A stretch of DNA of 64,000 nucleotides from positions 1 to 64,000 of the forward strand of contig NZ_WXFG01000008.1 of NCBI RefSeq assembly GCF_009881055.1, in the 5' to 3' direction. The stretch's first letter is position 1. The number at the start of each line of letters is the position of its first letter. This stretch comes from Peptoclostridium sp. GTDB lineage: Bacteria; Bacillota; Clostridia; Peptostreptococcales; Peptostreptococcaceae. Positions 1 through 64,000 of the stretch are shown in pieces. Position numbers and translations under genes: made by a program. The notes under the pieces are model-generated. The model had not been told where the DNA came from. It saw only the letters and a program-made list of their open reading frames with translations, and ran no database searches.

Positions 1-26
1 CCCAAAATCGGGTGTATAATGCATTT

Positions 27-61
27 AAGGGACAGATGCTTGTTTTAAGCACCTATCCCTT
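27..61 (-). other. 15-bp hairpin downstream of rsmA
   Basis: The arms 27-41 and 47-61 pair over all 15 positions around a 5-nt loop when read as minus-strand RNA. Two of the pairs are G-U wobbles, and these would be A-C mismatches in plus-strand RNA, so the structure probably acts in the transcript that leaves rsmA. No U-run follows in either direction, so it is not a normal intrinsic terminator. It could be a processing site or belong to the leader of a gene beyond the left edge. Confidence 0.45.
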
Positions 62-119
62 AACTTATACAATAAAACTGCATCAGTTTTTAGAGTTTAC
101 ACAAAATCTGAAACATACC

Positions 120-147
120 CCCGAATTCAGTTTCGGCATTTTTTTTG
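120..147 (+). terminator. Plus-strand intrinsic terminator at left edge
   Basis: A 5-bp stem (CCGAA / TTCGG, 6-nt loop) is followed by C, A and eight T on the plus strand. There is no U-run in the minus direction. It would end a plus-strand transcript coming from outside the window, convergent with rsmA. The stem is short, so the call is tentative. Confidence 0.4.
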
Positions 148-154
148 ACTTTTT

Positions 155-1033
155 TTATGGCCTTGCAGACTCCAAAAAATCATATACTGAGTTGGAGAGG
201 GCTGCAAACTCCTGTATTGTAAGAGTCTCACCCCTTCTTTTTTCATCTATTCCTGCACTCTTTATTACCACAGAGGAGTCGTCCTTTGAGATTCCAAGCT
301 CGGAGCTTGAAATGCAGTTGAGCAGCGTCTTCCTCCTCTTCGAGAAAGAGGCCTTGACCACCCTAAAGAACATATCCCTGTCTTTAACGCTGCATGGCGG
401 CTCATCCAGTAGGTCCAGCCTTATTACAGTGGAGTCCACATTCGGCTGGGGCATGAAAACCGTCTTGGGTACGTTTGCCACTATGCTGGTTTCGCAGTAG
501 AACTGTATTGCCACCGAAAGTGCGCCGTAGTCCTTTGTCGAAGGCTGGGCATTCATCCTGTGGGCGACCTCTTTTTGTATCATCACTACTATTGTCTTTA
601 CAGGAATATTCTCTTCAAGAAATCTCATTATTATAGGCGTAGTTATATAATAAGGAAGATTCGCAACAACTTTGACCCTTTTGCCCTGGAATTTGTCCTC
701 CATCAGCTTTTTTATGTCCAGCTTGAGTATGTCTTCGTTTATTATCTCTACATTTTCCCTGTCCGAGAGAGTCTCCTGGAGTATTGGGATGAGGTTCTTG
801 TCTATCTCTATAGCTACTACCTTCTCGGCTCTCTTTGAAAGCTCCCTTGTGAGCGTTCCTATTCCAGGGCCTACTTCTATGACGCAGTCGCCTTCTTCTA
901 TATTTGCCCCATCTACTATCTTAAGGAGCACATTTGAATCCACCAGGAAATTCTGGCCGAGCGATTTTGAAAACTTGAATCCGTATTTTTGCACTATATC
1001 CTTTGTAACTTTGGGCATCGAAAGCCTGTCCAT
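155..1033 (-). CDS. rsmA: 16S rRNA (adenine1518/1519-N6) dimethyltransferase RsmA (KsgA)
   Basis: The enzyme dimethylates the two adjacent adenines of the 3'-terminal helix 45 loop of 16S rRNA during late 30S assembly. In the 292-residue product I see the family N-terminal QNFL (27-30), the SAM-binding loop VGPGIGT (54-60) and the catalytic motif NLPYYI (125-130). The C-terminal RNA-binding part contains an SKRRKTL stretch. The ATG at 1033 is chosen over an upstream in-frame start because a strong AGGAGG lies just before it, inside the rnmV stop region. rnmV ends only 1 nt upstream, so the pair should be translationally coupled; the rnmV-ksgA order is common in Firmicutes. Confidence 0.96.
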   Translation of the reverse strand: MDRLSMPKVTKDIVQKYGFKFSKSLGQNFLVDSNVLLKIVDGANIEEGDCVIEVGPGIGTLTRELSKRAEKVVAIEIDKNLIPILQETLSDRENVEIINEDILKLDIKKLMEDKFQGKRVKVVANLPYYITTPIIMRFLEENIPVKTIVVMIQKEVAHRMNAQPSTKDYGALSVAIQFYCETSIVANVPKTVFMPQPNVDSTVIRLDLLDEPPCSVKDRDMFFRVVKASFSKRRKTLLNCISSSELGISKDDSSVVIKSAGIDEKRRGETLTIQEFAALSNSVYDFLESARP

Positions 1034-1034
1034 A

Positions 1035-1574
1035 CTACTCCTCCTCGAGCTCACCAAGTGCAAGCTCAAACTCTTCCCTCTTGACTCCATAGCTGTTTAG
1101 CCTGTTTAGAAACTGCTTTGCATTGCCGTAACCTATTCCAAGGAGCGCCCCTAGCCTGTCCCGCCTTCTGGCAGCATTGGAATCTCCGTCCAGGCCCTCT
1201 CTGAGCAGGTCAATTCTTGAAAATTCGCTGCCTGGAGTTTCAAGTTCGCTTCTGACCTTCGCGAGCGCCCTGAGTATGCTCTGCGGCGATGCGTTTTCTA
1301 TTCCGATATCGCCGTTGCACATGGCTTCTTCCCTTGGAAGGAAAGCATGCTTGCAGCCTGGCGCTATTTTCGAGACCCTCTTCCTTATCTTTTCACCTGC
1401 AAAATCAGGGTCCGTAAACACAATTATACCTCTTCTGCTTGCAGCCGCTCTTATTCTCTCTTCAACTCCGCTTGGAAAGCCGAATCCGCCTGTTGCTATA
1501 AGCTCTGCATCCACGGCTCTTCTCACGGCGCATATGTCGGACTTTCCCTCTACAACTATTATTTCCTTTATCAA
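1035..1574 (-). CDS. rnmV: Ribonuclease M5 (5S rRNA maturase)
   Basis: RNase M5 makes the double cut that matures 5S rRNA, using L18-bound precursor as substrate. The 179-residue product has a Toprim domain: the VVEGKSD signature with the catalytic Glu at 9, and the DPD motif at 55-57, followed by the small C-terminal M5 domain. Length is typical of the family. Translation appears to start at a TTG (1574) preceded by GAGGTGG at proper spacing. It has its own promoter and is the first gene of a pair with rsmA. Confidence 0.94.
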   Translation of the reverse strand: MIKEIIVVEGKSDICAVRRAVDAELIATGGFGFPSGVEERIRAAASRRGIIVFTDPDFAGEKIRKRVSKIAPGCKHAFLPREEAMCNGDIGIENASPQSILRALAKVRSELETPGSEFSRIDLLREGLDGDSNAARRRDRLGALLGIGYGNAKQFLNRLNSYGVKREEFELALGELEEE

Positions 1575-1597
1575 AAAACCACCTCATAACATAGAAA

Positions 1598-1619
1598 TGG
1601 AAAGGCCAGAGCCTTTCCA
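1598..1619 (-). other. Hairpin in the rnmV leader
   Basis: A perfect 9-bp inverted repeat (core GGAAAGGC / GCCTTTCC, 4-nt loop) lies between the predicted rnmV transcription start and its ribosome-binding site. It is followed by only a broken U-tract, so it is not a good terminator. It could stabilise the mRNA end, attenuate, or be a processing site. Confidence 0.4.
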
Positions 1620-1639
1620 CATCCGTTTCTATAGAGTTA

Positions 1640-1667
1640 ATTATAACATTTTTGGGCCTTGCATCAA
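1640..1667 (-). promoter_or_regulatory. Sigma-A promoter of rnmV-rsmA
   Basis: On the minus strand TTGATG (1662-1667), 16 bp, then TATAAT (1640-1645), with a TG one base before the -10 (extended -10). It lies directly behind the yabE-like stop codon. Confidence 0.6.
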
Positions 1668-1672
1668 TATTA

Positions 1673-2686
1673 TTATTTTAGTATATAAACCTTTACATTC
1701 CTCTTTCCGAAGCTTCTCGCCTCGCTCAGAGATTCCATATATATGTCAATTCGGTTCCCCTTTATTGCGCTGCCAGTATCCTCTGCAATGCAATAAATTC
1801 CAAGGGGCTCTATGTAGAGCTTTGAACCTAGCGGTATTACTCTTGGGTCTACTGATACTACTCCAGGCCTTACTCGTGTTCCACTTCTTGTTACGCCATA
1901 ATTTCTGTCTCCCGGATTCTTGCCGGTACTTTCATAGCCTGCTGTATATGCGCTGGCTACCATGTTTATTGCGCTTTTAAAGTCCCTTGTTTCTCCCCTT
2001 GATGTGAGCACAAAGCTTTTTGTGCCTCGCTTTACAAGCTCCTCCGCAGGCGCTGAAACTAGCTTTTCGTCAACAACTCTCCTGTCTACTTCAACTCCGT
2101 CTTCAAGGACTACCTCATAAGTTACGCTTTTTTGGCCGGCCTTGCCCTTTTGCACTACCTTTGTTTTGCCCGCCTCGAGAGAGTCATCTCCCACAACGGT
2201 CACCTTGTATGGTATCTCCTTGCTCTCTTGAACCTGCTTCATCTCAATCCTTACTACCTTTACAGATGAGCCCGGCTTCAAGCTGCTCCCAAGCGATGGA
2301 TCAACCTTGTCCTTTTCTCCAAGTTTTATCTTTTGCTGCCTTATGAACTTTTCTACCGTGTCTGCCGCAGTTAAGACTTCATTTGTTTTACCATCGATAC
2401 TGAGCGTGACCTTGAACGCTCTGTAAACTTTTACATCCATTCCGTCTGAAAGTTTTTCATCAAGCGACGGTTTTACCATGTCATTTTTTGAAAGCTTTAC
2501 ACCATTTTCCTTCAAAAGACCCGCTACATCCTTTGAGAAAGTTGATGCTTCGATTTTTTTATCGTCGACTATTATTGTAACCTTCTTGTTGCTCAGGTCA
2601 TATATCCCTATAGAAATCGATAAAAGGAGCACTACTGCCAACACGCATACATGCCATTTTTTCAGCATGTCAAGTCTTGACTTCAT
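1673..2686 (-). CDS. YabE-like secreted cell-wall protein (DUF348, G5 and 3D domains)
   Basis: The protein has 337 residues. Residues 12-30 form one hydrophobic helix (signal peptide or membrane anchor). Two DUF348-type repeats follow (about 35-75 and 92-132), then a G5 domain (about 147-228) and a C-terminal 3D domain (about 240-337). The 3D aspartates are visible at 280 (VDPRVIP), 303 (AEDTG) and 314 (NRIDIY). Proteins of this build are Rpf/MltA-like, with the 3D domain thought to act as a lytic transglycosylase on peptidoglycan. A relative sits upstream of rnmV-ksgA in Bacillus subtilis. The start has a near-perfect AGGAGGTGAT. The domain assignment is firm; the enzymatic activity is inferred. 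Confidence 0.88.
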   Translation of the reverse strand: MKSRLDMLKKWHVCVLAVVLLLSISIGIYDLSNKKVTIIVDDKKIEASTFSKDVAGLLKENGVKLSKNDMVKPSLDEKLSDGMDVKVYRAFKVTLSIDGKTNEVLTAADTVEKFIRQQKIKLGEKDKVDPSLGSSLKPGSSVKVVRIEMKQVQESKEIPYKVTVVGDDSLEAGKTKVVQKGKAGQKSVTYEVVLEDGVEVDRRVVDEKLVSAPAEELVKRGTKSFVLTSRGETRDFKSAINMVASAYTAGYESTGKNPGDRNYGVTRSGTRVRPGVVSVDPRVIPLGSKLYIEPLGIYCIAEDTGSAIKGNRIDIYMESLSEARSFGKRNVKVYILK

Positions 2687-2718
2687 ATAATCACCTCCTG
2701 ATATATAGGCCTTGACTC

Positions 2719-2747
2719 ATTTTATTTCATTTTTGATAGCTTGTCAA
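2719..2747 (-). promoter_or_regulatory. Sigma-A promoter of the yabE-like gene
   Basis: TTGACA (2742-2747), exactly 17 bp, TAAAAT (2719-2724) on the minus strand, about 30 bp before the start codon. Its -35 is only 8 bp from the start of the divergent plus-strand promoter element. Confidence 0.8.
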
Positions 2748-2755
2748 ATCGAAAT

Positions 2756-2786
2756 GTTTTTTTATTTTTCAAAATGTGGGTATAAT
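2756..2786 (+). promoter_or_regulatory. Sigma-B-like promoter (overlapping a TATAAT) of the first stress-type gene
   Basis: GTTTTT (2756-2761) and GGGTAT (2778-2783) match the general-stress sigma-B pattern (GTTT ... GGGTAT), although the 16-bp spacer is slightly longer than usual. The same bases also give TATAAT (2781-2786) without a good sigma-A -35, so a housekeeping promoter is possible. Confidence 0.45.
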
Positions 2787-2820
2787 TATCATACATCAAC
2801 ACTTAAAGGGGGTATGCTCT

Positions 2821-3291
2821 ATGCCACAAATTTTAGCTTTTTTCGACGATTCACAAAAGGCCTACAAATGTCTTGCCGATGTGAAAAAAAATGCTTCTGT
2901 AAATACGCTTTCATATACAGTCGCTAAAAATGAGTATTCAAAGGAAGGAGTTGATAACTCTGGAATACCAGACAACCTCGGCTCAGTTCCAAAAATTGGA
3001 GTCATAGCAGGCCTTGTGCTTGGACTTGTTGTGGCAATGGGGGTTCCCAGCCAGATTTTTTCATCACTTTCCAGTTTTGCAATGATAATAGTCAAGATAA
3101 TAGCCTTTGCGGCTACGGGAGGAATTACCGCCTTTCTTGTAATGGTATACCTTCGCCACTTCAAACAAAAGGAGCACTATGACGTGTCCAGGGGAGGCCT
3201 TATACTCATAGTCGAGAATCCTGGCGATGATAAGGACAAACTTGCCGACATAATCAAAAAATACGAGCCTGAAAAGCTAGCAGTTTATTAA
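2821..3291 (+). CDS. Two-helix membrane protein of general-stress type (paralog 1)
   Basis: I do not recognise a characterised family with certainty. The 156-residue product has a soluble N-terminal alpha/beta part (ILAFFDD at 4-10, KCLADVKK at 16-23), two glycine/alanine-rich hydrophobic segments (about 59-73 and 86-110), and a cytosolic C-terminal stretch with GGLILIVENP (125-134). It resembles GsiB/YflT-like general stress 17M proteins in layout. It is clearly paralogous to the next plus-strand gene, sharing the ILAFFD, KCLA, YTVA and LILIVE blocks and the position of both helices. The start at 2821 is preferred because AAAGGGGG sits 8 nt upstream. It is one of only four plus-strand genes in the window. 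Confidence 0.75.
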   Translation: MPQILAFFDDSQKAYKCLADVKKNASVNTLSYTVAKNEYSKEGVDNSGIPDNLGSVPKIGVIAGLVLGLVVAMGVPSQIFSSLSSFAMIIVKIIAFAATGGITAFLVMVYLRHFKQKEHYDVSRGGLILIVENPGDDKDKLADIIKKYEPEKLAVY

Positions 3292-3365
3292 TAAAAGCTA
3301 TATGATGTAATAAGATTTTATACTGCTGTATCGTTTTATTTTTATAATTTTATAATTCTATTAAT

Positions 3366-3390
3366 GTTTCCATTTTGTCATATAGGGTAT
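3366..3390 (+). promoter_or_regulatory. Sigma-B-like promoter of the second stress-type gene
   Basis: GTTTCC (3366-3371), 13 bp, GGGTAT (3385-3390). Both the hexamers and the spacing fit the general-stress sigma-B consensus, and no good sigma-A pair is seen nearby. The start codon lies 44 bp downstream. Confidence 0.55.
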
Positions 3391-3434
3391 ATTTTTGAAA
3401 TGTGGGAGATATAAAAAGATAGGGGGAAAATTAT

Positions 3435-3911
3435 ATGGCCAATATGTCGAACATCTTAGCATTCTTTGATGAACCAGAAAAAGCATCAAAGTGCCTGGCA
3501 GAAATTAGAAGGATAGCTTCAAAAGGCGTAAAAGCTTACACTGTTGCTCAGCACGAGTACACAAGAGAGAAAGACGAGATTCAGTTCAAGAAGGATGACA
3601 GAGTCAGAACAGCCACTAAACTCGGAGCAGTAGCTGGAATCGCTGTAGGCGTGCTTGTGGCACTCGGATTCTCACAGGGACTTTTCAAATCAGTACCCGC
3701 TTCCATAATAATACTGCTCATAGCATTTGCAGCCAGCGGAAGCCTTGCAGGATTCCTAGTTGTAAACCACAAGCTAGATGAGAAGGAGAGAATTTCCGAA
3801 GAAGGCAAAAGAGGACAGCTCATACTAATAGTTGAATGTCCTGAAGAAGAGATCGAGAAAATAACTGCTGTTATTGAAAATTTCTCGCCTGCAAAGCTTA
3901 GCACATATTAG
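3435..3911 (+). CDS. Two-helix membrane protein of general-stress type (paralog 2)
   Basis: The product has 158 residues. It repeats the plan of its upstream neighbour: ILAFFDEPEKASKCLAEI (7-24), hydrophobic segments at about 63-79 and 89-110, then LILIVECPEEE (129-139). The middle region is more charged than in paralog 1. AGGGGG lies 8 nt before the ATG. Tandem duplication with separate promoters suggests related, perhaps differently tuned, membrane functions under stress. A hairpin terminator follows. The function is not known from the sequence. Confidence 0.75.
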   Translation: MANMSNILAFFDEPEKASKCLAEIRRIASKGVKAYTVAQHEYTREKDEIQFKKDDRVRTATKLGAVAGIAVGVLVALGFSQGLFKSVPASIIILLIAFAASGSLAGFLVVNHKLDEKERISEEGKRGQLILIVECPEEEIEKITAVIENFSPAKLSTY

Positions 3912-3939
3912 TAGTTTCAATGTGATACTTCATTAAATA

Positions 3940-3998
3940 CCAAAGGGCTGATGCATGCCGACTAGATATGTCGATTTGCAAAAGCCCTTTTTTGTACT
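3940..3998 (+). terminator. Intrinsic terminator, probably bidirectional
   Basis: AAAGGGCT pairs with AGCCCTTT across a loop that itself contains a CGAC / GTCG stem and a TGCA / TGCA pair, and it is followed by a run of T on the plus strand. It separates the stress-type gene from the convergent tatD gene, whose transcript it may also end, though with a weaker U-tract. Confidence 0.7.
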
Positions 3999-4012
3999 TA
4001 TGCTTTAGATTG

Positions 4013-4783
4013 TTATTTTTTAATATTAAAGAAATCAAGCGCATTTTCGCTAGTCTGCTGACACACCCGCTCATAAGACAATCCTCTTATCTGGGCTATC
4101 ATGGCAGCTACATGCTCTACCTTTGTCGGATCGTTGCGCTTTCCCCTGAAAGGAACCGGAGTTAGATATGGAGAGTCAGTCTCTATGAGCATCCGCTCAA
4201 GGGGAATCTCCCTGACAACCTCCGCAGTCTTGTTGTTCCCCTTGAACGTAACAGGCCCTGCTATGGAAATGTGACAGCCCAGCCTTACATATTCCATAGC
4301 CATTTCCTTGCTTCCCGAGTAGCAGTGCAGCACGCAGCCTGTGCCTGGCGCTTTGTGTTTTTTTATTATTGAAAACGTGTCGGCGTGTGCATCACGGTCA
4401 TGTACTATTATTGGCAGTCCAGTCTCGTTTGCAAGCTCGATTTGTCTGATGAAGATATCTTTTTGAACATCCTTTGGAGAAAACTCATAATAGTAGTCAA
4501 GCCCGATCTCGCCTATTGCAACGACCTTGTCACATTTTGCGAGCTCCCTTAGCCTGCTTATGCTGTCCTCATCTGCGCCAGAGGCTTCATGCGGATGTAT
4601 TCCTATGGCCGCATATATGAACTTATACCTTTTTGCAAGCTCTATTGCCTCTAAAGACGAAGGTATGTCGACACCGGGGTTGACTATATACTTTACGTCA
4701 GATTGACTTATTTTTTCAAGTAATTCAGCCCTGTCCTCATCATATTTATCGTCAGTTATATGTGCGTGAGTATCAAAGAGCAA
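4013..4783 (-). CDS. tatD: TatD-family metal-dependent DNase/hydrolase
   Basis: This is a TIM-barrel metallohydrolase of the TatD/YabD family (3'-5' DNase or deoxyribonuclease activity in studied members). Metal ligands are visible: the HxH of DTHAHITD near the N-terminus, Glu in EIGLDYYY, His in PIIVHDRDAH and VLHCYSG, and Asp in ETDSPYLTP. Its 256-residue length is standard. The start is a TTG at 4783 that directly follows the metG stop codon, with GAGGTG upstream inside metG, so translation should be coupled to metG. The metG-tatD pair is conserved near rnmV-ksgA in Firmicutes. Confidence 0.94.
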   Translation of the reverse strand: MLFDTHAHITDDKYDEDRAELLEKISQSDVKYIVNPGVDIPSSLEAIELAKRYKFIYAAIGIHPHEASGADEDSISRLRELAKCDKVVAIGEIGLDYYYEFSPKDVQKDIFIRQIELANETGLPIIVHDRDAHADTFSIIKKHKAPGTGCVLHCYSGSKEMAMEYVRLGCHISIAGPVTFKGNNKTAEVVREIPLERMLIETDSPYLTPVPFRGKRNDPTKVEHVAAMIAQIRGLSYERVCQQTSENALDFFNIKK

Positions 4784-6730
4784 TTAAGACACCTCGCATC
4801 CGCTTTCTATTCCTTCTACGGCCGGCAGCACAAGCTTTGTCTCATCGTCGCTTACCGCAGCGAGTATCATGCCCTGAGAATCCACTCCTCTTAGCTTGAC
4901 TGGCTTGAGGTTGCAAACTACCACAACATGCTTTCCTATAAGCTCCTCTGGCTTGTAGTACTTCGAAATTCCAGAAACTACCTGCCTCTTTTCGCTGCCA
5001 AGCTTTATTTGAAGTACAAGCAGCTTGTCGGCCTTTGGATGCTTCTGGGCGTCCATTATCTCACCCACCCTGAGCTCCAGCTTGCCAAAGTCATCTATAG
5101 TTATTTCTTCCTTGTGCTCTAGCGGCTTTTGCTCTGCCTTTTGCTCCTTTGGCGCGAAAATCTCTTCAAGCGCCGCTATTTCGCTGTCCACGTCAAGTCT
5201 TGGGAACAGTATTTCACCCTTTGAAACGCAAGTGCCGGGAGTTAGCTTGCCGAAGCTTTGCACACTCTCCCATGTCAGAAGCTCCTGTTGAGCGCTGATT
5301 CCAAGCTGCTCGAATATCTTCTTTGAAGTGACATGCATAAGCGGGCTTATAAGCACTCCAACTATCCTTATTGCCTCGGCAAGATTGTAGAGCACCGTAT
5401 CAAGCTCATCCTTCTTGCCCTCATCTTTTGCAAGAGCCCAAGGCATAGTCTCGTCGATATATTTGTTTGTCCTTCTTATGAGCTTCCATATGCTCTCAAG
5501 ACCTTCACTGAACTGCAACTCGTCCATTTGTCCTTCAAATTCCGAATATGCGCGTATAGCCTCGCTTGCAAGCTCGTCATGCACCCCGCCTTTTACCTTC
5601 GGCGATGGGATTGCAGAGTCGCTATACTTTTCTATCATTGTCACCGTTCTGCTTACCAGGTTTCCAAGATCGTTTGCCAGGTCGGAGTTGAGCCTGTTTA
5701 GAAAATTTCTGTTTGTGTAGCTGCCGTCCTTGCCGAATGTGAATTCCCTTAACAGGAAGTACTTGAGCGCATCTATTCCGTATCTTTCTATTAGAGGCTC
5801 CGGATATACTATGTTGCCCTTTGATTTCGACATTTTGTCGTCCCCGAAGAGTATCCAGCCGTGTCCGAATACCTGCTTTGGAAGCGGAACATCAAGAGCC
5901 ATGAGTATCGCCGGCCATATTATAGAATGGAATCTTACTATCTCCTTGCCCACAAGCTGCACATTGGCCGGCCAGTATTTCTGGTACTCACTGTCGTCAT
6001 CAGACATGAATCCAAGGGCGGTTATATAGTTGCAAAGTGCATCAAGCCACACGTATACTACGTGCTTTGAGTCGAATGGAACCTTTATGCCCCAGTCAAA
6101 AGTCGTCCTAGATACGCAAAGGTCCTCCAGATTTTCATTCAGGAAGTTGCTGAGCATCTCATTTTTTCTGGCCTCTGGATAGCAGAACTTCGGATTGCTG
6201 TTAAAGTGCTCTATCAGTCTGTCCTTATAGTCTGAAAGTCTGAAGAAGTATGCCTCTTCCTTTGCAAGTTGAGCTTCCCTCCCGCAGTCGGGACACTTGT
6301 TGCCTTCAAGCAGCTGAGTCTGAGTCCAGAAACTTTCGCAAGGCGTGCAATACCAGCCCTCATACTCGCTCTTGTATATGTCGCCTTTTGCATACAGCTT
6401 TTCGAATATCTTCTGCACTGCTGTCTTGTGCCTCTCTTCTGTAGTTCTTATGAAATCGTCGTAAGATATCTCCATCCTGTTCCAGAGTCTCTTGATATCT
6501 TCAACCATTCCGTCAAGGTATTCCTGCGGTGCCAGACCCTGCGCTTCTGCAGTCTTTTGTATCTTCTGTCCGTGCTCGTCTGTGCCTGTAAGGAACCTAA
6601 CGTCATATCCTGTGAATCTTTTGAACCTGGCTATGGCGTCTGCCGCAACCGTTGTATATGTGTGTCCTATGTGAAGTTTGCCGCTCGGATAGTATATGGG
6701 CGTGGTTACATAAAATGTATTCTTGTTCAT
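4784..6730 (-). CDS. metG: Methionyl-tRNA synthetase
   Basis: The class I synthetase charges tRNA-Met. The 648-residue protein has the HIGH signature (20-23, KLHIGHTY) and TGTDEHG in the Rossmann fold. A zinc-binding insertion with the pairs CTPC and CPDC follows at about 125-150, then KMSKS near residue 300, a helical anticodon domain, and a C-terminal tRNA-binding (EMAP/Trbp111-like) domain from about 545. It therefore has the dimerising long form typical of Firmicutes. AGGAGG precedes the ATG. A T-box riboswitch with a methionine specifier lies upstream, so expression should rise when tRNA-Met is uncharged. tatD follows without a gap. Confidence 0.97.
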   Translation of the reverse strand: MNKNTFYVTTPIYYPSGKLHIGHTYTTVAADAIARFKRFTGYDVRFLTGTDEHGQKIQKTAEAQGLAPQEYLDGMVEDIKRLWNRMEISYDDFIRTTEERHKTAVQKIFEKLYAKGDIYKSEYEGWYCTPCESFWTQTQLLEGNKCPDCGREAQLAKEEAYFFRLSDYKDRLIEHFNSNPKFCYPEARKNEMLSNFLNENLEDLCVSRTTFDWGIKVPFDSKHVVYVWLDALCNYITALGFMSDDDSEYQKYWPANVQLVGKEIVRFHSIIWPAILMALDVPLPKQVFGHGWILFGDDKMSKSKGNIVYPEPLIERYGIDALKYFLLREFTFGKDGSYTNRNFLNRLNSDLANDLGNLVSRTVTMIEKYSDSAIPSPKVKGGVHDELASEAIRAYSEFEGQMDELQFSEGLESIWKLIRRTNKYIDETMPWALAKDEGKKDELDTVLYNLAEAIRIVGVLISPLMHVTSKKIFEQLGISAQQELLTWESVQSFGKLTPGTCVSKGEILFPRLDVDSEIAALEEIFAPKEQKAEQKPLEHKEEITIDDFGKLELRVGEIMDAQKHPKADKLLVLQIKLGSEKRQVVSGISKYYKPEELIGKHVVVVCNLKPVKLRGVDSQGMILAAVSDDETKLVLPAVEGIESGCEVS

Positions 6731-6813
6731 GATTCCCCTCCTATTTAAGTTGACTTAATCACTATTTACCCTAATTCATTCATCGTCAAATTGCATGTTT
6801 TCATTTGTTCAAT

Positions 6814-7050
6814 AAAAAACGCCCCTGAACAACGTCCAGGGGCGAATATTCTCGCGGTACCACCCTAATTTGCCGTTTGGGCAATGCCCAAAGACCTCTT
6901 GCAGGCTATAACGTGCCTTAATCGCTCCACCCTGAATAATCTCAGGCAGAGGGCTCTGGGGCCATCTTCAGCATATCGTTCCTTGCCGGCTTTCACCATC
7001 CCGACTCTCTTATAAAGGTCCTGCCTGCCTACTCTTCCCTTCACAGCCTT
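6814..7050 (-). promoter_or_regulatory. T-box riboswitch (methionine specifier) of metG
   Basis: On the minus strand the leader shows, in order, the stem I elements (AGTA, the AGAGAG bulge, a GGTGAAAG distal loop), the T-box AGGGTGGTACCGCG (complement of 6853-6866) and a terminator stem CGCCCCTG / CAGGGGCG (6820-6844) followed by six U. The specifier is read as ATG at 6963-6965, followed by GCCCC, which is the same following context as in the proS T-box. Uncharged tRNA-Met should stabilise the antiterminator and allow metG-tatD transcription. Confidence 0.93.
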
Positions 7051-7056
7051 TTTATT

Positions 7057-7062
7057 ATTATA
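7057..7062 (-). promoter_or_regulatory. -10 element of the metG promoter
   Basis: TATAAT on the minus strand, just before the T-box leader and overlapping the 3' end of the HAD phosphatase gene. The hexamer 17 bp upstream (TGCTAT) is a poor -35, so the promoter is only partly supported. Confidence 0.4.
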
Positions 7063-7077
7063 GTGCTTTCTAAAATG

Positions 7078-7749
7078 TTATAGCATTTTCTGACCAATGT
7101 CAATAAGCAGCTTTTCATTGTTGGACTTCATATGACTTAGCACATCCGAGAAATTGCCAAATTCCACAAACTCAACTCCCTGCTCCTTAAGCAGCCTTGC
7201 CAGTTCGCCTTTGGCGTATATAATATCTGCAATGAGCCCTGCACATCTGTCCGAATGACCATCGCCCACGTATATGACTTTTCTGCCTGTCTTCAGGAGT
7301 TTTATTATTTCCAGCTTGCAGCTGCCGCATTTGCTGCATTTGTTGCTGCTGTTTGGGAAATAACCTCGTAGTCCCTCCTCATCGAATTTTATCTGGTTTG
7401 AAAAGTATTCTATTCCCGCTAGATTGTTCTGCAAAAGCACCGGCTCAATCAGAAGGTCGTATCCGTCGCTTACAATATACAGCTCCATTCCTGCAGCAGC
7501 AAGCTCACGCCTGAACTCCCCGAAGTAGGGATCTATCTGCATGCTTCTCGAAAATCGCTCGAGTTCAGACGGCGTTATTTTTATCATGTCTAGCAGCATC
7601 TGACTTATTAGCCTTGCATCATGCATGCCTTCCTGCCAGAGTCTGTCAAGCTCCCTCCATTCAGCTCTTGCATAATTTTTAACAAGCTCGACGCATGTAT
7701 CCTTCAGTGTTATCGTACCATCAAAATCGCAAACTACAATATATTCCAT
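7078..7749 (-). CDS. HAD-superfamily (IB) phosphatase, MtnX/SerB-like
   Basis: Motif I DFDGTIT is at the N-terminus, motif II is VSDGY, and motif IV is GDGHSDRC, so this is a catalytically complete HAD hydrolase of about 223 residues. Overall similarity in layout is to the MtnX-type (2-hydroxy-3-keto-5-methylthiopentenyl-1-phosphate phosphatase) and SerB-like group. No other methionine-salvage genes are nearby, so the substrate is uncertain. A CSKCGSC cluster near residue 140 could bind metal. The ATG at 7749 is preferred over a GTG three codons upstream because GGGAG is correctly spaced only for the ATG. It is divergent from pncB. Confidence 0.8.
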   Translation of the reverse strand: MEYIVVCDFDGTITLKDTCVELVKNYARAEWRELDRLWQEGMHDARLISQMLLDMIKITPSELERFSRSMQIDPYFGEFRRELAAAGMELYIVSDGYDLLIEPVLLQNNLAGIEYFSNQIKFDEEGLRGYFPNSSNKCSKCGSCKLEIIKLLKTGRKVIYVGDGHSDRCAGLIADIIYAKGELARLLKEQGVEFVEFGNFSDVLSHMKSNNEKLLIDIGQKML

Positions 7750-7910
7750 ATGTATCACTCCCGCCGCTGCTTCCTATTGTTTATATTATATCATACACTC
7801 TTGGAAATACAATCAGTCTATGACTCGAATGCCTTGCAGCAGGCTGTTTTTGTACCGTTTCAAGCAGTTGGCGTGCCTTCCATATTGCTTTAATCTAATT
7901 TCATTTTTTG

Positions 7911-7919
7911 TGTTATAAT
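7911..7919 (+). promoter_or_regulatory. Extended -10 promoter of pncB
   Basis: TGT directly before TATAAT (7914-7919) makes an extended -10, which can work without a strong -35; none is seen at the right distance. The start codon of pncB is 59 bp downstream. Confidence 0.5.
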
Positions 7920-7949
7920 AGCTTTGTATGTTTTTTGACAAAAAATAGT

Positions 7950-7956
7950 TGTCGAA
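7950..7956 (+). promoter_or_regulatory. Possible Spo0A box in the pncB leader
   Basis: TGTCGAA matches the core 0A-box and lies between the -10 and the ribosome-binding site. A related TTTTTGACAAAAAA element sits about 12 bp upstream. The 7-base core alone is expected several times in a window of this size, so this is weak. Confidence 0.25.
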
Positions 7957-7978
7957 CAAATTTATAAAGGTGGTACTC

Positions 7979-9409
7979 ATGAAAAATCTGACGCTTCTTA
8001 CAGATCTTTACCAGCTTACCATGATGAACGGTTATCTCAACGAAGGCATTCACGATGACATAGTAGTCTTTGACATGTTTTTCAGGCGAAATCCGTCCTC
8101 AGGGGGTTATACAATAGTTTGCGGCATCGAGCAGCTTGTGGACTACATAAATGATATTCATTTCAGTTCAGGCGATATAGAATATCTGGAGGGACTTGGG
8201 CTTTTCACGCCAGACTTTCTTGAAATGCTTAAAAACTTCAAATTTACAGGGGACATATACGCGGTTGAAGAGGGAACCTTCATGTTCCCGAGCGAACCCA
8301 TAGTAAGGGTCAAAGCTCCTCTATTCCAGGCCCAGCTTATCGAGACTACCCTTCTGAACATAATCAATTTCCAGTCTCTGATTGCAACAAAGGCCTCCAG
8401 GGTGTGCCATGCGGCCCAGGGCGACCCTGTGCTGGAATTTGGACTTAGAAGGGCACAGGGTCCTGATGCCGGGATATACGGCGCCCGCGCTGCAATCATA
8501 GGCGGTTGCAGTGGAACCTCCAATGTGCTTGCCGGCAAAATGTTCAATGTGCCTGTAGTCGGAACGCATGCGCACAGCTGGATCCAAAAATTTGACTCCG
8601 AGTTCGAGGCCTTTATGGCTTATGCCCGATCATATCCTGACAAAGCCATGCTGCTTGTAGATACCTACGACGTACTCAGCAGCGGCGTCCCTAATGCCAT
8701 AAAGGTATTCGACCATATAGCAAGACTGGGACACAAGCCAATGGGCATAAGGATAGATTCGGGCGATCTGGCTTATCTTTCGAAGATGTCAAAGCTTATG
8801 CTTTCGAAGGCCGGCTACAGCGACATTTCGATAACTGCATCCAACGACCTTGATGAATACAAGGTTCAGGAACTCAAAAATATGGACTGTGACATTAACT
8901 CCTGGGGCGTTGGCACAAAGCTTATAACCTCAAGCGATTGTCCTTCGCTCGGAGGAGTATACAAGCTGTGCGCAGCCTCACAGGGCGATACGCTTGTTCC
9001 AAAGATAAAAATATCCGAAGACCCTGAAAAGATTACGAATCCTGGTTTCAAAAAGGTTGTTCGGATATTCGCTGACGAAGGCCAGGCTGAAGCTGACCTT
9101 ATTATGCTTGAGGATGAAAAGATAGATACTCAAAAGCCTCTTACAATATTCCACCCTGTATACAACTGGAAAAAGAAAACCTTCGCCAATTATTCGGTAC
9201 GCGAACTCCTGAAGCCTCTCTTCATAGGCGGCAAGTGCGTCTATAAAAAGCGCAGCGTAATGCAAATACGCGATTTTGTGAAAAGCGAACTGGGAACCCT
9301 GGGTGCACATTACAAACGCATATCTTCACCCGAAACATACAAGGTGGACCTTTCGAACAAGCTGTGGCTGCTTAAAAGGCAGATGCTCCATGATTCAAAG
9401 GTAGAATAG
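7979..9409 (+). CDS. pncB: Nicotinate phosphoribosyltransferase
   Basis: It converts nicotinate and PRPP to nicotinate mononucleotide in the Preiss-Handler route of NAD salvage. The 476-residue product begins LTLLTDLYQLTM, the typical N-terminus of the family. It contains GGCSGTSN, GTHAHSW (the region of the autophosphorylated active-site His) and RIDSGDL (phosphate-binding barrel strand). The ATG at 7979 is used rather than an upstream in-frame ATG because AAAGGTGG precedes it. It is transcribed alone on the plus strand, opposite to its neighbours; no clear terminator separates it from abrB. Confidence 0.95.
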   Translation: MKNLTLLTDLYQLTMMNGYLNEGIHDDIVVFDMFFRRNPSSGGYTIVCGIEQLVDYINDIHFSSGDIEYLEGLGLFTPDFLEMLKNFKFTGDIYAVEEGTFMFPSEPIVRVKAPLFQAQLIETTLLNIINFQSLIATKASRVCHAAQGDPVLEFGLRRAQGPDAGIYGARAAIIGGCSGTSNVLAGKMFNVPVVGTHAHSWIQKFDSEFEAFMAYARSYPDKAMLLVDTYDVLSSGVPNAIKVFDHIARLGHKPMGIRIDSGDLAYLSKMSKLMLSKAGYSDISITASNDLDEYKVQELKNMDCDINSWGVGTKLITSSDCPSLGGVYKLCAASQGDTLVPKIKISEDPEKITNPGFKKVVRIFADEGQAEADLIMLEDEKIDTQKPLTIFHPVYNWKKKTFANYSVRELLKPLFIGGKCVYKKRSVMQIRDFVKSELGTLGAHYKRISSPETYKVDLSNKLWLLKRQMLHDSKVE

Positions 9410-9464
9410 CATGTGTTTGTTAATAAATTTTTCAAATAAAATTATGACAATTATAAAATATATG

Positions 9465-9493
9465 TTGACTTTTATTGCCAATATTGTTATTAT
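9465..9493 (+). promoter_or_regulatory. Sigma-A promoter of abrB
   Basis: TTGACT (9465-9470), 17 bp, TATTAT (9488-9493). The predicted transcription start near 9500 is a few bases before a Spo0A-type box. Confidence 0.7.
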
Positions 9494-9506
9494 TTAATTA
9501 GCTTAT

Positions 9507-9518
9507 TTTGTCGAAAAA
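9507..9518 (+). promoter_or_regulatory. Spo0A box downstream of the abrB promoter
   Basis: TTTGTCGAAAAA contains the full 0A core TGTCGAA (9509-9515) with T-rich and A-rich flanks. It lies at about +10 relative to the predicted start, as in B. subtilis abrB, where phosphorylated Spo0A represses transcription from downstream 0A boxes. Confidence 0.6.
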
Positions 9519-9544
9519 TGCTATATCATGAGGAGGGTTTTAAT

Positions 9545-9787
9545 TTGAAATCTACAGGAGTTGTAAGAAAAGTAGACGAACTGGGAAGAATAGTAATACC
9601 AATAGAGCTTAGAAGGAATCTGTCAATTGCGGAAAAAGACGCACTTGAAATTTATGTTGACGGAGAGTCAATCATACTTAAAAAGTACGAGCCTGCCTGC
9701 ATTTTCTGTGGAAATGCAAAAGACATAAAAGTATACCAGGGCAAGAACATATGTCCTGAATGTCTTAACAACATTTCAAACCTATAG
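9545..9787 (+). CDS. abrB: AbrB-family transition-state regulator with C-terminal zinc-ribbon
   Basis: The 80-residue product has the swapped-hairpin AbrB DNA-binding domain (residues 1-47; GVVRKVDELGRIVIPIELRR is nearly invariant in the family). A C-terminal CxxC...CxxC pair (Cys 52, 55, 70, 73) fits the zinc-binding tail of clostridial AbrB. The start is a TTG at 9545: AGGAGGG lies 7 nt upstream, while the in-frame ATG at 9518 has no ribosome-binding site and would add an unrelated nine-residue extension. In Firmicutes AbrB represses post-exponential genes. The Spo0A box in its promoter region suggests the usual regulatory loop. Confidence 0.93.
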   Translation: MKSTGVVRKVDELGRIVIPIELRRNLSIAEKDALEIYVDGESIILKKYEPACIFCGNAKDIKVYQGKNICPECLNNISNL

Positions 9788-9807
9788 TATAAAATTTAAA
9801 AAAAATG

Positions 9808-9838
9808 TAAAAAGGCAGACTCTGGTCTGCCTTTTTTA
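9808..9838. terminator. Bidirectional terminator between abrB and rsmI
   Basis: AAAAGGCAGAC and GTCTGCCTTTTTT form a strong stem with a 4-nt loop, and T-runs are present in both directions. It serves the convergent abrB and rsmI transcripts. Confidence 0.85.
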
Positions 9839-9889
9839 ATCCCCTTTATTCAAATCAAGATTATAGAATAATTGAATTTTTTCATGAAT

Positions 9890-10729
9890 CTATATATCAT
9901 GCACTTCCCTGTACACGTCATTTTTGGCAATTCCTCTTTTTTTGGCTACAGTTTTTATGGCTTCTTTTTTGTCCATTCCCTGTGAATCCATCAGATACTC
10001 CACGTACTCCCTGTGGCTCATCTCTTCCGTAAAGTCTTCTTCTATCTTTTTTTCCTCTTTCGAGCCGTCAACTATGAGTACGAATTCTCCGCGAGGATGG
10101 TTTTTTGTAAAATGCTCTACTGCATTCTGAAGGGTGGACCTTATATGCTCTTCATGCAGTTTCGTAAGCTCCCTTGATATGCATACCTTTCTGTTTCCGA
10201 GGCCCTCAAGCATGTCAGAAAGCGTGCTCAAAAGCCTATGCGGAGCCTCATAAAATATTACCGTGGCCTTTTCGTATCTGAGCTCCTCAAGCTGAGCCCG
10301 CCTTTCTTTCTTGTCCCTGCTCAAAAAACCAAAAAAGAGGAATCTCCCGGTTGGAAGGCCGGAGCCCACAAGCGCAGTCACGAATGCGGATGGCCCAGGG
10401 AGCACCTCTACTTCTATTCCGCTTTCTATGGCAAGTCTCACGGCATCCTCTCCTGGGTCAGATATTCCAGGCATTCCTGCATCCGACACGAGGGCTATGC
10501 TCTGCCCTTCTAGAAGCTTTGCCATAATTTCGCCCCCCTTCGAGAGCTTGTTGTGTTCGTGATAGCTCATAAGGGGCTTTGATATTCCGTAGTGGTTGAG
10601 CAGCCTTATTGTCCTTCTCGTGTCTTCGGCTGCGATTACGTCTACCTCCTCTAGAACCTTCAGCGTCCTCAGCGTTATGTCCTCGAGGTTTCCAATGGGC
10701 GTTGCGCATATATACAGTTTGCCATTCAT
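9890..10729 (-). CDS. rsmI: 16S rRNA (cytidine1402-2'-O)-methyltransferase RsmI
   Basis: RsmI methylates the ribose of C1402 in the 30S decoding centre. The 279-residue tetrapyrrole-methylase-fold protein shows LYICATPIGNLEDITLRTL at the N-terminus, AAEDTRRT, the SAM-binding GMPGISDPGEDAV and LPGPSAF, all typical of the family. It starts 3 nt after the stop of the upstream methyltransferase gene, so the two are one operon ending at the shared terminator behind abrB. Confidence 0.95.
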   Translation of the reverse strand: MNGKLYICATPIGNLEDITLRTLKVLEEVDVIAAEDTRRTIRLLNHYGISKPLMSYHEHNKLSKGGEIMAKLLEGQSIALVSDAGMPGISDPGEDAVRLAIESGIEVEVLPGPSAFVTALVGSGLPTGRFLFFGFLSRDKKERRAQLEELRYEKATVIFYEAPHRLLSTLSDMLEGLGNRKVCISRELTKLHEEHIRSTLQNAVEHFTKNHPRGEFVLIVDGSKEEKKIEEDFTEEMSHREYVEYLMDSQGMDKKEAIKTVAKKRGIAKNDVYREVHDI

Positions 10730-10731
10730 AT

Positions 10732-11526
10732 CTATATCACCCCTATACTCTTGCTTGAATATATCTCCCTTATCTGGCGGGTGTATTCGCCCGAGGCTCC
10801 GTATATATAAAGAGGCTCGAGTATCTTGAGCTCCGGTCTGCCTCCCTTCGTGAACTGGATAAGCATCATGTTGGGACTCTTGCCGGCGCTCGGATGCACA
10901 AACCTTATCTGCTTTGGTTCAAGCTTGTGGCTTCTTGCGAGGCATATTATGTCCGCCAGCCTTGTAGGTCTGTGCACCATGAAAAACTTGCCTCCGCTCA
11001 TAAGCAGCCTCGATGCCGTGCAGATTACGTCCTCAAGTGAACACATTATCTCATGCCTCGATATGGCTTTCTTATCGTTTGGATTCTTGACACCTGCAGG
11101 GTGCATGTATGGCGGGTTGGATGTTACTACGTGGAAAGTATTGAGCGGCAGATGCGACGGTATGTCCTTGATGTCCATATTCAATATTTCAACCCGCTCT
11201 TGGAGACCGTTGAGCTCCACAGATCGCCTTGCCATATCCGCCACCTCTTCTTGAATCTCCACGCCCAAAACGCTTGCTGCATTGCTTTTGCCTGCTATTA
11301 GTATGGGTATTATACCCGTGCCCGTTCCAAGGTCGACAACCCGTTCGCCTGCCTTTGCCCTGGTGAAATTGGCTAGCAGTACGGCGTCAACCCCAAAGCA
11401 AAAGCCGTCAGTATCCTGTATTATCCGCAGGCCGTTTATCTGCAGGTCGTCTATTCTCTCGTTATCCTTAAGTTTCAATTCCATGTCCTTATCTACTCCA
11501 TAATATTGATTGCATATCAGTGGCAT
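10732..11526 (-). CDS. YabB/TrmN6-like tRNA (adenine-N6) methyltransferase
   Basis: This is a class I SAM-dependent methyltransferase of 264 residues. Motif I is DLGTGTGI (65-72) and the N6-adenine signature NPPY is at 137-140, which places it with the YabB/YfiC group that modifies A37 of tRNA1-Val in E. coli. The substrate here is inferred. The first ATG (11526) has AGGGGTG and a promoter just upstream. An internal ATG at 11484 (MELKLKDNERID) matches the usual family N-terminus and is an alternative start with a weaker ribosome-binding site. It is coupled to rsmI, and yabB-rsmI adjacency is common in Firmicutes. Confidence 0.88.
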   Translation of the reverse strand: MPLICNQYYGVDKDMELKLKDNERIDDLQINGLRIIQDTDGFCFGVDAVLLANFTRAKAGERVVDLGTGTGIIPILIAGKSNAASVLGVEIQEEVADMARRSVELNGLQERVEILNMDIKDIPSHLPLNTFHVVTSNPPYMHPAGVKNPNDKKAISRHEIMCSLEDVICTASRLLMSGGKFFMVHRPTRLADIICLARSHKLEPKQIRFVHPSAGKSPNMMLIQFTKGGRPELKILEPLYIYGASGEYTRQIREIYSSKSIGVI

Positions 11527-11550
11527 AACACCCCTACATGCCTCTCTAAA

Positions 11551-11579
11551 ATTTTAATTCAGTGTACATTCAAATTCAA
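11551..11579 (-). promoter_or_regulatory. Sigma-A promoter of the yabB-like gene and rsmI
   Basis: TTGAAT (11574-11579), 17 bp, TAAAAT (11551-11556) on the minus strand, directly behind the ricT terminator. Confidence 0.6.
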
Positions 11580-11581
11580 TT

Positions 11582-11608
11582 AAAAAAAGCGGCATGACCG
11601 CTTTTTTT
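11582..11608 (-). terminator. Terminator of the tmk-holB-ricT operon
   Basis: AAAAAAAGCGG / CCGCTTTTTTT with a 5-nt loop lies 3 nt after the ricT stop codon. It is T-rich on both sides. Confidence 0.8.
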
Positions 11609-11611
11609 AAT

Positions 11612-12496
11612 TTATTTATCGCTCTCGAGTTGCTTAAGCTCTTTTGCAAGCTCGGCATCAATTGCATCTTGCTTGCCCTTGCTTTTTTTAGGTGCCTCTA
11701 TAAGCTTAATTTCATGCAGCTCGAATTTCCTGATTTCCTTTGCTTCATCCAAAAATACATCGAGTCTCTCCCTCAGTATATCAACAGATGTCACTACGCC
11801 CCTGCCAAAAGGAGTCATCACTATCGAATTTACAGGAGGAGTTTTGCCGAGTGTCGCCTCATATGTCGAATGCTCGTAGTTGAGGCAGCAAAACAGCCTG
11901 CCACAGACTCCGGATATCTTTGTGGGATTAAGCGACAGACTCTGATCCTTTGCCATCTTTATAGACACCGGTTGGAAATCTCCAAGCCATGTGGCGCAGC
12001 AAAGCGGCCTTCCACAGCAACCCAGACCTCCGAGAGATTTCGCTTCGTCTCTTACTCCAATCTGCCTTAGTTCTATTCTTGTCTTGAAAACTGCTGCAAG
12101 GTCTTTGACGAGCTCCCTAAAATCCACCCTACCTTCTGCTGTAAAGTAGAATATGAGCTTGTTCCTGTCAAATGTATATTCAGAATCTATAAGGTACATG
12201 TCGAGTTTGTGGCTTTTGACCTTGTCGTTGCAGACCTGGAACGCCAACATGGCATCTTCCTTGTTCTTTTGATTCGCATATATGTCTTCATCTGTAGCTA
12301 TCCTTATTATCGGCTTGAGAGGAGATATTATTTCCGAATCCTCTACCTCCTTGACACCCACAACTATTTTGCCGAATTCAAGACCCCTTACAGTTTCAAC
12401 TATGACATTCTGGCCCTGCGCCGGCTCGAATTCATTCGGGTCAAAATAATATATCTTTCCTGCTTTTTTGAATCTTATTCCTACGACTTTTACCAT
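11612..12496 (-). CDS. ricT: PSP1-family protein RicT (YaaT)
   Basis: RicT is a subunit of the RicA-RicF-RicT complex, which carries iron-sulfur clusters and in B. subtilis assists RNase Y-dependent mRNA maturation and the phosphorelay to Spo0A. The 294-residue product contains the PSP1 C-terminal domain and the conserved cysteine clusters (CCGRPLCC near 160-167 and CGRLFCC near 193-199) expected to ligate the clusters. A lysine-rich tail ends the protein. It overlaps the end of holB by 7 nt, as in B. subtilis (holB-yaaT), and starts with ATG behind AGAGGTGAT. Confidence 0.93.
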   Translation of the reverse strand: MVKVVGIRFKKAGKIYYFDPNEFEPAQGQNVIVETVRGLEFGKIVVGVKEVEDSEIISPLKPIIRIATDEDIYANQKNKEDAMLAFQVCNDKVKSHKLDMYLIDSEYTFDRNKLIFYFTAEGRVDFRELVKDLAAVFKTRIELRQIGVRDEAKSLGGLGCCGRPLCCATWLGDFQPVSIKMAKDQSLSLNPTKISGVCGRLFCCLNYEHSTYEATLGKTPPVNSIVMTPFGRGVVTSVDILRERLDVFLDEAKEIRKFELHEIKLIEAPKKSKGKQDAIDAELAKELKQLESDK

Positions 12497-13431
12497 CTTA
12501 TCACCTCTTGTATATTTAAAAGCATGGCCTGGACGCTGATGGCAAGGTTGCAGTTGCTCCTTAGCCTCCTTTTGCAGTTATCTAATTCTTCTATTATGCG
12601 AAGTATCTGACCTGCTGAAAATTTGTCCCCCACGCTGTCGATAAAATCCCGCCTGTCGAGATTTATTGTAAACTCCTTGTCGCAATCCATCTTTATTAGT
12701 GCCATATCCCTAAAATAGGTGGTTATTATATCTAGTATTTCACTTACGCTATCCTTATTGCTTTCAAAAAATGATGTGAGCGAAAAAATATTGACCGTAT
12801 TCCCAGCCAGCACAGTTTCTATGAGCCTCTCTGTCTTCTCCCTGAAATCCGAAAATTCCTGTGACTCTATGAGATTTAGTGCGCGCGAAAGAATTCCGTT
12901 TGAAAACGCCGCAATGGCATGAGCCCTCTCGCAGGATAGCTGCTTAATTTCAACAAGATATCCCTGCACCTGCTTTTGCGATAGAGGGAAAAATCTCACG
13001 AGCTCGCATCGCGAAGCCACCGTGGGCAGCAGCATAGACGAGTTCTGGCACAGCAGTATTATTACAGCGTATTCAGGAGGCTCTTCCAGAGACTTAAGCA
13101 GACTGTTTTGAGCCTGGATTGTCATCTTGTCCGCCTCATCAAGCAAATACACCTTTCTTTTCCCATACGGTCTTACCAGGATGTCCTGGCACATGCTCCT
13201 TATCTGAGCAATCTTGAAGGACGTTCCGTCAGGCTCAAGCATGCAAAAATCCGGGCTGTTTCCCGGCTCTTTGCCTTCAAGCAGCAGTCTGGCGTATTGC
13301 AGCGCAAACGTCTTCTTCCCTATACCTGATGGGCCTTCAAATAAATATGCATGGCTAATCCTGCCTTTTTCCAGCGAATTTATTATAAATCTCTTGGCAG
13401 TCTCCTGGCCCAAAATAGTATCAAAGCTCAT
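12490..13431 (-). CDS. holB: DNA polymerase III delta' subunit
   Basis: Delta' is the stator of the clamp loader. The 313-residue AAA+ protein has a GPSGIGKKT P-loop (33-41) and LLDEADKMTIQAQNSLLKSLEEPP (Walker B and SRC-box region). An SRC-type arginine sits in ASRCELVRF. The ATG at 13431 is favoured by GGAGG 10 nt upstream over the in-frame TTG earlier. The short CxxCxxC zinc module found in many delta' proteins after the P-loop helix is absent; only one Cys (63) remains there. The gene lies between tmk and ricT, the standard Firmicute order. Confidence 0.92.
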   Translation of the reverse strand: MSFDTILGQETAKRFIINSLEKGRISHAYLFEGPSGIGKKTFALQYARLLLEGKEPGNSPDFCMLEPDGTSFKIAQIRSMCQDILVRPYGKRKVYLLDEADKMTIQAQNSLLKSLEEPPEYAVIILLCQNSSMLLPTVASRCELVRFFPLSQKQVQGYLVEIKQLSCERAHAIAAFSNGILSRALNLIESQEFSDFREKTERLIETVLAGNTVNIFSLTSFFESNKDSVSEILDIITTYFRDMALIKMDCDKEFTINLDRRDFIDSVGDKFSAGQILRIIEELDNCKRRLRSNCNLAISVQAMLLNIQEVIRW

Positions 13432-13518
13432 TTGAACTGATTCCTCCGACAAATTGCATACATTTACACCTTATTATATCATAAGTTGGCATATAAATAT
13501 CTGCTTAAAATCCGCATC

Positions 13519-14205
13519 CTAAGCCCTGTTTATGGCTTCAATTATACGGCTGTATATTTCCTCGTGTATTTCCTCTATACTCCTTAACTTCCCTTCCAGC
13601 ACACACTCGACAGACGTCCAGCCGTATCTTTCTGCTATCTGGCGGGCGTTTTCATATGTCCTTTTCAGGTAGTCGCTGCTTTTTTCGTGTATGTCCTTCT
13701 CGGACTCGCCTGTGAACTTGTTGTTTCTCTCCCTCATAAGCTCAATACTCACATTTGGAGGCATATCCAGAAAAATCACCTCGTCAGGTGCAGGAAGGCC
13801 GAATTTTTCAAATTCAAAATCCACAAGCCATTCCAGGTACTTCTCCTTTTCGGCATCATCATCTATCTTGGACGCCTGGTGAACCATATTTGACGTGGTA
13901 TATCTGTCTGCTATTACTATTCCGCCGGCCTCATAAAATTCCCGCCATTTTTTCTGGAATGAGGCATATCTATCCACAGCATAAAACGCCGAGGCCGCAT
14001 AGCAGTTTACATCTTCCGGCCTTTCGCCAAACTCCCCTCCAAGATACATCTTGATAAGCGCCGAGGAGTCGCTCCCGTAGTCGGGGTATTCTACCTTCCT
14101 TACATTGAAACCCTCTGCCAGGAGCCTTTCAAAGAGCCTGAGCGTCTGGGTGGCCTTGCCACTTGAGTCTGTTCCGCTTTCTATCACAAAGAGTTTTCCC
14201 TTCAT
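13519..14205 (-). CDS. tmk: Thymidylate kinase
   Basis: It phosphorylates dTMP to dTDP. The 228-residue protein has the P-loop ESGTDSSGKATQT (9-21), the DRY motif in ADRYTTSN, and a LID-like region rich in charged residues. The serine-containing P-loop (SGTDSSGKATQT rather than EGxDGAGKST) marks the variant clostridial/archaeal-like subgroup rather than the E. coli type. The ATG at 14205 is chosen because GGAGG lies 5 nt upstream; two earlier in-frame starts have none. The region upstream carries a cluster of DnaA boxes. Confidence 0.92.
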   Translation of the reverse strand: MKGKLFVIESGTDSSGKATQTLRLFERLLAEGFNVRKVEYPDYGSDSSALIKMYLGGEFGERPEDVNCYAASAFYAVDRYASFQKKWREFYEAGGIVIADRYTTSNMVHQASKIDDDAEKEKYLEWLVDFEFEKFGLPAPDEVIFLDMPPNVSIELMRERNNKFTGESEKDIHEKSSDYLKRTYENARQIAERYGWTSVECVLEGKLRSIEEIHEEIYSRIIEAINRA

Positions 14206-14262
14206 TTCTACCTCCATAAAATACACTCTTGAATATATGAACATTTCAAAAATATGTCCTTA

Positions 14263-14353
14263 TGTGGAAAACGGTGTGGATAAGTCTGATACTGTTTCTG
14301 TTCAGGCATATTCCAAATACTTGTCTTCATGATTGTTATCCACATTGTCCACA
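14263..14353. promoter_or_regulatory. Cluster of four DnaA boxes upstream of tmk
   Basis: Two perfect TTATCCACA boxes (14275-14283 on minus, 14336-14344 on plus) and two one-mismatch boxes (TTTTCCACA at 14263-14271 on minus, TTGTCCACA at 14345-14353 on plus) form two back-to-back pairs separated by about 52 bp. They lie between a minus-strand -10 (TATAAT, 14398-14403) and the tmk start, that is, in the predicted tmk leader. No gene is seen in 14206-14428. Confidence 0.65.
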
Positions 14354-14426
14354 GTTTTTTGTGAAGTTTTATCAATACATATGCACTGTGCATCTCTATT
14401 ATAGTACCTCTATTTGAAAACAAAGG

Positions 14427-14460
14427 CAATAAAAAAGACCCCAATAAGTATTGGGGTCCG
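14427..14460 (-). terminator. Terminator after rpsI
   Basis: GACCCCAAT / ATTGGGGTC with a 4-nt loop, followed by six T in the minus direction, 11 nt after the rpsI stop codon. Confidence 0.85.
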
Positions 14461-14470
14461 TAAGAGCATA

Positions 14471-14863
14471 TTATCTCTTTGAGAACTGTGGAGCTCTTCT
14501 TGCTGCTTTGAGTCCGTATTTCTTTCTTTCCTTCATTCTTGCATCTCTAGTAAGGAATCCAGCCTTCTTAAGTACTGGTCTAAGCTCTGCATCTGCCTTT
14601 ATAAGAGCTCTAGATAGTCCGTGTCTTACAGCACCTGCTTGTCCTGTAAATCCGCCGCCTTCTACTGTAACAAGAACGTCATATTTTCCTTCAGTTTCAG
14701 TTATTACTAGAGGCTGCTTAACTTCAGTCTTAAGAGTTTCGTAATCGAAATACTCGTCCAAATCTCTTTTATTTATTGTTATTTTTCCTTCGCCTGGAAT
14801 AAGTCTAACTCTTGCCACTGCGTGCTTTCTTCTTCCAGTTCCGTAAAATTGTACGCTTGCCAT
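14471..14863 (-). CDS. rpsI: Ribosomal protein S9
   Basis: The 130-residue S9 begins [17 protein letters not shown] and ends with the basic tail that reaches the P-site tRNA, finishing in KR. The penultimate block [17 protein letters not shown] is characteristic. It is the second gene of the universal rplM-rpsI operon, 35 nt after rplM, and is followed by a strong terminator. Confidence 0.98.
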
Positions 14864-14898
14864 CTAAAAGTCCTCCCTTCTTCCGCAAAAATCTGCAA

Positions 14899-15327
14899 CT
14901 ATATGTTTAGTGCTTCTGGCTTTTGAGCTTCGTGATCGTGAACTGAGCCTGTGTAAACTCTAAGTCTTGTCATCATTCTGCTTCTAAGCTTATTCTTTGG
15001 AAGCATTCCTTTAACTGCGTGCATTATAACTTCTTCAGGCTTCTCTGCCATAAGTCTTCTGTATGGTATTTCCTGAAGGTTTCCAACATAACCTGTATGG
15101 TATCTGTAAAGCTTCTGATCAAGCTTTTTACCAGTAAGCTTAACTTCACCCGCATTTAGAACTATAACAAAGTCTCCTCCATCAACATGCGGAGTGTATG
15201 TTGGCTTGTTTTTTCCCATTAGTACCATTGCTATTTGAGAAGTAAGACGTCCAAGAGTCTTTCCCTTAGCGTCAACTACGTACCATTTTCTTTGAACTTC
15301 GCTTGGCTTAGCTATATAAGATTTCAT
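14899..15327 (-). CDS. rplM: Ribosomal protein L13
   Basis: The 142-residue L13 has the family features: a [14 protein letters not shown] start region, the HVDGGDFV loop and the MLPKNKLR signature. It is an early 50S assembly protein. It is the first gene of the rplM-rpsI operon with its own consensus promoter; the 5' leader of about 90 nt may be autoregulatory. Confidence 0.98.
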
Positions 15328-15420
15328 ACATTTCCCTCCTTACTGACATTCCTGATGATACTCATTTCACCATTATATATAATAGCTTCCGGGGCTGTGT
15401 GGTCTATTATAATAACATAC
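15328..15420 (-). promoter_or_regulatory. Candidate L13 autoregulatory leader
   Basis: About 90 nt between the predicted start of transcription and rplM contain ACCACACAGCCCCGGAAGC and an AT-rich inverted stretch before the GGAGG. Firmicutes often have a structured L13 leader here. I cannot fold it to the published consensus by eye, so this stays a candidate. Confidence 0.4.
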
Positions 15421-15426
15421 CATATA

Positions 15427-15455
15427 ATTTTAATACATACCCTTATTCGTGTCAA
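15427..15455 (-). promoter_or_regulatory. Sigma-A promoter of rplM-rpsI
   Basis: TTGACA (15450-15455), 17 bp, TAAAAT (15427-15432) on the minus strand, just downstream of the truA stop codon. Confidence 0.85.
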
Positions 15456-15462
15456 TAGTAAA

Positions 15463-16197
15463 TTAATAATATACTTCGCTTAAAAAAAGACCTTCTGGCG
15501 GAGCTGTCTTTCCTGCCCTTGTCCTGTCACCAGAACTTATTATTTCCGGAATTTCGCAAGCTGCTATCTTGCCAAGCCCCACATAAACAAGCGTTCCGGC
15601 GATTATTCTGACCATGTTGTAAAGGAAGCCGTCTCCGCTTATGTGAAGCTCAATAAGGTCTCCCGACTTTATTAGCTCTGCAGCGTATATAGTTCTGACG
15701 CTGCTGTTTTCAGATCCGCCTGTCGCCTTGAACGCGCTGAAGTCATGTCTCCCTACAAAATGCCCAGACGCCTCCTTCATTGCCTCAAAATCCAAGCTGC
15801 GAGTCACATGCCATGCAAAATCCCTATGTATAGGAGACCGCGAAGCCCTGCTACATATCCTATATATATACTTCTTGCCCTTTGCGCTGAACCTGGCGTG
15901 GAAATCCGCTTCAGCCTCCTGCGCACTCACAACGGCAATATCGTCAGGGAGCGCGCTGTTTAAAGCCAGCGGCAGCTTTTCCACCGGTATCCTTGTGCCG
16001 GCTCTGAAGCTGACGCACAGGCCAAGGGCATGCACACCAGCATCTGTACGCGAGCTTGCGTATGTCTTGGGCTTCTCCCCCATAATTTTCTCTATCGCCT
16101 CGTCAAGTCTTTGCTGCACCGTGACTGCGTTATTTTGCTTTTGCCATCCAGCGTACCTTGTACCCTTGTATTCTAGTATCAGCTTTATGTTCTTCAT
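15463..16197 (-). CDS. truA: tRNA pseudouridine synthase A
   Basis: TruA makes pseudouridine at positions 38-40 of the tRNA anticodon arm. The 244-residue protein carries the catalytic Asp in SSRTDAGVHALG and the conserved YKGTRYAGWQKQ N-terminus; FLYNMVRIIAGTL near the C-terminus is the second family signature. It follows ecfT by 6 nt, as in many Firmicutes, where ecfA1-ecfA2-ecfT-truA sits between rplQ and rplM. Confidence 0.97.
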   Translation of the reverse strand: MKNIKLILEYKGTRYAGWQKQNNAVTVQQRLDEAIEKIMGEKPKTYASSRTDAGVHALGLCVSFRAGTRIPVEKLPLALNSALPDDIAVVSAQEAEADFHARFSAKGKKYIYRICSRASRSPIHRDFAWHVTRSLDFEAMKEASGHFVGRHDFSAFKATGGSENSSVRTIYAAELIKSGDLIELHISGDGFLYNMVRIIAGTLVYVGLGKIAACEIPEIISSGDRTRAGKTAPPEGLFLSEVYY

Positions 16198-16203
16198 AAT
16201 CGC

Positions 16204-17004
16204 CTACCATATCCATCTGGAAGCTACTATAAAGGCTATATATACGCCCATAAGCGCATACGCCATGTAATCTCGCTTTTCCATCATAAGCTGCTTCATC
16301 CTCGTCCTGTTCTCTCCGCCTCTGTAGCACCTTGCCTCCATTGCCATTGCAAGCTCGTCCGCCCTTCGAAAGGCGCTTATGAAGAGAGGCACTAGAAGCG
16401 GTATCATGTTCTTTGCCCTGGTCACAAGATTCTTGCCTTCAAAGTCAGCCCCTCTTGCCATCTGTGCCTTCATAATCTTGTCTGTCTCGTCAAGCAGCGT
16501 AGGTATGAACCTTAATGCTATAGTCATCATCATGGCGAGCTCATGTGCAGGTATTCCTATCTTTTTGAACGGATTGAGAAGTATCTCAATGCCGTCTGTA
16601 AGCTGTATTGGCGAAGTTGCAAGCGTAAGCATTGAGGTTCCCACTATCAGCAGCATAAGCCTTATTACCATGAACACGCCCTGTCTTAAACCCTCTTCGC
16701 TGATTTTGAATATCCAAGCATCCCATAGTATCCTTCCCGGAGTCAGAAAGATGTTTATTGCGAGTGTAAGTAGCAGCAGCGGCAGCAGCGGCTTTAAACC
16801 CTTGAGTATGTATCCGGGTGGAATTTTGGAAATCCCTATTACAAGCCCCAAAAAAGCAAATACTGCAATATATGGAACGAATGAGTCTATTACAAAAAGT
16901 GAGGCCATGAATGCAAATGTGCTTATTATCTTGACCCTCGGATCAAGCCTGTGAAGCAATGATTCGCAAGGGTAGTACTGTCCTATGGTGATATCTTTAA
17001 TCAT
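16204..17004 (-). CDS. ecfT: ECF transporter transmembrane subunit EcfT
   Basis: EcfT is the scaffold that couples the two ATPases to interchangeable vitamin-binding S-components in group II ECF transporters. The 266-residue protein has five or more hydrophobic segments. It also has the cytosolic coupling helices with the two Ala-Arg-Gly-type motifs, seen here as MARGADF and [13 protein letters not shown]. It overlaps ecfA2 by 4 nt (ATGA), so synthesis of the module is coupled. No S-component is encoded in the window, as expected for the shared energizing module. Confidence 0.95.
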
Positions 17005-17864
17005 AGCTTGCCATGCTCCTTCATGTATTTTACTATCTCGTCCTTGGCCTCCTGCAATGTTATTATGTCGGGCCTAATGTCAAAGCCTCTTTCCCTCAGC
17101 CTGTTGACAAGCTCGAGCACGGAAGGGACTCCCAGACCTATTTCCTTGAGCCTGCTCTCATACTTGAATACCTCTCTTGGGGTTCCGGCTATTTCCACAT
17201 TCCCCTTGTTCATTACTATTATCCGGTCCACAAGCTTGGCCATATCCTCCATGCTGTGAGATACCACTATTATAGTCATCCCATATTTTTTGTGCAACGC
17301 TTTTATCTGCGAGAATATCTCGTCCCTGCCCCTTGGATCAAGACCTGCTGTGGGCTCGTCGAGTATAAGCACCTCAGGCTTCATGGCGATGACTCCAGCT
17401 ATTGCCACTCTTCTTCTTTGGCCTCCTGAGAGCTCAAATGGAGACCTGTCATTTAAAACTTCATAGTCAAGGCCCACTATCTCCATGGCTTCCTTTACAC
17501 GCTCTCCTATTTCCTCTTCCGACATTCCCAGATTTGCAGGACCAAATGCAATGTCCTTTTGCACAGTCTCTTCAAAAAGCTGGTATTCGGGATACTGGAA
17601 CACAAGGCCCACCTTTTTTCGCACATTCGTAAGATTCACTCCCGGAGCAGTTATCTCAAGGCCGTTTACCTCTATGCTTCCTGAGGACGGCTTCAAAAGC
17701 CCGTTGAGATGCTGTATCAGCGTCGACTTGCCTGAGCCCGTGTGGCCTATGAGGCCTATGAATTCTCCTTTTTCAATCTCAAGACTCACGCCATCTAAGG
17801 CCTTGCTTTCAAAAGGGCTTTTGGGATTGTATATGTGGACTAAGTCCTTCACTATTATAGACAT
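17001..17864 (-). CDS. ecfA2: ECF transporter ATPase EcfA2
   Basis: This ABC ATPase of 287 residues has Walker [10 protein letters not shown], the Q-loop in [14 protein letters not shown], the signature LSGGQRRR, Walker [14 protein letters not shown] and the switch His in VVSHSMEDM. The [10 protein letters not shown] stretch is typical of EcfA2. It pairs with EcfA1, which it overlaps by 10 nt, and with EcfT. Confidence 0.95.
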
Positions 17865-18685
17865 AAGCTGTTCACCATCTCATCTACAGTAAGTATGTCA
17901 CTGTCAATTTTTATTCCGGCCTTGCTCAGTTCGTATGCCAGTTCTGTCATGAAGGGAACGTCAAGCCCAAGGCTCTTAAGCTTATCTACCTGTACAAATA
18001 TCTCACGCGGCCTTCCCTGCATAACAATGCGGCCTTCCTCCATGACTATAACCCTGTCGGCGTCTACCGCCTCCTCCATGAAGTGGGTTATATGTATTAT
18101 GGTTATGCCTTCCTGCTTATTGAGCTTTCTTATGGTGCTCATTACCTCTATTCTGCCCGAGGGGTCCAGCATCGCAGTTGACTCGTCAAATATTATGCAG
18201 TCGGGCTTCATGGCAATCACGCCTGCTATTGCCACTCTCTGCTTTTGTCCTCCCGAAAGCAGATGCGGCCCTTTTTTCCTGAACTCATACATGTCTACGG
18301 CTTCAAGAGCTTCCTTTACACGCACTCTAATCTCGCTGGACTCTACCCCCAAATTCTCAGGACCGAATGCCACATCCTCCTCGACTACTGTGGCAACTAT
18401 CTGGTTGTCGGGGTTCTGGAATACCATGCCCGCAGCCTGCCTTATGTCCCAAAGTCTCGAATCATCTCTTGTGTCCATATTTTTTACAGTTACAGAGCCC
18501 TTTGTCGGCTTTAGTATGGCATTAAGGTGCTTTGCAAGTGTCGACTTACCAGAGCCGTTATGCCCAATTACAGCTATGAATTCGCCCCTGTTTATGCCCA
18601 TGTCTATGCCATCAAGCGCCTTTAGTGTGCCTTCTTCTTTTGCATACTCAAACTCAACGCCTTCAACGCTTATTATATTATCCAT
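17855..18685 (-). CDS. ecfA1: ECF transporter ATPase EcfA1
   Basis: This ABC ATPase of 276 residues has Walker [10 protein letters not shown], the Q-loop [26 protein letters not shown], the signature LSGGQKQR and Walker [14 protein letters not shown]. The Glu-Ser pair after the Walker B aspartate is usual for EcfA1. The ATG at 18685 has GGAGAG 8 nt upstream; an earlier in-frame start would overlap the promoter. It is the first gene of ecfA1-ecfA2-ecfT-truA. Confidence 0.95.
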
Positions 18686-18706
18686 GTATATTCTCTCCAG
18701 TACATT

Positions 18707-18734
18707 ATTATAAGCCTCACTTAGTAACATTCAA
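18707..18734 (-). promoter_or_regulatory. Sigma-A promoter of ecfA1-ecfA2-ecfT-truA
   Basis: TTGAAT (18729-18734), 16 bp, TATAAT (18707-18712) on the minus strand, 22 bp before the ecfA1 start codon. Its position behind the rplQ hairpin suggests that the transporter genes are not only read through from the ribosomal operon. Confidence 0.6.
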
Positions 18735-18784
18735 TTCCAATTATATAAAAATAAAAGGCATTTTGAAATAGACCTAATAATAAA

Positions 18785-18838
18785 AATTCCCACTTTTGTA
18801 ATGCATGAATTTCTTCATGTATTACAAAAATGGGAATT
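18785..18838 (-). terminator. Long-stem terminator after rplQ
   Basis: Two 25-nt arms (18785-18809 and 18814-18838) are inverted repeats with 23 of 25 identities and a 4-nt loop. In the minus transcript the stem ends in GGGAAUU followed by UUUAUUAUU, so it can act as a terminator of the long S10-spc-alpha transcript, but the stem is far longer than needed. Confidence 0.6.
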
Positions 18839-18863
18839 AAGCCTGCGCCTAATTCCCTGGATG

Positions 18864-19205
18864 TTATACTAGCTCTATGATGGCCATTTCAGCTGCATCG
18901 CCTCTTCTTGGACCAACTTTCATTATTCTTGTATATCCACCGTTTCTTTCAGTGTAATTCTTTGCTATTTCGTCGAAAAGCTTAGTAACAACCGCTCTGT
19001 CCAGCACATATGCAAGTGCCTGACGCTTAGCATGCAGGTCTCCCCTTTTGCCAAGAGTGATCATTTTCTCAGCCACTCTACGAACTTCCTTTGCTCTTGT
19101 TTCAGTAGTCTGTATTCTTCCACTTCTTAGAAGGTCCGTAACAAGGTTTCTAAGCATGAGATTTCTATGAGCTGTAACACGACCTAGCTTACGCTCTTTA
19201 GCCAT
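18864..19205 (-). CDS. rplQ: Ribosomal protein L17
   Basis: The 113-residue L17 starts with the standard [20 protein letters not shown] block (after KERK) and contains the basic [21 protein letters not shown] region. It sits at the exit-tunnel side of the 50S subunit. It is the last gene of the alpha operon, 17 nt behind rpoA, followed by the long hairpin. Confidence 0.98.
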
Positions 19206-19222
19206 GACTATACCTCCTTCGC

Positions 19223-20170
19223 CTAATCTTCACTCGGTTTGAGACCCAGGCCAAGCTCTAAAAGCTTTCTTTCAACCTCTTCAAGCGATTTCTTTCCTAA
19301 GTTTCTAACCTTCATCATGTCTTCTTCTGTCTTAGATGTGAGCTCTTCCACAGTATTTATACCAGCCCTCTTGAGGCAGTTGTACGATCTTACTGAAAGG
19401 TCGAGCTCTTCTATTGTCATCTCAAGGACTTTTTCTTTCTTGTCCTCTTCTTTTTCTACCATTATTTCAACATTTCCCACATGCTGAGTAAGGTCTATGA
19501 ACAGGTTGAGGTGTTCAACAAGAATTTTTGCTGCCAGCGAAATCCCTTCCTGAGGGTTTATGCTGCCGTTAGTCCATACCTCGAGTATGAGCTTGTCATA
19601 GTCAGTTATCTGGCCTACTCTTGTATTTTCAACCTTGTAGCTTACCTTTTCAACAGGAGTGTATATTGAATCTATAGGTATTACACCTATTGGCATGCTG
19701 CTTGTCTTGTTGTTTTCTGCCGATACATATCCTCTGCCCTTGTCTACATTGATTTCCATGTAGAGTTTGGAGCCTTTTTCCATAGTCGCTATGTGCAGGT
19801 CAGAGTTGAGTATCTGAACATCCGGCGGACATATTATGTCTCCGGCTGTAATAACCCCTTCTCCCTCAGCATCGATTATGAGCGTCCTTGGTCCGTCTCC
19901 GTCAATCTTTGCTGAAAGCTCCTTCAGTGAAAGGATCATCTCTGTTACATCCTCTTTCACTCCGGGTATAGTCGAAAATTCATGCAGAACTCCGTCTATC
20001 TTTGCAGATGTAACTGCAACTCCTGGCAGTGAAGAGAGCAGAATCCTTCTTAGGGCATTGCCTATTGTGATTCCATATCCTCTTTCCAAAGGTTCTACTA
20101 CGAACGTGCCGTACTTTCCGTCTTGGCTGAGCTCGACAATTTCCACTTTGGGTTTTTCTATTTCAATCAT
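19223..20170 (-). CDS. rpoA: RNA polymerase alpha subunit
   Basis: The 315-residue alpha has the N-terminal assembly domain ([23 protein letters not shown] is diagnostic) and, after a KEEDKKEK linker, the C-terminal domain from about 235. The C-terminal domain carries the helix-hairpin-helix [12 protein letters not shown]-type block ([18 protein letters not shown]), which binds UP elements and activators. It lies in the usual place between rpsD and rplQ. Confidence 0.98.
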
Positions 20171-20227
20171 CTAATGCCCCTCCTTATTAGGTTTAAATGC
20201 TTCGAGGGTAGCCATATTGCCACTTTA

Positions 20228-20848
20228 TTACTTAGAGTATAGCTCTACAATTAGATGCTCTGCTATTTCTAGGTCTATATCTTCTCTAGATGGAAGAGAA
20301 ACAACTTTTCCTGACATTGCTTCTATGTTAACTTCCAGCCAGTTTGGAACAACTCTTGTAAAGTTTTCAACAAGTGACTTAAGCTTTGCTGATGATCTTG
20401 ACCTTTCTTTAACAGCTATGACATCGCCTACTTCAACAACCATTGACGGAATGTTAGCCTTGTGTCCGTTAAGTGTGAAGTGTCCGTGTCTAACTAATTG
20501 TCTAGCTTCTTTTCTCGAGTTAGCAAGGCCCATTCTGTAAACTACGTTGTCAAGTCTTCTCTCTAGAAGGCTAAGTAGGTTATCACCTGCTATTCCGTTC
20601 ATCTTCTCAGCTTTTTCGAAAAGGTTTCTGAACTGAGTCTCAAGAACTCCGTATATTCTCTTAACCTTTTGCTTTTCTCTAAGCTGTATACCATACTCAG
20701 ATGGCTTCTTTCTGCTTTGTCCGTGCTGTCCTGGAGCATAAGCTCTCTTCATTGCACATTTATCTGTATAGCATCTGTCGCCCTTAAGGAAAAGCTTCAT
20801 TCCCTCTCTACGGCAAAGTCTGCACGATGCTTCCGTATATCTTGCCAT
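20228..20848 (-). CDS. rpsD: Ribosomal protein S4 (zinc-binding C+ form)
   Basis: The 206-residue S4 nucleates 30S assembly. The N-terminal zinc knuckle is intact (CRLCRREG ... CYTDKCAM), followed by the S4 RNA-binding domain with [15 protein letters not shown]. The ATG at 20848 (MARYTEASC) is the family start and has AGGAGG upstream; the longer in-frame reading into the preceding gene is ignored. In Firmicutes S4 is often a free-standing autoregulated gene, but here it is inside the alpha operon. Confidence 0.97.
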
Positions 20849-20870
20849 TAATTTACACCTCCTATTTCTA

Positions 20871-21266
20871 CTAGACTCTTCTTCTCTTTGGTGGCCTGCA
20901 TCCATTGTGAGGAATTGGCGTAACGTCTTTTATCATTGTTATCTCAAGTCCAGCTGCCTGAAGAGATCTTATAGCTGCTTCACGTCCAGCGCCTGGTCCT
21001 TTAACGAATACTTCGATAGACTTAAGGCCGTGAATCATTGCAGCCTTTGCAGCTTCTTCAGCGCACATTTGAGCAGCAAAAGGAGTCGACTTTCTAGATC
21101 CCTTGAATCCAACCTGTCCTGCAGTCGCCCACGATATGACATTTCCCTTTACGTCTGTAAGAGATACTATTGTGTTGTTGAATGTAGATTTTATATGAGC
21201 GTGTCCACGTTCGATATTTTTACGTTCTCTTCTCTTTACACGTGAAACCTTTTTTGGCTTAGCCAT
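20871..21266 (-). CDS. rpsK: Ribosomal protein S11
   Basis: The 131-residue S11 shows [18 protein letters not shown], the glycine-rich [13 protein letters not shown] block and the terminal [15 protein letters not shown], all diagnostic. It forms the platform of the 30S with S6, S15 and S18. It sits between rpsM and rpsD. Confidence 0.98.
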
Positions 21267-21288
21267 TACTGTTTTCCCTCCTTACCTA

Positions 21289-21660
21289 CTATTTTTTCTT
21301 TTTACGAGAAACAGTTCTCTTAGGTCCTTTTCTAGTCCTTGCATTAGTCTTAGTTTTTTGACCTCTTAAAGGAAGACCCTTAATGTGACGAATTCCTCTG
21401 TAACACTTGATATCTTTAAGTCTCTTGATGTTAAGCGCTATTTCTCTTCTAAGATCGCCCTCAACAACATAATCTTCGTCTATTATTCTTCTTAGTGTGT
21501 TTACTTCATCTTCGGTAAGATCCTTAACACGAGTATCAGCATTTAATCCAGCAGCTGATATTATCTTGTTTGAAGTATTTCTTCCGATACCGTATATATA
21601 AGTTAGACCGATTTCCACTCTTTTATCTCTTGGTAGATCGACTCCAGCGATTCTCGCCAT
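21289..21660 (-). CDS. rpsM: Ribosomal protein S13
   Basis: The 123-residue S13 has [25 protein letters not shown] at the N-terminus, the [18 protein letters not shown] signature and a basic tail ending in KKKK that contacts P-site tRNA. It contributes to intersubunit bridges at the 30S head. rpmJ lies upstream. Confidence 0.98.
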
Positions 21661-21785
21661 GCTGTTTTACACCTCCTACATAATAACCGTTTTATAGCGT
21701 AGGCTTTAATTTATTATAAACTCGTATCATTGCCACAACTTAGTATTATAATACATTAAAACCCAAATTGCTATATTTATATTTA

Positions 21786-21911
<126 letters not shown>

Positions 21912-21916
21912 TTAGA

Positions 21917-22135
21917 CTACTTCTTGCGCCATACTATCCTTCCCCTTGTAAGGTCATAAGGAGACATTTCTATTGTAACTTTATCTCCTGGAAGTATCCT
22001 TATAAAGTTCATTCTTAGTTTTCCCGAGATATGTGCAAGAACAACGTGATCGTTCTCAAGTTTCACCTTGAACATTGCGTTTGGCAAAGCCTCGACAACG
22101 GTTCCTTCAAGTTCAATTACATCTTTTTTGGCCAT
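21917..22135 (-). CDS. infA: Translation initiation factor IF-1
   Basis: The 72-residue OB-fold protein begins with [20 protein letters not shown] and contains [19 protein letters not shown], typical of IF-1. It binds the 30S A-site during initiation. It lies between the KOW-domain gene and rpmJ. Confidence 0.98.
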
Positions 22136-22159
22136 TAAGCAACTTACCTCCCGTTTGGA

Positions 22160-22444
22160 TTAGGATCTAAGGCCTAATTTTTCGAGTTCTCTTCGTAAAA
22201 ATGCGTTATTTATCTTTTCGCCGCTTGACAACCTTTTGGCTAGCTCATCCGAGAAAGTACTCAGCTTCACTATGTGCTTTATCTTCTTGAGCTTCGGATT
22301 GTCAATCCTTCTCATGTCTCCATCAGCTACCATGACATAATTTTCGTCAACTACTCTGATTACAAAGAATATGCTGCCTTTATCGCGTCCGGCCTTAGAT
22401 TTAACTGCCTGTCCCACTCTGAATTCATTGTTTTCCATGTTCAC
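22160..22444 (-). CDS. KOW-domain RNA-binding protein (L14e-like)
   Basis: This small 94-residue protein has an N-terminal KOW-like SH3 barrel (FRVGQAVKSKAGRDKGSIFFVIRVVDENYV) and a helical C-terminus. Homologues sit between map and infA in many clostridial spc operons and are annotated as L14e/L6e-like RNA-binding proteins of unknown role; ribosome association is inferred. The GTG at 22444 is preferred because AGAGGTGA is well spaced for it; ATG 22438 is an alternative. Confidence 0.85.
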   Translation of the reverse strand: MNMENNEFRVGQAVKSKAGRDKGSIFFVIRVVDENYVMVADGDMRRIDNPKLKKIKHIVKLSTFSDELAKRLSSGEKINNAFLRRELEKLGLRS

Positions 22445-22466
22445 AAAAGTCACCTCTTCGACTGGC

Positions 22467-23219
22467 CTACTTGCCTATGCAAGTCAAAAGCCTAGGTTCG
22501 TCCTTTGTAATTGCGATAGTATGTTCATAATGGGCTGACTTTTTCCCATCAACTGTTACCGCTGTCCAACCGTCGCCTAAGACTCTTACATGATAGCTGC
22601 CTGCATTCACCATAGGTTCCAGTGCAAGCACCATGCCTTCCTGAAGTCTTACGCCTTTTCCGGGAGGACCGTAGTTGGGTATTTGCGGATCTTCATGCAG
22701 GCTTGCGCCCACTCCGTGTCCTACAAAATCTCTGACAACTGAAAATCCGTTTTCTTCAACATATGCCTGAACTGCATGAGACATGTCCGAAAGTCTGAAT
22801 CCGACTTTTGCAAATTTCAAGCCTTCGTAAAAGCTTTGTCTTGTGACCTCGATAAGCCTTTTGTCTTCAGCGCTTATATTTCCGACGCCGTGTGTCTTTG
22901 CCGCATCGCCATGATAACCCTTGTAGTAAGCTCCTATGTCCAGGCTTATTATATCGCCCTCCTCAAGTGCTCTTGTACTTGGGAAGCCGTGAACCACCTG
23001 CTCATTCACAGATGCGCATATGCTAGAGGGAAATCCTCCGTATCCCTTGAAGGAGGGTTCTGCTCCGCAGCCTTTTATATGTCTTTCCGCAATCTCATCA
23101 AGTTCAATTGTGGTTATTCCAGGCTTTATGCGTTCTCTCAAAAGCTCGTGCACTTCTGCCACAATCTTGCCTGCATCTGCCATGAGCTCTATTTCATTTG
23201 GCGACTTTATTACAATCAT
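22467..23219 (-). CDS. map: Methionine aminopeptidase, type I
   Basis: It removes the N-terminal methionine of nascent proteins. The 250-residue pita-bread-fold enzyme has metal ligands visible in [16 protein letters not shown] (two Asp), [12 protein letters not shown] (His), MVLALEPMV (Glu) and YEHTIAIT (Glu). Start and adk stop overlap (TAATG), so the two genes are coupled. The secY-adk-map-infA order is canonical. Confidence 0.97.
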
Positions 23220-23869
23220 TAAGCTTCACTTCCTAAAGCCTTAACTATATCTTCAAGCACCTTGCCTATAGACTGCTGTCCGTCTATATTGACTAGTATT
23301 CCCTTTTGAGTATAGTATTCTACAAGAGGCGTGGTCTGATCAAGATAAACCTCTATCCTCTTTGTCACTGTTTCTTCGTTATCGTCATCTCTCTGGTAAA
23401 GCTCTCCGCCGCAGTGGTCACACTTGTCGGCTTCTTTTGAAGGATTGAACTCTATGTGGTAAGCCGCTCCGCAATTTCTGCACATTCTTCTTCCCACAGC
23501 TCTGCCTATCAATATGCTCTTGTCAACTTCTATGTTGACTACCTTGTCGAGATTCATGTTCATTTCGCCTAGAACCTTGTCCAGCTCGTCGGCCTGGTTT
23601 ACTGTCCTTGGGAACCCATCAAGCAGGAATCCGGCCTTGCAGTCGTCCTCCATAAGTCTTGACTTCACGATTTCAACTACAAGTTCATCTGGAACCAGAA
23701 GTCCCTTGTCCATGTAATCTTTCGCCTGTCTTCCAAGTTCAGTTCCTTCTTTTATATTCTTTCTAAATATATCGCCTGTTGAAATATGAGGAATGTCATA
23801 TTTTTGAACTATGCTTAAAGCTTGTGTACCCTTACCTGCACCCGGAGGTCCTAGAAGTACCAACCTCAT
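23219..23869 (-). CDS. adk: Adenylate kinase
   Basis: It interconverts AMP, ADP and ATP. The 216-residue long form has the P-loop [10 protein letters not shown] (8-17) and [12 protein letters not shown]. Its LID domain carries a four-cysteine zinc site (CRNC ... CDHC), the Gram-positive variant. It is located between secY and map; the 117-nt gap to secY contains an AGGGGA / TCCCCT hairpin. Confidence 0.97.
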
Positions 23870-23986
23870 TCCATCATCTCCCTAAGTGTTTTGACTGTAA
23901 GGGGATAAAAATCCCCTCCAGCAGTATTGTAATTTCTAGAATGATTTTTATGATTTATCTTGTACGTTTTTTTATTCGATTCTTAA

Positions 23987-25255
23987 TTACTTCAAGAATC
24001 CCTGATAGTGTCTCATAAGCATCTGCTGTTCAACCTGCTTCATTGTCTCAAGCGCAACTCCGACTACTATCAGAAGCGATGTTCCTCCGAACCTGAATGG
24101 GAGGTTTCCAAACTGTATCATAATCGAAGGCAGAGCCGCAACAAGCGCCAGGAATATCGCACCTGCAAAAGTAAGTCTGCTTGATACATTTTGCAGGAAG
24201 TCCGCAGTCGGCTTTCCTGGCCTTATGCCCGGAATGAATCCTCCGTTATTTTTCATGTTATTTGCAACATCTACCGGGTTAAACATTATAGTCGTATAGA
24301 AATACGTAAAGAATATTATCAGCAATGCTTCAAATGAAATGTATATCCAAACTCCAGGACTCGCCGCAGGCGAGAACCATTTTGTTATGAATTCCTGGAA
24401 TCCGCCCTTAACAAACAGGGCTATAGTCTGCGGAAAATAAAGTACAGACACTGCGAATATTACCGGTATAACACCCGCCTGGTTTACCTTTATAGGTATG
24501 TGTGTGCTTTGTCCGCCGTACATTTTTCTTCCTACGACTCTTTTTGCATATTGAACAGGAATTCTTCGCTGTCCCTGCTGTATAGCTATTACAGAAACTA
24601 TAATAGCCAATGCCATAACTGCAAATACTACTAGTTTTATTGGATTGAGCTCTCCGCTTTTAACCAGCTGGAAGCTGTTAAGTATAGCGCCTGGAGCTCT
24701 GGAAATTATACCTATGAATATTATCAAAGACATGCCGTTTCCGATTCCATTTTCAGTGACTTTTTCTCCCAGCCACATAAGGAAGGCTGTTCCTGCTGTA
24801 AGAGTTATTATTACAACAAGTGTCGAGAAAAAATCCGGGCTTATAAGCGCGTTTCTGAAAAGTCCAATGCTTATGCCTATGGACTGCATTAAGGCAAGCA
24901 CTATTGTACCGTATCTTGTGAACTGCGCCATCTTTTTTCTGCCTTCTTCGCCTGACTTAGCCATTTCTTCTACGCTAGGAAGGGCGATTGTAAGCAGCTG
25001 CATTATGATTGACGCTGTGATGTATGGCGTTACACCGAGTGCGAATATTGTAAAGTTCGAGAATGCTCCACCGGCAACCAGGTCATAGAATGAAAGTATG
25101 CCGGCATTTTCAACTACCTGCCTTACATAATCTATGTTTATGCCCGGAACTGGTATTGAAGCTCCTATCCTGAATATTACTATCATCATCAAAGTGTAAA
25201 GCAATCTTTTTCTCAAGTCAGGAATCTTCCACGCATTTTTCAAGGTAGAAAGCAA
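23987..25255 (-). CDS. secY: Preprotein translocase subunit SecY
   Basis: SecY is the channel subunit of the Sec translocon. The 422-residue protein has about ten hydrophobic segments and the family signatures FRIGASIPVPGI near the N-terminus and GIRPGKPTADFL in the C-terminal half. It follows rplO directly, the stop of rplO adjoining its start, as in all spc operons. Confidence 0.98.
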   Translation of the reverse strand: MLSTLKNAWKIPDLRKRLLYTLMMIVIFRIGASIPVPGINIDYVRQVVENAGILSFYDLVAGGAFSNFTIFALGVTPYITASIIMQLLTIALPSVEEMAKSGEEGRKKMAQFTRYGTIVLALMQSIGISIGLFRNALISPDFFSTLVVIITLTAGTAFLMWLGEKVTENGIGNGMSLIIFIGIISRAPGAILNSFQLVKSGELNPIKLVVFAVMALAIIVSVIAIQQGQRRIPVQYAKRVVGRKMYGGQSTHIPIKVNQAGVIPVIFAVSVLYFPQTIALFVKGGFQEFITKWFSPAASPGVWIYISFEALLIIFFTYFYTTIMFNPVDVANNMKNNGGFIPGIRPGKPTADFLQNVSSRLTFAGAIFLALVAALPSIMIQFGNLPFRFGGTSLLIVVGVALETMKQVEQQMLMRHYQGFLK

Positions 25256-25702
25256 TTAGATCACCTCAGCTTTTCCACCAGCCGCTTCTATTTTCTCAAC
25301 AGCAGACTTAGTGAATTTACTAGCTTTCACGCTTATCTTTTTTTCAAGCTTTCCGTTGCCTAGTATTTTAACACCGTCTTTTTCAAGCTTTCTTATTACT
25401 CCGCTCTCTACAAGCAGCGCTGGAGTAACTTCAGTTCCGTCTTCAAATCCGTTTAGTTTATCAACATTAATTATTGAGTATACTTTTTCGAACACGCTGT
25501 TGTTGAATCCACGCTTTGGAAGTCTTCTGAAAAGAGGCATCTGACCTCCCTCGAATCCTGGTCTTACTCCTCCGCCTGAACGTGAGTTTTGTCCTTTCTG
25601 ACCACGAGTAGCTGTCTTACCCATTCCAGAACCAGTACCTCTACCAACTCTTTTCTTGCTCTTTACTGCGCCTTCCGCCGGCTTGAGTTCATGTAGTTTC
25701 AT
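25256..25702 (-). CDS. rplO: Ribosomal protein L15
   Basis: The 148-residue L15 has the glycine- and arginine-rich N-terminus ([23 protein letters not shown]) and RLPKRGFNN, which thread into 23S rRNA, and a compact C-terminal domain. It is a late 50S assembly protein, placed between rpmD and secY. Confidence 0.98.
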
Positions 25703-25724
25703 AGTTACACCTCCTTACGTTAAC

Positions 25725-25904
25725 TTATGCTTCTGTAACTTCAACTAAATGCTTAACTACGTTTATCATTCCTCTTATTTGTGCGTTATCAGGCTTTACA
25801 ACAACCTGCTCTCTCTTTTTGAATCCAAGAGCTTCTATTGTTTTTCTCTGATTAGGTTTGCATCCTATTGCACTTTTAACTAGTTTTATATTCAAGTTAG
25901 CCAT
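25725..25904 (-). CDS. rpmD: Ribosomal protein L30
   Basis: The short bacterial L30 has 59 residues, with IKLVKSAIGCKPNQRKTIEALG and GMINVVKHLV. The ATG at 25904 has AGGAG 8 nt upstream and gives the family N-terminus; a GTG three codons earlier overlaps that site and is rejected. Confidence 0.96.
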   Translation of the reverse strand: MANLNIKLVKSAIGCKPNQRKTIEALGFKKREQVVVKPDNAQIRGMINVVKHLVEVTEA

Positions 25905-25915
25905 AATCTTCACTC

Positions 25916-26422
25916 CTATCCTAGAAGATCTTCAACCTTTTTGCCCCTAAGCGTAGCTATCTGCTCAACAGTCTTTAGCTGCTTAAGTCCGTCCATGGTA
26001 GCATTTACCATGTTTCTAGAGTTGTTCGATCCAAGTGATTTTGCTCTAACGTCTTTAAGTCCTGCAAGCTCGAGAACCGCACGAACAGGTCCTCCAGATA
26101 TAACTCCTGTACCTTCTTTAGCTGGCATTATAAGAACCTTTCCTGCGCCGAAGTGACCTACAACATCGTGAGGGATTGTAGTTCCAACTATTGGCACTTC
26201 AATAAGGTTTCTCTTAGCATCCTCTATTGCTTTTCTTATTGCTTCAGGCACTTCCATTGCTTTTCCAGTACCCATTCCAACTTTTCCGTTTTCGTCTCCT
26301 ACTACTACAAGAGCAGCGAATCTAAAGTTTCTACCGCCTTTAACAACTTTAGTAACACGTCTTATTTCGATTACTCTTTCCTTCATGTCAAGCTGTCTTG
26401 CATCTATAAAGTTGCGAGCCAT
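25916..26422 (-). CDS. rpsE: Ribosomal protein S5
   Basis: The 168-residue S5 has the N-terminal double-stranded-RNA-binding fold with [18 protein letters not shown] and the ribosomal S5 C-terminal domain with [15 protein letters not shown]. It affects translational fidelity and lies at the mRNA entry side of the 30S. It occupies the standard place between rplR and rpmD. Confidence 0.98.
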
Positions 26423-26440
26423 TTTTTCCCCTCCTTCTTA

Positions 26441-26809
26441 TTAAAACTTGAGGCCGCCTTCTCTTGCTCCCTCTGCTACTTCCTGAACTCTTCCGTGATA
26501 TATATATCCGCCGCGGTCAAATACAACTTCTTGTATGCCCTTTTCTAGAGCTTTCTTGGCCGCTAGTTGTCCAACAAGCTTCGCTGCTGCCTTGTTGCCT
26601 GTTGACTCAGCGCTGTCTTTGATTTCTTTATCAAGAGAAGAAGCTGATACTAGAGTGTTTCCAGCTACGTCATCTATGATTTGAACATATATGTTATTAA
26701 GACTTCTAAATACGCTTAGTCTAGGTCTTTCAGGAGTTCCAGCTACTTTTGCACGAACTCTTTTGTGTCTTTTTAGCCTAGCTTCATTTTTGCTTGCCTT
26801 TTTAAACAC
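26441..26809 (-). CDS. rplR: Ribosomal protein L18
   Basis: The 122-residue L18 has a basic N-terminal tail ([26 protein letters not shown]) and [14 protein letters not shown], and binds 5S rRNA. It is also the cofactor that presents precursor 5S rRNA to RNase M5, which this genome encodes at the left end of the window. Confidence 0.98.
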
Positions 26810-26827
26810 CTAAACTCCTCCTTTCAC

Positions 26828-27367
26828 CTATTTACCTGTTTTACCTTCTTTACGTCTTACATTCTCGCCTGAGTATCTGATTCCTTTGCCTTTGTATGGC
26901 TCCGGTCTTCTCCAGTCTCTTATCTTTGCAGCATAGTTTCCTACAAGCTGCTTGTTTATGCCTCTTACTAGTATCTCTGTTTGAGTTGGAGCTTCTGTTT
27001 CAATCCCAGCTGGATCTTCCATTTCAACTGGATGAGAGAAGCCAAGGTTTAGTACAAGTTTATTGCCCTGCTTTTGAACCCTGTAACCAACACCAACTAT
27101 TTCAAGCTTCTTCTCATATCCTTTAGTAACGCCTTCTACCATGTTTGATATAAGAGTTCTTGAAAGTCCGTGAAGAGATTTGTGCTTCTTGTTTTCAGTA
27201 GGTCTTTCAACTGTTAGTGTGTTTTCATTCACAACTATTTTCATTGAGCTGTCGATCGCTTCAGACAGTTGTCCTTTAGGTCCTTTGACAGTTACAACGT
27301 TGTTTTCATCGATGTTTATTTCAACGCCTGCTGGCACATCTATTGGTTTGAAACCTATTCTTGACAT
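26828..27367 (-). CDS. rplF: Ribosomal protein L6
   Basis: The 179-residue L6 has two copies of the L6 fold; the C-terminal signature [14 protein letters not shown] is intact. It lies near the factor-binding site of the 50S. It is located between rpsH and rplR. Confidence 0.98.
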
Positions 27368-27392
27368 TTTTGCACCTCCTTATACGCCTTAA

Positions 27393-27791
27393 TTACCAAA
27401 CGTAGCAGATAACTTCTCCACCAACGCCCTCGTTTCTTGCTTGCTTGTCAGTCAGTATTCCGTTTGATGTGGATATTATAGATATTCCTAGTCCGTTAAG
27501 CACCTTTGGAATGTCATATTTTCCAGCATACACTCTCATTCCTGGCTTTGATATTCTCTTTATTCCGCTCATTACTCTGCTTCCGTCCACTGAGTATTTA
27601 AGCTGTATTCTTATTATTCCTTGCTTTCCGTCCTCGATTACATCGTAGCCTTTTACAAACCCTTCCTCAAGAAGGATTCTTGCTATTTCTTTCTTTATAT
27701 TTGAAGCAGGTATGTCAACAGTATCACGCTTTATTGAATTGGCATTTCTCACACGTGTCAGCATATCTGCTATTGGATCTGTCATTGTCAT
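27393..27791 (-). CDS. rpsH: Ribosomal protein S8
   Basis: The 132-residue S8 has [15 protein letters not shown] at the N-terminus and the C-terminal signature [18 protein letters not shown]. It binds helix 21 of 16S rRNA and is the spc-operon autoregulator in E. coli. GGAGG is placed 10 nt before the ATG. Confidence 0.98.
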
Positions 27792-27824
27792 GTGGCGTAA
27801 ACCTCCTTCCGCTATTTAGCTCTC

Positions 27825-28010
27825 TTACCAGCTGGCTTTTCTTACACCAGGTATTTGACCTTTGTAAGCCAGTTCTCTAAAACAAATACGGCATATACCA
27901 AATTTTTTAAGCACTGAGTGTGGCCTTCCGCATATGCTGCATCTTGTGTACTCTCTGCTGCTATACTTGTGTCCTCTCTGTTGCTTAATTACCATTGATT
28001 TTTTAGCCAT
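27825..28010 (-). CDS. rpsZ: Ribosomal protein S14, zinc-binding type Z
   Basis: The short (61-residue) C+ form of S14 has two CxxC pairs (CSIC, CRIC) and ends GVRKASW, the typical type Z terminus. It lies between rplE and rpsH. Confidence 0.97.
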
Positions 28011-28029
28011 CTGACCAATCGCCTCCTTT

Positions 28030-28572
28030 TTACTTTCTAAACGGCATGCCCATAAGCCTTAGCAGTTCACGAGACTCCTCATCAGACTTTGCCGTAGTAA
28101 CGAATATTATGTCCATTCCTCTTATCTTGTCTATCTTATCGTATTCGATTTCAGGGAATATTAGCTGCTCTTTTACTCCTAGGGCATAGTTGCCTCTTCC
28201 GTCGAATGAGTTAGGATTAACTCCAGCGAAATCCCTTACCCTTGGAAGAGATATGTTTACAAGCTTGTCAACAAAGTGATACATTGCATCGCCTCTAAGT
28301 GTAACCTTTGCACCTATTGACATGCCTTCTCTTAGCTTGAAGTTAGCAACCGATTTTTTAGCTTTAGTTATTACAGGCTTTTGTCCGGCTATCATAGTAA
28401 GTTCTTCAACAGCTTTTTCAAGTCCTTTTGGGTTCTCTCTTGCATCGCCGATACCCATGTTTATTACTACTTTTTCAAGTTTTGGCACTTGCATTATATT
28501 CTTATATTCGAACTTTTCTACAAGAGCTTTAACTATTTCACTTTGGTATTTATCTTTTAATCTAGATGCCAC
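28030..28572 (-). CDS. rplE: Ribosomal protein L5
   Basis: The 180-residue L5 binds 5S rRNA and contacts P-site tRNA. Diagnostic blocks are [20 protein letters not shown] and [14 protein letters not shown]. It precedes rpsZ in the spc operon. Confidence 0.98.
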
Positions 28573-28595
28573 TTTGCTCGGCCTCCTTTCTCAAG

Positions 28596-28907
28596 TTATA
28601 TTTGTTCGCCTGATTTTTTCGATACTCTTACTTTTTTGCCGTTGTCAAGAGTCTTGAATCCAACTCTTACTCCTTTTCCTGCTTTTGCATCAAACAGCAT
28701 TACATTTGATATGTGAATAGGAGCTTCCTGGTGGATTATTCCGCCCTGCTGTACTTGAGGAGTTGGTTTCTTGTGCTTAGTAACCATGTTGACACCTTCT
28801 ACTAGGACTCTGTTCGCCTCAGGCATAACTTGAAGTATCTTTCCTTTTTTGCCTTTATCTTTACCAGTTATAACTACAACCGTGTCTCCTTTTTTAACAT
28901 GTCTCAT
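28596..28907 (-). CDS. rplX: Ribosomal protein L24
   Basis: The 103-residue KOW protein starts [21 protein letters not shown] and is the classic 50S assembly initiator at the exit tunnel. It is positioned between rplN and rplE. Confidence 0.98.
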
Positions 28908-28921
28908 TCACTTCCACCTCC

Positions 28922-29290
28922 TTATAAAACTTCTGGGGCTAGTGAGATAATCTTCATGTACTGCTTATCTCTTAGTTCTCTAGCTACCGGTCCGAATATA
29001 CGAGTTCCCGTAGGAGTCTTGTCGTCTTTTATTATAACTGCAGCATTTTCATCAAATTTTAGGTAGCTGCCGTCTTTACGTCTGATACCTTGTGTAGTTC
29101 TAACTACTACAGCTTTAACAACCTTGCCCTTTTTAACAACGCCTCCTGGTGTTGCGCTTTTAACGCTGGCAATTATTACATCTCCGATATTGGCATACTT
29201 TCTTCCGCTGCCGCCTAGAACACGGATGCAAAGCAGTTCTTTAGCACCTGTATTATCTGCAACCTTTAAACGAGTTTCCTGTTGTATCAT
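28922..29290 (-). CDS. rplN: Ribosomal protein L14
   Basis: The 122-residue L14 has the [18 protein letters not shown]-terminal block and [24 protein letters not shown] at the end. It lies at the subunit interface, where RsfS docks. It follows rpsQ. Confidence 0.98.
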
Positions 29291-29321
29291 TTGCAGAACC
29301 TCCTTTCAATTCCTTTTAGCT

Positions 29322-29576
29322 TTACTTAGCCTTCTCTACTATATCCACAAGTCTCCATCTCTTGTCTTTTGACAAAGGTCTGGTTTCCATTATTTTAACT
29401 TTATCGCCAATTTTGCACGTATTTTCTTCGTCATGCGCTTTGAATTTTTTAGTTCTCTTAACTGCCTTCCCGTATAGAGGGTGGCGTACGAACTCTTCAA
29501 CAGCAACAGTTATCGTCTTGTCCATCTTGTCGCTTACTACACGACCTATTCTGACTTTTCTGCTTCCTCTTTCCAT
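29322..29576 (-). CDS. rpsQ: Ribosomal protein S17
   Basis: The 84-residue OB-fold S17 contains [19 protein letters not shown]. The ATG at 29576 follows AAAGGAGG by 11 nt and gives the family N-terminus; the earlier ATG overlapping the rpmC stop would place the ribosome-binding site inside the coding region and is rejected. Confidence 0.95.
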
Positions 29577-29599
29577 TGTGCCTTTGGCCTCCTTTCTCA

Positions 29600-29803
29600 T
29601 TAAGCTCTAGCTTCGTTTATTTCTCTTTCCCTAATGACAGTTTGTACTCTCGCTATATCTTTTTTAACAAACTTTATTTTCATAGGGTTTTCAAGCTGTC
29701 CAGTAGCTAGTTGAAATCTTATGTTAAATAGCTCACCTTTTAATTCGTTAAGCTTTCCATTAAGTTCTTGGGTTGTCATTTCTTTCAAATCTTTAGCTTT
29801 CAC
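29600..29803 (-). CDS. rpmC: Ribosomal protein L29
   Basis: The 67-residue two-helix L29 ([16 protein letters not shown] is diagnostic) sits at the tunnel exit next to the trigger-factor site. The GTG at 29803 gives the family start MKAKDL and has GGGTGG upstream; four extra N-terminal residues from an earlier GTG are unlikely. It overlaps the end of rplP by 11 nt. Confidence 0.93.
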
Positions 29804-30236
29804 TAGCTTCACCACCCTTTACTTCAAAATCCGCTTTCTTTACAAACTTGCACTTTACAGGCAGTTTGTTGGCAGCAAGTCTCATTGCTTCTCTTGCCAC
29901 TTCTTCGTTAACTCCCGAAAGTTCGAACATTACTCTTCCTGGCTTAACTATTGCTACCCAGTATTCCGGTGAACCTTTTCCGGCTCCCATACGAGTTTCT
30001 GCAGGTTTTTGAGTTATTGGCATGTGTGGGAATATTTTTATCCACACTTTACCGCCTCTTCTGATGTATCTGTTTATTGCTATCCTGGCAGCCTCTATTT
30101 GATTAGCTGTGATCCTGCTAGGCTCAAGAGCTACTAGACCGTAATCTCCGTAAGTCACAGTGTTTCCTTTTTGAGCTTTGCCTTTAAATCTGCATCTATG
30201 AACTCTACGACGTTTAACTCTTTTAGGCATTAACAT
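29793..30236 (-). CDS. rplP: Ribosomal protein L16
   Basis: The 147-residue L16 starts [16 protein letters not shown], has [21 protein letters not shown], and lies near the A-site tRNA elbow, stabilising late 50S assembly. AAGGAGG is 9 nt before the ATG. The C-terminus is slightly longer than usual (GGEASES). Confidence 0.97.
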
Positions 30237-30268
30237 ATCTTATTTCCTCCTTCCCGGTGTGCTGCTTA

Positions 30269-31036
30269 TTAATTTTCGCCTCTATCCGATCTTCTGCTAT
30301 CTGGTTTTCTATAGCCTTTTTTATTGTCGAATTTTTTGTCTCTTTTTTTGAAATCCTTATTGAAATCTTTCTTTTCTTCTACTACCTCTGCTCCGGCTCT
30401 TCTGCTAGTAGGAAGTACTTCGCCATGGTTTACCCATACTTTTATTCCTATCTTGCCGTAAGTAGTGTCAGCTTCAGCAAATCCGAAATTGATGTCAGCT
30501 CTTAGAGTTGATAGAGGAACGTTGCCTTCGCTGTAGCCTTCGTCTCTTGCCATCTCCGCGCCACCAAGTCTGCCTGCTGCAAGTACTTTAATACCCTTAA
30601 CGCCAGACTTCATTGCTCTTTGTATAGCTTGTTTCATAGCTCTTCTGAAAGCTACCCTTCTTTCGATAGCCTGAGCTATGTTCTCAGCTATAAGCTGAGC
30701 GTCCTTCTCCGGTCTCTTTACTTCAACTATGTTTATCATAACGCTCTTTTGAGTCATTTTTTCTATTTCAGCTTTTATTTCTTCGATTCCAGCTCCACCT
30801 CTACCTATTACTATTCCAGGCTTCGCTGCAAATATGTTAAGCTTTATCTTCTTTGCGGCTCTTTCTATTTCTATCTTAGAAACGCCAGCTATATAAAGCT
30901 TTTTCTTAAGATGCTTACGAATTATGAAGTCTTCATGAAGAAGTTCCGAGAAATCCTTTTTGTTGGCATACCATCTTGAATCCCAGTCTTTTATTATACC
31001 GACTCTTAGTCCGTGAGGATTAACCTTCTGTCCCAT
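30269..31036 (-). CDS. rpsC: Ribosomal protein S3 with extended charged C-terminal tail
   Basis: S3 lines the mRNA entry channel and has helicase activity with S4 and S5. The KH domain ([20 protein letters not shown]) and the S3 C-terminal domain ending near GEVLPTSRR are normal. The protein is 255 residues, about 35-40 more than the B. subtilis form. The added tail (about 212-255) is rich in Lys, Asp, Arg and Asn and is low in complexity, so it is probably disordered. Similar tails occur in some clostridia; no function is known to me. Confidence 0.96.
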
Positions 31037-31053
31037 AATGTCCCTCCTTGTTC

Positions 31054-31386
31054 CTATTTTTCTTTAAGAACAACTCCTATATGGCTTGTTCTTTTTCTTA
31101 TAGAAGTGGCTCTTCCCATAGCTCTTGGTCTGAACCTTTTTATTGTTGGTCCTTGGTTTGCATATATCTCAGCTACGTATAGCTTCTCTTTGTCCATTTC
31201 GTGGTTGTTTTCCGCGTTTGCTATAGCAGACTCTATAACCTTCGCTAGTATGCTAGCAGGCTTTTGAGGAGTATACTTTAGTATTGCCAAAGCCTCATTC
31301 ACCTTTTTTCCTCTTACAAGACCAGCTACCTGGCCTGCTTTCCTTGGACTTACACGAACAAATTTCGCGATTGCTTTTGCTTGCAC
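31054..31386 (-). CDS. rplV: Ribosomal protein L22
   Basis: The 110-residue L22 has a long beta-hairpin lining the exit tunnel ([25 protein letters not shown]). No deletion in the hairpin loop, of the kind linked to macrolide resistance, is evident. It follows rpsS. Confidence 0.98.
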
Positions 31387-31417
31387 TTAAATTACCTCCT
31401 TCCGCTTAAAGGACTCT

Positions 31418-31699
31418 TTATTTTTTCTTAGAAGTTCTATCTTCGCCTTTGTGTCCTTTGAATGTTCTAGTTAGTACGAATTCACCCAGTTTGTGTCCAA
31501 CCATATCTTCAGTCACATATACAGGCACGTGCTTTCTTCCGTCATGCACAGCTAGCGTATGTCCTATCAATTGAGGGTATATAGTCGATGATCTTGACCA
31601 GGTTTTTATAACCTTCTTCTCATTCTTTTCATTCATTGCCTCTATCTTTGAAAGAAGCCCTTTGTGTATAAAAGGTCCTTTTTTAGTTGATCTTGACAT
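31418..31699 (-). CDS. rpsS: Ribosomal protein S19
   Basis: The 93-residue S19 starts [15 protein letters not shown] and contains the [14 protein letters not shown] signature. It is in the 30S head beside S13. It lies between rplB and rplV. Confidence 0.98.
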
Positions 31700-31741
31700 T
31701 TACTTTCCTCCTTTCGAAAGCTTCTAAATATATATCAACCG

Positions 31742-32572
31742 TTATTTTTTCCTCTTAGAAACTATCAGCTTGTCAGAAGCCTTGTTTTTCTTACGAGTCT
31801 TGTATCCTAGTGCAGGTTTACCCCATGGAGTAACTGGTCCAGATCTACCTATTGGAGCTCTACCTTCTCCTCCACCGTGTGGGTGATCGCATGGGTTCAT
31901 TACAGATCCTCTTACCGTTGGTCTTATGCCCATGTGTCTCTTTCTTCCGGCCTTACCTATTGTAACGTTGAAATGCTCAAGGTTTCCAACCTGTCCAACC
32001 GTAGCCTTGCACTCTATGTTTACGTATCTCATTTCTCCCGATGGAAGTCTAAGAAGCGCATTCTTTCCTTCTTTAGCCATAAGCTGAGCACCAGCGCCTG
32101 CCGATCTTACAAGCTGTCCGCCTTTGCCAGTTTTAAGCTCTATGTTGTGTACTGTTGTACCAACTGGCATATCCTTAAGCTTAAGAGCGTTTCCTACTTT
32201 AATATCTGCAGTTTCTCCAGACATTATAGCGTCTCCAACCTTTAGTCCAACAGGTGAAAGTATATATCTCTTCTCACCATCCGCATACACAAGAAGTGCT
32301 ATGTTTGACGTTCTGTTTGGATCGTACTCTATGCCTGCAACCTTTGCTGGTATACCATCCTTGTTTCTCTTGAAGTCGATAAGTCTATATTTTCTTCTTG
32401 CCCCGCCGCCTCTGTGACGAATAGTTATTTTACCTTGAGAGTTTCTTCCGGCGTTCTTTTTAAGTGGGACTAGAAGCGATTTTTCAGGCTCATGCTTTGT
32501 TATCTCATCAGATACAAGCACTGTTACGTGTCTCATACCAGGAGATGTTGGTTTAAACTTTTTTATAGCCAT
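31742..32572 (-). CDS. rplB: Ribosomal protein L2
   Basis: The 276-residue L2 is needed for peptidyl transferase-centre assembly. The N-terminal OB fold and C-terminal SH3-like domain are complete. The conserved His region is seen in [18 protein letters not shown], followed by [16 protein letters not shown]. It is placed between rplW and rpsS. Confidence 0.98.
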
Positions 32573-32603
32573 CTGTTTTCCCTCCTTCTTTATTGCTTTT
32601 TAA

Positions 32604-32894
32604 CTATACTCCTGCAAAGAATTCTATTTCCTTGCTGTCCGCAGTAAGTTTCACTATGGCTTTTGAATAGCTTGCTGTCATTCCTTCGTGCTTGCCCATT
32701 CTCTTTTTCTTGCCGTCGTAGTTTACAGTGTTTACTTTCTCAACCTTAACTCCGAATATGCTTTCAACGGCCTTTTTTATCTCAGTCTTGTTTGTGTTTT
32801 TAGCCACTACAAATGTGTACTTTTTGTCAGACATTTCGCTCATGCTTTTTTCAGTAACTATTGGCTTTATTATTATATCATGTGCATTAGTCAT
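32604..32894 (-). CDS. rplW: Ribosomal protein L23
   Basis: The 96-residue L23, with [11 protein letters not shown] at the N-terminus, forms the docking site for trigger factor and SRP at the tunnel exit. Its start codon overlaps the rplD stop by 1 nt, so the two are coupled. Confidence 0.97.
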
Positions 32895-33517
32895 TATTCG
32901 TACACCTCCTCTACTTTCTCAACTGCGGCCTTCGTTATTACGAAAGCATTATGATTCAGTATGTCATATACATTAAGAGTGTTAACTAACGCAGTCTTAA
33001 CTCCTGGTATGTTTCTTGCCGACTTAACAACATTGTCGTTTTTCTCAGCCATTACGAAAAGTGCCTTCTTCTCAAGCTTAAGGTTGCTTACTATAGCCTT
33101 GAACTCCTTAGTTTTTGGCATTTCCATTGCAAGGCTGTCTAGCACTATTATTTCTCCGTTTTGAAGCTTTGAAGTAAGAGCGCTCTTCATAGCAAGTCTT
33201 TTTACCTTCTTAGGAAGGCTGTAGCTGTAGTCTCTTGGCTTTGGCGCAAATACAACTCCACCGCCTATCCACTGAGGAGATCTTATGCTTCCCTGTCTTG
33301 CTCTACCAGTTCCTTTTTGTTTCCAAGGCTTTCTTCCTCCGCCTCTTACTTCGGCTCTTGTCTTTGCAGACTGAGTGCCTTGTCTTCTATTGGCAAGATG
33401 ATTTTTTACTACTTCGTATAGAACGTGCTCGTTGACTTCCACGCCGAATACGTTATCTGAAAGAGTTATCTCTTCAATCTTTTCACCTTTTATGTTTAAA
33501 ACGTCTATTTTTGGCAT
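32894..33517 (-). CDS. rplD: Ribosomal protein L4
   Basis: The 207-residue L4 has the tunnel loop [20 protein letters not shown] intact; substitutions here cause macrolide resistance in other bacteria. L4 is the S10-operon autoregulator in E. coli. It lies between rplC and rplW. Confidence 0.98.
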
Positions 33518-33545
33518 TTAACTTCCTCCTTCCTGATGAAAATCA

Positions 33546-34178
33546 TTATCTAGCAGCCTTTACCGCCGCATTTATTTCAACTAGCCCCTTCTTAGGCCCT
33601 GGAACCGCACCTTTTATGAGTAGTATGTTCTTTTCTGTATCTACTTTAACTACCTCAAGGTTCTGTATTGTAACGTTAACGCTACCCATGTGTCCCGGAA
33701 GATTCTTGCCTTTGAATACTCTCGAAGGAGACGAACAAGCACCCATAGAACCAGGTCTTCTGTGGTATCTAGAACCGTGAGCCTCAGGCCCTCTGCTCTG
33801 TCCGTGTCTTTTAATAACACCTTGGAATCCCTTACCTTTAGATGTTGCAGATACGTCAACCTTTTCTCCTGCAGCAAAGACATCAGCCAGTATTTCTTGT
33901 CCCAGCTCAAAGCCTTCAACGCTGTCCACTCTGAATTCAGCTATATGTCTCTTGCAAGAAACGCCAGCTTTTCCAAAATGTCCTTTAAGTGGCTTGTTAA
34001 CTCTGCTTTCCTTCTTGTCTGCAAATGCAACCTGAAGCGCATTGTAGCCATCTTTTTCAACAGTCTTGATTTGAGTAACGTATACAGGTCCAGCCTGCAC
34101 TACTGTTACCGGAACAACAGCACCTGTTTCTGTAAACACCTGAGTCATTCCTAGTTTTGTTCCTAGTATTCCTTTCAT
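33546..34178 (-). CDS. rplC: Ribosomal protein L3
   Basis: The 210-residue L3 starts [15 protein letters not shown] and carries the PTC-approaching loop [22 protein letters not shown]. The ATG at 34178 has GGGAGGTG upstream; the longer in-frame reading upstream lacks a ribosome-binding site. It is the second gene of the S10 operon. Confidence 0.97.
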
Positions 34179-34275
34179 AACTACACCTCCCATAATCTTA
34201 CAGCGGATTACAGCTCTCGCCGCAATCATACTAAGATAAGGTACATCTATGTCCCTAGCTTAGCTTTCGAATTTT

Positions 34276-34584
34276 TTACAGTTTTATTTCTATATCAACA
34301 CCAGCTGGCAGGTCAAGTCTCATTAGAGAGTCTACTGTTTTTGGTGTTGGGTTTGATATGTCTATAAGTCTCTTGTGAGTTCTTATTTCGAACTGCTCTC
34401 TAGAGTCCTTATACTTGTGAACCGCTCTTAGTATAGTTATTATCTGCTTTTCTGTTGGAAGCGGAACCGGACCCGATACTGTGGCGTTAGTTTTCTTCGC
34501 AGTTTCAACTATTTTTTGAGCTGATTGATCGAGAATCTTGTGATCGTAAGATTTAAGTCTTATTCTTATTTTTTGATTTGACAT
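34276..34584 (-). CDS. rpsJ: Ribosomal protein S10
   Basis: The 102-residue S10 (also NusE, a partner of NusB and NusG in antitermination) has [19 protein letters not shown] and the loop block [35 protein letters not shown]. It is the first gene of a series of about 30 genes down to rplQ. The ribosome-binding site is AAGGAGG. It has a long structured leader and its own promoter. Confidence 0.98.
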
Positions 34585-34806
34585 GTGTTTTACCTCCTTA
34601 ATCGCACGTTTTTAGTTTTTCTACGCGCGACTCGACATCGATACACTGCTCCAGGCGTGTTGCGTTTTGCGTCAAGGAAACAGCTTTTTTACGACATCTA
34701 GTCGCCCGATTCATAGATCGAGACATACTCAGCCAGAATTACCTGAAAAGCCTTGTGTTTTAAGGCCGCCAGCAACCTCTTGCTTCATCGCATTCAAAAA
34801 GCACAC
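34585..34806 (-). promoter_or_regulatory. Long structured leader of the S10 operon
   Basis: About 220 nt without a reading frame separate the predicted transcription start from rpsJ. The minus-strand RNA contains several inverted repeats, for example GCAAGAGGTTGC near 34768-34780, GGCCTTaaaacacAAGGC, CGATctatgaATCG and CGACtagatGTCG. The last two share bases with alternative pairings. This looks like an autoregulatory r-protein leader, but I cannot match it to a named RNA family. Confidence 0.5.
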
Positions 34807-34812
34807 TAATAT

Positions 34813-34841
34813 ATTTTATAACAATAGTGTCTGTTTTACAA
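34813..34841 (-). promoter_or_regulatory. Sigma-A promoter of the S10 operon
   Basis: TTGTAA (34836-34841), 17 bp, TAAAAT (34813-34818) on the minus strand, upstream of the rpsJ leader. Confidence 0.6.
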
Positions 34842-34913
34842 GCTTTTTTATTTATTTTTTTATTAATCTATGAACTTTATAATAGTGACCTTAACACGAT
34901 ACCATTCAAGACT

Positions 34914-34944
34914 AAAAGAGAAGGAAAAGTATTCCTTCTCTTTT
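34914..34944 (-). terminator. Terminator after tuf copy 1
   Basis: A 13-bp stem (AAAAGAGAAGGAA / TTCCTTCTCTTTT, 5-nt loop). In the minus direction the T-run after the stem is short because the next bases are AGTC. It is nearly identical to the hairpin after tuf copy 2. Confidence 0.65.
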
Positions 34945-34965
34945 ATGCCTTCTTATGAGAATTTA

Positions 34966-36159
34966 TTACTCTATTATAGAAGCAACTACTCCTGCTCCTA
35001 CTGTTCTTCCGCCTTCTCTTATCGCGAATCTTAGTCCCTCTTCTATTGCTATTGGTGCTATTAGCTCAACTTCCATAGCTATGTTGTCTCCTGGCATTAC
35101 CATCTCTACGCCTTCTGGTAGTCCGATTGATCCTGTTATGTCTGTTGTTCTGAAGTAGAACTGAGGTCTGTATCCGTTGAAGAATGGAGTGTGTCTTCCG
35201 CCCTCTTCCTTCTTAAGTACGTATACCTCTGATGTGAATTTTGTGTGCGGCTTTATTGTGCCTGGCTTAGCTAGTACCTGGCCTCTTTCTATCTCGTCTC
35301 TTTGTACTCCTCTTAGAAGCACTCCTATGTTGTCTCCTGCTTGTGCCTCATCAAGAAGCTTTCTGAACATCTCTACGCCTGTTACTATTACTTTTCTTGG
35401 CTCTTCTGATAGTCCAACTATTTCTACTTCGTCTTGTACTTTTACTATTCCTCTTTCCACTCTTCCTGTTGCAACTGTTCCTCTTCCTGTTATAGAGAAT
35501 ACGTCCTCTACTGGCATTAGGAATGGCTTATCTATTGCTCTTTCTGGCTGTGGAATGTAGCTGTCTATAGCTTCGAATAGCTCTATTATTGCATCTCCCC
35601 ACTTGCTGCTTGGATCTTCTAGTGCTCTTAGCGCTGATCCTTTTATTATTGGAGTGTCATCTCCTGGGAAGTCATACTCGCTTAGCAGGTCTCTTATTTC
35701 CATCTCTACTAGCTCAAGAAGCTCTTCGTCATCTACCATGTCGCACTTGTTCATGAATACCACGATGTATGGTACTCCAACCTGTCTTGATAGTAGTATG
35801 TGCTCTCTTGTTTGTGGCATTGGACCGTCTGCTGCAGATACAACTAGTATCGCTCCGTCCATTTGTGCCGCTCCTGTTATCATGTTCTTAACGTAGTCGG
35901 CGTGTCCTGGGCAGTCAACGTGCGCGTAGTGTCTGTTTGGTGTCTCATACTCTACGTGTGATGTTGATATTGTGATTCCTCTTTCTCTTTCCTCTGGTGC
36001 CTTGTCTATGTTTGCAAAGTCTACTGCTTCACCTGTTCCGTATCTTGAGTGCAGTGTGTATGTTATTGCTGCTGTTAGTGTTGTCTTACCGTGGTCAACG
36101 TGTCCTATTGTTCCGATGTTAACGTGTGGTTTGCTTCTTTCAAATTTAGCTTTTGCCAT
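34966..36159 (-). CDS. tuf: Elongation factor Tu (copy 1, str operon)
   Basis: EF-Tu delivers aminoacyl-tRNA to the ribosome. The 397-residue protein has G1 [10 protein letters not shown]2 RGITI, G3 DCPGHADY and G4 NKCD, then the two beta-barrel domains. It is the last gene of rpsL-rpsG-fusA-tuf. The protein equals the copy at 50972 residue for residue, and the DNA appears the same from 34914 to 36176. AGGAGG lies just upstream of the ATG and is part of the duplicated block. Confidence 0.98.
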
Positions 36160-36241
36160 TTTATTTTTCCTCCTTCACTTATGCTGCAATTTTATTATTT
36201 TAGAGGGCAGTCGTGCCGCCCTCTTATATTTACATCAGTTA

Positions 36242-38311
36242 TTATCTGCCTTGCTCCATTATCTTCTTAGCTACGCTTGCAGGAACTTGCTCATAGTGAT
36301 CGAATATCATAGTGTATGTCGCTCTTCCCTGAGACATAGATCTAAGCTGAGTCGAATAGCCAAACATTTCTGAAAGCGGAACCATAGCTCTTATAGCCTG
36401 GGCTCCGTTTTGAGCTTCCATACCCTCTATTCTTCCACGTCTAGAGTTAAGGTCTCCCATAACGTCTCCCATGTAATCCTCTGGAGTTACTACTTCAACC
36501 TTGAAGTATGGCTCAAGAAGCACTGCATTTCCTTTTTTCATACCTTCTTTGAAGGCCATAGAAGCTGCAACCTTAAACGCCATTTCCGAAGAGTCTACCT
36601 CGTGGTAAGATCCATCGTAAAGTTCTACTATTACGTCAACAACAGGGTATCCTGCAACAATACCTGCTTCCATAGCAGATTGAAGACCTGCATCAACTGG
36701 TCCGATGAATTCTCTTGGAATAGATCCTCCGACAGTTTGATTCCTAAACTCATAACCTTTTCCAGGCTCGTTAGGGATCATTCTGATCTTAACGTGACCG
36801 TACTGTCCTCTACCACCCGACTGCTTCGCATATTTGTTATCTATGTCTGCGCCTTGTGTTATAGTCTCTCTGTAAGCAACCTGTGGAGCTCCAACGTTAG
36901 CTTCTACTTTGAATTCTCTTAGAAGTCTGTCTACTATTATCTCAAGGTGAAGCTCACCCATACCGCCAATTATAGTCTGTCCAGTCTCTTCGTCAGTTCT
37001 TACTCTGAATGTAGGATCCTCTTCTGCAAGCTTTTGAAGAGCAACGCCCATTTTTTCCTGGGCAGCCTTTGATTTTGGCTCTATAGCTACGTGTATAACT
37101 GGCTCTGGGAATTCCATAGACTCGAGTATTATCGCGTGGTTTGGATCACACAGAGTGTCTCCTGTAGTAGTGTTCTTTAGTCCAACTGCAGCAGCTATAT
37201 CTCCCGAGTAAACGTGAGATATCTCTTCTCTTGAGTTGGCGTGCATCTGTAGTATACGTCCTATTCTCTCTTTCTTGTCTTTTGTAGAGTTTAGAACGTA
37301 TGATCCAGACTCAAGCACTCCTGAGTAAACCCTGAAGAAAGCAAGCTTTCCTACGAATGGGTCTGTCATTATCTTGAATGCAAGAGCTGCAAAAGGCTCT
37401 TCATCCGAAGAAGGTCTTTGGTCTTCTTCTCCATCCATTGTTACACCCTGTATAGCAGGTACATCAAGTGGAGATGGCATGTATTCAACTACTGCATCAA
37501 GAAGTAGAGGTACACCTTTGTTCTTGTAAGCCGAGCCGCAGAAAACAGGGTTTAGCGTACATGCTATAACACCTTTTCTGACTCCTGACTTTATCTCATC
37601 GATAGTAATTTCTTCACCTTCGAGATATTTCATAGTGAGCTCTTCGTCAGATTCAACTGCTGCTTCTACAAGCATCTCTCTGCGCTCTTCTGCTAGAGCC
37701 ATCATATCTTCTGGTATGTCTACTATCTCTGTTTCTTTTCCAAGGTCGTCCATATACATAATGGCTTTCATTTCAAGAAGGTCTATTATACCCTTGAAAG
37801 TGTCTTCTGAACCTATTGGAAGCTGCATTGCAACAGCATTAGCAGACAGCCTGTCCTTCATCATGTCAACAACACGAAGGAAGTTGGCTCCTGTTATGTC
37901 CATTTTGTTTACAAATGCTATCCTTGGAACGTTGTATTTGTTAGCCTGTCTCCATACGTTTTCAGACTGAGGCTCAACTCCGCCCTTTGCGCAGAATACA
38001 GCCACAGCTCCGTCAAGCACACGAAGCGATCTTTCAACTTCAACTGTGAAGTCTACGTGTCCAGGCGTGTCGATTATGTTTATTCTATTGTCGTTCCACT
38101 GAGCAGTAGTTGCGGCAGAAGTTATTGTTATACCTCTCTCCTTCTCTTGCTCCATCCAGTCCATCTGAGCTCCACCCTCGTGAGTTTCGCCTATCTTGTG
38201 GATACGTCCTGTATAGTATAGTATACGCTCCGTAGTGGTTGTTTTACCGGCATCTATGTGAGCCATTATGCCTATGTTTCTAGTTCTTTCCAATGGAAAC
38301 TGTCTAGCCAC
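36242..38311 (-). CDS. fusA: Elongation factor G
   Basis: EF-G drives translocation and, with RRF, recycling. The 689-residue protein has the G-domain motifs [17 protein letters not shown] and NKMD, and all five domains to the C-terminal [18 protein letters not shown]. The start is a GTG at 38311 ([12 protein letters not shown]), with GGAGG 9 nt upstream; an in-frame ATG seven codons earlier overlaps that site. It lies between rpsG and tuf. Confidence 0.97.
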
Positions 38312-38347
38312 TATTTTGTGCCTCCATTCCAATATTTAATTAATTAA

Positions 38348-38371
38348 TCCTCGCCCCTGCAAAGGGGCGAG
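38348..38371 (-). other. GC-rich hairpin between rpsG and fusA
   Basis: CCTCGCCCCT / AGGGGCGAGG form a perfect 10-bp stem with a 4-nt loop in the 85-nt intercistronic gap. In the minus direction it is followed by ATTAATTAATT rather than a U-run, so it could be a weak attenuator or an RNA-processing or stability element. Confidence 0.5.
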
Positions 38372-38396
38372 GTGGACTATTGTTTCTAATTCAATT

Positions 38397-38867
38397 TTAC
38401 CATCTGTAATGTGCGAACGCCTTGTTGGCTTCAGCCATCTTGTGAGTATCTTCTTTCTTCTTGACTGCAGCTCCTGAGCTGTTTGCAGCATCCATTATTT
38501 CTTTCGCAAGCTTTTCAGCCATGCCTTTTTCGCCACGGGCTCTAGTATATCCAACAAGCCATCTTAGTCCAAGTGTAACTCTTCTTTCAGGTCTTACTTC
38601 AACTGGGACCTGATAGTTAGCTCCACCCACACGTCTTGCCTTTACTTCTAGAACTGGCATTATGTTGTTCATAGCCTTTTCAAATACTTCTATTGGTTCT
38701 TCTCCTGTTTTTTCCTTTATCATTTCAAGCGCTCCATATACTATGTTTTGCGCCTTACCTTTCTTGCCATCTACCATTATGCTGTTTATAAGCTTTGATA
38801 CAAGCTGGCTGTTGTATAAAGGATCCGGAGTTATAATTCTTTTTGGAACATTACCTTTTCTTGGCAC
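38397..38867 (-). CDS. rpsG: Ribosomal protein S7
   Basis: The 156-residue S7 organises the 30S head and lies by the E-site. It has the [22 protein letters not shown] start and AFAHYRW end of the family. In E. coli S7 represses its own operon by binding the rpsL-rpsG gap. Confidence 0.98.
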
Positions 38868-38971
38868 TGTGCTTCCCTCCTTATTAAATTGTAACTCATA
38901 GGTACTCGACAGACTTCTACTGCCGTGGGTGCCTTTAAAATCTATGTTAAAGGACCGTACACATTAGTATG
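38868..38971 (-). promoter_or_regulatory. rpsL-rpsG intercistronic region with hairpin
   Basis: This 104-nt gap holds a stem formed by GGTCCTTTAA and TTTAAAGGCACC (minus strand, one bulge), plus further GC-rich pairing before the rpsG ribosome-binding site. Its position is that of the E. coli S7 target, but equivalence is only inferred. Confidence 0.35.
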
Positions 38972-39394
38972 TTACTTCTTAGCCGCCTTAGGTCTCTTAG
39001 TACCGTATTTAGATCTACTTTGAGCTCTCTTTTCAACTCCAGCAGTATCAAGAGTTCCCCTTACTATGTGGTATCTAACTCCCGGAAGGTCTTTAACCCT
39101 TCCTCCTCTTATAAGCACAACGCTGTGCTCCTGAAGATTGTGGCCTTCTCCTGGAATATATGATGTAACCTCTATTCCATTAGTAAGTCTTACCCTCGCA
39201 ACTTTTCTAAGAGCCGAGTTCGGCTTCTTTGGAGTTACAGTCTTAACAGACGTACAAACTCCTCTTTTTTGCGGCGAGCTCATTCCTACTGCCTCTTTTC
39301 TAAGAGTGTTGAAGCTTCTTTGCAAAGCTGGAGCAGTAGATTTCTTTTCAATCTTTGCTCTTCCTTTACGCACTAGCTGGTTTATAGTTGGCAT
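38972..39394 (-). CDS. rpsL: Ribosomal protein S12
   Basis: The 140-residue S12 is part of the decoding centre. The [17 protein letters not shown] block keeps the Lys at the classical streptomycin position, and [16 protein letters not shown] is intact. The ATG at 39394 ([11 protein letters not shown]) follows AAGGAGGTG; a GTG three codons earlier overlaps that site. Confidence 0.98.
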
Positions 39395-39423
39395 AAAGTG
39401 CACCTCCTTCCAAATATTTAAAC

Positions 39424-39669
39424 TTATTTTAATATCCCAACTGTAGCGGCTCCCACCTGTATACCACAGGCGATTCCGAGCTGCTGCATGGACTCAACGT
39501 AATTTATCTCAACATTTTTCTGCGCAGCAATTTCTTGTGTATTCTTTATTATGTGTTCATCTGCATCTTTTGCAATGAGCACAAGCTTAACCTTGTCTTC
39601 TTTGAGCGCTCTTATTGTCTGCTTAGTTCCTATTACTTTGTCGAGATTTTTTATTTCTTCAATTTTCAT
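39424..39669 (-). CDS. L7Ae/L30e-family ribosome-associated protein (YbxF-like)
   Basis: The 81-residue L7Ae-fold protein has [26 protein letters not shown] and ends [11 protein letters not shown]. Relatives (YbxF) bind K-turn RNA and associate with ribosomes during growth in B. subtilis. The rpoC-ybxF-rpsL order is standard in Firmicutes. The ATG at 39669 has GGGAGG upstream and its own promoter; the longer in-frame reading has no ribosome-binding site. Confidence 0.92.
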
Positions 39670-39745
39670 AAAAGTTTCCTCCCTTTTAAATATCCAACAA
39701 TTGCCAGATACCAAAAAGTCCACTTTCTATTTTACACACTCAAAC

Positions 39746-39775
39746 ATTTTATCACTACACAACATTTAGTGTCAA
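39746..39775 (-). promoter_or_regulatory. Sigma-A promoter of the str operon
   Basis: TTGACA (39770-39775), 18 bp, TAAAAT (39746-39751) with TG in the extended -10 position, on the minus strand between rpoC and the L7Ae-like gene. Confidence 0.75.
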
Positions 39776-39810
39776 TAGAATTTAGATGTTTAACGTTTTT
39801 AAATCAAATT

Positions 39811-42800
39811 TTAATTATCTTGATCTGGTCTTTGGATTGCCAAATCCTTGTATCTTTTCATGCCCGTACCAGCCGGTATTAGCTTTCCTATTATTACGTT
39901 CTCCTTAAGACCTATCAGCTTGTCTTCTTTTCCTTTTATCGCAGCCTCGGTAAGAACTCTTGTCGTTTCCTGGAATGATGCTGCAGAAAGGAATGATTCC
40001 GTTGCAAGAGACGCTTTTGTTATTCCAAGCAGCACTCTCTTTGAAGTTGCCATTTCGCCACCTTCAGTTGCAACCCTTTCATTTTCGTCATCAAATTCTA
40101 GTATGTCAACAAGTCCTCCTGGAAGGAATTCAGTATCTCCCTCTTCCTCAACTCTTACCTTTGAGAGCATCTGCCTTACTATTATTTCTATGTGCTTGTC
40201 GTTTATGTCAACACCCTGCATTCTGTAAACCCTTTGAACTTCTTGTACGATGTAGTTTTGAACTCCGACTACATCCTTGACTCTTAGTATGTCGTGAGGA
40301 TTTATTGAACCTTCTGTTATTGGATCGCCAGCCTCTACAAACTGTCCTTCCTTCGCCTTTATCCTTGAGCCGTAAGGTATAAGGTATGTCTTGGCTTCGC
40401 CCGCTTCATCAGTTATAACGATTTCTCTCTTGTTGCCGCTTTCCTTGATGTGCACAGAGCCGTCCATTTCGCTTATTATCGCAAGACCTTTAGGCTTTCT
40501 AGCCTCGAAAAGCTCTTCAACCCTTGGAAGACCCTGTGTTATGTCGCCGCCCGCAACTCCGCCGGTGTGGAATGTACGCATTGTAAGCTGTGTTCCCGGC
40601 TCGCCTATAGACTGCGCCGCTATTATGCCGACAGCTTCGCCTACGTTTACATTTTTGCCAGTTGCCAGGTCTCTGCCGTAACACTTGGCGCATACACCAT
40701 GCTGAGTTCTGCAGCTAAGCGCCGATCTGATATAGACTTTCTTCACTCCTGCTGAGACAATTTCTTCTGCCTTCTCTTCGGTAATTAGGTCGTTTGCAGA
40801 AAGTATCAGTTCTCCCGTTTCCGGATGCACTATGTCGCTTGATATATACCTTCCGACTATTCTGTCATAGAGCTCCTCTATGACTTCATTGCCGTCTTTG
40901 AATGCTTTTACTTCTATTCCGTCAGTAGTCCCGCAGTCATCTTCCCTTATTATTACGTCCTGAGATACGTCAACAAGTCTTCTTGTAAGGTATCCCGAGT
41001 CCGCTGTACGAAGGGCTGTATCTGCAAGACCTTTTCTGGCTCCGTGTGAAGATATGAAGTACTCGAGTACCGAAAGACCTTCACGGAAGTTTGACTTAAC
41101 TGGAAGTTCTACAGTTTCACCTGTTGCATCCGCCATAAGTCCACGCATTCCCGCAAGCTGTCTTATCTGGTTTTTACTTCCCCTTGCTCCCGAGTGCGCC
41201 ATTATGAATATGTTGTTCAACCTTCCAAGGTTGCTCATAAGAGCATCTGTAACCTTTTCAGTCGTTTCGGTCCATGTGTCTATAACTCTTTCTTTTCTCT
41301 CTTCATTCGAGATAAGACCTCTTCTGAACGCCTTTTCATATTTTGCAACCTTTGCCTCTGCATCAGCTATGAGTTTGTATTTTTCCTGTGGTATTTCCAT
41401 GTCGGCTATTGAAACTGTTATTGCTCCTCTTGTAGAGAATTTGAATCCCAGCTCCTTGATAGTGTCGAGCATGATGGCTGTTATCGTGTTGCCGTGCTTT
41501 CTGAAACACTTGTCTATTATCTGGCCCAGCTTTTTCTTGTCTACAAGGAAATCTACTTCAAGTGAATGTGGGTCTTCCTTTCTATCTACAAATCCCATGT
41601 CCTGCGGAAGGTTTTCGTTGAATATGAATCTGCCCACTGTGCTTTCCACAAAAACTATAGCTCCGTCGGATAGCACTTTTTTAACTTTAACCCTTGCATG
41701 AAGATCTACGGCCTGGTTTGTATACGCAAGTAGCATTTCATTATAGTCCTTGAATACCATGCCCTCGCCTTTTACACCAGGTATTTCTATTGTAAGATAG
41801 TAGCTTCCAAGTACCATGTCCTGGCTAGGCGTTGTTATTGATGAGCCGTCTTTTGGAGCCAGGATGTTGTTTACCGAAAGCATTAGGAATCTGCATTCAG
41901 CCTGCGCCTCCACAGAAAGCGGAAGGTGAACAGCCATCTGGTCGCCGTCAAAGTCGGCGTTGTATGCCGTACATACGAGCGGATGCAGCTTTATCGCCTT
42001 TCCTTCAACAAGTACCGGTTCGAACGCTTGTATCCCCAGCCTGTGAAGAGTAGGGGCACGGTTTAAGAGTACCGGGTGGCCTTTTATGACGTCTTCAAGC
42101 ACGTCCCAAACCTCTGGCTTTACTTTTTCGACCATTCTCTTGGCGCTCTTTATGTTGTGCGCATGACCCTTTTCAACAAGAGCATTCATTACAAACGGCT
42201 TGAAAAGCTCCAGCGCCATCTTCTTTGGAAGTCCGCACTGGTAGAATTTAAGCTCAGGTCCAACTACTATAACCGAACGTCCAGAGTAGTCAACACGCTT
42301 TCCAAGTAGGTTCTGACGGAAACGTCCCTGCTTACCCTTTAGCATGTCTGAAAGCGACTTAAGCGGTCTGTTTCCAGGTCCGGTAACAGGTCTTCCTCTT
42401 CTGCCGTTGTCTATTAGGGCGTCGACTGCTTCCTGAAGCATTCTTTTTTCGTTACGAACTATTATGTCAGGCGCTCCAAGCTCAAGCAGCCTTTTTAGCC
42501 TGTTGTTTCTGTTTATAACTCTTCTGTAAAGATCGTTAAGGTCTGACGTTGCAAACCTTCCGCCATCAAGCTGAACCATAGGTCTAAGATCCGGCGGTAT
42601 AACTGGTATAGCATCTAGTATCATCCATTCAGGTCTGTTTCCCGACTTTTTGAACGCCTCGACAACCTCCAGCCTTCTTATCGTCCTGACTCTTTTTTGG
42701 CCCGTACTGTCTTTCAGCTTGCCTCTTAGCTCTTTTGAGAGCATCTCCAGGTCTATCTTTTCAAGCAGCGCCATTACAGCCTCTGCTCCCATTCCTGCCT

Positions 42801-43299
42801 TGAATGTATTTCCATGCTTGTCTACTGCGTCTCTATACTCTTTTTCAGTAAGCAGCTGCTTTTCGCTTAGTGAAGTGCTGCCTGGATCTGTCACTATATA
42901 CGATGCAAAATACAGAACCTTTTCTAAAGAACGCGGAGACATGTCAAGCAGAAGTCCCATCCTTGACGGTATTCCCTTGAAGTACCATATGTGAGATACT
43001 GGCGCCGCAAGTTCTATGTGGCCCATCCTCTCACGCCTTACTTTGGCTTTTGTGACCTCAACGCCGCAGCGGTCACAAACGACTCCTTTATATCTTACTC
43101 TCTTGTATTTTCCGCAGTGACACTCCCAGTCCTTTTGCGGTCCGAATATCCTTTCGCAGAAAAGACCGTCCCTTTCAGGCTTGAGAGTCCTGTAGTTTAT
43201 GGTTTCAGGTTTCTTAACTTCTCCTTTAGACCATTGCCTTATCTTTTCCGGCGAAGCTAAACCTATTTTCATTGACTCGAAATTACCTAATTCAAACAA
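39811..43299 (-). CDS. rpoC: RNA polymerase beta' subunit
   Basis: The 1162-residue beta' has the N-terminal zinc ribbon (CHC ... CDRC near 60-80), the catalytic [12 protein letters not shown] loop with its three aspartates, and the second zinc site ([13 protein letters not shown]). Translation begins at TTG 43299, with GGGAG 8 nt upstream. It is 79 nt behind rpoB; that gap contains a hairpin. No strong terminator follows; the str operon promoter lies immediately downstream. Confidence 0.98.
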
Positions 43300-43345
43300 G
43301 GAGTTCTCTCCCTTCTATGATAGATTGACTTGCCCAAGGTGAATC

Positions 43346-43375
43346 CCAGGGATCTGCATAGCTGCAGATCCTGGC
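43346..43375 (-). other. Hairpin in the rpoB-rpoC gap
   Basis: GGATCTGCA / TGCAGATCC around a 4-nt loop, extended by CCAGG / CTGG with one bulged base. It lies between the rpoB stop codon and the rpoC ribosome-binding site and has no U-run, so it is not a terminator. Confidence 0.5.
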
Positions 43376-43378
43376 TAT

Positions 43379-46300
43379 TTAAAACTCGTCATCGTCTTCT
43401 TCAATGTCATCCTTGAAAAATTCTTGGTCCATGTCATCATCTTCAAATTCGTCAGTTTCTTCTTCTAAGTCTTCGTCCATTTCGCCTTCTTCTATTACCA
43501 TACCCTCTTCAAGATCAACATCACGCACATATTCAAAATCGCCTTCCATGGTGATTTCTTCGTCGTCTATAGACTCTTTTATTTCTATCTCCTGATCGGC
43601 CTCAAGCACCTTTACATCAAGGCACAGACTTTGAAGCTCTTTTATCAGAACCTTGAAGGATTCAGGGATTCCAGGTTCAGGGATGTTCTCCCCTTTGACT
43701 ATGGATTCATATGTCTTAACACGTCCCACGACGTCGTCCGACTTGACTGTTAGTATTTCCTGAAGAGTGTGGGCAGCTCCATATGCCTCAAGAGCCCAAA
43801 CCTCCATCTCTCCGAATCTTTGTCCTCCAAACTGAGCCTTTCCGCCAAGCGGCTGCTGGGTTACCAGCGAGTAAGGTCCCGTCGATCTGGCGTGTATCTT
43901 GTCGTCTACAAGGTGGTGGAGCTTGAGCATGTACATGTATCCTACCGTTACCCTGTTGTCGAAAGGCTCGCCTGTACGGCCGTCGCGCAGAGTCAGCTTT
44001 CCATCCTGCGGATATCCAGCCTGTCCAAGCGCTATTTCTATATCTCTCTCGTTTGCTCCGTCGAATACAGGAGTAGCCACGTGCCATCCTAGTTTCTTGG
44101 CCGCAAGCCCGAGGTGGACTTCAAGAACCTGTCCTATATTCATACGCGATGGAACGCCCAGAGGGTTTAGAACTATCTCAACAGGCGTGCCGTCTTCCAT
44201 GAAAGGCATGTCCTCTTCCGGAAGTATCCTTGAGATTACACCCTTATTTCCGTGACGTCCTGCCATCTTGTCTCCAACGTTTATCTTTCTCTTTGTTGCT
44301 ATATAAACTCTTACAAGCTCGTTTACTCCCGGAGGAAGCTCGTCGCCATTTTTCCTTGTAAACACTCTTACATCTACTATTATTCCGCTTTCTCCGTGAG
44401 GTACCTTGAGGGATGTATCTCTTACCTCTCTTGCTTTTTCGCCGAATATGGCCCTTAACAGCCTCTCCTCAGCTGTGAGTTCAGTCTCTCCCTTCGGAGT
44501 TACCTTGCCTACAAGAATATCTCCCGACTGGACCTCTGCTCCAATTCTTATTATTCCTCTGTCATCGAGATTCTTGATTGCATCTTCACCGACATTAGGA
44601 ATGTCCCTTGTTATTTCTTCGGGCCCTAGCTTCGTATCTCTAGCTTCAGCCTCATATTCTTCTATGTGTATTGTAGAAAGCCTGTCTTCCCTTACAAGTC
44701 TTTCATTGAGAAGTATTGCATCCTCATAGTTGTAGCCTTCCCAGGTCATGAATGCAACCCTGCAGTTTCTGCCTAGTGCAAGTTCACCCATGTCTGTGGA
44801 TGGTCCGTCTGCTATTACATCGCCGGCTTTTATTATGTCACCGCTGTTTATTATAGGAGACTGGTTGACGCAAGTACCCTGGTTTGACCTTTTAAACTTG
44901 AGCAGCTTGTATCTGTCTCTTTGGCCGTCTTCTCTTTTAATGACTATTTCATTTGCAGTAACTTTTTCAGCCACTCCTGCATTTCTTGCCATTACGCATA
45001 CGCCGGAATCTATGGCCGCCTTGCCTTCCATTCCTGTGCCTATAACAGGCGCTTCCCTTCTTATAAGAGGTACCGCCTGACGCTGCATGTTCGATCCCAT
45101 AAGCGCACGGTTGGCGTCGTCATTCTCAAGGAATGGTATTATAGCCGTAGCTATGGATACAACCTGCTTTGGAGATACGTCCATGTAGTCTACGCTTTCA
45201 GGTTTCACAAGCTCCGCTTCACCATTTATAGTTCTTGCAGTTACCCTCTCATTGACGAATCTGCCGTCCTCGTCGAGCGGCTCATTTGCCTGGGCTCTTA
45301 CATACAGATCTTCTTCGTCTGCTGTGAGATAATCTATTGTGCCTGTAACTACGCCTCTTTGCTTGTCTATCTTCCTGTATGGAGACTCTATGAATCCATA
45401 CTCGTTTATCTTGGCAAATGTACTCAGCGAGTTTATAAGTCCTATGTTTGGACCCTCAGGAGTCTCTATAGGGCACATTCTGCCGTAGTGTGAGTGGTGA
45501 ACGTCCCTTACCTCAAAGCCCGCTCTCTCTCTCGAAAGACCGCCTGGTCCAAGAGCTGAAAGTCTTCTTTTGTGTGTAAGCTCCGATAGTGGGTTTGTCT
45601 GATCCATGAACTGTGAAAGCTGAGAGCTTCCGAAGAATTCCTTTATGGCGGCAGCCACCGGTCTTATGTTTATCAGAGCCTCAGGAGAAGTGTTTTCAGT
45701 GTCCTGAATTGTCATTCTTTCCCTTACTACTCTTTCCATTCTTGAAAGGCCTATTCTGAATTGATTCTGTAAAAGCTCGCCTACAGACCTTACCCTTCTG
45801 TTGCCTAGGTGGTCTATGTCGTCTATGTTGCCTATTCCGTGGAATAGGTTGAACTGGTAGCTTACAGAAGCTATGATATCGTCTAGTATTATATGCTTTG
45901 GAACGAGCCTTCTCTTGTTTTTCTTGAAAGCATCCGCTATTTCTTCATTGCTTGAACACTCATCTAATATTTCCTTGAGTGTTGGATAGTGAACCTTGAC
46001 CTTTGGGTTGAAACCTTCTATTTCAAAATCCACAAAAGCCCTCATATCTACAAAGTTGTTGCCTACTACTTTTATTTCTTTGCCCTCTTCACCGTATACC
46101 TTCACGACGTTTATTCCGGAATTTTGTATCTCGAATGCCTTTTCAAGCGATATCTTTTCGCCTTTGGCAACAAAAACTTCTCCCGTTTCCGAAGAGACAA
46201 CATCTTCCGCCGCAACTCTGCCTTTAATCCTATGGGCTACTGAAAGCTTCTTATTGAATTTGTACCTTCCGACCTTTGCCAGATCGTATCTTTTAGGGTC

Positions 46301-47086
46301 GAAAAACAGTGCATTAATAAGCGATGTTGCACTCTCAACCGTAGGCGGCTCGCCCGGTCTTAGTTTCTTGTATATTTCAAGCAGCGCTTCTTCCCTGTTT
46401 TTTGTGTTGTCTTTTTCAAGCGTAGACAGGAGTCTTTCATCTTCTCCTATCAGCTCTATTATCTCTATGTCGCTTGCAAATCCAAACGCCCTAAGCAGAA
46501 CCGTTATTGGCTGCTTTCTGGTTCTGTCAACTCTTACAGACACTATGTCATTTGAATCCGTTTCATATTCAAGCCATGCTCCTCTGTTTGGAATGACAGT
46601 GGATGAAACAAGCTTCTTGCCGGCCTTGTCCCTTTCTTCGCTGTAATATACTCCAGGAGATCTTACAAGCTGGCTGACTATTACCCTTTCTGCGCCGTTT
46701 ATTATGAAAGTTCCCTTTTCAGTCATCAGAGGGAAATCTCCCATGAATACATCTTTTCCAGGTTCTTTTATTTCACCAGTGTTCTTGTTTTCAAGCCTCA
46801 CCTTGACCTTCAGCGGTGCTGAAAAAGTAACGTCTCTTTCTTTTGACTCTTCAACATCATATTTTGCTTCACCTATGGAGTAGTCAACAAAATGAAGTGA
46901 AAGGTTTCCAGTATAATCTTCAATTGGCGAGACATCCTCGAATACCTCTCTGAGACCTTCCTCCAAAAACCATTTGTAGGAATCAAGCTGGATTTCCACA
47001 AGGTTTGGCAGCTCTGCTACCTCTGGTATCCTTGAAAAACTCATCCTAGCTCTTCTTCCATTATTTACAGGATGTGGAAATGGCAT
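43379..47086 (-). CDS. rpoB: RNA polymerase beta subunit with acidic C-terminal tail
   Basis: The 1235-residue beta contains the rifampicin pocket in wild-type form ([29 protein letters not shown] in two overlapping blocks), [16 protein letters not shown] and [12 protein letters not shown]. The last 65-70 residues are very rich in Asp and Glu and end EEDDDEF. The ATG at 47086 ([17 protein letters not shown]) has GGAGAGGTGA upstream; a 33-residue upstream in-frame extension has no family counterpart. Tandem promoters lie before it. Confidence 0.97.
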
Positions 47087-47167
47087 CAATTTTTCACCTC
47101 TCCTAAGAAAAAAATCTATGTTAATATTTTGCATGCATGTTTTACGACAGAAATATCCATTGTACGC

Positions 47168-47204
47168 ATTAAAACATGTTATCATATCACAGTCAACAAG
47201 TCAA
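47168..47204 (-). promoter_or_regulatory. Tandem sigma-A promoters of rpoBC
   Basis: Two TTGACT hexamers 8 bp apart on the minus strand each pair with a -10 after exactly 17 bp: 47199-47204 with TAACAT (47176-47181), and 47191-47196 with TTTAAT (47168-47173). rpoBC can therefore be transcribed independently of rplJL. Confidence 0.65.
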
Positions 47205-47226
47205 CACGTTTTAATTATTTTATTTT

Positions 47227-47293
47227 CCAACAAAATTCAAAATGCGTCTCCATAAAGCATTTGCAATTAGAGACGCACTTTGAATTTTGCTGG
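47227..47293 (-). other. 24-bp RNA hairpin between rplL and rpoB
   Basis: The arms 47227-47250 and 47270-47293 pair over all 24 positions around a 19-nt loop in minus-strand RNA. The two deviations from perfect inverted symmetry give G-U pairs in this transcript but A-C mismatches in the opposite one. It lies just after the rplL terminator and before the rpoB promoters. A stem this long is a natural RNase III substrate, and E. coli has an RNase III site at the same place. Confidence 0.7.
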
Positions 47294-47295
47294 AA

Positions 47296-47334
47296 TAAAA
47301 AAAGGTGCCTTTACAGTGTTAAGGCACCTTTTTA
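47296..47334 (-). terminator. Terminator/attenuator after rplL
   Basis: AAAAAGGTGCCTT / AAGGCACCTTTTTTT with a 9-nt loop, 4 nt after the rplL stop codon. It has a T-run in the minus direction. Partial read-through into rpoBC is likely by analogy with other bacteria. Confidence 0.85.
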
Positions 47335-47338
47335 ATTA

Positions 47339-47701
47339 CTACTTAACTTCTACTTTAGCTCCTACTTCTTCAAGCTTAGCTTTCATATCTTCAGCTTCTT
47401 CTTTAGAAGCTCCTTCTTTAACTGCCTTTGGAGCTCCGTCTACAAGATCCTTAGCTTCTTTTAGTCCAAGGCCAGTAAGCTCTCTAACAACCTTTATAAC
47501 TTTAACCTTTTGAGCACCAGCATCAGCAAGTACTACATCAAATTCTGTCTTCTCTTCAGCAGCTTCAGCAGCAACAGCGCCTACAACAGCCACTGGAGCA
47601 GCAGCAGATACTCCGAATTTCTCTTCTGCAGCCTTAACTAGCTCGTTAAGCTCAAGTACTTTCATGTTCTCTATAGCTTCTAGTATTTGTTCTATAGTCA
47701 T
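47339..47701 (-). CDS. rplL: Ribosomal protein L7/L12
   Basis: The 120-residue stalk protein has an N-terminal dimerisation helix ([26 protein letters not shown]), an Ala-rich hinge and the factor-binding C-terminal domain ([26 protein letters not shown]). Four to six copies bind L10. It is followed by a strong hairpin. Confidence 0.98.
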
Positions 47702-47775
47702 TTAAAGACACCTCCGATTTAATTTTCGTTTGATTTTTTTAGTTTTGTAATGCATTTATGAATCTCAAGCGGCGA

Positions 47776-48285
47776 TTATTGCTCGCCTGCTTCCGCCTTT
47801 TGCTTTGCAACTGCATCCAGAAGATAAGCAAAGTTTGATAGCGGAGCCTTGAAGCTTCCAAGAAGTTTTGCAATAAGCACTTCTCTTGAAGGTACTTCCG
47901 ACAGGGCTTTAACTTTTGCCGCATCGTAGAATTCGCCTTCAACTATACCCATCTTAAGCTCTATTGCAGGATGAGTTTTCATGAAGTCACTTAGTATTCT
48001 TGCAGGTGCAACTGGATCTGCATAGCCGAAAGCTATAGCATTTGGACCCACTAGATTCACCTCATCAAGTTGGTCATATCCAAGCTCTTTTGCAGCTCTT
48101 CTTACAAGAGTATTCTTGTAAACCTTGTAGTCGCATCCAGCTTCCTTGAATTTGGCTCTTAGTTCATTAGCCTCTTCAACCTTAAGACCTCTATAGTCAA
48201 CTACTACTAGTGAAGATGCGCTTTTGAATTTTTCTGTTATTTCGTTTACTACTTGTTGTTTGATTTCCACTGCTGATTTAGACAC
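47776..48285 (-). CDS. rplJ: Ribosomal protein L10
   Basis: The 169-residue stalk base protein has VVVDYRGLKVEEANELRAKFKEAG and a C-terminal helix for L12 dimers. The start is a GTG (48285) preceded by AAAGGAGGTG. L10 with L12 represses its own operon in other bacteria through the leader seen upstream. Confidence 0.97.
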   Translation of the reverse strand: MSKSAVEIKQQVVNEITEKFKSASSLVVVDYRGLKVEEANELRAKFKEAGCDYKVYKNTLVRRAAKELGYDQLDEVNLVGPNAIAFGYADPVAPARILSDFMKTHPAIELKMGIVEGEFYDAAKVKALSEVPSREVLIAKLLGSFKAPLSNFAYLLDAVAKQKAEAGEQ

Positions 48286-48303
48286 TAACCGTCCACCTCC
48301 TTT

Positions 48304-48488
48304 TGGCTACTCCGGCAAAGCTAGCCTTGCCGTTTTAATTATAAAAGCCCTTGCATGCTCACAGACAAACAAGGGCTATAATTTCAATATCTAGTATCAA
48401 AACTATTATCCTCGGCAGGCATATTTAAGCATTCGCACCTGCTGTCTGCGGCATTTGTATATATATTTATAATTTTTAACTGTTTAAC
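48304..48488 (-). promoter_or_regulatory. L10-type ribosomal leader with attenuator
   Basis: The minus-strand RNA contains the L10-leader hallmark GCAGACAGCAGGTGCG ... CCTGCCGAGG (48405-48452). It then has an attenuator-like hairpin (AGCCCTTG / CAAGGGCT, 48346-48377) followed by UUUAU and a further stem (CGGCAA / TTGCCG) before the ribosome-binding site. Binding of the L10-L12 complex to the kinked helix is expected to reduce rplJL expression. Confidence 0.75.
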
Positions 48489-48494
48489 AAACGA

Positions 48495-48523
48495 AGTATA
48501 CTATAGCACTTTCCAGTTGTCAA
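48495..48523 (-). promoter_or_regulatory. Sigma-A promoter of rplJ-rplL
   Basis: TTGACA (48518-48523), 17 bp, TATACT (48495-48500) on the minus strand, next to the rplA stop codon. Confidence 0.85.
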
Positions 48524-48526
48524 CAA

Positions 48527-49225
48527 TTATTCTGCTATTTTATTTGGATTTATTCTTACTCCAGGTCCCATTGTGCTAGACACAGTAACTGATCTCATGT
48601 ACTGTCCCTTTGCAGCAGATGGCTTGGCTTTCACAACTGCCTCTGTAAGAACTTCAAAGTTCTCGAACAGTTTTTCCTTGCCGAATGAAATCTTTCCTAT
48701 TGGAACGTGGATTATGTTAGTCTTATCCAATCTATATTCAACCTTACCAGCCTTGATGTCATTAACCGCAGCTGCAACGTCGAATGTAACTGTGCCTGAT
48801 TTTGGGTTTGGCATAAGTCCTTTTGGTCCAAGAACTCTACCAAGTCTACCTACAAGACCCATCATGTCAGGAGTTGCAACTACAACATCAAAGTCGAACC
48901 AGTTCTCGCCTTGTATCTTGTTTACAAGGTCCATTTCTCCTACATAGTCTGCTCCGGCAGCTTCGGCTTCCTTCGCCTTTTCTCCCTTTGCAAATACAAG
49001 CACCTTCTTAACTCTACCTGTTCCGTGAGGAAGCACTACAGCACCTCTAACCTGCTGGTCTGCGTGTCTTGAGTCTACACCAAGCTTAAGGTGAACTTCT
49101 ACAGTTTCGTCAAATTTAGCGCTAGCGCAGTCAAGCACTACCTGAAGAGCTTCAGAAGCCTCATGGTAAGTGTTTCTGTCAAACTTTTTAAGCGCCTCTA
49201 CATATTTCTTGCCTTTTTTAGCCAT
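48527..49225 (-). CDS. rplA: Ribosomal protein L1
   Basis: The 232-residue two-domain L1 forms the mobile stalk at the E-site. [18 protein letters not shown] and [15 protein letters not shown] are diagnostic. In many bacteria it represses rplKA translation. It is 57 nt behind rplK. Confidence 0.98.
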
Positions 49226-49281
49226 TACATATTCCTCCTTGTGGTTTTAACGGTTTTTTGCCTCCCACATTATAGATACAA

Positions 49282-49707
49282 CTAGTCTATAACTTCAACG
49301 CCCATGCTTCTTGCAGTTCCAGCTATCATGCTCATAGCTGCCTCTACGTCTGTAGCATTAAGGTCAGGCATTTTCAGCTCAGCTATTTCTCTTATTTGTG
49401 CCTTTGTTATCTTTGCAACCTTTTTCTTGTTAGGCTCACCTGAACCAGACTCTATCTTGCACGCCTTCTTTATAAGTACTGCTGCTGGCGGAGTCTTTGT
49501 TATGAAAGTGAATGATCTGTCCTGATAAACTGATATTACAACCGGAATTATAAGACCAGCCTGATCTGCAGTCTTGGCATTGAACTCTTTTGTGAACTGC
49601 ATTATGTTAACACCATGCTGTCCTAGAGCTGGACCAACTGGTGGTGCTGGAGTCGCTTTGCCTGCAGGTATTTGCAATTTTATCTGACCAATAACTTTTT
49701 TAGCCAT
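49282..49707 (-). CDS. rplK: Ribosomal protein L11
   Basis: The 141-residue L11 has [23 protein letters not shown] and the C-terminal [10 protein letters not shown] block. It forms the GTPase-associated centre and is required for RelA activation. It is 45 nt behind nusG. Confidence 0.98.
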
Positions 49708-49752
49708 TTAGTACACCTCCCTGTATCAAATTATTAATTATTTAATTATTGC

Positions 49753-50292
49753 CTACATTTTTTCTATTTGGTCAAACCCCAGTTCTACCGGAGTTTCTCT
49801 TCCAAACATTGAGATAAGGACTTTAACTGCATGCTTTTCAAGATTTATCTCTTGAATATTGCCCATAAAGCCTTCAAAAGGTCCGCTTTTGACGGATATG
49901 ACATCTCCCACTTCAACATCTATCTTTGGCACAATTTTTTCCACACCCATAGCCGCCACTTCTTCATCAGAAAGAGGCACAGGCTTGGATCCAGGGCCGA
50001 CAAAACCCGTCACGCCCTTTGTGTTTCTTACTATATACCAAGATTCGTCAGTGATAAGCATCTTGACCATCACATATCCAGGAAATTTCTTCTTGGACTT
50101 GACCTTCTTTTTGCCATCCTTTATCTCTACAACCTCTTCAGTAGGTACGACCACATCGTGTATGTAGTCCTCCATACCTCTGGTCCTTACTGTTTTTTCT
50201 ATGGTTGCCTTTACCTTGTTTTCATGCCCAGAATATGTGTGCACGACATACCATTTAGCTTTTTCCTCATTATTAGGCATAATACTAGTCAT
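49753..50292 (-). CDS. nusG: Transcription elongation factor NusG
   Basis: The 179-residue NusG has the NGN domain (KWYVVHTYSGHENKVKATIEK, GYVMVKMLI) and the C-terminal KOW domain (VGDVISVKSGPFEGFMGNIQEI). It binds RNA polymerase and couples to S10 or Rho. AGGAG is 5 nt before the ATG at 50292; ATG 50280 is an alternative that would trim four residues. Confidence 0.97.
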   Translation of the reverse strand: MTSIMPNNEEKAKWYVVHTYSGHENKVKATIEKTVRTRGMEDYIHDVVVPTEEVVEIKDGKKKVKSKKKFPGYVMVKMLITDESWYIVRNTKGVTGFVGPGSKPVPLSDEEVAAMGVEKIVPKIDVEVGDVISVKSGPFEGFMGNIQEINLEKHAVKVLISMFGRETPVELGFDQIEKM

Positions 50293-50329
50293 CCTTTCTC
50301 CTAAAAGGCGACTTCTTTCCTTTTAGTTA

Positions 50330-50542
50330 CTATTGCTTCACTATGAATTTCAATAAAAAGCCCAATCCCGAGTCGAGCAACCAAACGACAAGGCTTATGA
50401 ATGTACTTACTAGTAATACTATAGTAGTATACCTGGTAAGTTCCCTTTTATTTGGCCAGTGAACTCTACTCAGCTCGGCTCTTACTTCCTTCAAAAATCC
50501 AGCTCCGGACTCATTGTTGCCAGCTTTAACCTGGGCTGCCAT
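50330..50542 (-). CDS. secE: Preprotein translocase subunit SecE
   Basis: The 70-residue single-span SecE has the amphipathic segment FLKEVRAELSRVHWPNKRELTRYT followed by one membrane helix. The ATG at 50542 has AAGGATG upstream, at the rpmG stop codon; a GTG three codons earlier is too close to that site. The secE-nusG pairing is universal. Confidence 0.94.
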   Translation of the reverse strand: MAAQVKAGNNESGAGFLKEVRAELSRVHWPNKRELTRYTTIVLLVSTFISLVVWLLDSGLGFLLKFIVKQ

Positions 50543-50555
50543 ATTGTTCACATCC

Positions 50556-50705
50556 TTATTTTGTTTCTTTGTGAAGAGTATGCTTCCTGCAGAATTTGCA
50601 GTACTTGCTCATTTCCATTCTGTCTGGATTGTTCTTTTTGTTCTTTGTAGTGTTATAGTTTCTCTGCTTGCACTCAGTACAAGCTAAAGTTATTTTAACT
50701 CTCAT
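50556..50705 (-). CDS. rpmG: Ribosomal protein L33 (zinc-binding C+ form)
   Basis: This 49-residue gene encodes [17 protein letters not shown] and ends KHTLHKETK. Two CxxC pairs (CTEC at 9-12, CKFC at 36-39) form the zinc knuckle. AGGAGG precedes the ATG. It is the first gene of the rpmG-secE-nusG-rplK-rplA transcript. Confidence 0.96.
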
Positions 50706-50808
50706 GTAAAGCACCTCCTAACTTTCTGCCGCTAAAACCTATTTTGGTTTGTCTAGTATCTATTTTTTTCTGACCACTATATATGCCATTATAAAACGCT
50801 ACCCATAA

Positions 50809-50837
50809 AATCTACCATATTTTTAACCTTGTGTCAA
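50809..50837 (-). promoter_or_regulatory. Sigma-A promoter of rpmG-secE-nusG-rplKA
   Basis: TTGACA (50832-50837), 17 bp, TAGATT (50809-50814) on the minus strand in the gap behind tuf copy 2. Confidence 0.75.
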
Positions 50838-50919
50838 TCTTTAGCTCTGATTATTTTTGGCATTCAAATCTCAAAGTGCCTATTTCTTTGATATTTCGTT
50901 TGATTTTTTTATAAGTTAA

Positions 50920-50950
50920 AAAAGAGAAGGAAAAGTATTCCTTCTCTTTC
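50920..50950 (-). terminator. Terminator after tuf copy 2
   Basis: This is the same hairpin as behind tuf copy 1, except for one base at the outer stem end (50950). The T-run that follows in the minus direction is longer (six T), so it should terminate better. Confidence 0.7.
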
Positions 50951-50971
50951 ATGCCTTCTTATGAGAATTTA

Positions 50972-52165
50972 TTACTCTATTATAGAAGCAACTACTCCTG
51001 CTCCTACTGTTCTTCCGCCTTCTCTTATCGCGAATCTTAGTCCCTCTTCTATTGCTATTGGTGCTATTAGCTCAACTTCCATAGCTATGTTGTCTCCTGG
51101 CATTACCATCTCTACGCCTTCTGGTAGTCCGATTGATCCTGTTATGTCTGTTGTTCTGAAGTAGAACTGAGGTCTGTATCCGTTGAAGAATGGAGTGTGT
51201 CTTCCGCCCTCTTCCTTCTTAAGTACGTATACCTCTGATGTGAATTTTGTGTGCGGCTTTATTGTGCCTGGCTTAGCTAGTACCTGGCCTCTTTCTATCT
51301 CGTCTCTTTGTACTCCTCTTAGAAGCACTCCTATGTTGTCTCCTGCTTGTGCCTCATCAAGAAGCTTTCTGAACATCTCTACGCCTGTTACTATTACTTT
51401 TCTTGGCTCTTCTGATAGTCCAACTATTTCTACTTCGTCTTGTACTTTTACTATTCCTCTTTCCACTCTTCCTGTTGCAACTGTTCCTCTTCCTGTTATA
51501 GAGAATACGTCCTCTACTGGCATTAGGAATGGCTTATCTATTGCTCTTTCTGGCTGTGGAATGTAGCTGTCTATAGCTTCGAATAGCTCTATTATTGCAT
51601 CTCCCCACTTGCTGCTTGGATCTTCTAGTGCTCTTAGCGCTGATCCTTTTATTATTGGAGTGTCATCTCCTGGGAAGTCATACTCGCTTAGCAGGTCTCT
51701 TATTTCCATCTCTACTAGCTCAAGAAGCTCTTCGTCATCTACCATGTCGCACTTGTTCATGAATACCACGATGTATGGTACTCCAACCTGTCTTGATAGT
51801 AGTATGTGCTCTCTTGTTTGTGGCATTGGACCGTCTGCTGCAGATACAACTAGTATCGCTCCGTCCATTTGTGCCGCTCCTGTTATCATGTTCTTAACGT
51901 AGTCGGCGTGTCCTGGGCAGTCAACGTGCGCGTAGTGTCTGTTTGGTGTCTCATACTCTACGTGTGATGTTGATATTGTGATTCCTCTTTCTCTTTCCTC
52001 TGGTGCCTTGTCTATGTTTGCAAAGTCTACTGCTTCACCTGTTCCGTATCTTGAGTGCAGTGTGTATGTTATTGCTGCTGTTAGTGTTGTCTTACCGTGG
52101 TCAACGTGTCCTATTGTTCCGATGTTAACGTGTGGTTTGCTTCTTTCAAATTTAGCTTTTGCCAT
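50972..52165 (-). CDS. tuf: Elongation factor Tu (copy 2, downstream of tRNA-Thr)
   Basis: This 397-residue EF-Tu is identical to the copy at 34966. The G motifs [22 protein letters not shown] and NKCD are present. It sits behind a tRNA-Thr gene with its own promoter and ahead of rpmG-secE-nusG, the arrangement of E. coli tufB. The apparent DNA identity over about 1.26 kb, including the ribosome-binding site and terminator, points to ongoing gene conversion. Confidence 0.98.
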
Positions 52166-52228
52166 TTTATTTTTCCTCCTTCTTATTAAAACCGCGTCAT
52201 GCGCTCAATATTTTATGACTTTCTTTTT

Positions 52229-52304
52229 TGGAGCCCACGAGCGGACTCGAACCGCCGACCTCCGCCTTACCAAGGCGACGCTCTACCGACTGAGCCACGT
52301 GGGC
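52229..52304 (-). tRNA. tRNA-Thr (GGT anticodon), CCA encoded
   Basis: On the minus strand a 76-nt cloverleaf runs from GCCCACG to CGTGGGC-T-CCA. The D-arm is GGCTCAGTCGGTAGAGC, the anticodon loop is TTGGTAA (anticodon GGT, reading ACC and ACT), and the T-arm has GTTCGAGTC. A promoter lies 8-45 bp upstream, and no terminator separates it from tuf, so the two may be co-transcribed. Confidence 0.97.
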
Positions 52305-52318
52305 GCACTATCTCTAAT

Positions 52319-52347
52319 ATTTTACTATTGGCTCATTATAAAGTCAA
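52319..52347 (-). promoter_or_regulatory. Sigma-A promoter of tRNA-Thr-tuf
   Basis: TTGACT (52342-52347), 17 bp, TAAAAT (52319-52324) on the minus strand; transcription would start about 7 nt before the tRNA. Confidence 0.75.
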
Positions 52348-52357
52348 TACTTTGAAG

Positions 52358-52873
52358 TCATCCTTTTTTTCTCATGCTCTCGAGCTTGATGAACGCTTCC
52401 TCGTCAAAGTCTTTCAAGCGATCTGCAAGCGTCATCTTTGTCACTGGATCCTTAGTTCTTTTTTTTATGTTGCCCTTGGAGTTTTGTATGTGCATTTCGA
52501 GCTCGCGGGCTGTAAGCCTGGCACTGCCTCTGCCAAGCACTATCTGCTGCTGTGCGCCGTCGTTAGTTGCTACACGTATAAGCGAATATCTGCCTAATTC
52601 TCCTATAACTTTCTCAATATACGAATCGGCAGTCTGATTCTCCCTTGTGTATATGACCGTGACCTTGGGATGCTTTATCTCAACTTCGCTGCCGCCCTTT
52701 ACTCTGTAGGCATCGAATACTATTATGACTTCGACACCGCTGAAAGCGGAGTATTCGAGCATTATTTCAACCAGCCTGTCCCGCGCCGCCTCAAGGTCTG
52801 TCCTGGATATGGCCTTAAGCTCCTGCCATGCATTTATTATGTTATAGCCATCTATGACAAGATACTCCTTCAA
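52358..52873 (-). CDS. rae1: NYN-domain endoribonuclease Rae1 (YacP)
   Basis: This 171-residue PIN-like NYN-domain protein has LVIDGYNIINAW (first acidic site) and VIIVFDAY, followed by RENQTADSYIE and ATNDGAQQ with further acidic residues. B. subtilis Rae1 cleaves certain mRNAs inside the ribosomal A-site. The C-terminal basic and helical part fits ribosome binding. The rlmB-rae1 order is conserved in Firmicutes; the start of rae1 is 2 nt behind rlmB. Confidence 0.9.
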   Translation of the reverse strand: MKEYLVIDGYNIINAWQELKAISRTDLEAARDRLVEIMLEYSAFSGVEVIIVFDAYRVKGGSEVEIKHPKVTVIYTRENQTADSYIEKVIGELGRYSLIRVATNDGAQQQIVLGRGSARLTARELEMHIQNSKGNIKKRTKDPVTKMTLADRLKDFDEEAFIKLESMRKKG

Positions 52874-52875
52874 CT

Positions 52876-53610
52876 TTATCCCTCGCTATCGCCTCTTTGT
52901 CTTAAAACCTCATACATGACAACGCCAGCAGCCACAGAAGCATTCAAAGATGACACCCTTCCCTTCATGGGTATGCTCACCGTAAAATCACAGTTCTCCT
53001 TGACAAGCCTGGATACACCCTCTCCTTCGCTCCCTACAACAAGCGCTATAGAACCTTTCAGGTTAGACTTATGGAGCTGCTGTCCTCCCATATCTAAAGC
53101 CGCAACCCAAACGCCCTCTTCCTTTAGCATTTTTATGGTGCTAACCAGATTCGTAACGCGGCATACCGGCACATATTCCACCGCACCGGCCGAGGACTTA
53201 ACCACAGTCGATGTTATTCCAACGCTTCTTCTCTTTGGTATTACTATGGCGTCTGCTCCGGATGCATCTGCAGTCCGTATTATTGCGCCCAGGTTGTGAG
53301 GGTCTGTTATGCCGTCAAGTATTATTATGAACGGTGATCTGCCTTCCTTTTCAACCTTCGAAAGCACGTCTTCAAGCTCGCTGTAGCCGTATTCCGATAC
53401 GAACGCAACTACACCTTGATGATTTTCTCCAGGCGCAAGCTCATCCAGCTTTTTCTTGTCGACGTACTTGACTAATATACCCTTTTCCTTTGCCATCGCA
53501 ACAATCTTTTTGACAGAGCCCTGCGCACCGTTGGCTATAACTATGCTGTCAATTTCATGTTCCGCCCTTATGGCCTCTATTACAGGATTCCTACCTTCTA
53601 TTTTACCCAA
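52876..53610 (-). CDS. rlmB: 23S rRNA (guanosine-2'-O)-methyltransferase RlmB-like (TrmH family)
   Basis: This 244-residue SPOUT enzyme has an N-terminal L30e-like substrate domain (KIEGRNPVIEAI) and the trefoil-knot motifs LDGITDPHNLGAIIRTADASG, LVVGSEGEGVS and SLNASVAAGVVMYE. Relatives methylate G2251 of 23S rRNA; the exact target here is inferred. It is in one operon with mrnC, thyX and rae1. Confidence 0.93.
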   Translation of the reverse strand: MGKIEGRNPVIEAIRAEHEIDSIVIANGAQGSVKKIVAMAKEKGILVKYVDKKKLDELAPGENHQGVVAFVSEYGYSELEDVLSKVEKEGRSPFIIILDGITDPHNLGAIIRTADASGADAIVIPKRRSVGITSTVVKSSAGAVEYVPVCRVTNLVSTIKMLKEEGVWVAALDMGGQQLHKSNLKGSIALVVGSEGEGVSRLVKENCDFTVSIPMKGRVSSLNASVAAGVVMYEVLRQRGDSEG

Positions 53611-53651
53611 AGCTTTTCTCCTTCCACGCCATAATAGCCGGCGCGCACTGA

Positions 53652-54410
53652 TTATAAATTTCTATACTTTTCTCTCATGAGCGCAGTCTTGCCGCAGCTC
53701 ATTGCGCCTTCCGGGCATGGTCCATATACGCAGCCCGGCCCCGCATTCTTGAATATGAAAGGAGCCACCTTCTTGGCCTCTGCAAGCATGAGATCCGCCA
53801 TGTTCCTTATCTCCCACTGCGCTCTTTCGCAGCACCTCTTGTTGAAAAAATGAAGCAGCGTCCTCGCGTTCATTGTGAGTACAACCTTTGTTTCACACGC
53901 ATTCGGGAATACATACCTGGCATCCTCTATCGCCTTTTTTTCTGCCGCGCTTTTCGCCTTTTTATCGTCCATTCTGCCGGATACCATCTCATCATAGTGC
54001 TTTTGAAATAGTATGTCTGCTATCTCATTGTATGTGCGCTGGTCAGCTTCCATGGCCTCCTTGAATTTTTTCTCCGCCTCGGGAACTGCACTTATATTCG
54101 GAGGCACTATATATTCAAACTGCTCAAGCTTTACATATCTTTGGCTCTGCTGTGAGTAGCTCGCTATCCTATGCCTTACCAGCTGATGTGTGCAGGCCCT
54201 TGATATGCCCTCAGCCGCAAACGTAAAGCTTACATGCTCGAGCGGCGATTCATGCCTCATGTCCACAAGCATCTGTACAAATTTTTCAGTTTCCTCGTCG
54301 CTGAGCTTTTTTTCTATATCGTCGACACCCACTCTCGAGTAGCACAGCTTTGCAGCTACAGCCACCACCTTGTCGGGATTTGGCGTATGTTCAATGAGCC
54401 TTACGTTCAT
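53652..54410 (-). CDS. thyX: Flavin-dependent thymidylate synthase ThyX
   Basis: ThyX makes dTMP from dUMP using FAD and methylene-THF. The 252-residue protein has the ThyX motif [14 protein letters not shown] (RHRxxSxxxxSxR) and the C-terminal [11 protein letters not shown] block. The ATG at 54410 has AAGGA 10 nt upstream; a longer in-frame reading lacks a ribosome-binding site. No ThyA is in the window. Its product feeds Tmk, encoded at 13.5-14.2 kb. Confidence 0.95.
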
Positions 54411-54502
54411 ATTTCCACATTCCTTTCTATACTGCGTAATACAGCTTTCCACCCTTACAATTCAATTCTAAGCGGCCATCTGGCGCCTTCAGCGATGCCC
54501 AG

Positions 54503-54919
54503 CTATGAAATTTGCATTTCAATAAGCTCTATGCTCTTTTTAATTACTTCCTCAAGCTTTTCCGTAAACCCATTAAGATACAGATATCCAATAAGAGCCT
54601 CAAAGCCCGTTGCGTATCTGTACTCTGTGGCATCAGCATTCTTGGGCATTGTAGCGCTCTTTTGGTTTCTGCCTCTTTTGACTATGCCCCACTCCTGGTC
54701 GCTTAGCTGATCTTTTAAGGCCAGCACCGCCATAGCCTGAGCTTTTGCCCTTACAAAACCAGTGGCCTTCTTGTGTATGTCGTTCACTTTTATGTCCCCA
54801 TACTTGTCTATGAGGTATTTGCGCACATGGATTTCAAACACGCAGTCTCCCATGTACGCCAGCATCAGCGGCGAAAGCACTGCATTTGGCGCCGCCTGCG
54901 CTTCTACGCTCTTTTCCAT
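54503..54919 (-). CDS. mrnC: Mini-ribonuclease III
   Basis: This 138-residue RNase III domain without a double-stranded-RNA-binding domain matures 23S rRNA in B. subtilis with help of L3. [18 protein letters not shown] holds the first acidic site, and [17 protein letters not shown] the second. It overlaps the cysS 3' end by 16 nt; the cysS-mrnC-rlmB order is canonical. Confidence 0.95.
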
Positions 54920-56301
54920 TTCGTACCCTGCCTTGTATCTTCAAGTATTATGCCCTTTTCCTTGAGCATGTCCCTTATTTCGTCTGACCTTTTGAAGTCC
55001 TTGTTTTTCCTGGCATCCAGTCTTTCTTGTATTAGTGCTTCAATCTCTTCGTCTAGCAGCTCACTCTGGCTCTCCTTGCCTACTATGTTGAGCACTCCTG
55101 TGAGCTCCTTGAAAAGCTCCATGGATTTTTCCATGAATGCATGGTTTGCAGTTTCGTCAAGTTTGGTGTTTATGAATCTTGAAAGCTCGAATATTACACT
55201 TAGCGCATCTGCAGTGTTTAAATCGTCATCCATATGCTGCTTGAATCTTTCCCTGAAGCCCTCAAGCTCTGAAACAAAACCTTCGTCAGCCGTGTTCGAA
55301 ACAGCATCGGCGCTTTCCAGCATGAACTGCAGCTTTTCCTTGGTGTTGTAGAGTCTCTCCAGACCGGCCTTTGCCTGCATCAGCAGCTCTTCACTGTAGT
55401 TTATCGGACTTCTGTAGTGGGCCGAAAGCATGAAGAACCTTACGATTTCAAGGTCTATTTGATTAGATATGTCTCTTACTGTAAAGAAATTGCCCTTTGA
55501 CTTTGACATCTTTTCGTTGTTTATGTTTATATAGCCGTTGTGCACCCAGTATTTTGCAAAAGGCTTTCCGCTGAACGCCTCGCTCTGCGCAATCTCGTTC
55601 TCGTGGTGCGGGAATATAAGATCCTGTCCGCCCGAATGTATGTCTATGGTCTCCCCAAGGTGCTTTTTAGACATTACGGAGCACTCTATATGCCAGCCTG
55701 GTCTGCCCTCACCCCACGGACTTGTCCACCCAGGTTCGCCCTCCTTTTTGGCTTTCCAGAGCACGAAATCACCCGGATGTCTTTTCTTCTCGTTGATATC
55801 GATTCTGGCTCCAAGCTCGAGCTCTTCGAGATTCTGGCCCGAAAGCTTGCCGTAATCGCCGAACTTATGGGAATCGTAGTATACATCGCCGTCGACTTCA
55901 TAAGCAAAGCCTTTTTCAATCAATCCTTTTACGAATTCTATTATGTCGTCTATAGTCTCTGTAACTCTTGGATGTACGTCTGCTCTTTTTATTCCAAGTC
56001 CGTCAGCATCTATGAAGTATTCATCAATATATTTTTGAGCCACCTCAAATGGAGATATGCCCTCTTCGTTGGCCCTTTGTATTATTTTGTCGTCCACGTC
56101 AGTGAAGTTTTGCACAAACTTGACATCGTAGCCCAAGTATTCCAGGTATCTTCTAAGCACGTCGAACATTATAAAAGGTCTTGCGTTGCCTATGTGGAAA
56201 AAGTTGTATACAGTAGGCCCGCACGAGTACATCTTGACCTTGCCTTGCTCCAGTGGAATGAATTCCTCTTTTTGCCTTGTGAGTGTATTGTAAAGCTTCA
56301 T
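54904..56301 (-). CDS. cysS: Cysteinyl-tRNA synthetase
   Basis: The 465-residue class I enzyme has [17 protein letters not shown] (zinc Cys and HIGH-like site), [31 protein letters not shown] (zinc ligands) and KMSKSKGNF. The ATG at 56301 has GAGGTGAT upstream. It forms an operon with gltX upstream of it only loosely, since a hairpin lies between them. Confidence 0.97.
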
Positions 56302-56403
56302 ATGCTCATCACCTCGTTTTATATTAGCCAGACAGCTATAAATCATATAACATCATTTTACATCCTTTTGTTATTTTTTTCTACAGCATTTAAGCAAACA
56401 AAG

Positions 56404-56444
56404 CAAAGCCTCCTGGAACAGATAGTCCCAAGAGGCTTGTGGTT
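56404..56444 (-). terminator. Hairpin terminator after gltX
   Basis: A 14-bp stem with G-U pairs (AAGCCTCTTGGGAC / GTTCCAGGAGGCTT) overlaps the gltX stop codon region. The following T content is moderate (TGCTTTGTTTG), so termination may be partial. Confidence 0.55.
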
Positions 56445-57919
56445 TATATGAGATTTTGCTTAACGTATTCTATTCTTTTTAGAACCCTCTCCTTGCCGAG
56501 TATCTCTACAACGTGAGGAATCTCAGGTCCGTGCATTTGTCCTGTTAAAGCTACTCTTGTTCCCATGAAAAGATTCTTGCCCTTTATGCCATATTCCTTT
56601 TGAATCTCCTTGAACATTGCGCTTACAAAATCACTGCTCACTTCATCAGTTGCTTTTATCTTTTCCTCTAGCGCGCCAATCAGTGCAGGCATGTGCTCAA
56701 GCTTCAAAAACTCTTGAACCTCTTCACCTTCAGGCTTTATTTCATCTCCAAAGAATATTGCAATCTTTTCAGGAAGCTGCGCCATGTATTGCAGACCTTC
56801 CTTCACAATTGAGATTATCTTTACGAGCTTGACTCTGTCAAGCGCTTCCCCGTTTAGTATGCCCGCATCCTCAAGGAAAGGCACTGCCAAGTCAGCCAGA
56901 TATTCGTCATCCGCTTCCTTCATGTAGTGCTGGTTGATCCAGTTGAGCTTGCTTGTGTCGAACACTCCACCGCTTCTTGAAACTCTCTCAATCGAGAAAG
57001 CTTCTATTAGCTCCTGCATCGAGAAAATCTCCCTGTTGTCTTCAGGCGACCATCCCACAAGCGCAATGTAATTCACAAGACCCTGAGGCAGGTATCCCTT
57101 TTTTTCAAAGTCCTCTACAGCAACATCGCCCTGTCTCTTGCTGAGCTTTTTCTTTTCTGAGTTTAGAATATTTGGAAGGTGCACGAAAGTAGGCGCCTCC
57201 CACCCGAAAACCTCATACATGTATACGTGCTTAGGCGTTGAGGCTATCCACTCTTCGCCTCTTATTACGTGTGTTATCTTCATAAGGTGGTCGTCTACCA
57301 CAACGGCAAAGTGATAAGTTGGGAAACCGTCGCTTTTTATGAGAACCTGGTCGTCCAGATCAGCAGTGTTCATGCTTACTCTTCCCCTTACCATGTCGTC
57401 GAAAACTATCTCGTGGTTGGCCGGAAACTTGAGCCTTATGACATAGTCCTCGCCTGCGGCTATCCTCTTTTCAGCCTCCTCGCGCGAGAGTCCTCTGCAG
57501 TATCCGTCGTATCTTGGAATCTTGCCTTCCGCCCTTTGAATCTCCCTTAGTGTGTCTAGCCTGTCCTTTGAGCAGAAGCAGTAATATGCATGTCCCTTGT
57601 CAAGAAGCTCGTCCACGTATTTTTTGTATATGTCCAGCCTCTGCGACTGCATGTAAGGGCCGTATTCGCCCTTTTGAGAGAGCTTTCCGTTCTCGTCAAG
57701 GCAGACTCCTTCGTCATGCTCTATGCCGGCCCAGCTCATGGCGCTGAGCATGCCCTCTATAGCTCCCTCAACATATCTGGTCCTGTCTGTATCCTCGACC
57801 CTGAGTATATACTCTCCGCCATGCTTTTTGGCGAACAGATAGTTGTAAAGGGCCGTTCTTAGGCTTCCTATGTGTACAAATCCCGTAGGACTTGGCGCAA
57901 ATCTAACTCTAACACTCAT
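56444..57919 (-). CDS. gltX: Glutamyl-tRNA synthetase
   Basis: The 491-residue class I enzyme has [21 protein letters not shown] and KLSKRQGD, with a C-terminal anticodon domain. Firmicute GluRS is usually non-discriminating, charging tRNA-Gln for amidation by GatCAB; the discriminating residue was not analysed. It starts at ATG with AGGAGG upstream and has its own candidate promoter. It lies behind the ProRS-like gene. Confidence 0.97.
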
Positions 57920-57967
57920 TCTTTATCCTCCTAGAATCCATATGGAATTTTCATGTTTTCCATATCA

Positions 57968-57996
57968 AATATATTATAAATGCGTCATCAGTTCAA
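57968..57996 (-). promoter_or_regulatory. Candidate sigma-A promoter of gltX
   Basis: TTGAAC (57991-57996), 17 bp, TATATT (57968-57973) on the minus strand, overlapping the end of the ProRS-like gene. An ATATGGAA / TTCCATAT inverted repeat lies in the leader (57940-57966). Confidence 0.5.
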
Positions 57997-58009
57997 TCCG
58001 TAAGCTCTC

Positions 58010-59548
58010 CTAATACAGCTTTTCTAAAAGCTCCTCTAGCGCTGCTTCGCATGATGTGCCGCTTTTCCGGTCTCTCACTTCAACAAGTCCCTGGCTTGCC
58101 AGCTTTCCTGCAACAATTACACCTCTTACTCCCAAAAGCTCACAGTCTATAAACTTGGAGCCTATGCGCTCGCTTCTGTCATCAAGCAGTGCGCTTCTGC
58201 CGCTTTCGAGGATGAGCCTGTATGCATCCTCAGCAAGCTGCAGCTCCTCAGGCTTTTTGACGTTGCCCGCTATTACATAGTATTCAAACGGAGAAAATAC
58301 CGCCGGCCATACTATCGCCCCCGACTCGTCCATATTCTCTTCGGCTATGGCCGACATGAGCCTCTCCACGCATATCCTGACGCTTACGCTCCACAGCCTT
58401 TTTTCCCTTGAATTCTCATCAAGGTAAGTGCCTTTAAGCTCCTTTATTTCTATGCTTGCTATCTCGCTCCCGTTTAGCGCTTCGAGCGTGCCTGCATCGG
58501 CAGGGCATGCGTCGCCGGGCCTTGCCTCTTTGAATACGCCTATAGCGTCCGGCTTGAAGTCTCTGCCGCAGGTGACATTCTTTATGTGGTAGTCTGTTCT
58601 GTTGGCTCCGCATACTGAGTTTTTCATGTTGAGAACCTCTTCGTCACAAAGCAGCAAATCAGCTTTCAGTCCTATTGGTCCTGCAAAGCCTATGCCGGCC
58701 CCTGTAGCTTTCATGACCGCATCTTCGCTTGCCATTTTAATTTCTTCCGGTTCCATTCCAATATGCCGAGCAAGCAGCCCTATGCTTATGTTCCTGTCAC
58801 CTCTAAGGAGCACTGCAACTATCTTTTCTCCGACCTCGAATATGAGCGTCTTTATGAAGCTCTTTGCGGAGGCTCCGAAGAACTCTTCAAGCTGCGCAAT
58901 AGTGCCGACAGACGGAGTGTGGATATACTCCGTCGCCAGAAGCTCCTCGCTTCCCTCATATTTTTGTGCGCCAGATTTTATATATGCGGCATCGCCGCCA
59001 AAGCCACAGCTATCGCACTTTAAAAACTGCTTTAGAGGAAGCTTTGATTCCCATACAAGGCTCATCATATCCTTGGAATCCAACGGCTGCAGCTTTATTC
59101 CAAGCTCGCTCCCAAGTCCCCTAAGGGCTTCTGCCAGCTCGCGCCTTATCTGCGTTGCGGACTGCTCTTCTGCAAATGCAGTGAACACAAGACTTGTAAG
59201 CTGCCTTGGATTAAAGAGGCCTTCCTTGAACTTGTAGTCATCATTTCCAGATGCAGCCGCATGAAAGAGCTTGAGCGGCAACTGCTTGTAGGATTTGAGT
59301 TCCTGCTGGTACATTGCCATGCATTCCCTTTCTCCCCCTGCCACCTTGAACTCCATAAAATCGCGCATGCGCTCTACTATAGAGTCCTGAAGTTTTTTTG
59401 CATATAATGCGCCCATTGGCGAATAGCACATATTCCCCTCTTCAGAGAGCTTTACAAGCCCGCTTCTATACAACAGCTGAGTCGAGCGGAACTGAACATC
59501 GTATGGCATGCTCTTGTATGTCTTTGTGTAAAAACTGCCCAGCCTCAT
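58010..59548 (-). CDS. Degenerate ProRS-like protein with intact INS (YbaK-type) editing domain
   Basis: This 512-residue relative of bacterial-type ProRS (usually about 570) is altered in its catalytic core. After YKQLPLKLF (residues 87-95) the class II motif 2 region, normally FRDE...RPRFG..RSREF, is replaced by an unrelated charged and helical stretch, with no fRxE. The motif 3 glycines (GIGVTR) read RICVER. The LLMP..QPA stretch around motif 1 is also missing. In contrast the CDSC turn (178-181) is kept. The INS editing domain (about 210-345) is complete: the editing Lys in FIKTLIF (about 233), GAGIGFAGPIG, and the His in GANRTDYHIKNVT (about 321) are in place. A C-terminal anticodon-binding-like domain (LLDDRSERIGSKFIDCELLGV) is also kept. 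There are no stops or frameshifts. AGGAGG lies 9 nt before the ATG. The most likely role is trans-editing of mischarged tRNA-Pro; a regulatory or decaying gene is the alternative. Confidence 0.85.
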   Translation of the reverse strand: MRLGSFYTKTYKSMPYDVQFRSTQLLYRSGLVKLSEEGNMCYSPMGALYAKKLQDSIVERMRDFMEFKVAGGERECMAMYQQELKSYKQLPLKLFHAAASGNDDYKFKEGLFNPRQLTSLVFTAFAEEQSATQIRRELAEALRGLGSELGIKLQPLDSKDMMSLVWESKLPLKQFLKCDSCGFGGDAAYIKSGAQKYEGSEELLATEYIHTPSVGTIAQLEEFFGASAKSFIKTLIFEVGEKIVAVLLRGDRNISIGLLARHIGMEPEEIKMASEDAVMKATGAGIGFAGPIGLKADLLLCDEEVLNMKNSVCGANRTDYHIKNVTCGRDFKPDAIGVFKEARPGDACPADAGTLEALNGSEIASIEIKELKGTYLDENSREKRLWSVSVRICVERLMSAIAEENMDESGAIVWPAVFSPFEYYVIAGNVKKPEELQLAEDAYRLILESGRSALLDDRSERIGSKFIDCELLGVRGVIVAGKLASQGLVEVRDRKSGTSCEAALEELLEKLY

Positions 59549-59599
59549 AAAATCATCCCTCCTGGTCATAATGCCGACGCATTGCCTCCCATGATTTTA

Positions 59600-61048
59600 T
59601 TAATATGCTTTTGCCAGATATACCATTTTGTCAGCTTTTTCTCCGCAGCATATGCATCTGTCTGATATCTGCTCCTGCTCGAAAGGCATGCATCTGATTG
59701 TTGCTCCCGTCTCTTCCTTTATCTTGTCCTCGCATGCTCTGTCGCCGCACCACATAGCCTTGACAAAGCCCGGATTTTCCTCGAGCACCTTCTTGAGTTC
59801 GTCCATATCATTTGCCACACTTGTCTTTTCTTCTCTCATCCTAAGAGCATTTGCCAGCATGCTAACATGCACATCGTCAAGCAGACCTTTTATACTTTCA
59901 GTTATATTCTCGAGCGCAAGCTGGCTCTTTTCCAGGTTGTCCCTTCTGCACACTGTAGCCTGACCCTTTTCTATGTCTTTAGGCCCTATTTCTAGTCTTA
60001 CAGGCACGCCTTTCATTTCCCACTCATTGAATTTCCAGCCTGGGCTGTAGTTAGCTCTGTCATCGACCTGGACTCTGATTCCCGCAGCCTTTAGTTCGTC
60101 AAACACACGGTCTACAGTCTCCATCACGTTGCCCTTGTGAGCAGCTATTGGCACTATAACAACCTGTATTGGAGCCAGTCTCGGAGGCAGCACAAGTCCT
60201 CTGTTGTCGCCGTGAACCATTATAACTCCGCCTATTAGCCTTGTTGATATCCCCCACGATGTGTGGTATGGATTGGCAAGATTGCCGTCCCTGTCCGAAT
60301 ACTGTATTTCAAATGCCTTCGAGAAATGCTGGCCAAGGAAGTGACTGGTTCCGGACTGGAGTGCCTTTCCGTCATGCATTAGTGCCTCTATTGTATATGT
60401 TGCCTCGGCTCCCGCAAACTTTTCCTTGTCGCTTTTTCTTCCGCATACTACAGGTATTGCGAGAAGCTCCTCGCAAAGCTCCTTGTATATACCAAGCATC
60501 TGAAGCGTTTCTTGCTGAGCCTCTTCATAGGTTTCGTGAAGCGTGTGGCCTTCCTGCCAGAGGAATTCAGAGGTCCTGAGGAATGGCCTTGTGCTTTTTT
60601 CCCATCTTACAACGGAGCACCACTGGTTGTAAAGGTATGGCAGATCTCTGTATGAATTTAGCCACTTGGCGTACATGTGACATATTATAGTCTCCGATGT
60701 AGGCCTTACGCAAAGCCTCTCGCCAAGCTCCTCTTCTCCGCCGTGAGTAACCCATGCCACCTCTGGAGCGAAACCTTCAACGTGCTCCTCCTCCTTCTTC
60801 AGAAGGCTCTCTGGTATAAGCAGCGGGAAGTAGCAGTTCTTGTGACCAGTCTCCTTGAATCTTCTGTCTGCATACTGCTGTATACCTTCCCAAAGTGCGT
60901 AGCCGTAAGGCTTTATTACCATGAAGCCCTTCACCGGCGAGTAGTCTACCAGGTCAGTCTTTGTTATAACGTCAGTGTACCATCTTGGAAAATCGACCTC
61001 CATAGGCGTTATGTCTTCAACAAACTGCTTTTCATTCTTCTTGCTCAT
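59600..61048 (-). CDS. proS: Prolyl-tRNA synthetase, archaeal/eukaryotic type (no INS domain)
   Basis: The 482-residue class II enzyme has intact motifs: [16 protein letters not shown] near motif 1, [22 protein letters not shown] (motif 2) and [18 protein letters not shown] (motif 3). The C-terminal anticodon domain and zinc-like domain carry [10 protein letters not shown] and [11 protein letters not shown], ending in Tyr. This form lacks the INS insertion, so by itself it cannot clear Ala-tRNA-Pro by that domain. It is the first gene of a proline T-box operon together with the ProRS-like gene. Confidence 0.97.
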
Positions 61049-61110
61049 ATATAATCCTCCTTAAAAAAATTTCGTGTTTTCTGGCCGTTCAGTTGATTTA
61101 TGGGCATAAT

Positions 61111-61345
61111 AAAAGCTGCCCATCTCAAAAAATAGAGACGAACAGCCCGGTTCGCGGTACCACTCTAATTGGCGCAGCCAAAGCTACACCCTCTTTTTCG
61201 ACTTAACGCGTCTTCCACGGGATTGCCTACTGCTTTCAACAATCCAGCTCCGGGGCGGGTTCGAAAGGAGCACTCCTGAAAGCCTTTCACCAAGCGGCCT
61301 TCTCTCTTTAAAGCTCTGCCTTTGTACTATTCCCCTTCAGTGCTT
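61111..61345 (-). promoter_or_regulatory. T-box riboswitch (proline specifier) of proS
   Basis: The minus-strand leader has an AGTA element, the AGAGAG bulge, the GGTGAAAG distal loop, the T-box AGAGTGGTACCGCG (complement of 61153-61166), and a 12-bp terminator stem (61115-61126 with 61135-61146, including G-U pairs) followed by UUUUAUU. The specifier is read as CCC at 61257-61259, again followed by GCCCC as in the metG T-box. Uncharged tRNA-Pro should switch on proS and the editing-domain gene together. Confidence 0.93.
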
Positions 61346-61355
61346 TTGATGCTTA

Positions 61356-61384
61356 ATTATACATTAAAACTTTCTGTGTGTCAA
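61356..61384 (-). promoter_or_regulatory. Full-consensus promoter of the proS operon
   Basis: TTGACA (61379-61384), 17 bp, TATAAT (61356-61361) on the minus strand, with the -35 inside the 3' end of ispF. A strong promoter in front of a T-box places control on the riboswitch. Confidence 0.88.
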
Positions 61385-61843
61385 CAGCGCCACCGCCTGA
61401 GCCGATATACCCTCCTGCCTGCCTTCAAAACCAAGGCCCTCCGAGGTGGTGGCCTTGACGCTCACCCTGCCCTCATCTATAGATAGCGCAGCTGCAATGT
61501 TTTTTCTCATTCTGTCTATATGCGGTCTGAGCTTTGGCCTTTGGGCCACCACAGTAGAATCTACATTTTGAACAGCGTATCCGGCATCTGATATCGTGCG
61601 GGCGACGTGCCTTAGAAGCTCAATGCTGCTTATGCCCTTGTAGGTCATATCTGAATCCGGAAAATGGCTTCCTATGTCGCCCAGAGCCGCCGCTCCAAGC
61701 AATGCGTCTATAATCGCATGCAAAAGTACATCCGCATCGGAATGCCCGAGCAGCCCTTTTTCAAACTCTATCTCCTCGCCTCCGATTATCAGCTTTCTTC
61801 CCTCCGTAAGTATGTGCACATCATAGCCTATGCCTACCCTCAC
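61364..61843 (-). CDS. ispF: 2-C-methyl-D-erythritol 2,4-cyclodiphosphate synthase
   Basis: This fifth enzyme of the MEP isoprenoid pathway has 159 residues. The zinc ligands of RVGIGYDVH (Asp, His) and the [19 protein letters not shown] block (His) are visible, and [14 protein letters not shown] is the C-terminal signature. The start is a GTG (61843), with AAGGATGTGA upstream; a longer in-frame reading overlaps ispD. It is 4 nt behind ispD. Confidence 0.96.
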
Positions 61844-61847
61844 AAAA

Positions 61848-62531
61848 TCACATCCTTTTTTTGAGTATCTCCTTTGCAAAAAGCATATCTTCCGGCGTTG
61901 TAAGCTTTACGTTCTCATACGAGCCTTCTACAAGCCTCACCCTATGGCCCGCGCTCTCTGCCACCATGCAGTCGTCTGTTGCCAGCAGCCCTATATCGAC
62001 GGCTCTTGCATACGCTTCCATTATGAGCTTGTAGCTGAAGGTCTGAGGTGTCTGCACGGCCCAAAGCCTATCTCGTTCAGGGGTTGATTCCACAAAGCCC
62101 TCATCGTCTGCTAGCTTTATGGTGTCCTTGACTCGCACAGCAAGAGCGCATGCCCCGCTTTCCTTCGCGCACTCTATGCTCTTTATTATATCTGACTTCT
62201 CTACAAACGGTCTTGCCCCGTCGTGTATTAGCACTATGTCGCACGCAGGATCAACCAGCTTAAGGCCGCTATATACAGAGTCACGTCTCTCAGCCCCGCC
62301 GTATGCAACCTTGACGGACTTTGAAGCGTCCATGTCTTTTTTGATTTCTGAAAAGAGCTTTTCATCGTCCCTTGAAATTACAACAACAAGCTCATCAATC
62401 TCATCCAGTGACATGAATCTTTCCATGGTGAGCTGAAGCACAGCCTTGCCCCCCACACTCATATAGACTTTGTTGATGTCGCTTTTCATTCTCTTTCCCC
62501 TGCCTGCACATACTATAACAGCGCTATTCAC
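61848..62531 (-). CDS. ispD: 2-C-methyl-D-erythritol 4-phosphate cytidylyltransferase
   Basis: This is the MEP-pathway CTP transferase of 227 residues. The nucleotide-binding loop is in [19 protein letters not shown], followed by [10 protein letters not shown] and a TTPEDMLFA end block. It is directly upstream of ispF, forming the usual ispD-ispF pair. Confidence 0.96.
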
Positions 62532-62548
62532 GACTTAATCACTCCCGT

Positions 62549-63151
62549 TTACTTTTCTTCTCCCCTAATCAGCCTCTTTATATTTTCCTCATGCCTATAG
62601 AGCATAAGCAAAGCCGCAAGCAGCGTGAATATTACACTCCCGAAAGGGCTCCCCTTTACAAGAGTCACAAGAAACAGAGTCACCCCAAGACTCATAGATC
62701 GGATTGAGACTATCTTTGTCACCTTAGCAAGCACAAAATAAAGTGCAACACCTGTAAATACCGCTATTGGCTCTATGAGCACGAATGCGCCCAGAGTAGT
62801 GTTCACGCCCTTGCCCCCGTTGAATCCCAAAAAAGGCGTGTAGTCATGTCCTAGTATTGCTACGAATGCGTTCATGGCCAGGAAGAAATTCCTGTCCATG
62901 CTGATATCGAAAAACTTATAAATCCCCATGGCCACAAGAACGGCGGCCGCTCCCTTGACTACATCTGCCGCCTGAGTTGCAATCGAAAAGCCTTTTCCTG
63001 CGCCTCGTTTTACATTTGTAGAGCCTATGTTGCCGCTGCCCACCTTTCTTATGTCAATTCCCTTGAATTTTTTAACTATCAAATAACCGCTTGGTATTGA
63101 GCCCAGTATAAACGAAAGAGCTAGTGATATTGCTATTGCCAATAACTCCAT
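62549..63151 (-). CDS. plsY: Glycerol-3-phosphate acyltransferase PlsY
   Basis: This integral membrane enzyme acylates glycerol-3-phosphate with acyl-phosphate, the first step of phospholipid synthesis. The 200-residue protein has about five membrane segments and the three cytosolic motifs: SIPSGYLIVKKFKGIDIR, GSGNIGSTNVKRG and GHDYTPFLGFNGGKGV. The ATG at 63151 gives the family start and has GGAGG upstream. It lies 17 nt upstream of ispD. Confidence 0.95.
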   Translation of the reverse strand: MELLAIAISLALSFILGSIPSGYLIVKKFKGIDIRKVGSGNIGSTNVKRGAGKGFSIATQAADVVKGAAAVLVAMGIYKFFDISMDRNFFLAMNAFVAILGHDYTPFLGFNGGKGVNTTLGAFVLIEPIAVFTGVALYFVLAKVTKIVSIRSMSLGVTLFLVTLVKGSPFGSVIFTLLAALLMLYRHEENIKRLIRGEEK

Positions 63152-63234
63152 ATCTAAAAAAACCTCCACCTGTAATTTCATTTTGCTGCACAGTATTTAA
63201 TTATAACATCTAACTGCAAATCTTGCACGGCTGC

Positions 63235-63807
63235 TCAATTCATCATCTCTGCCGGAAATAGCTCCTCTAGCAGATGATATCCGTTGTACACCTTTACCCT
63301 TGCCACCAAAGCTCCGGCCCTCGACATGGCTTCAAGCTTCTTGCCCGTATTTTCGGAAACATAATATCTTTCCAGGTTGTAGGCAAGGTGTACCTTGGAG
63401 TCGATATTTTCAGCCCCGTATGTGAACACATACATGTCCTGTAGCCTGCTTCTTAGGTATACGCCTTCCGAAGGCTTTTCAAGCAGCACCCTGTCGACCA
63501 CGTAAAAACCGCCTTCCTTTTTGAGCATCACATATACTGGATGTCCCCTGAATTTTTCAAGCTTTTTGGCATCTTTTTCTTTAGTTAGCTCTTCCGGAAA
63601 TTTGTCTATGTCCACCTGTGATATCTTGTAAGTTAGATACACATAGTCTCCCATGAATATGTCCCTTGGATCGTACGGCTCAGTTTCTATGAAAATGTCG
63701 GTTCCCATGAACCTTACAGAAAGAGGCACTGCCAGCATGTAGAGCAGAATTATCATCGGAATGGCTGCTGCCAGCATGTATTTTTTGTTCTTACTCATGT
63801 CCTTCAT
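63235..63807 (-). CDS. GDYXXLXY-domain membrane-anchored protein
   Basis: The protein has 190 residues. An N-terminal hydrophobic helix (about 11-32) is followed by an extracytoplasmic domain with PRDIFMGDYVYLTY (GDY at 53-55, Tyr 60), the motif that names the family. The function is unknown; relatives occur next to genes for DUF2157/DUF4401 multi-span membrane proteins, as here. GGGAGG is 6 nt before the ATG. It overlaps the upstream gene by 17 nt, so the two are coupled. Confidence 0.85.
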   Translation of the reverse strand: MKDMSKNKKYMLAAAIPMIILLYMLAVPLSVRFMGTDIFIETEPYDPRDIFMGDYVYLTYKISQVDIDKFPEELTKEKDAKKLEKFRGHPVYVMLKKEGGFYVVDRVLLEKPSEGVYLRSRLQDMYVFTYGAENIDSKVHLAYNLERYYVSENTGKKLEAMSRAGALVARVKVYNGYHLLEELFPAEMMN

Positions 63808-64000
63808 TTTCCGCCTCCCTCCTTCTCATCCTTTCAAAATAGTATCCAAAGCCAATTAGTATGAGTCCTCCTCCTGTGAAGAAAAGCGATTTTGGCATGA
63901 AATCGTAGAGCGCGTCGAAATAATACCTGAGTATTATGAGACAGACAAACACGAGCGCAGTTATGTTGCCCTTTGATGTCAGCCAAAAGAACACCAGTAT
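63791..64000 (-). CDS. DUF2157-like membrane protein, C-terminal part (runs off the window)
   Basis: Only the last 69 codons are present, and the frame is open to the window edge. Two hydrophobic segments, separated by a short DFMPKSLF loop, end in a basic and acidic tail (RMRRREAENEGHE). The overlap with the GDYXXLXY gene matches the usual DUF2157-GDYXXLXY pair, which supports the assignment; the fragment alone would not. Confidence 0.6.
   Translation of the reverse strand: MLVFFWLTSKGNITALVFVCLIILRYYFDALYDFMPKSLFFTGGGLILIGFGYYFERMRRREAENEGHE

Follow-up and report, generated by a model that had tools for sequence, protein, structure and literature searches.

A degenerate prolyl-tRNA synthetase paralog of Peptoclostridium that keeps its editing domain: a predicted trans-editing factor for tRNAPro

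What can a paralog of prolyl-tRNA synthetase (ProRS) do once its synthetase motifs are gone, when the gene before it encodes an intact ProRS? The question is raised by an open reading frame on the minus strand, at positions 58010..59548 of the window, by which we mean the whole stretch of 64,000 nucleotides of Peptoclostridium sp. DNA that was analyzed. The original prediction was that this protein lost the synthetase motifs, kept the INS editing domain and clears mischarged tRNAPro in trans. We have practically no doubt that the observation itself, a ProRS paralog without synthetase motifs and with an editing domain, is real. Based on Pfam, equivalog models, a motif table, residue conservation and an AlphaFold model, we describe the product (512 aa) as an INS-ProRS paralog that is dead by sequence and is predicted to be a tRNAPro trans-editing factor. 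The mechanical reading frame starts at 59569 and codes for 519 aa, but the start at 59548, also chosen in the original prediction, is preferred because AGGAGG lies about 9 nt upstream of it (59558-59563, within a Shine-Dalgarno sequence AGGAGGG at 59557..59563, minus strand) and the homologs begin at the same Met. Residue numbers follow the 519-aa translation (P0001); subtracting 7 gives the numbering used in the original prediction, so that K240 is K233 and H328 is H321.

Loss in the synthetase core and retention of the INS and anticodon-binding domains

The paralog aligns end to end with the bacterial INS-containing ProRSs (proS_fam_II; phmmer E = 2.5e-58 against the Enterococcus faecalis enzyme, 2j3l), with which it shares full-length homology, the same fold and conserved INS and anticodon-binding domains (ABD). 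It differs from them in lacking the TXE loop, motif 2 and motif 3, and the active enzymes are longer by about 50-60 residues. Its class II core domain stays under the Pfam cut-off (20.8 vs 29.3), and neither equivalog model for a functional bacterial ProRS is satisfied (NF006625, 250.7 bits against a cut-off of 558; TIGR00409, 175.1 against 306.7). The alignment shows a deletion of about 30 residues that runs to the end of the proline-binding TXE loop (GPTHEE), a loss that the original prediction did not remark on. Motif 2, FRDE..R..G..R.REF in active enzymes, reads NDDYKFKEGLFNPRQL (residues 102-132, 59174..59266, minus strand), and motif 3 has changed from GCYGIGVER to SVRICVER (residues 394-411, 58337..58390, minus strand), so that the replacement of motif 2 and the loss of the motif 3 glycines, both noted originally, are borne out. 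When functional ProRSs are defined by the TXE loop, motif 2 fRxE/R.REF and motif 3 GIG..R, the paralog fails on every count. From these losses we infer that it is almost certainly unable to aminoacylate tRNAPro.

The editing domain presents the opposite picture. The INS domain (PF04073, residues 218-333, 58571..58918, minus strand) scores 73.2 bits against a cut-off of 25.5 and contains K240 (58850-58852), G257, GFAGP, D309, GAN and H328 (58586-58588). The domain score, the catalytic Lys, the GxxxP loop and the His that characterize the INS superfamily are thus all in place, and the intact domain with its key Lys and His had been correctly recognized. The ABD (PF03129, HGTP_anticodon, residues 432-518, 58016..58276, minus strand) is also intact and over its cut-off with 42 bits. 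The window paralog further carries CxxC and CxxD (C185, C188, C355 and D358; 59006-59017 and 58496-58507); in active enzymes a CxxC...CxxC pair flanks INS, and most of the dead paralogs retain it. The pair is perhaps a metal-binding hinge.

To quantify this selective erosion, we took the columns conserved in at least 95% of 22 active INS-ProRSs of the order and compared them with 24 dead paralogs. On average, the paralogs retained 29% of these columns in the N-terminal catalytic segment and 32% in the motif 3 segment, against 88% in INS and 87% in the ABD. The corresponding counts for the window paralog are 20 of 92, 9 of 26, 19 of 23 and 22 of 27. Nine residues (K240, G257, G294, G297, D309, G321, N323, H328 and D337) are found in 100% of the 24 divergent paralogs, and the K, G..GP and H of the editing site are likewise 100% conserved. 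The window protein shares 31-78% identity with the copies of its relatives.

Could the gene nevertheless be a decaying, functionless relic that is kept for a time beside a second ProRS? The synthetase motifs are gone, the copy in one genome (L051, G058) is interrupted in the ABD by an in-frame stop, and the whole-gene dN/dS of 0.15, measured against a same-genus copy with 78% identity, exceeds that of the family I ProRS (0.019). However, dN/dS within INS is 0.083, the nine INS positions do not vary, the frames are open across many genera (24 of 25 surveyed copies reach the C-terminus) and the catalytic and editing parts have eroded at very different rates. The relic explanation is already contradicted by this selective constraint and retains only a negligible share of our belief; the pseudogene reading was rejected on the dN/dS values and on the selective erosion with a conserved INS. 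The expectation that the frame is undisturbed and under selection held up in the dN/dS comparison that had been proposed. Regarding the copy with the stop, its genome also has ProXp-ala, and a same-genus genome (G047) has no paralog; both fit loss of the gene where it is redundant.

Structural modeling, also proposed originally, gave a confident AlphaFold model (pLDDT 88.6, pTM 0.84) whose best PDB matches are INS-ProRSs, with the E. faecalis ProRS 2j3l at the top (TM 0.86). On the model, the dead catalytic core would so persist as a scaffold. A conserved ABD and INS together with a core kept as a fold, but not as an active site, is the pattern needed by a ProRS reduced to an editor. A non-catalytic partner or tRNA chaperone, which would bind tRNAPro or the INS-less ProRS and aid aminoacylation, might also retain the full ProRS scaffold and the ABD. 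This alternative would leave unexplained both the invariant INS catalytic residues and the association with an INS-less ProRS, and we give it very little credit.

Operon context and control by proline

The paralog starts 51 nt past the stop codon of an intact gene for an archaeal-type ProRS (proS_fam_I, 59600..61048, minus strand), its predicted partner, which scores 621.8 bits with TIGR00408 (cut-off 437) and has no PF04073 domain. This agrees with the original description of the preceding gene as an active ProRS of the INS-less type. Upstream of it we located, all on the minus strand, a T-box leader (RF00230, 131.8 bits; 61131..61349) with a terminator hairpin visible in the sequence (61113..61148) and, just upstream of the leader, a sigma-70-like promoter, TTGACA-17-TATAAT, with 12 of 12 matches (61356..61384). 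The specifier, read by eye, is CCC (Pro) followed by G; the same position, also read by eye, is CCC, CCA or CCT in 19 related loci where a T-box precedes a ProRS gene. As inferred from spacing and architecture, the family I proS and the paralog probably form one transcription unit under proline control. The next gene is gltX (56444..57919, minus strand; from the list of reading frames, annotated by eye), given here for context only. Elsewhere in the window, two minus-strand reading frames code for 397 aa each (34966-36159 and 50972-52165). By its sequence, the latter encodes EF-Tu; the former is likely a second tuf copy, judged by length alone.

A Pro T-box operon would also suit a regulator akin to PrdX or to other regulators derived from synthetases, with the INS/ABD scaffold as a sensor of proline or of (mis)charged tRNAPro that acts on gene expression or on proline metabolism. 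Synthetase paralogs have turned into regulators elsewhere, and many paralog genomes have a proline reductase. The original prediction had kept PrdX-like proline sensing as a second possibility. The window genome, though, has no match to PrdA at E <= 1e-60, so that the use of proline reductase expected with a PrdX-like protein is not met; PrdA is also absent from two other paralog genomes (G040 and G057) and is not markedly commoner in paralog genomes than in others. Neither Pfam nor the AlphaFold model gives any sign of an added DNA-binding or signaling domain, and all INS catalytic residues are invariant, while a sensor need not keep them. The possibility is weakened by these observations, and we consider a regulatory role improbable here.

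Other editing factors and distribution of the paralog

INS-less ProRSs are usually accompanied by a freestanding ProXp-ala. We searched for it with a profile (A1), one member of which matches the Caulobacter crescentus structure 5vxb, and found none in the window genome. The paralog itself does not qualify as ProXp-ala, as it has several domains and the profile has no match in this genome. The only other INS homolog of the genome (contig C22) matches APE2540, 2cx5 and YbaK-type structures, not ProXp-ala, for which reason we rejected the possibility that the genome already has ProXp-ala. The structure 2cx5 is that of ProXp-x, which is reported to clear Abu-tRNA and, weakly, Ala-tRNAPro (PMC11295145), and the retention of this ProXp-x-related protein in the window genome counts against the trans-editing reading.

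We surveyed 218 genomes of the order to which the window genome belongs. A dead INS-ProRS paralog is present in 25 of them. A single-sequence scan of the genome contigs returned no relatives; an alignment scan then gave named carriers, which include Peptoclostridium litorale, Tepidibacter formicigenes, T. thalassicus and T. mesophilus, together with metagenome-assembled Marinisporobacter and Alkaliphilus genomes. A family I ProRS is encoded in all 25 genomes and an active INS-ProRS in none of them, a co-occurrence that is partly necessary because a cell needs one working ProRS. The companion expected of an editor in trans, a synthetase for the same tRNA without an editing domain, is thus available in 25 of 25 genomes and, in the window, is the adjacent family I ProRS. 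Among the 92 genomes with family I as the only active ProRS, ProXp-ala was present in 7 of 25 with the paralog and in 50 of 67 without it (absent from 18 and 17, respectively; Fisher p = 7e-5). Counted by genus, the figures were 6 of 17 and 29 of 38 (p = 0.006). A control on the family I tree left only 6 independent pairs; the direction agrees (2.5 vs 0.5), but the test is underpowered and not significant. Replacement of ProXp-ala by the paralog is therefore likely but not shown. The same counts also bear against the trans-editing reading. Because seven paralog genomes have ProXp-ala as well, and 17 of the 67 other genomes with an INS-less ProRS have neither editor, the function cannot be indispensable; the stop in the G058 copy weighs in the same direction. 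Two nearly complete genomes (G037 and G042) have only the INS-less ProRS and no INS-superfamily domain that we could find, and how they clear Ala-tRNAPro is unexplained.

In five genomes (G006, G026, G022, G053 and G057), we found no INS-superfamily domain apart from that of the paralog, which speaks for the paralog as the editor. These genomes therefore also lack YbaK, and a trans-editor with a different or wider substrate, for example Cys-, Abu- or Ser-tRNAPro or tRNAs for other amino acids, has to be weighed. Specificities vary within the INS superfamily (PMC11295145), and the window paralog departs from the active enzymes at 4 of the 23 INS columns that are strictly conserved. On the other hand, the pocket residues are those of the Ala-specific bacterial INS, and the conservation of the ABD points to tRNAPro. 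We regard a shifted or widened substrate range as unlikely, though it deserves more weight than any other alternative, and Ala as the probable main substrate, by inference.

Did these paralogs arise once? A free tree of INS and ABD separates them into three groups, one of which sits within the active enzymes from its own family. Within the order, however, a single clade is not rejected (AU p = 0.22). Across the class, we found similar degenerate INS-ProRSs in five genomes, G299, G348 and G370 (family f31), G309 (f42) and G278 (f36). The INS and ABD residues persist in all five; four have a family I ProRS, encoded on a different contig or at a large distance, and four are without a clear ProXp-ala. 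Some loci depart from the pattern of the order. In G348 (88% complete), the degenerate INS-ProRS (L211) stands beside both an active INS-ProRS and a family I ProRS. In G278, an INS-less family II ProRS of 430 aa with intact motifs takes the place of the family I enzyme and lies about 15 kb from the degenerate INS-containing one (L209 and L210), which has 565 aa, FCDK in motif 2 and Lys for Arg in motif 3; this is a cat/ed-like pair within family II. Otherwise active-looking INS-ProRSs near a family I ProRS have GIE for GIG in motif 3 in Thermotalea metallivorans (L120/L140) and YEIG for YGIG in G023 (L018), changes that may mark the onset of such decay. We lean toward more than one origin of editing-only ProRS paralogs. 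From the three groups within the order, and f31, f36 and f42 in other parts of the class, we also somewhat favor the view that in Clostridia the division of ProRS into one protein for catalysis and one for editing has come about repeatedly and by convergence. The editing-only proteins would then make up a class of multi-domain trans-editing factors that read the anticodon, in contrast to the single-domain ProXp proteins.

Proposed mechanism and relation to known systems

The trans-editing reading is supported on the points that sequence can address: the paralog is conserved, its losses are confined to synthesis and it has an INS-less companion. The recurrence in several families, the lack of ProXp-ala in the window genome and the reliance of INS on the ABD for choosing its tRNA go beyond the original prediction. 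We hold it quite likely that the paralog edits mischarged tRNAPro in trans, an activity that is inferred and has not been measured. With good, if marginally lesser, confidence we propose, more specifically, that it is an editing-only ProRS (ProRS-ed) that clears Ala-tRNAPro for the neighboring INS-less ProRS; deacylation and tRNA binding in trans are both inferences. In the ancestral arrangement, an INS-less family I ProRS would have stood in tandem with a bacterial ProRS that carried INS; the two then specialized, the former keeping aminoacylation and the latter losing it. The paralog would grip tRNAPro through its ABD (G35/G36) and swing the CCA end into the INS pocket, where Ala-tRNAPro, and perhaps related small aminoacyl-tRNAs, misformed by the neighbor would be hydrolyzed. 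The proline T-box would raise both genes when charged tRNAPro is scarce. The INS of E. coli has no intrinsic recognition of tRNAPro, and its editing is limited to tRNAs that the ABD holds by G35/G36 of the anticodon (Das et al., PMC3973320). An editing-only ProRS would therefore need the ABD and the spacer geometry, since INS picks tRNAPro only through the ABD, and this dependence explains why the ABD has been retained.

A close likeness is with the ThrRS-cat/ThrRS-ed pair of some crenarchaea, in which a catalytic protein without an editing domain is likewise split from an editing-only relative that keeps the ABD; ThrRS-ed consists of an editing domain and an ABD (PMC11295145). The analogy, which the original prediction had drawn, is apt with regard to function, as a dead core, an intact editing domain with an ABD and an INS-less companion are all found here. 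It does not extend to descent, as the editing domain is the PF04073 INS and matches to ThrRS models are confined to the C-terminal part. Unlike the ThrRS pair, the system is bacterial, concerns proline with an unrelated editing domain, and has partners that stem from different ProRS families; moreover, the paralog, unlike ThrRS-ed, keeps the whole class II catalytic fold as a dead scaffold. With ProXp-ala it shares a homologous editing domain and the same predicted activity, a replacement for the INS function missing from the INS-less ProRS. ProXp-ala, however, is a single-domain protein that reads G72/A73 of the acceptor stem (Das et al., PMC3973320), whereas the paralog, with its ABD, is expected to read the anticodon. 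The original contrast with free-standing YbaK or ProXp is upheld as far as the domain is concerned, and a multi-domain trans-editor would be new because members of the superfamily other than INS itself are described as single-domain proteins in a 2024 review (PMC11295145).

We found no earlier description of an editing-only ProRS in the open-access literature, subscription papers being outside the scope of the search; within that literature, a division of labor between catalysis and editing is described for threonine and was not found for proline. Other aminoacyl-tRNA synthetase paralogs, such as HisZ, YadB (GluQ-RS) and EpmA, have taken on a new job. To our knowledge, none of the three is an editing enzyme.

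Automatic pipelines could label such paralogs proline--tRNA ligases, an annotation that would need correction, and counts of editing capacity based on ProXp-ala alone would miss them. How does recognition of the anticodon direct the INS site over a distance of 70 A? This question, raised in PMC3973320, could be tested with the paralog because editing is naturally uncoupled from synthesis in it. If our reading is true, these bacteria have a trans-editing factor with its own anticodon reader, which for proline would be the bacterial equivalent of the archaeal ThrRS-cat/ThrRS-ed pair.
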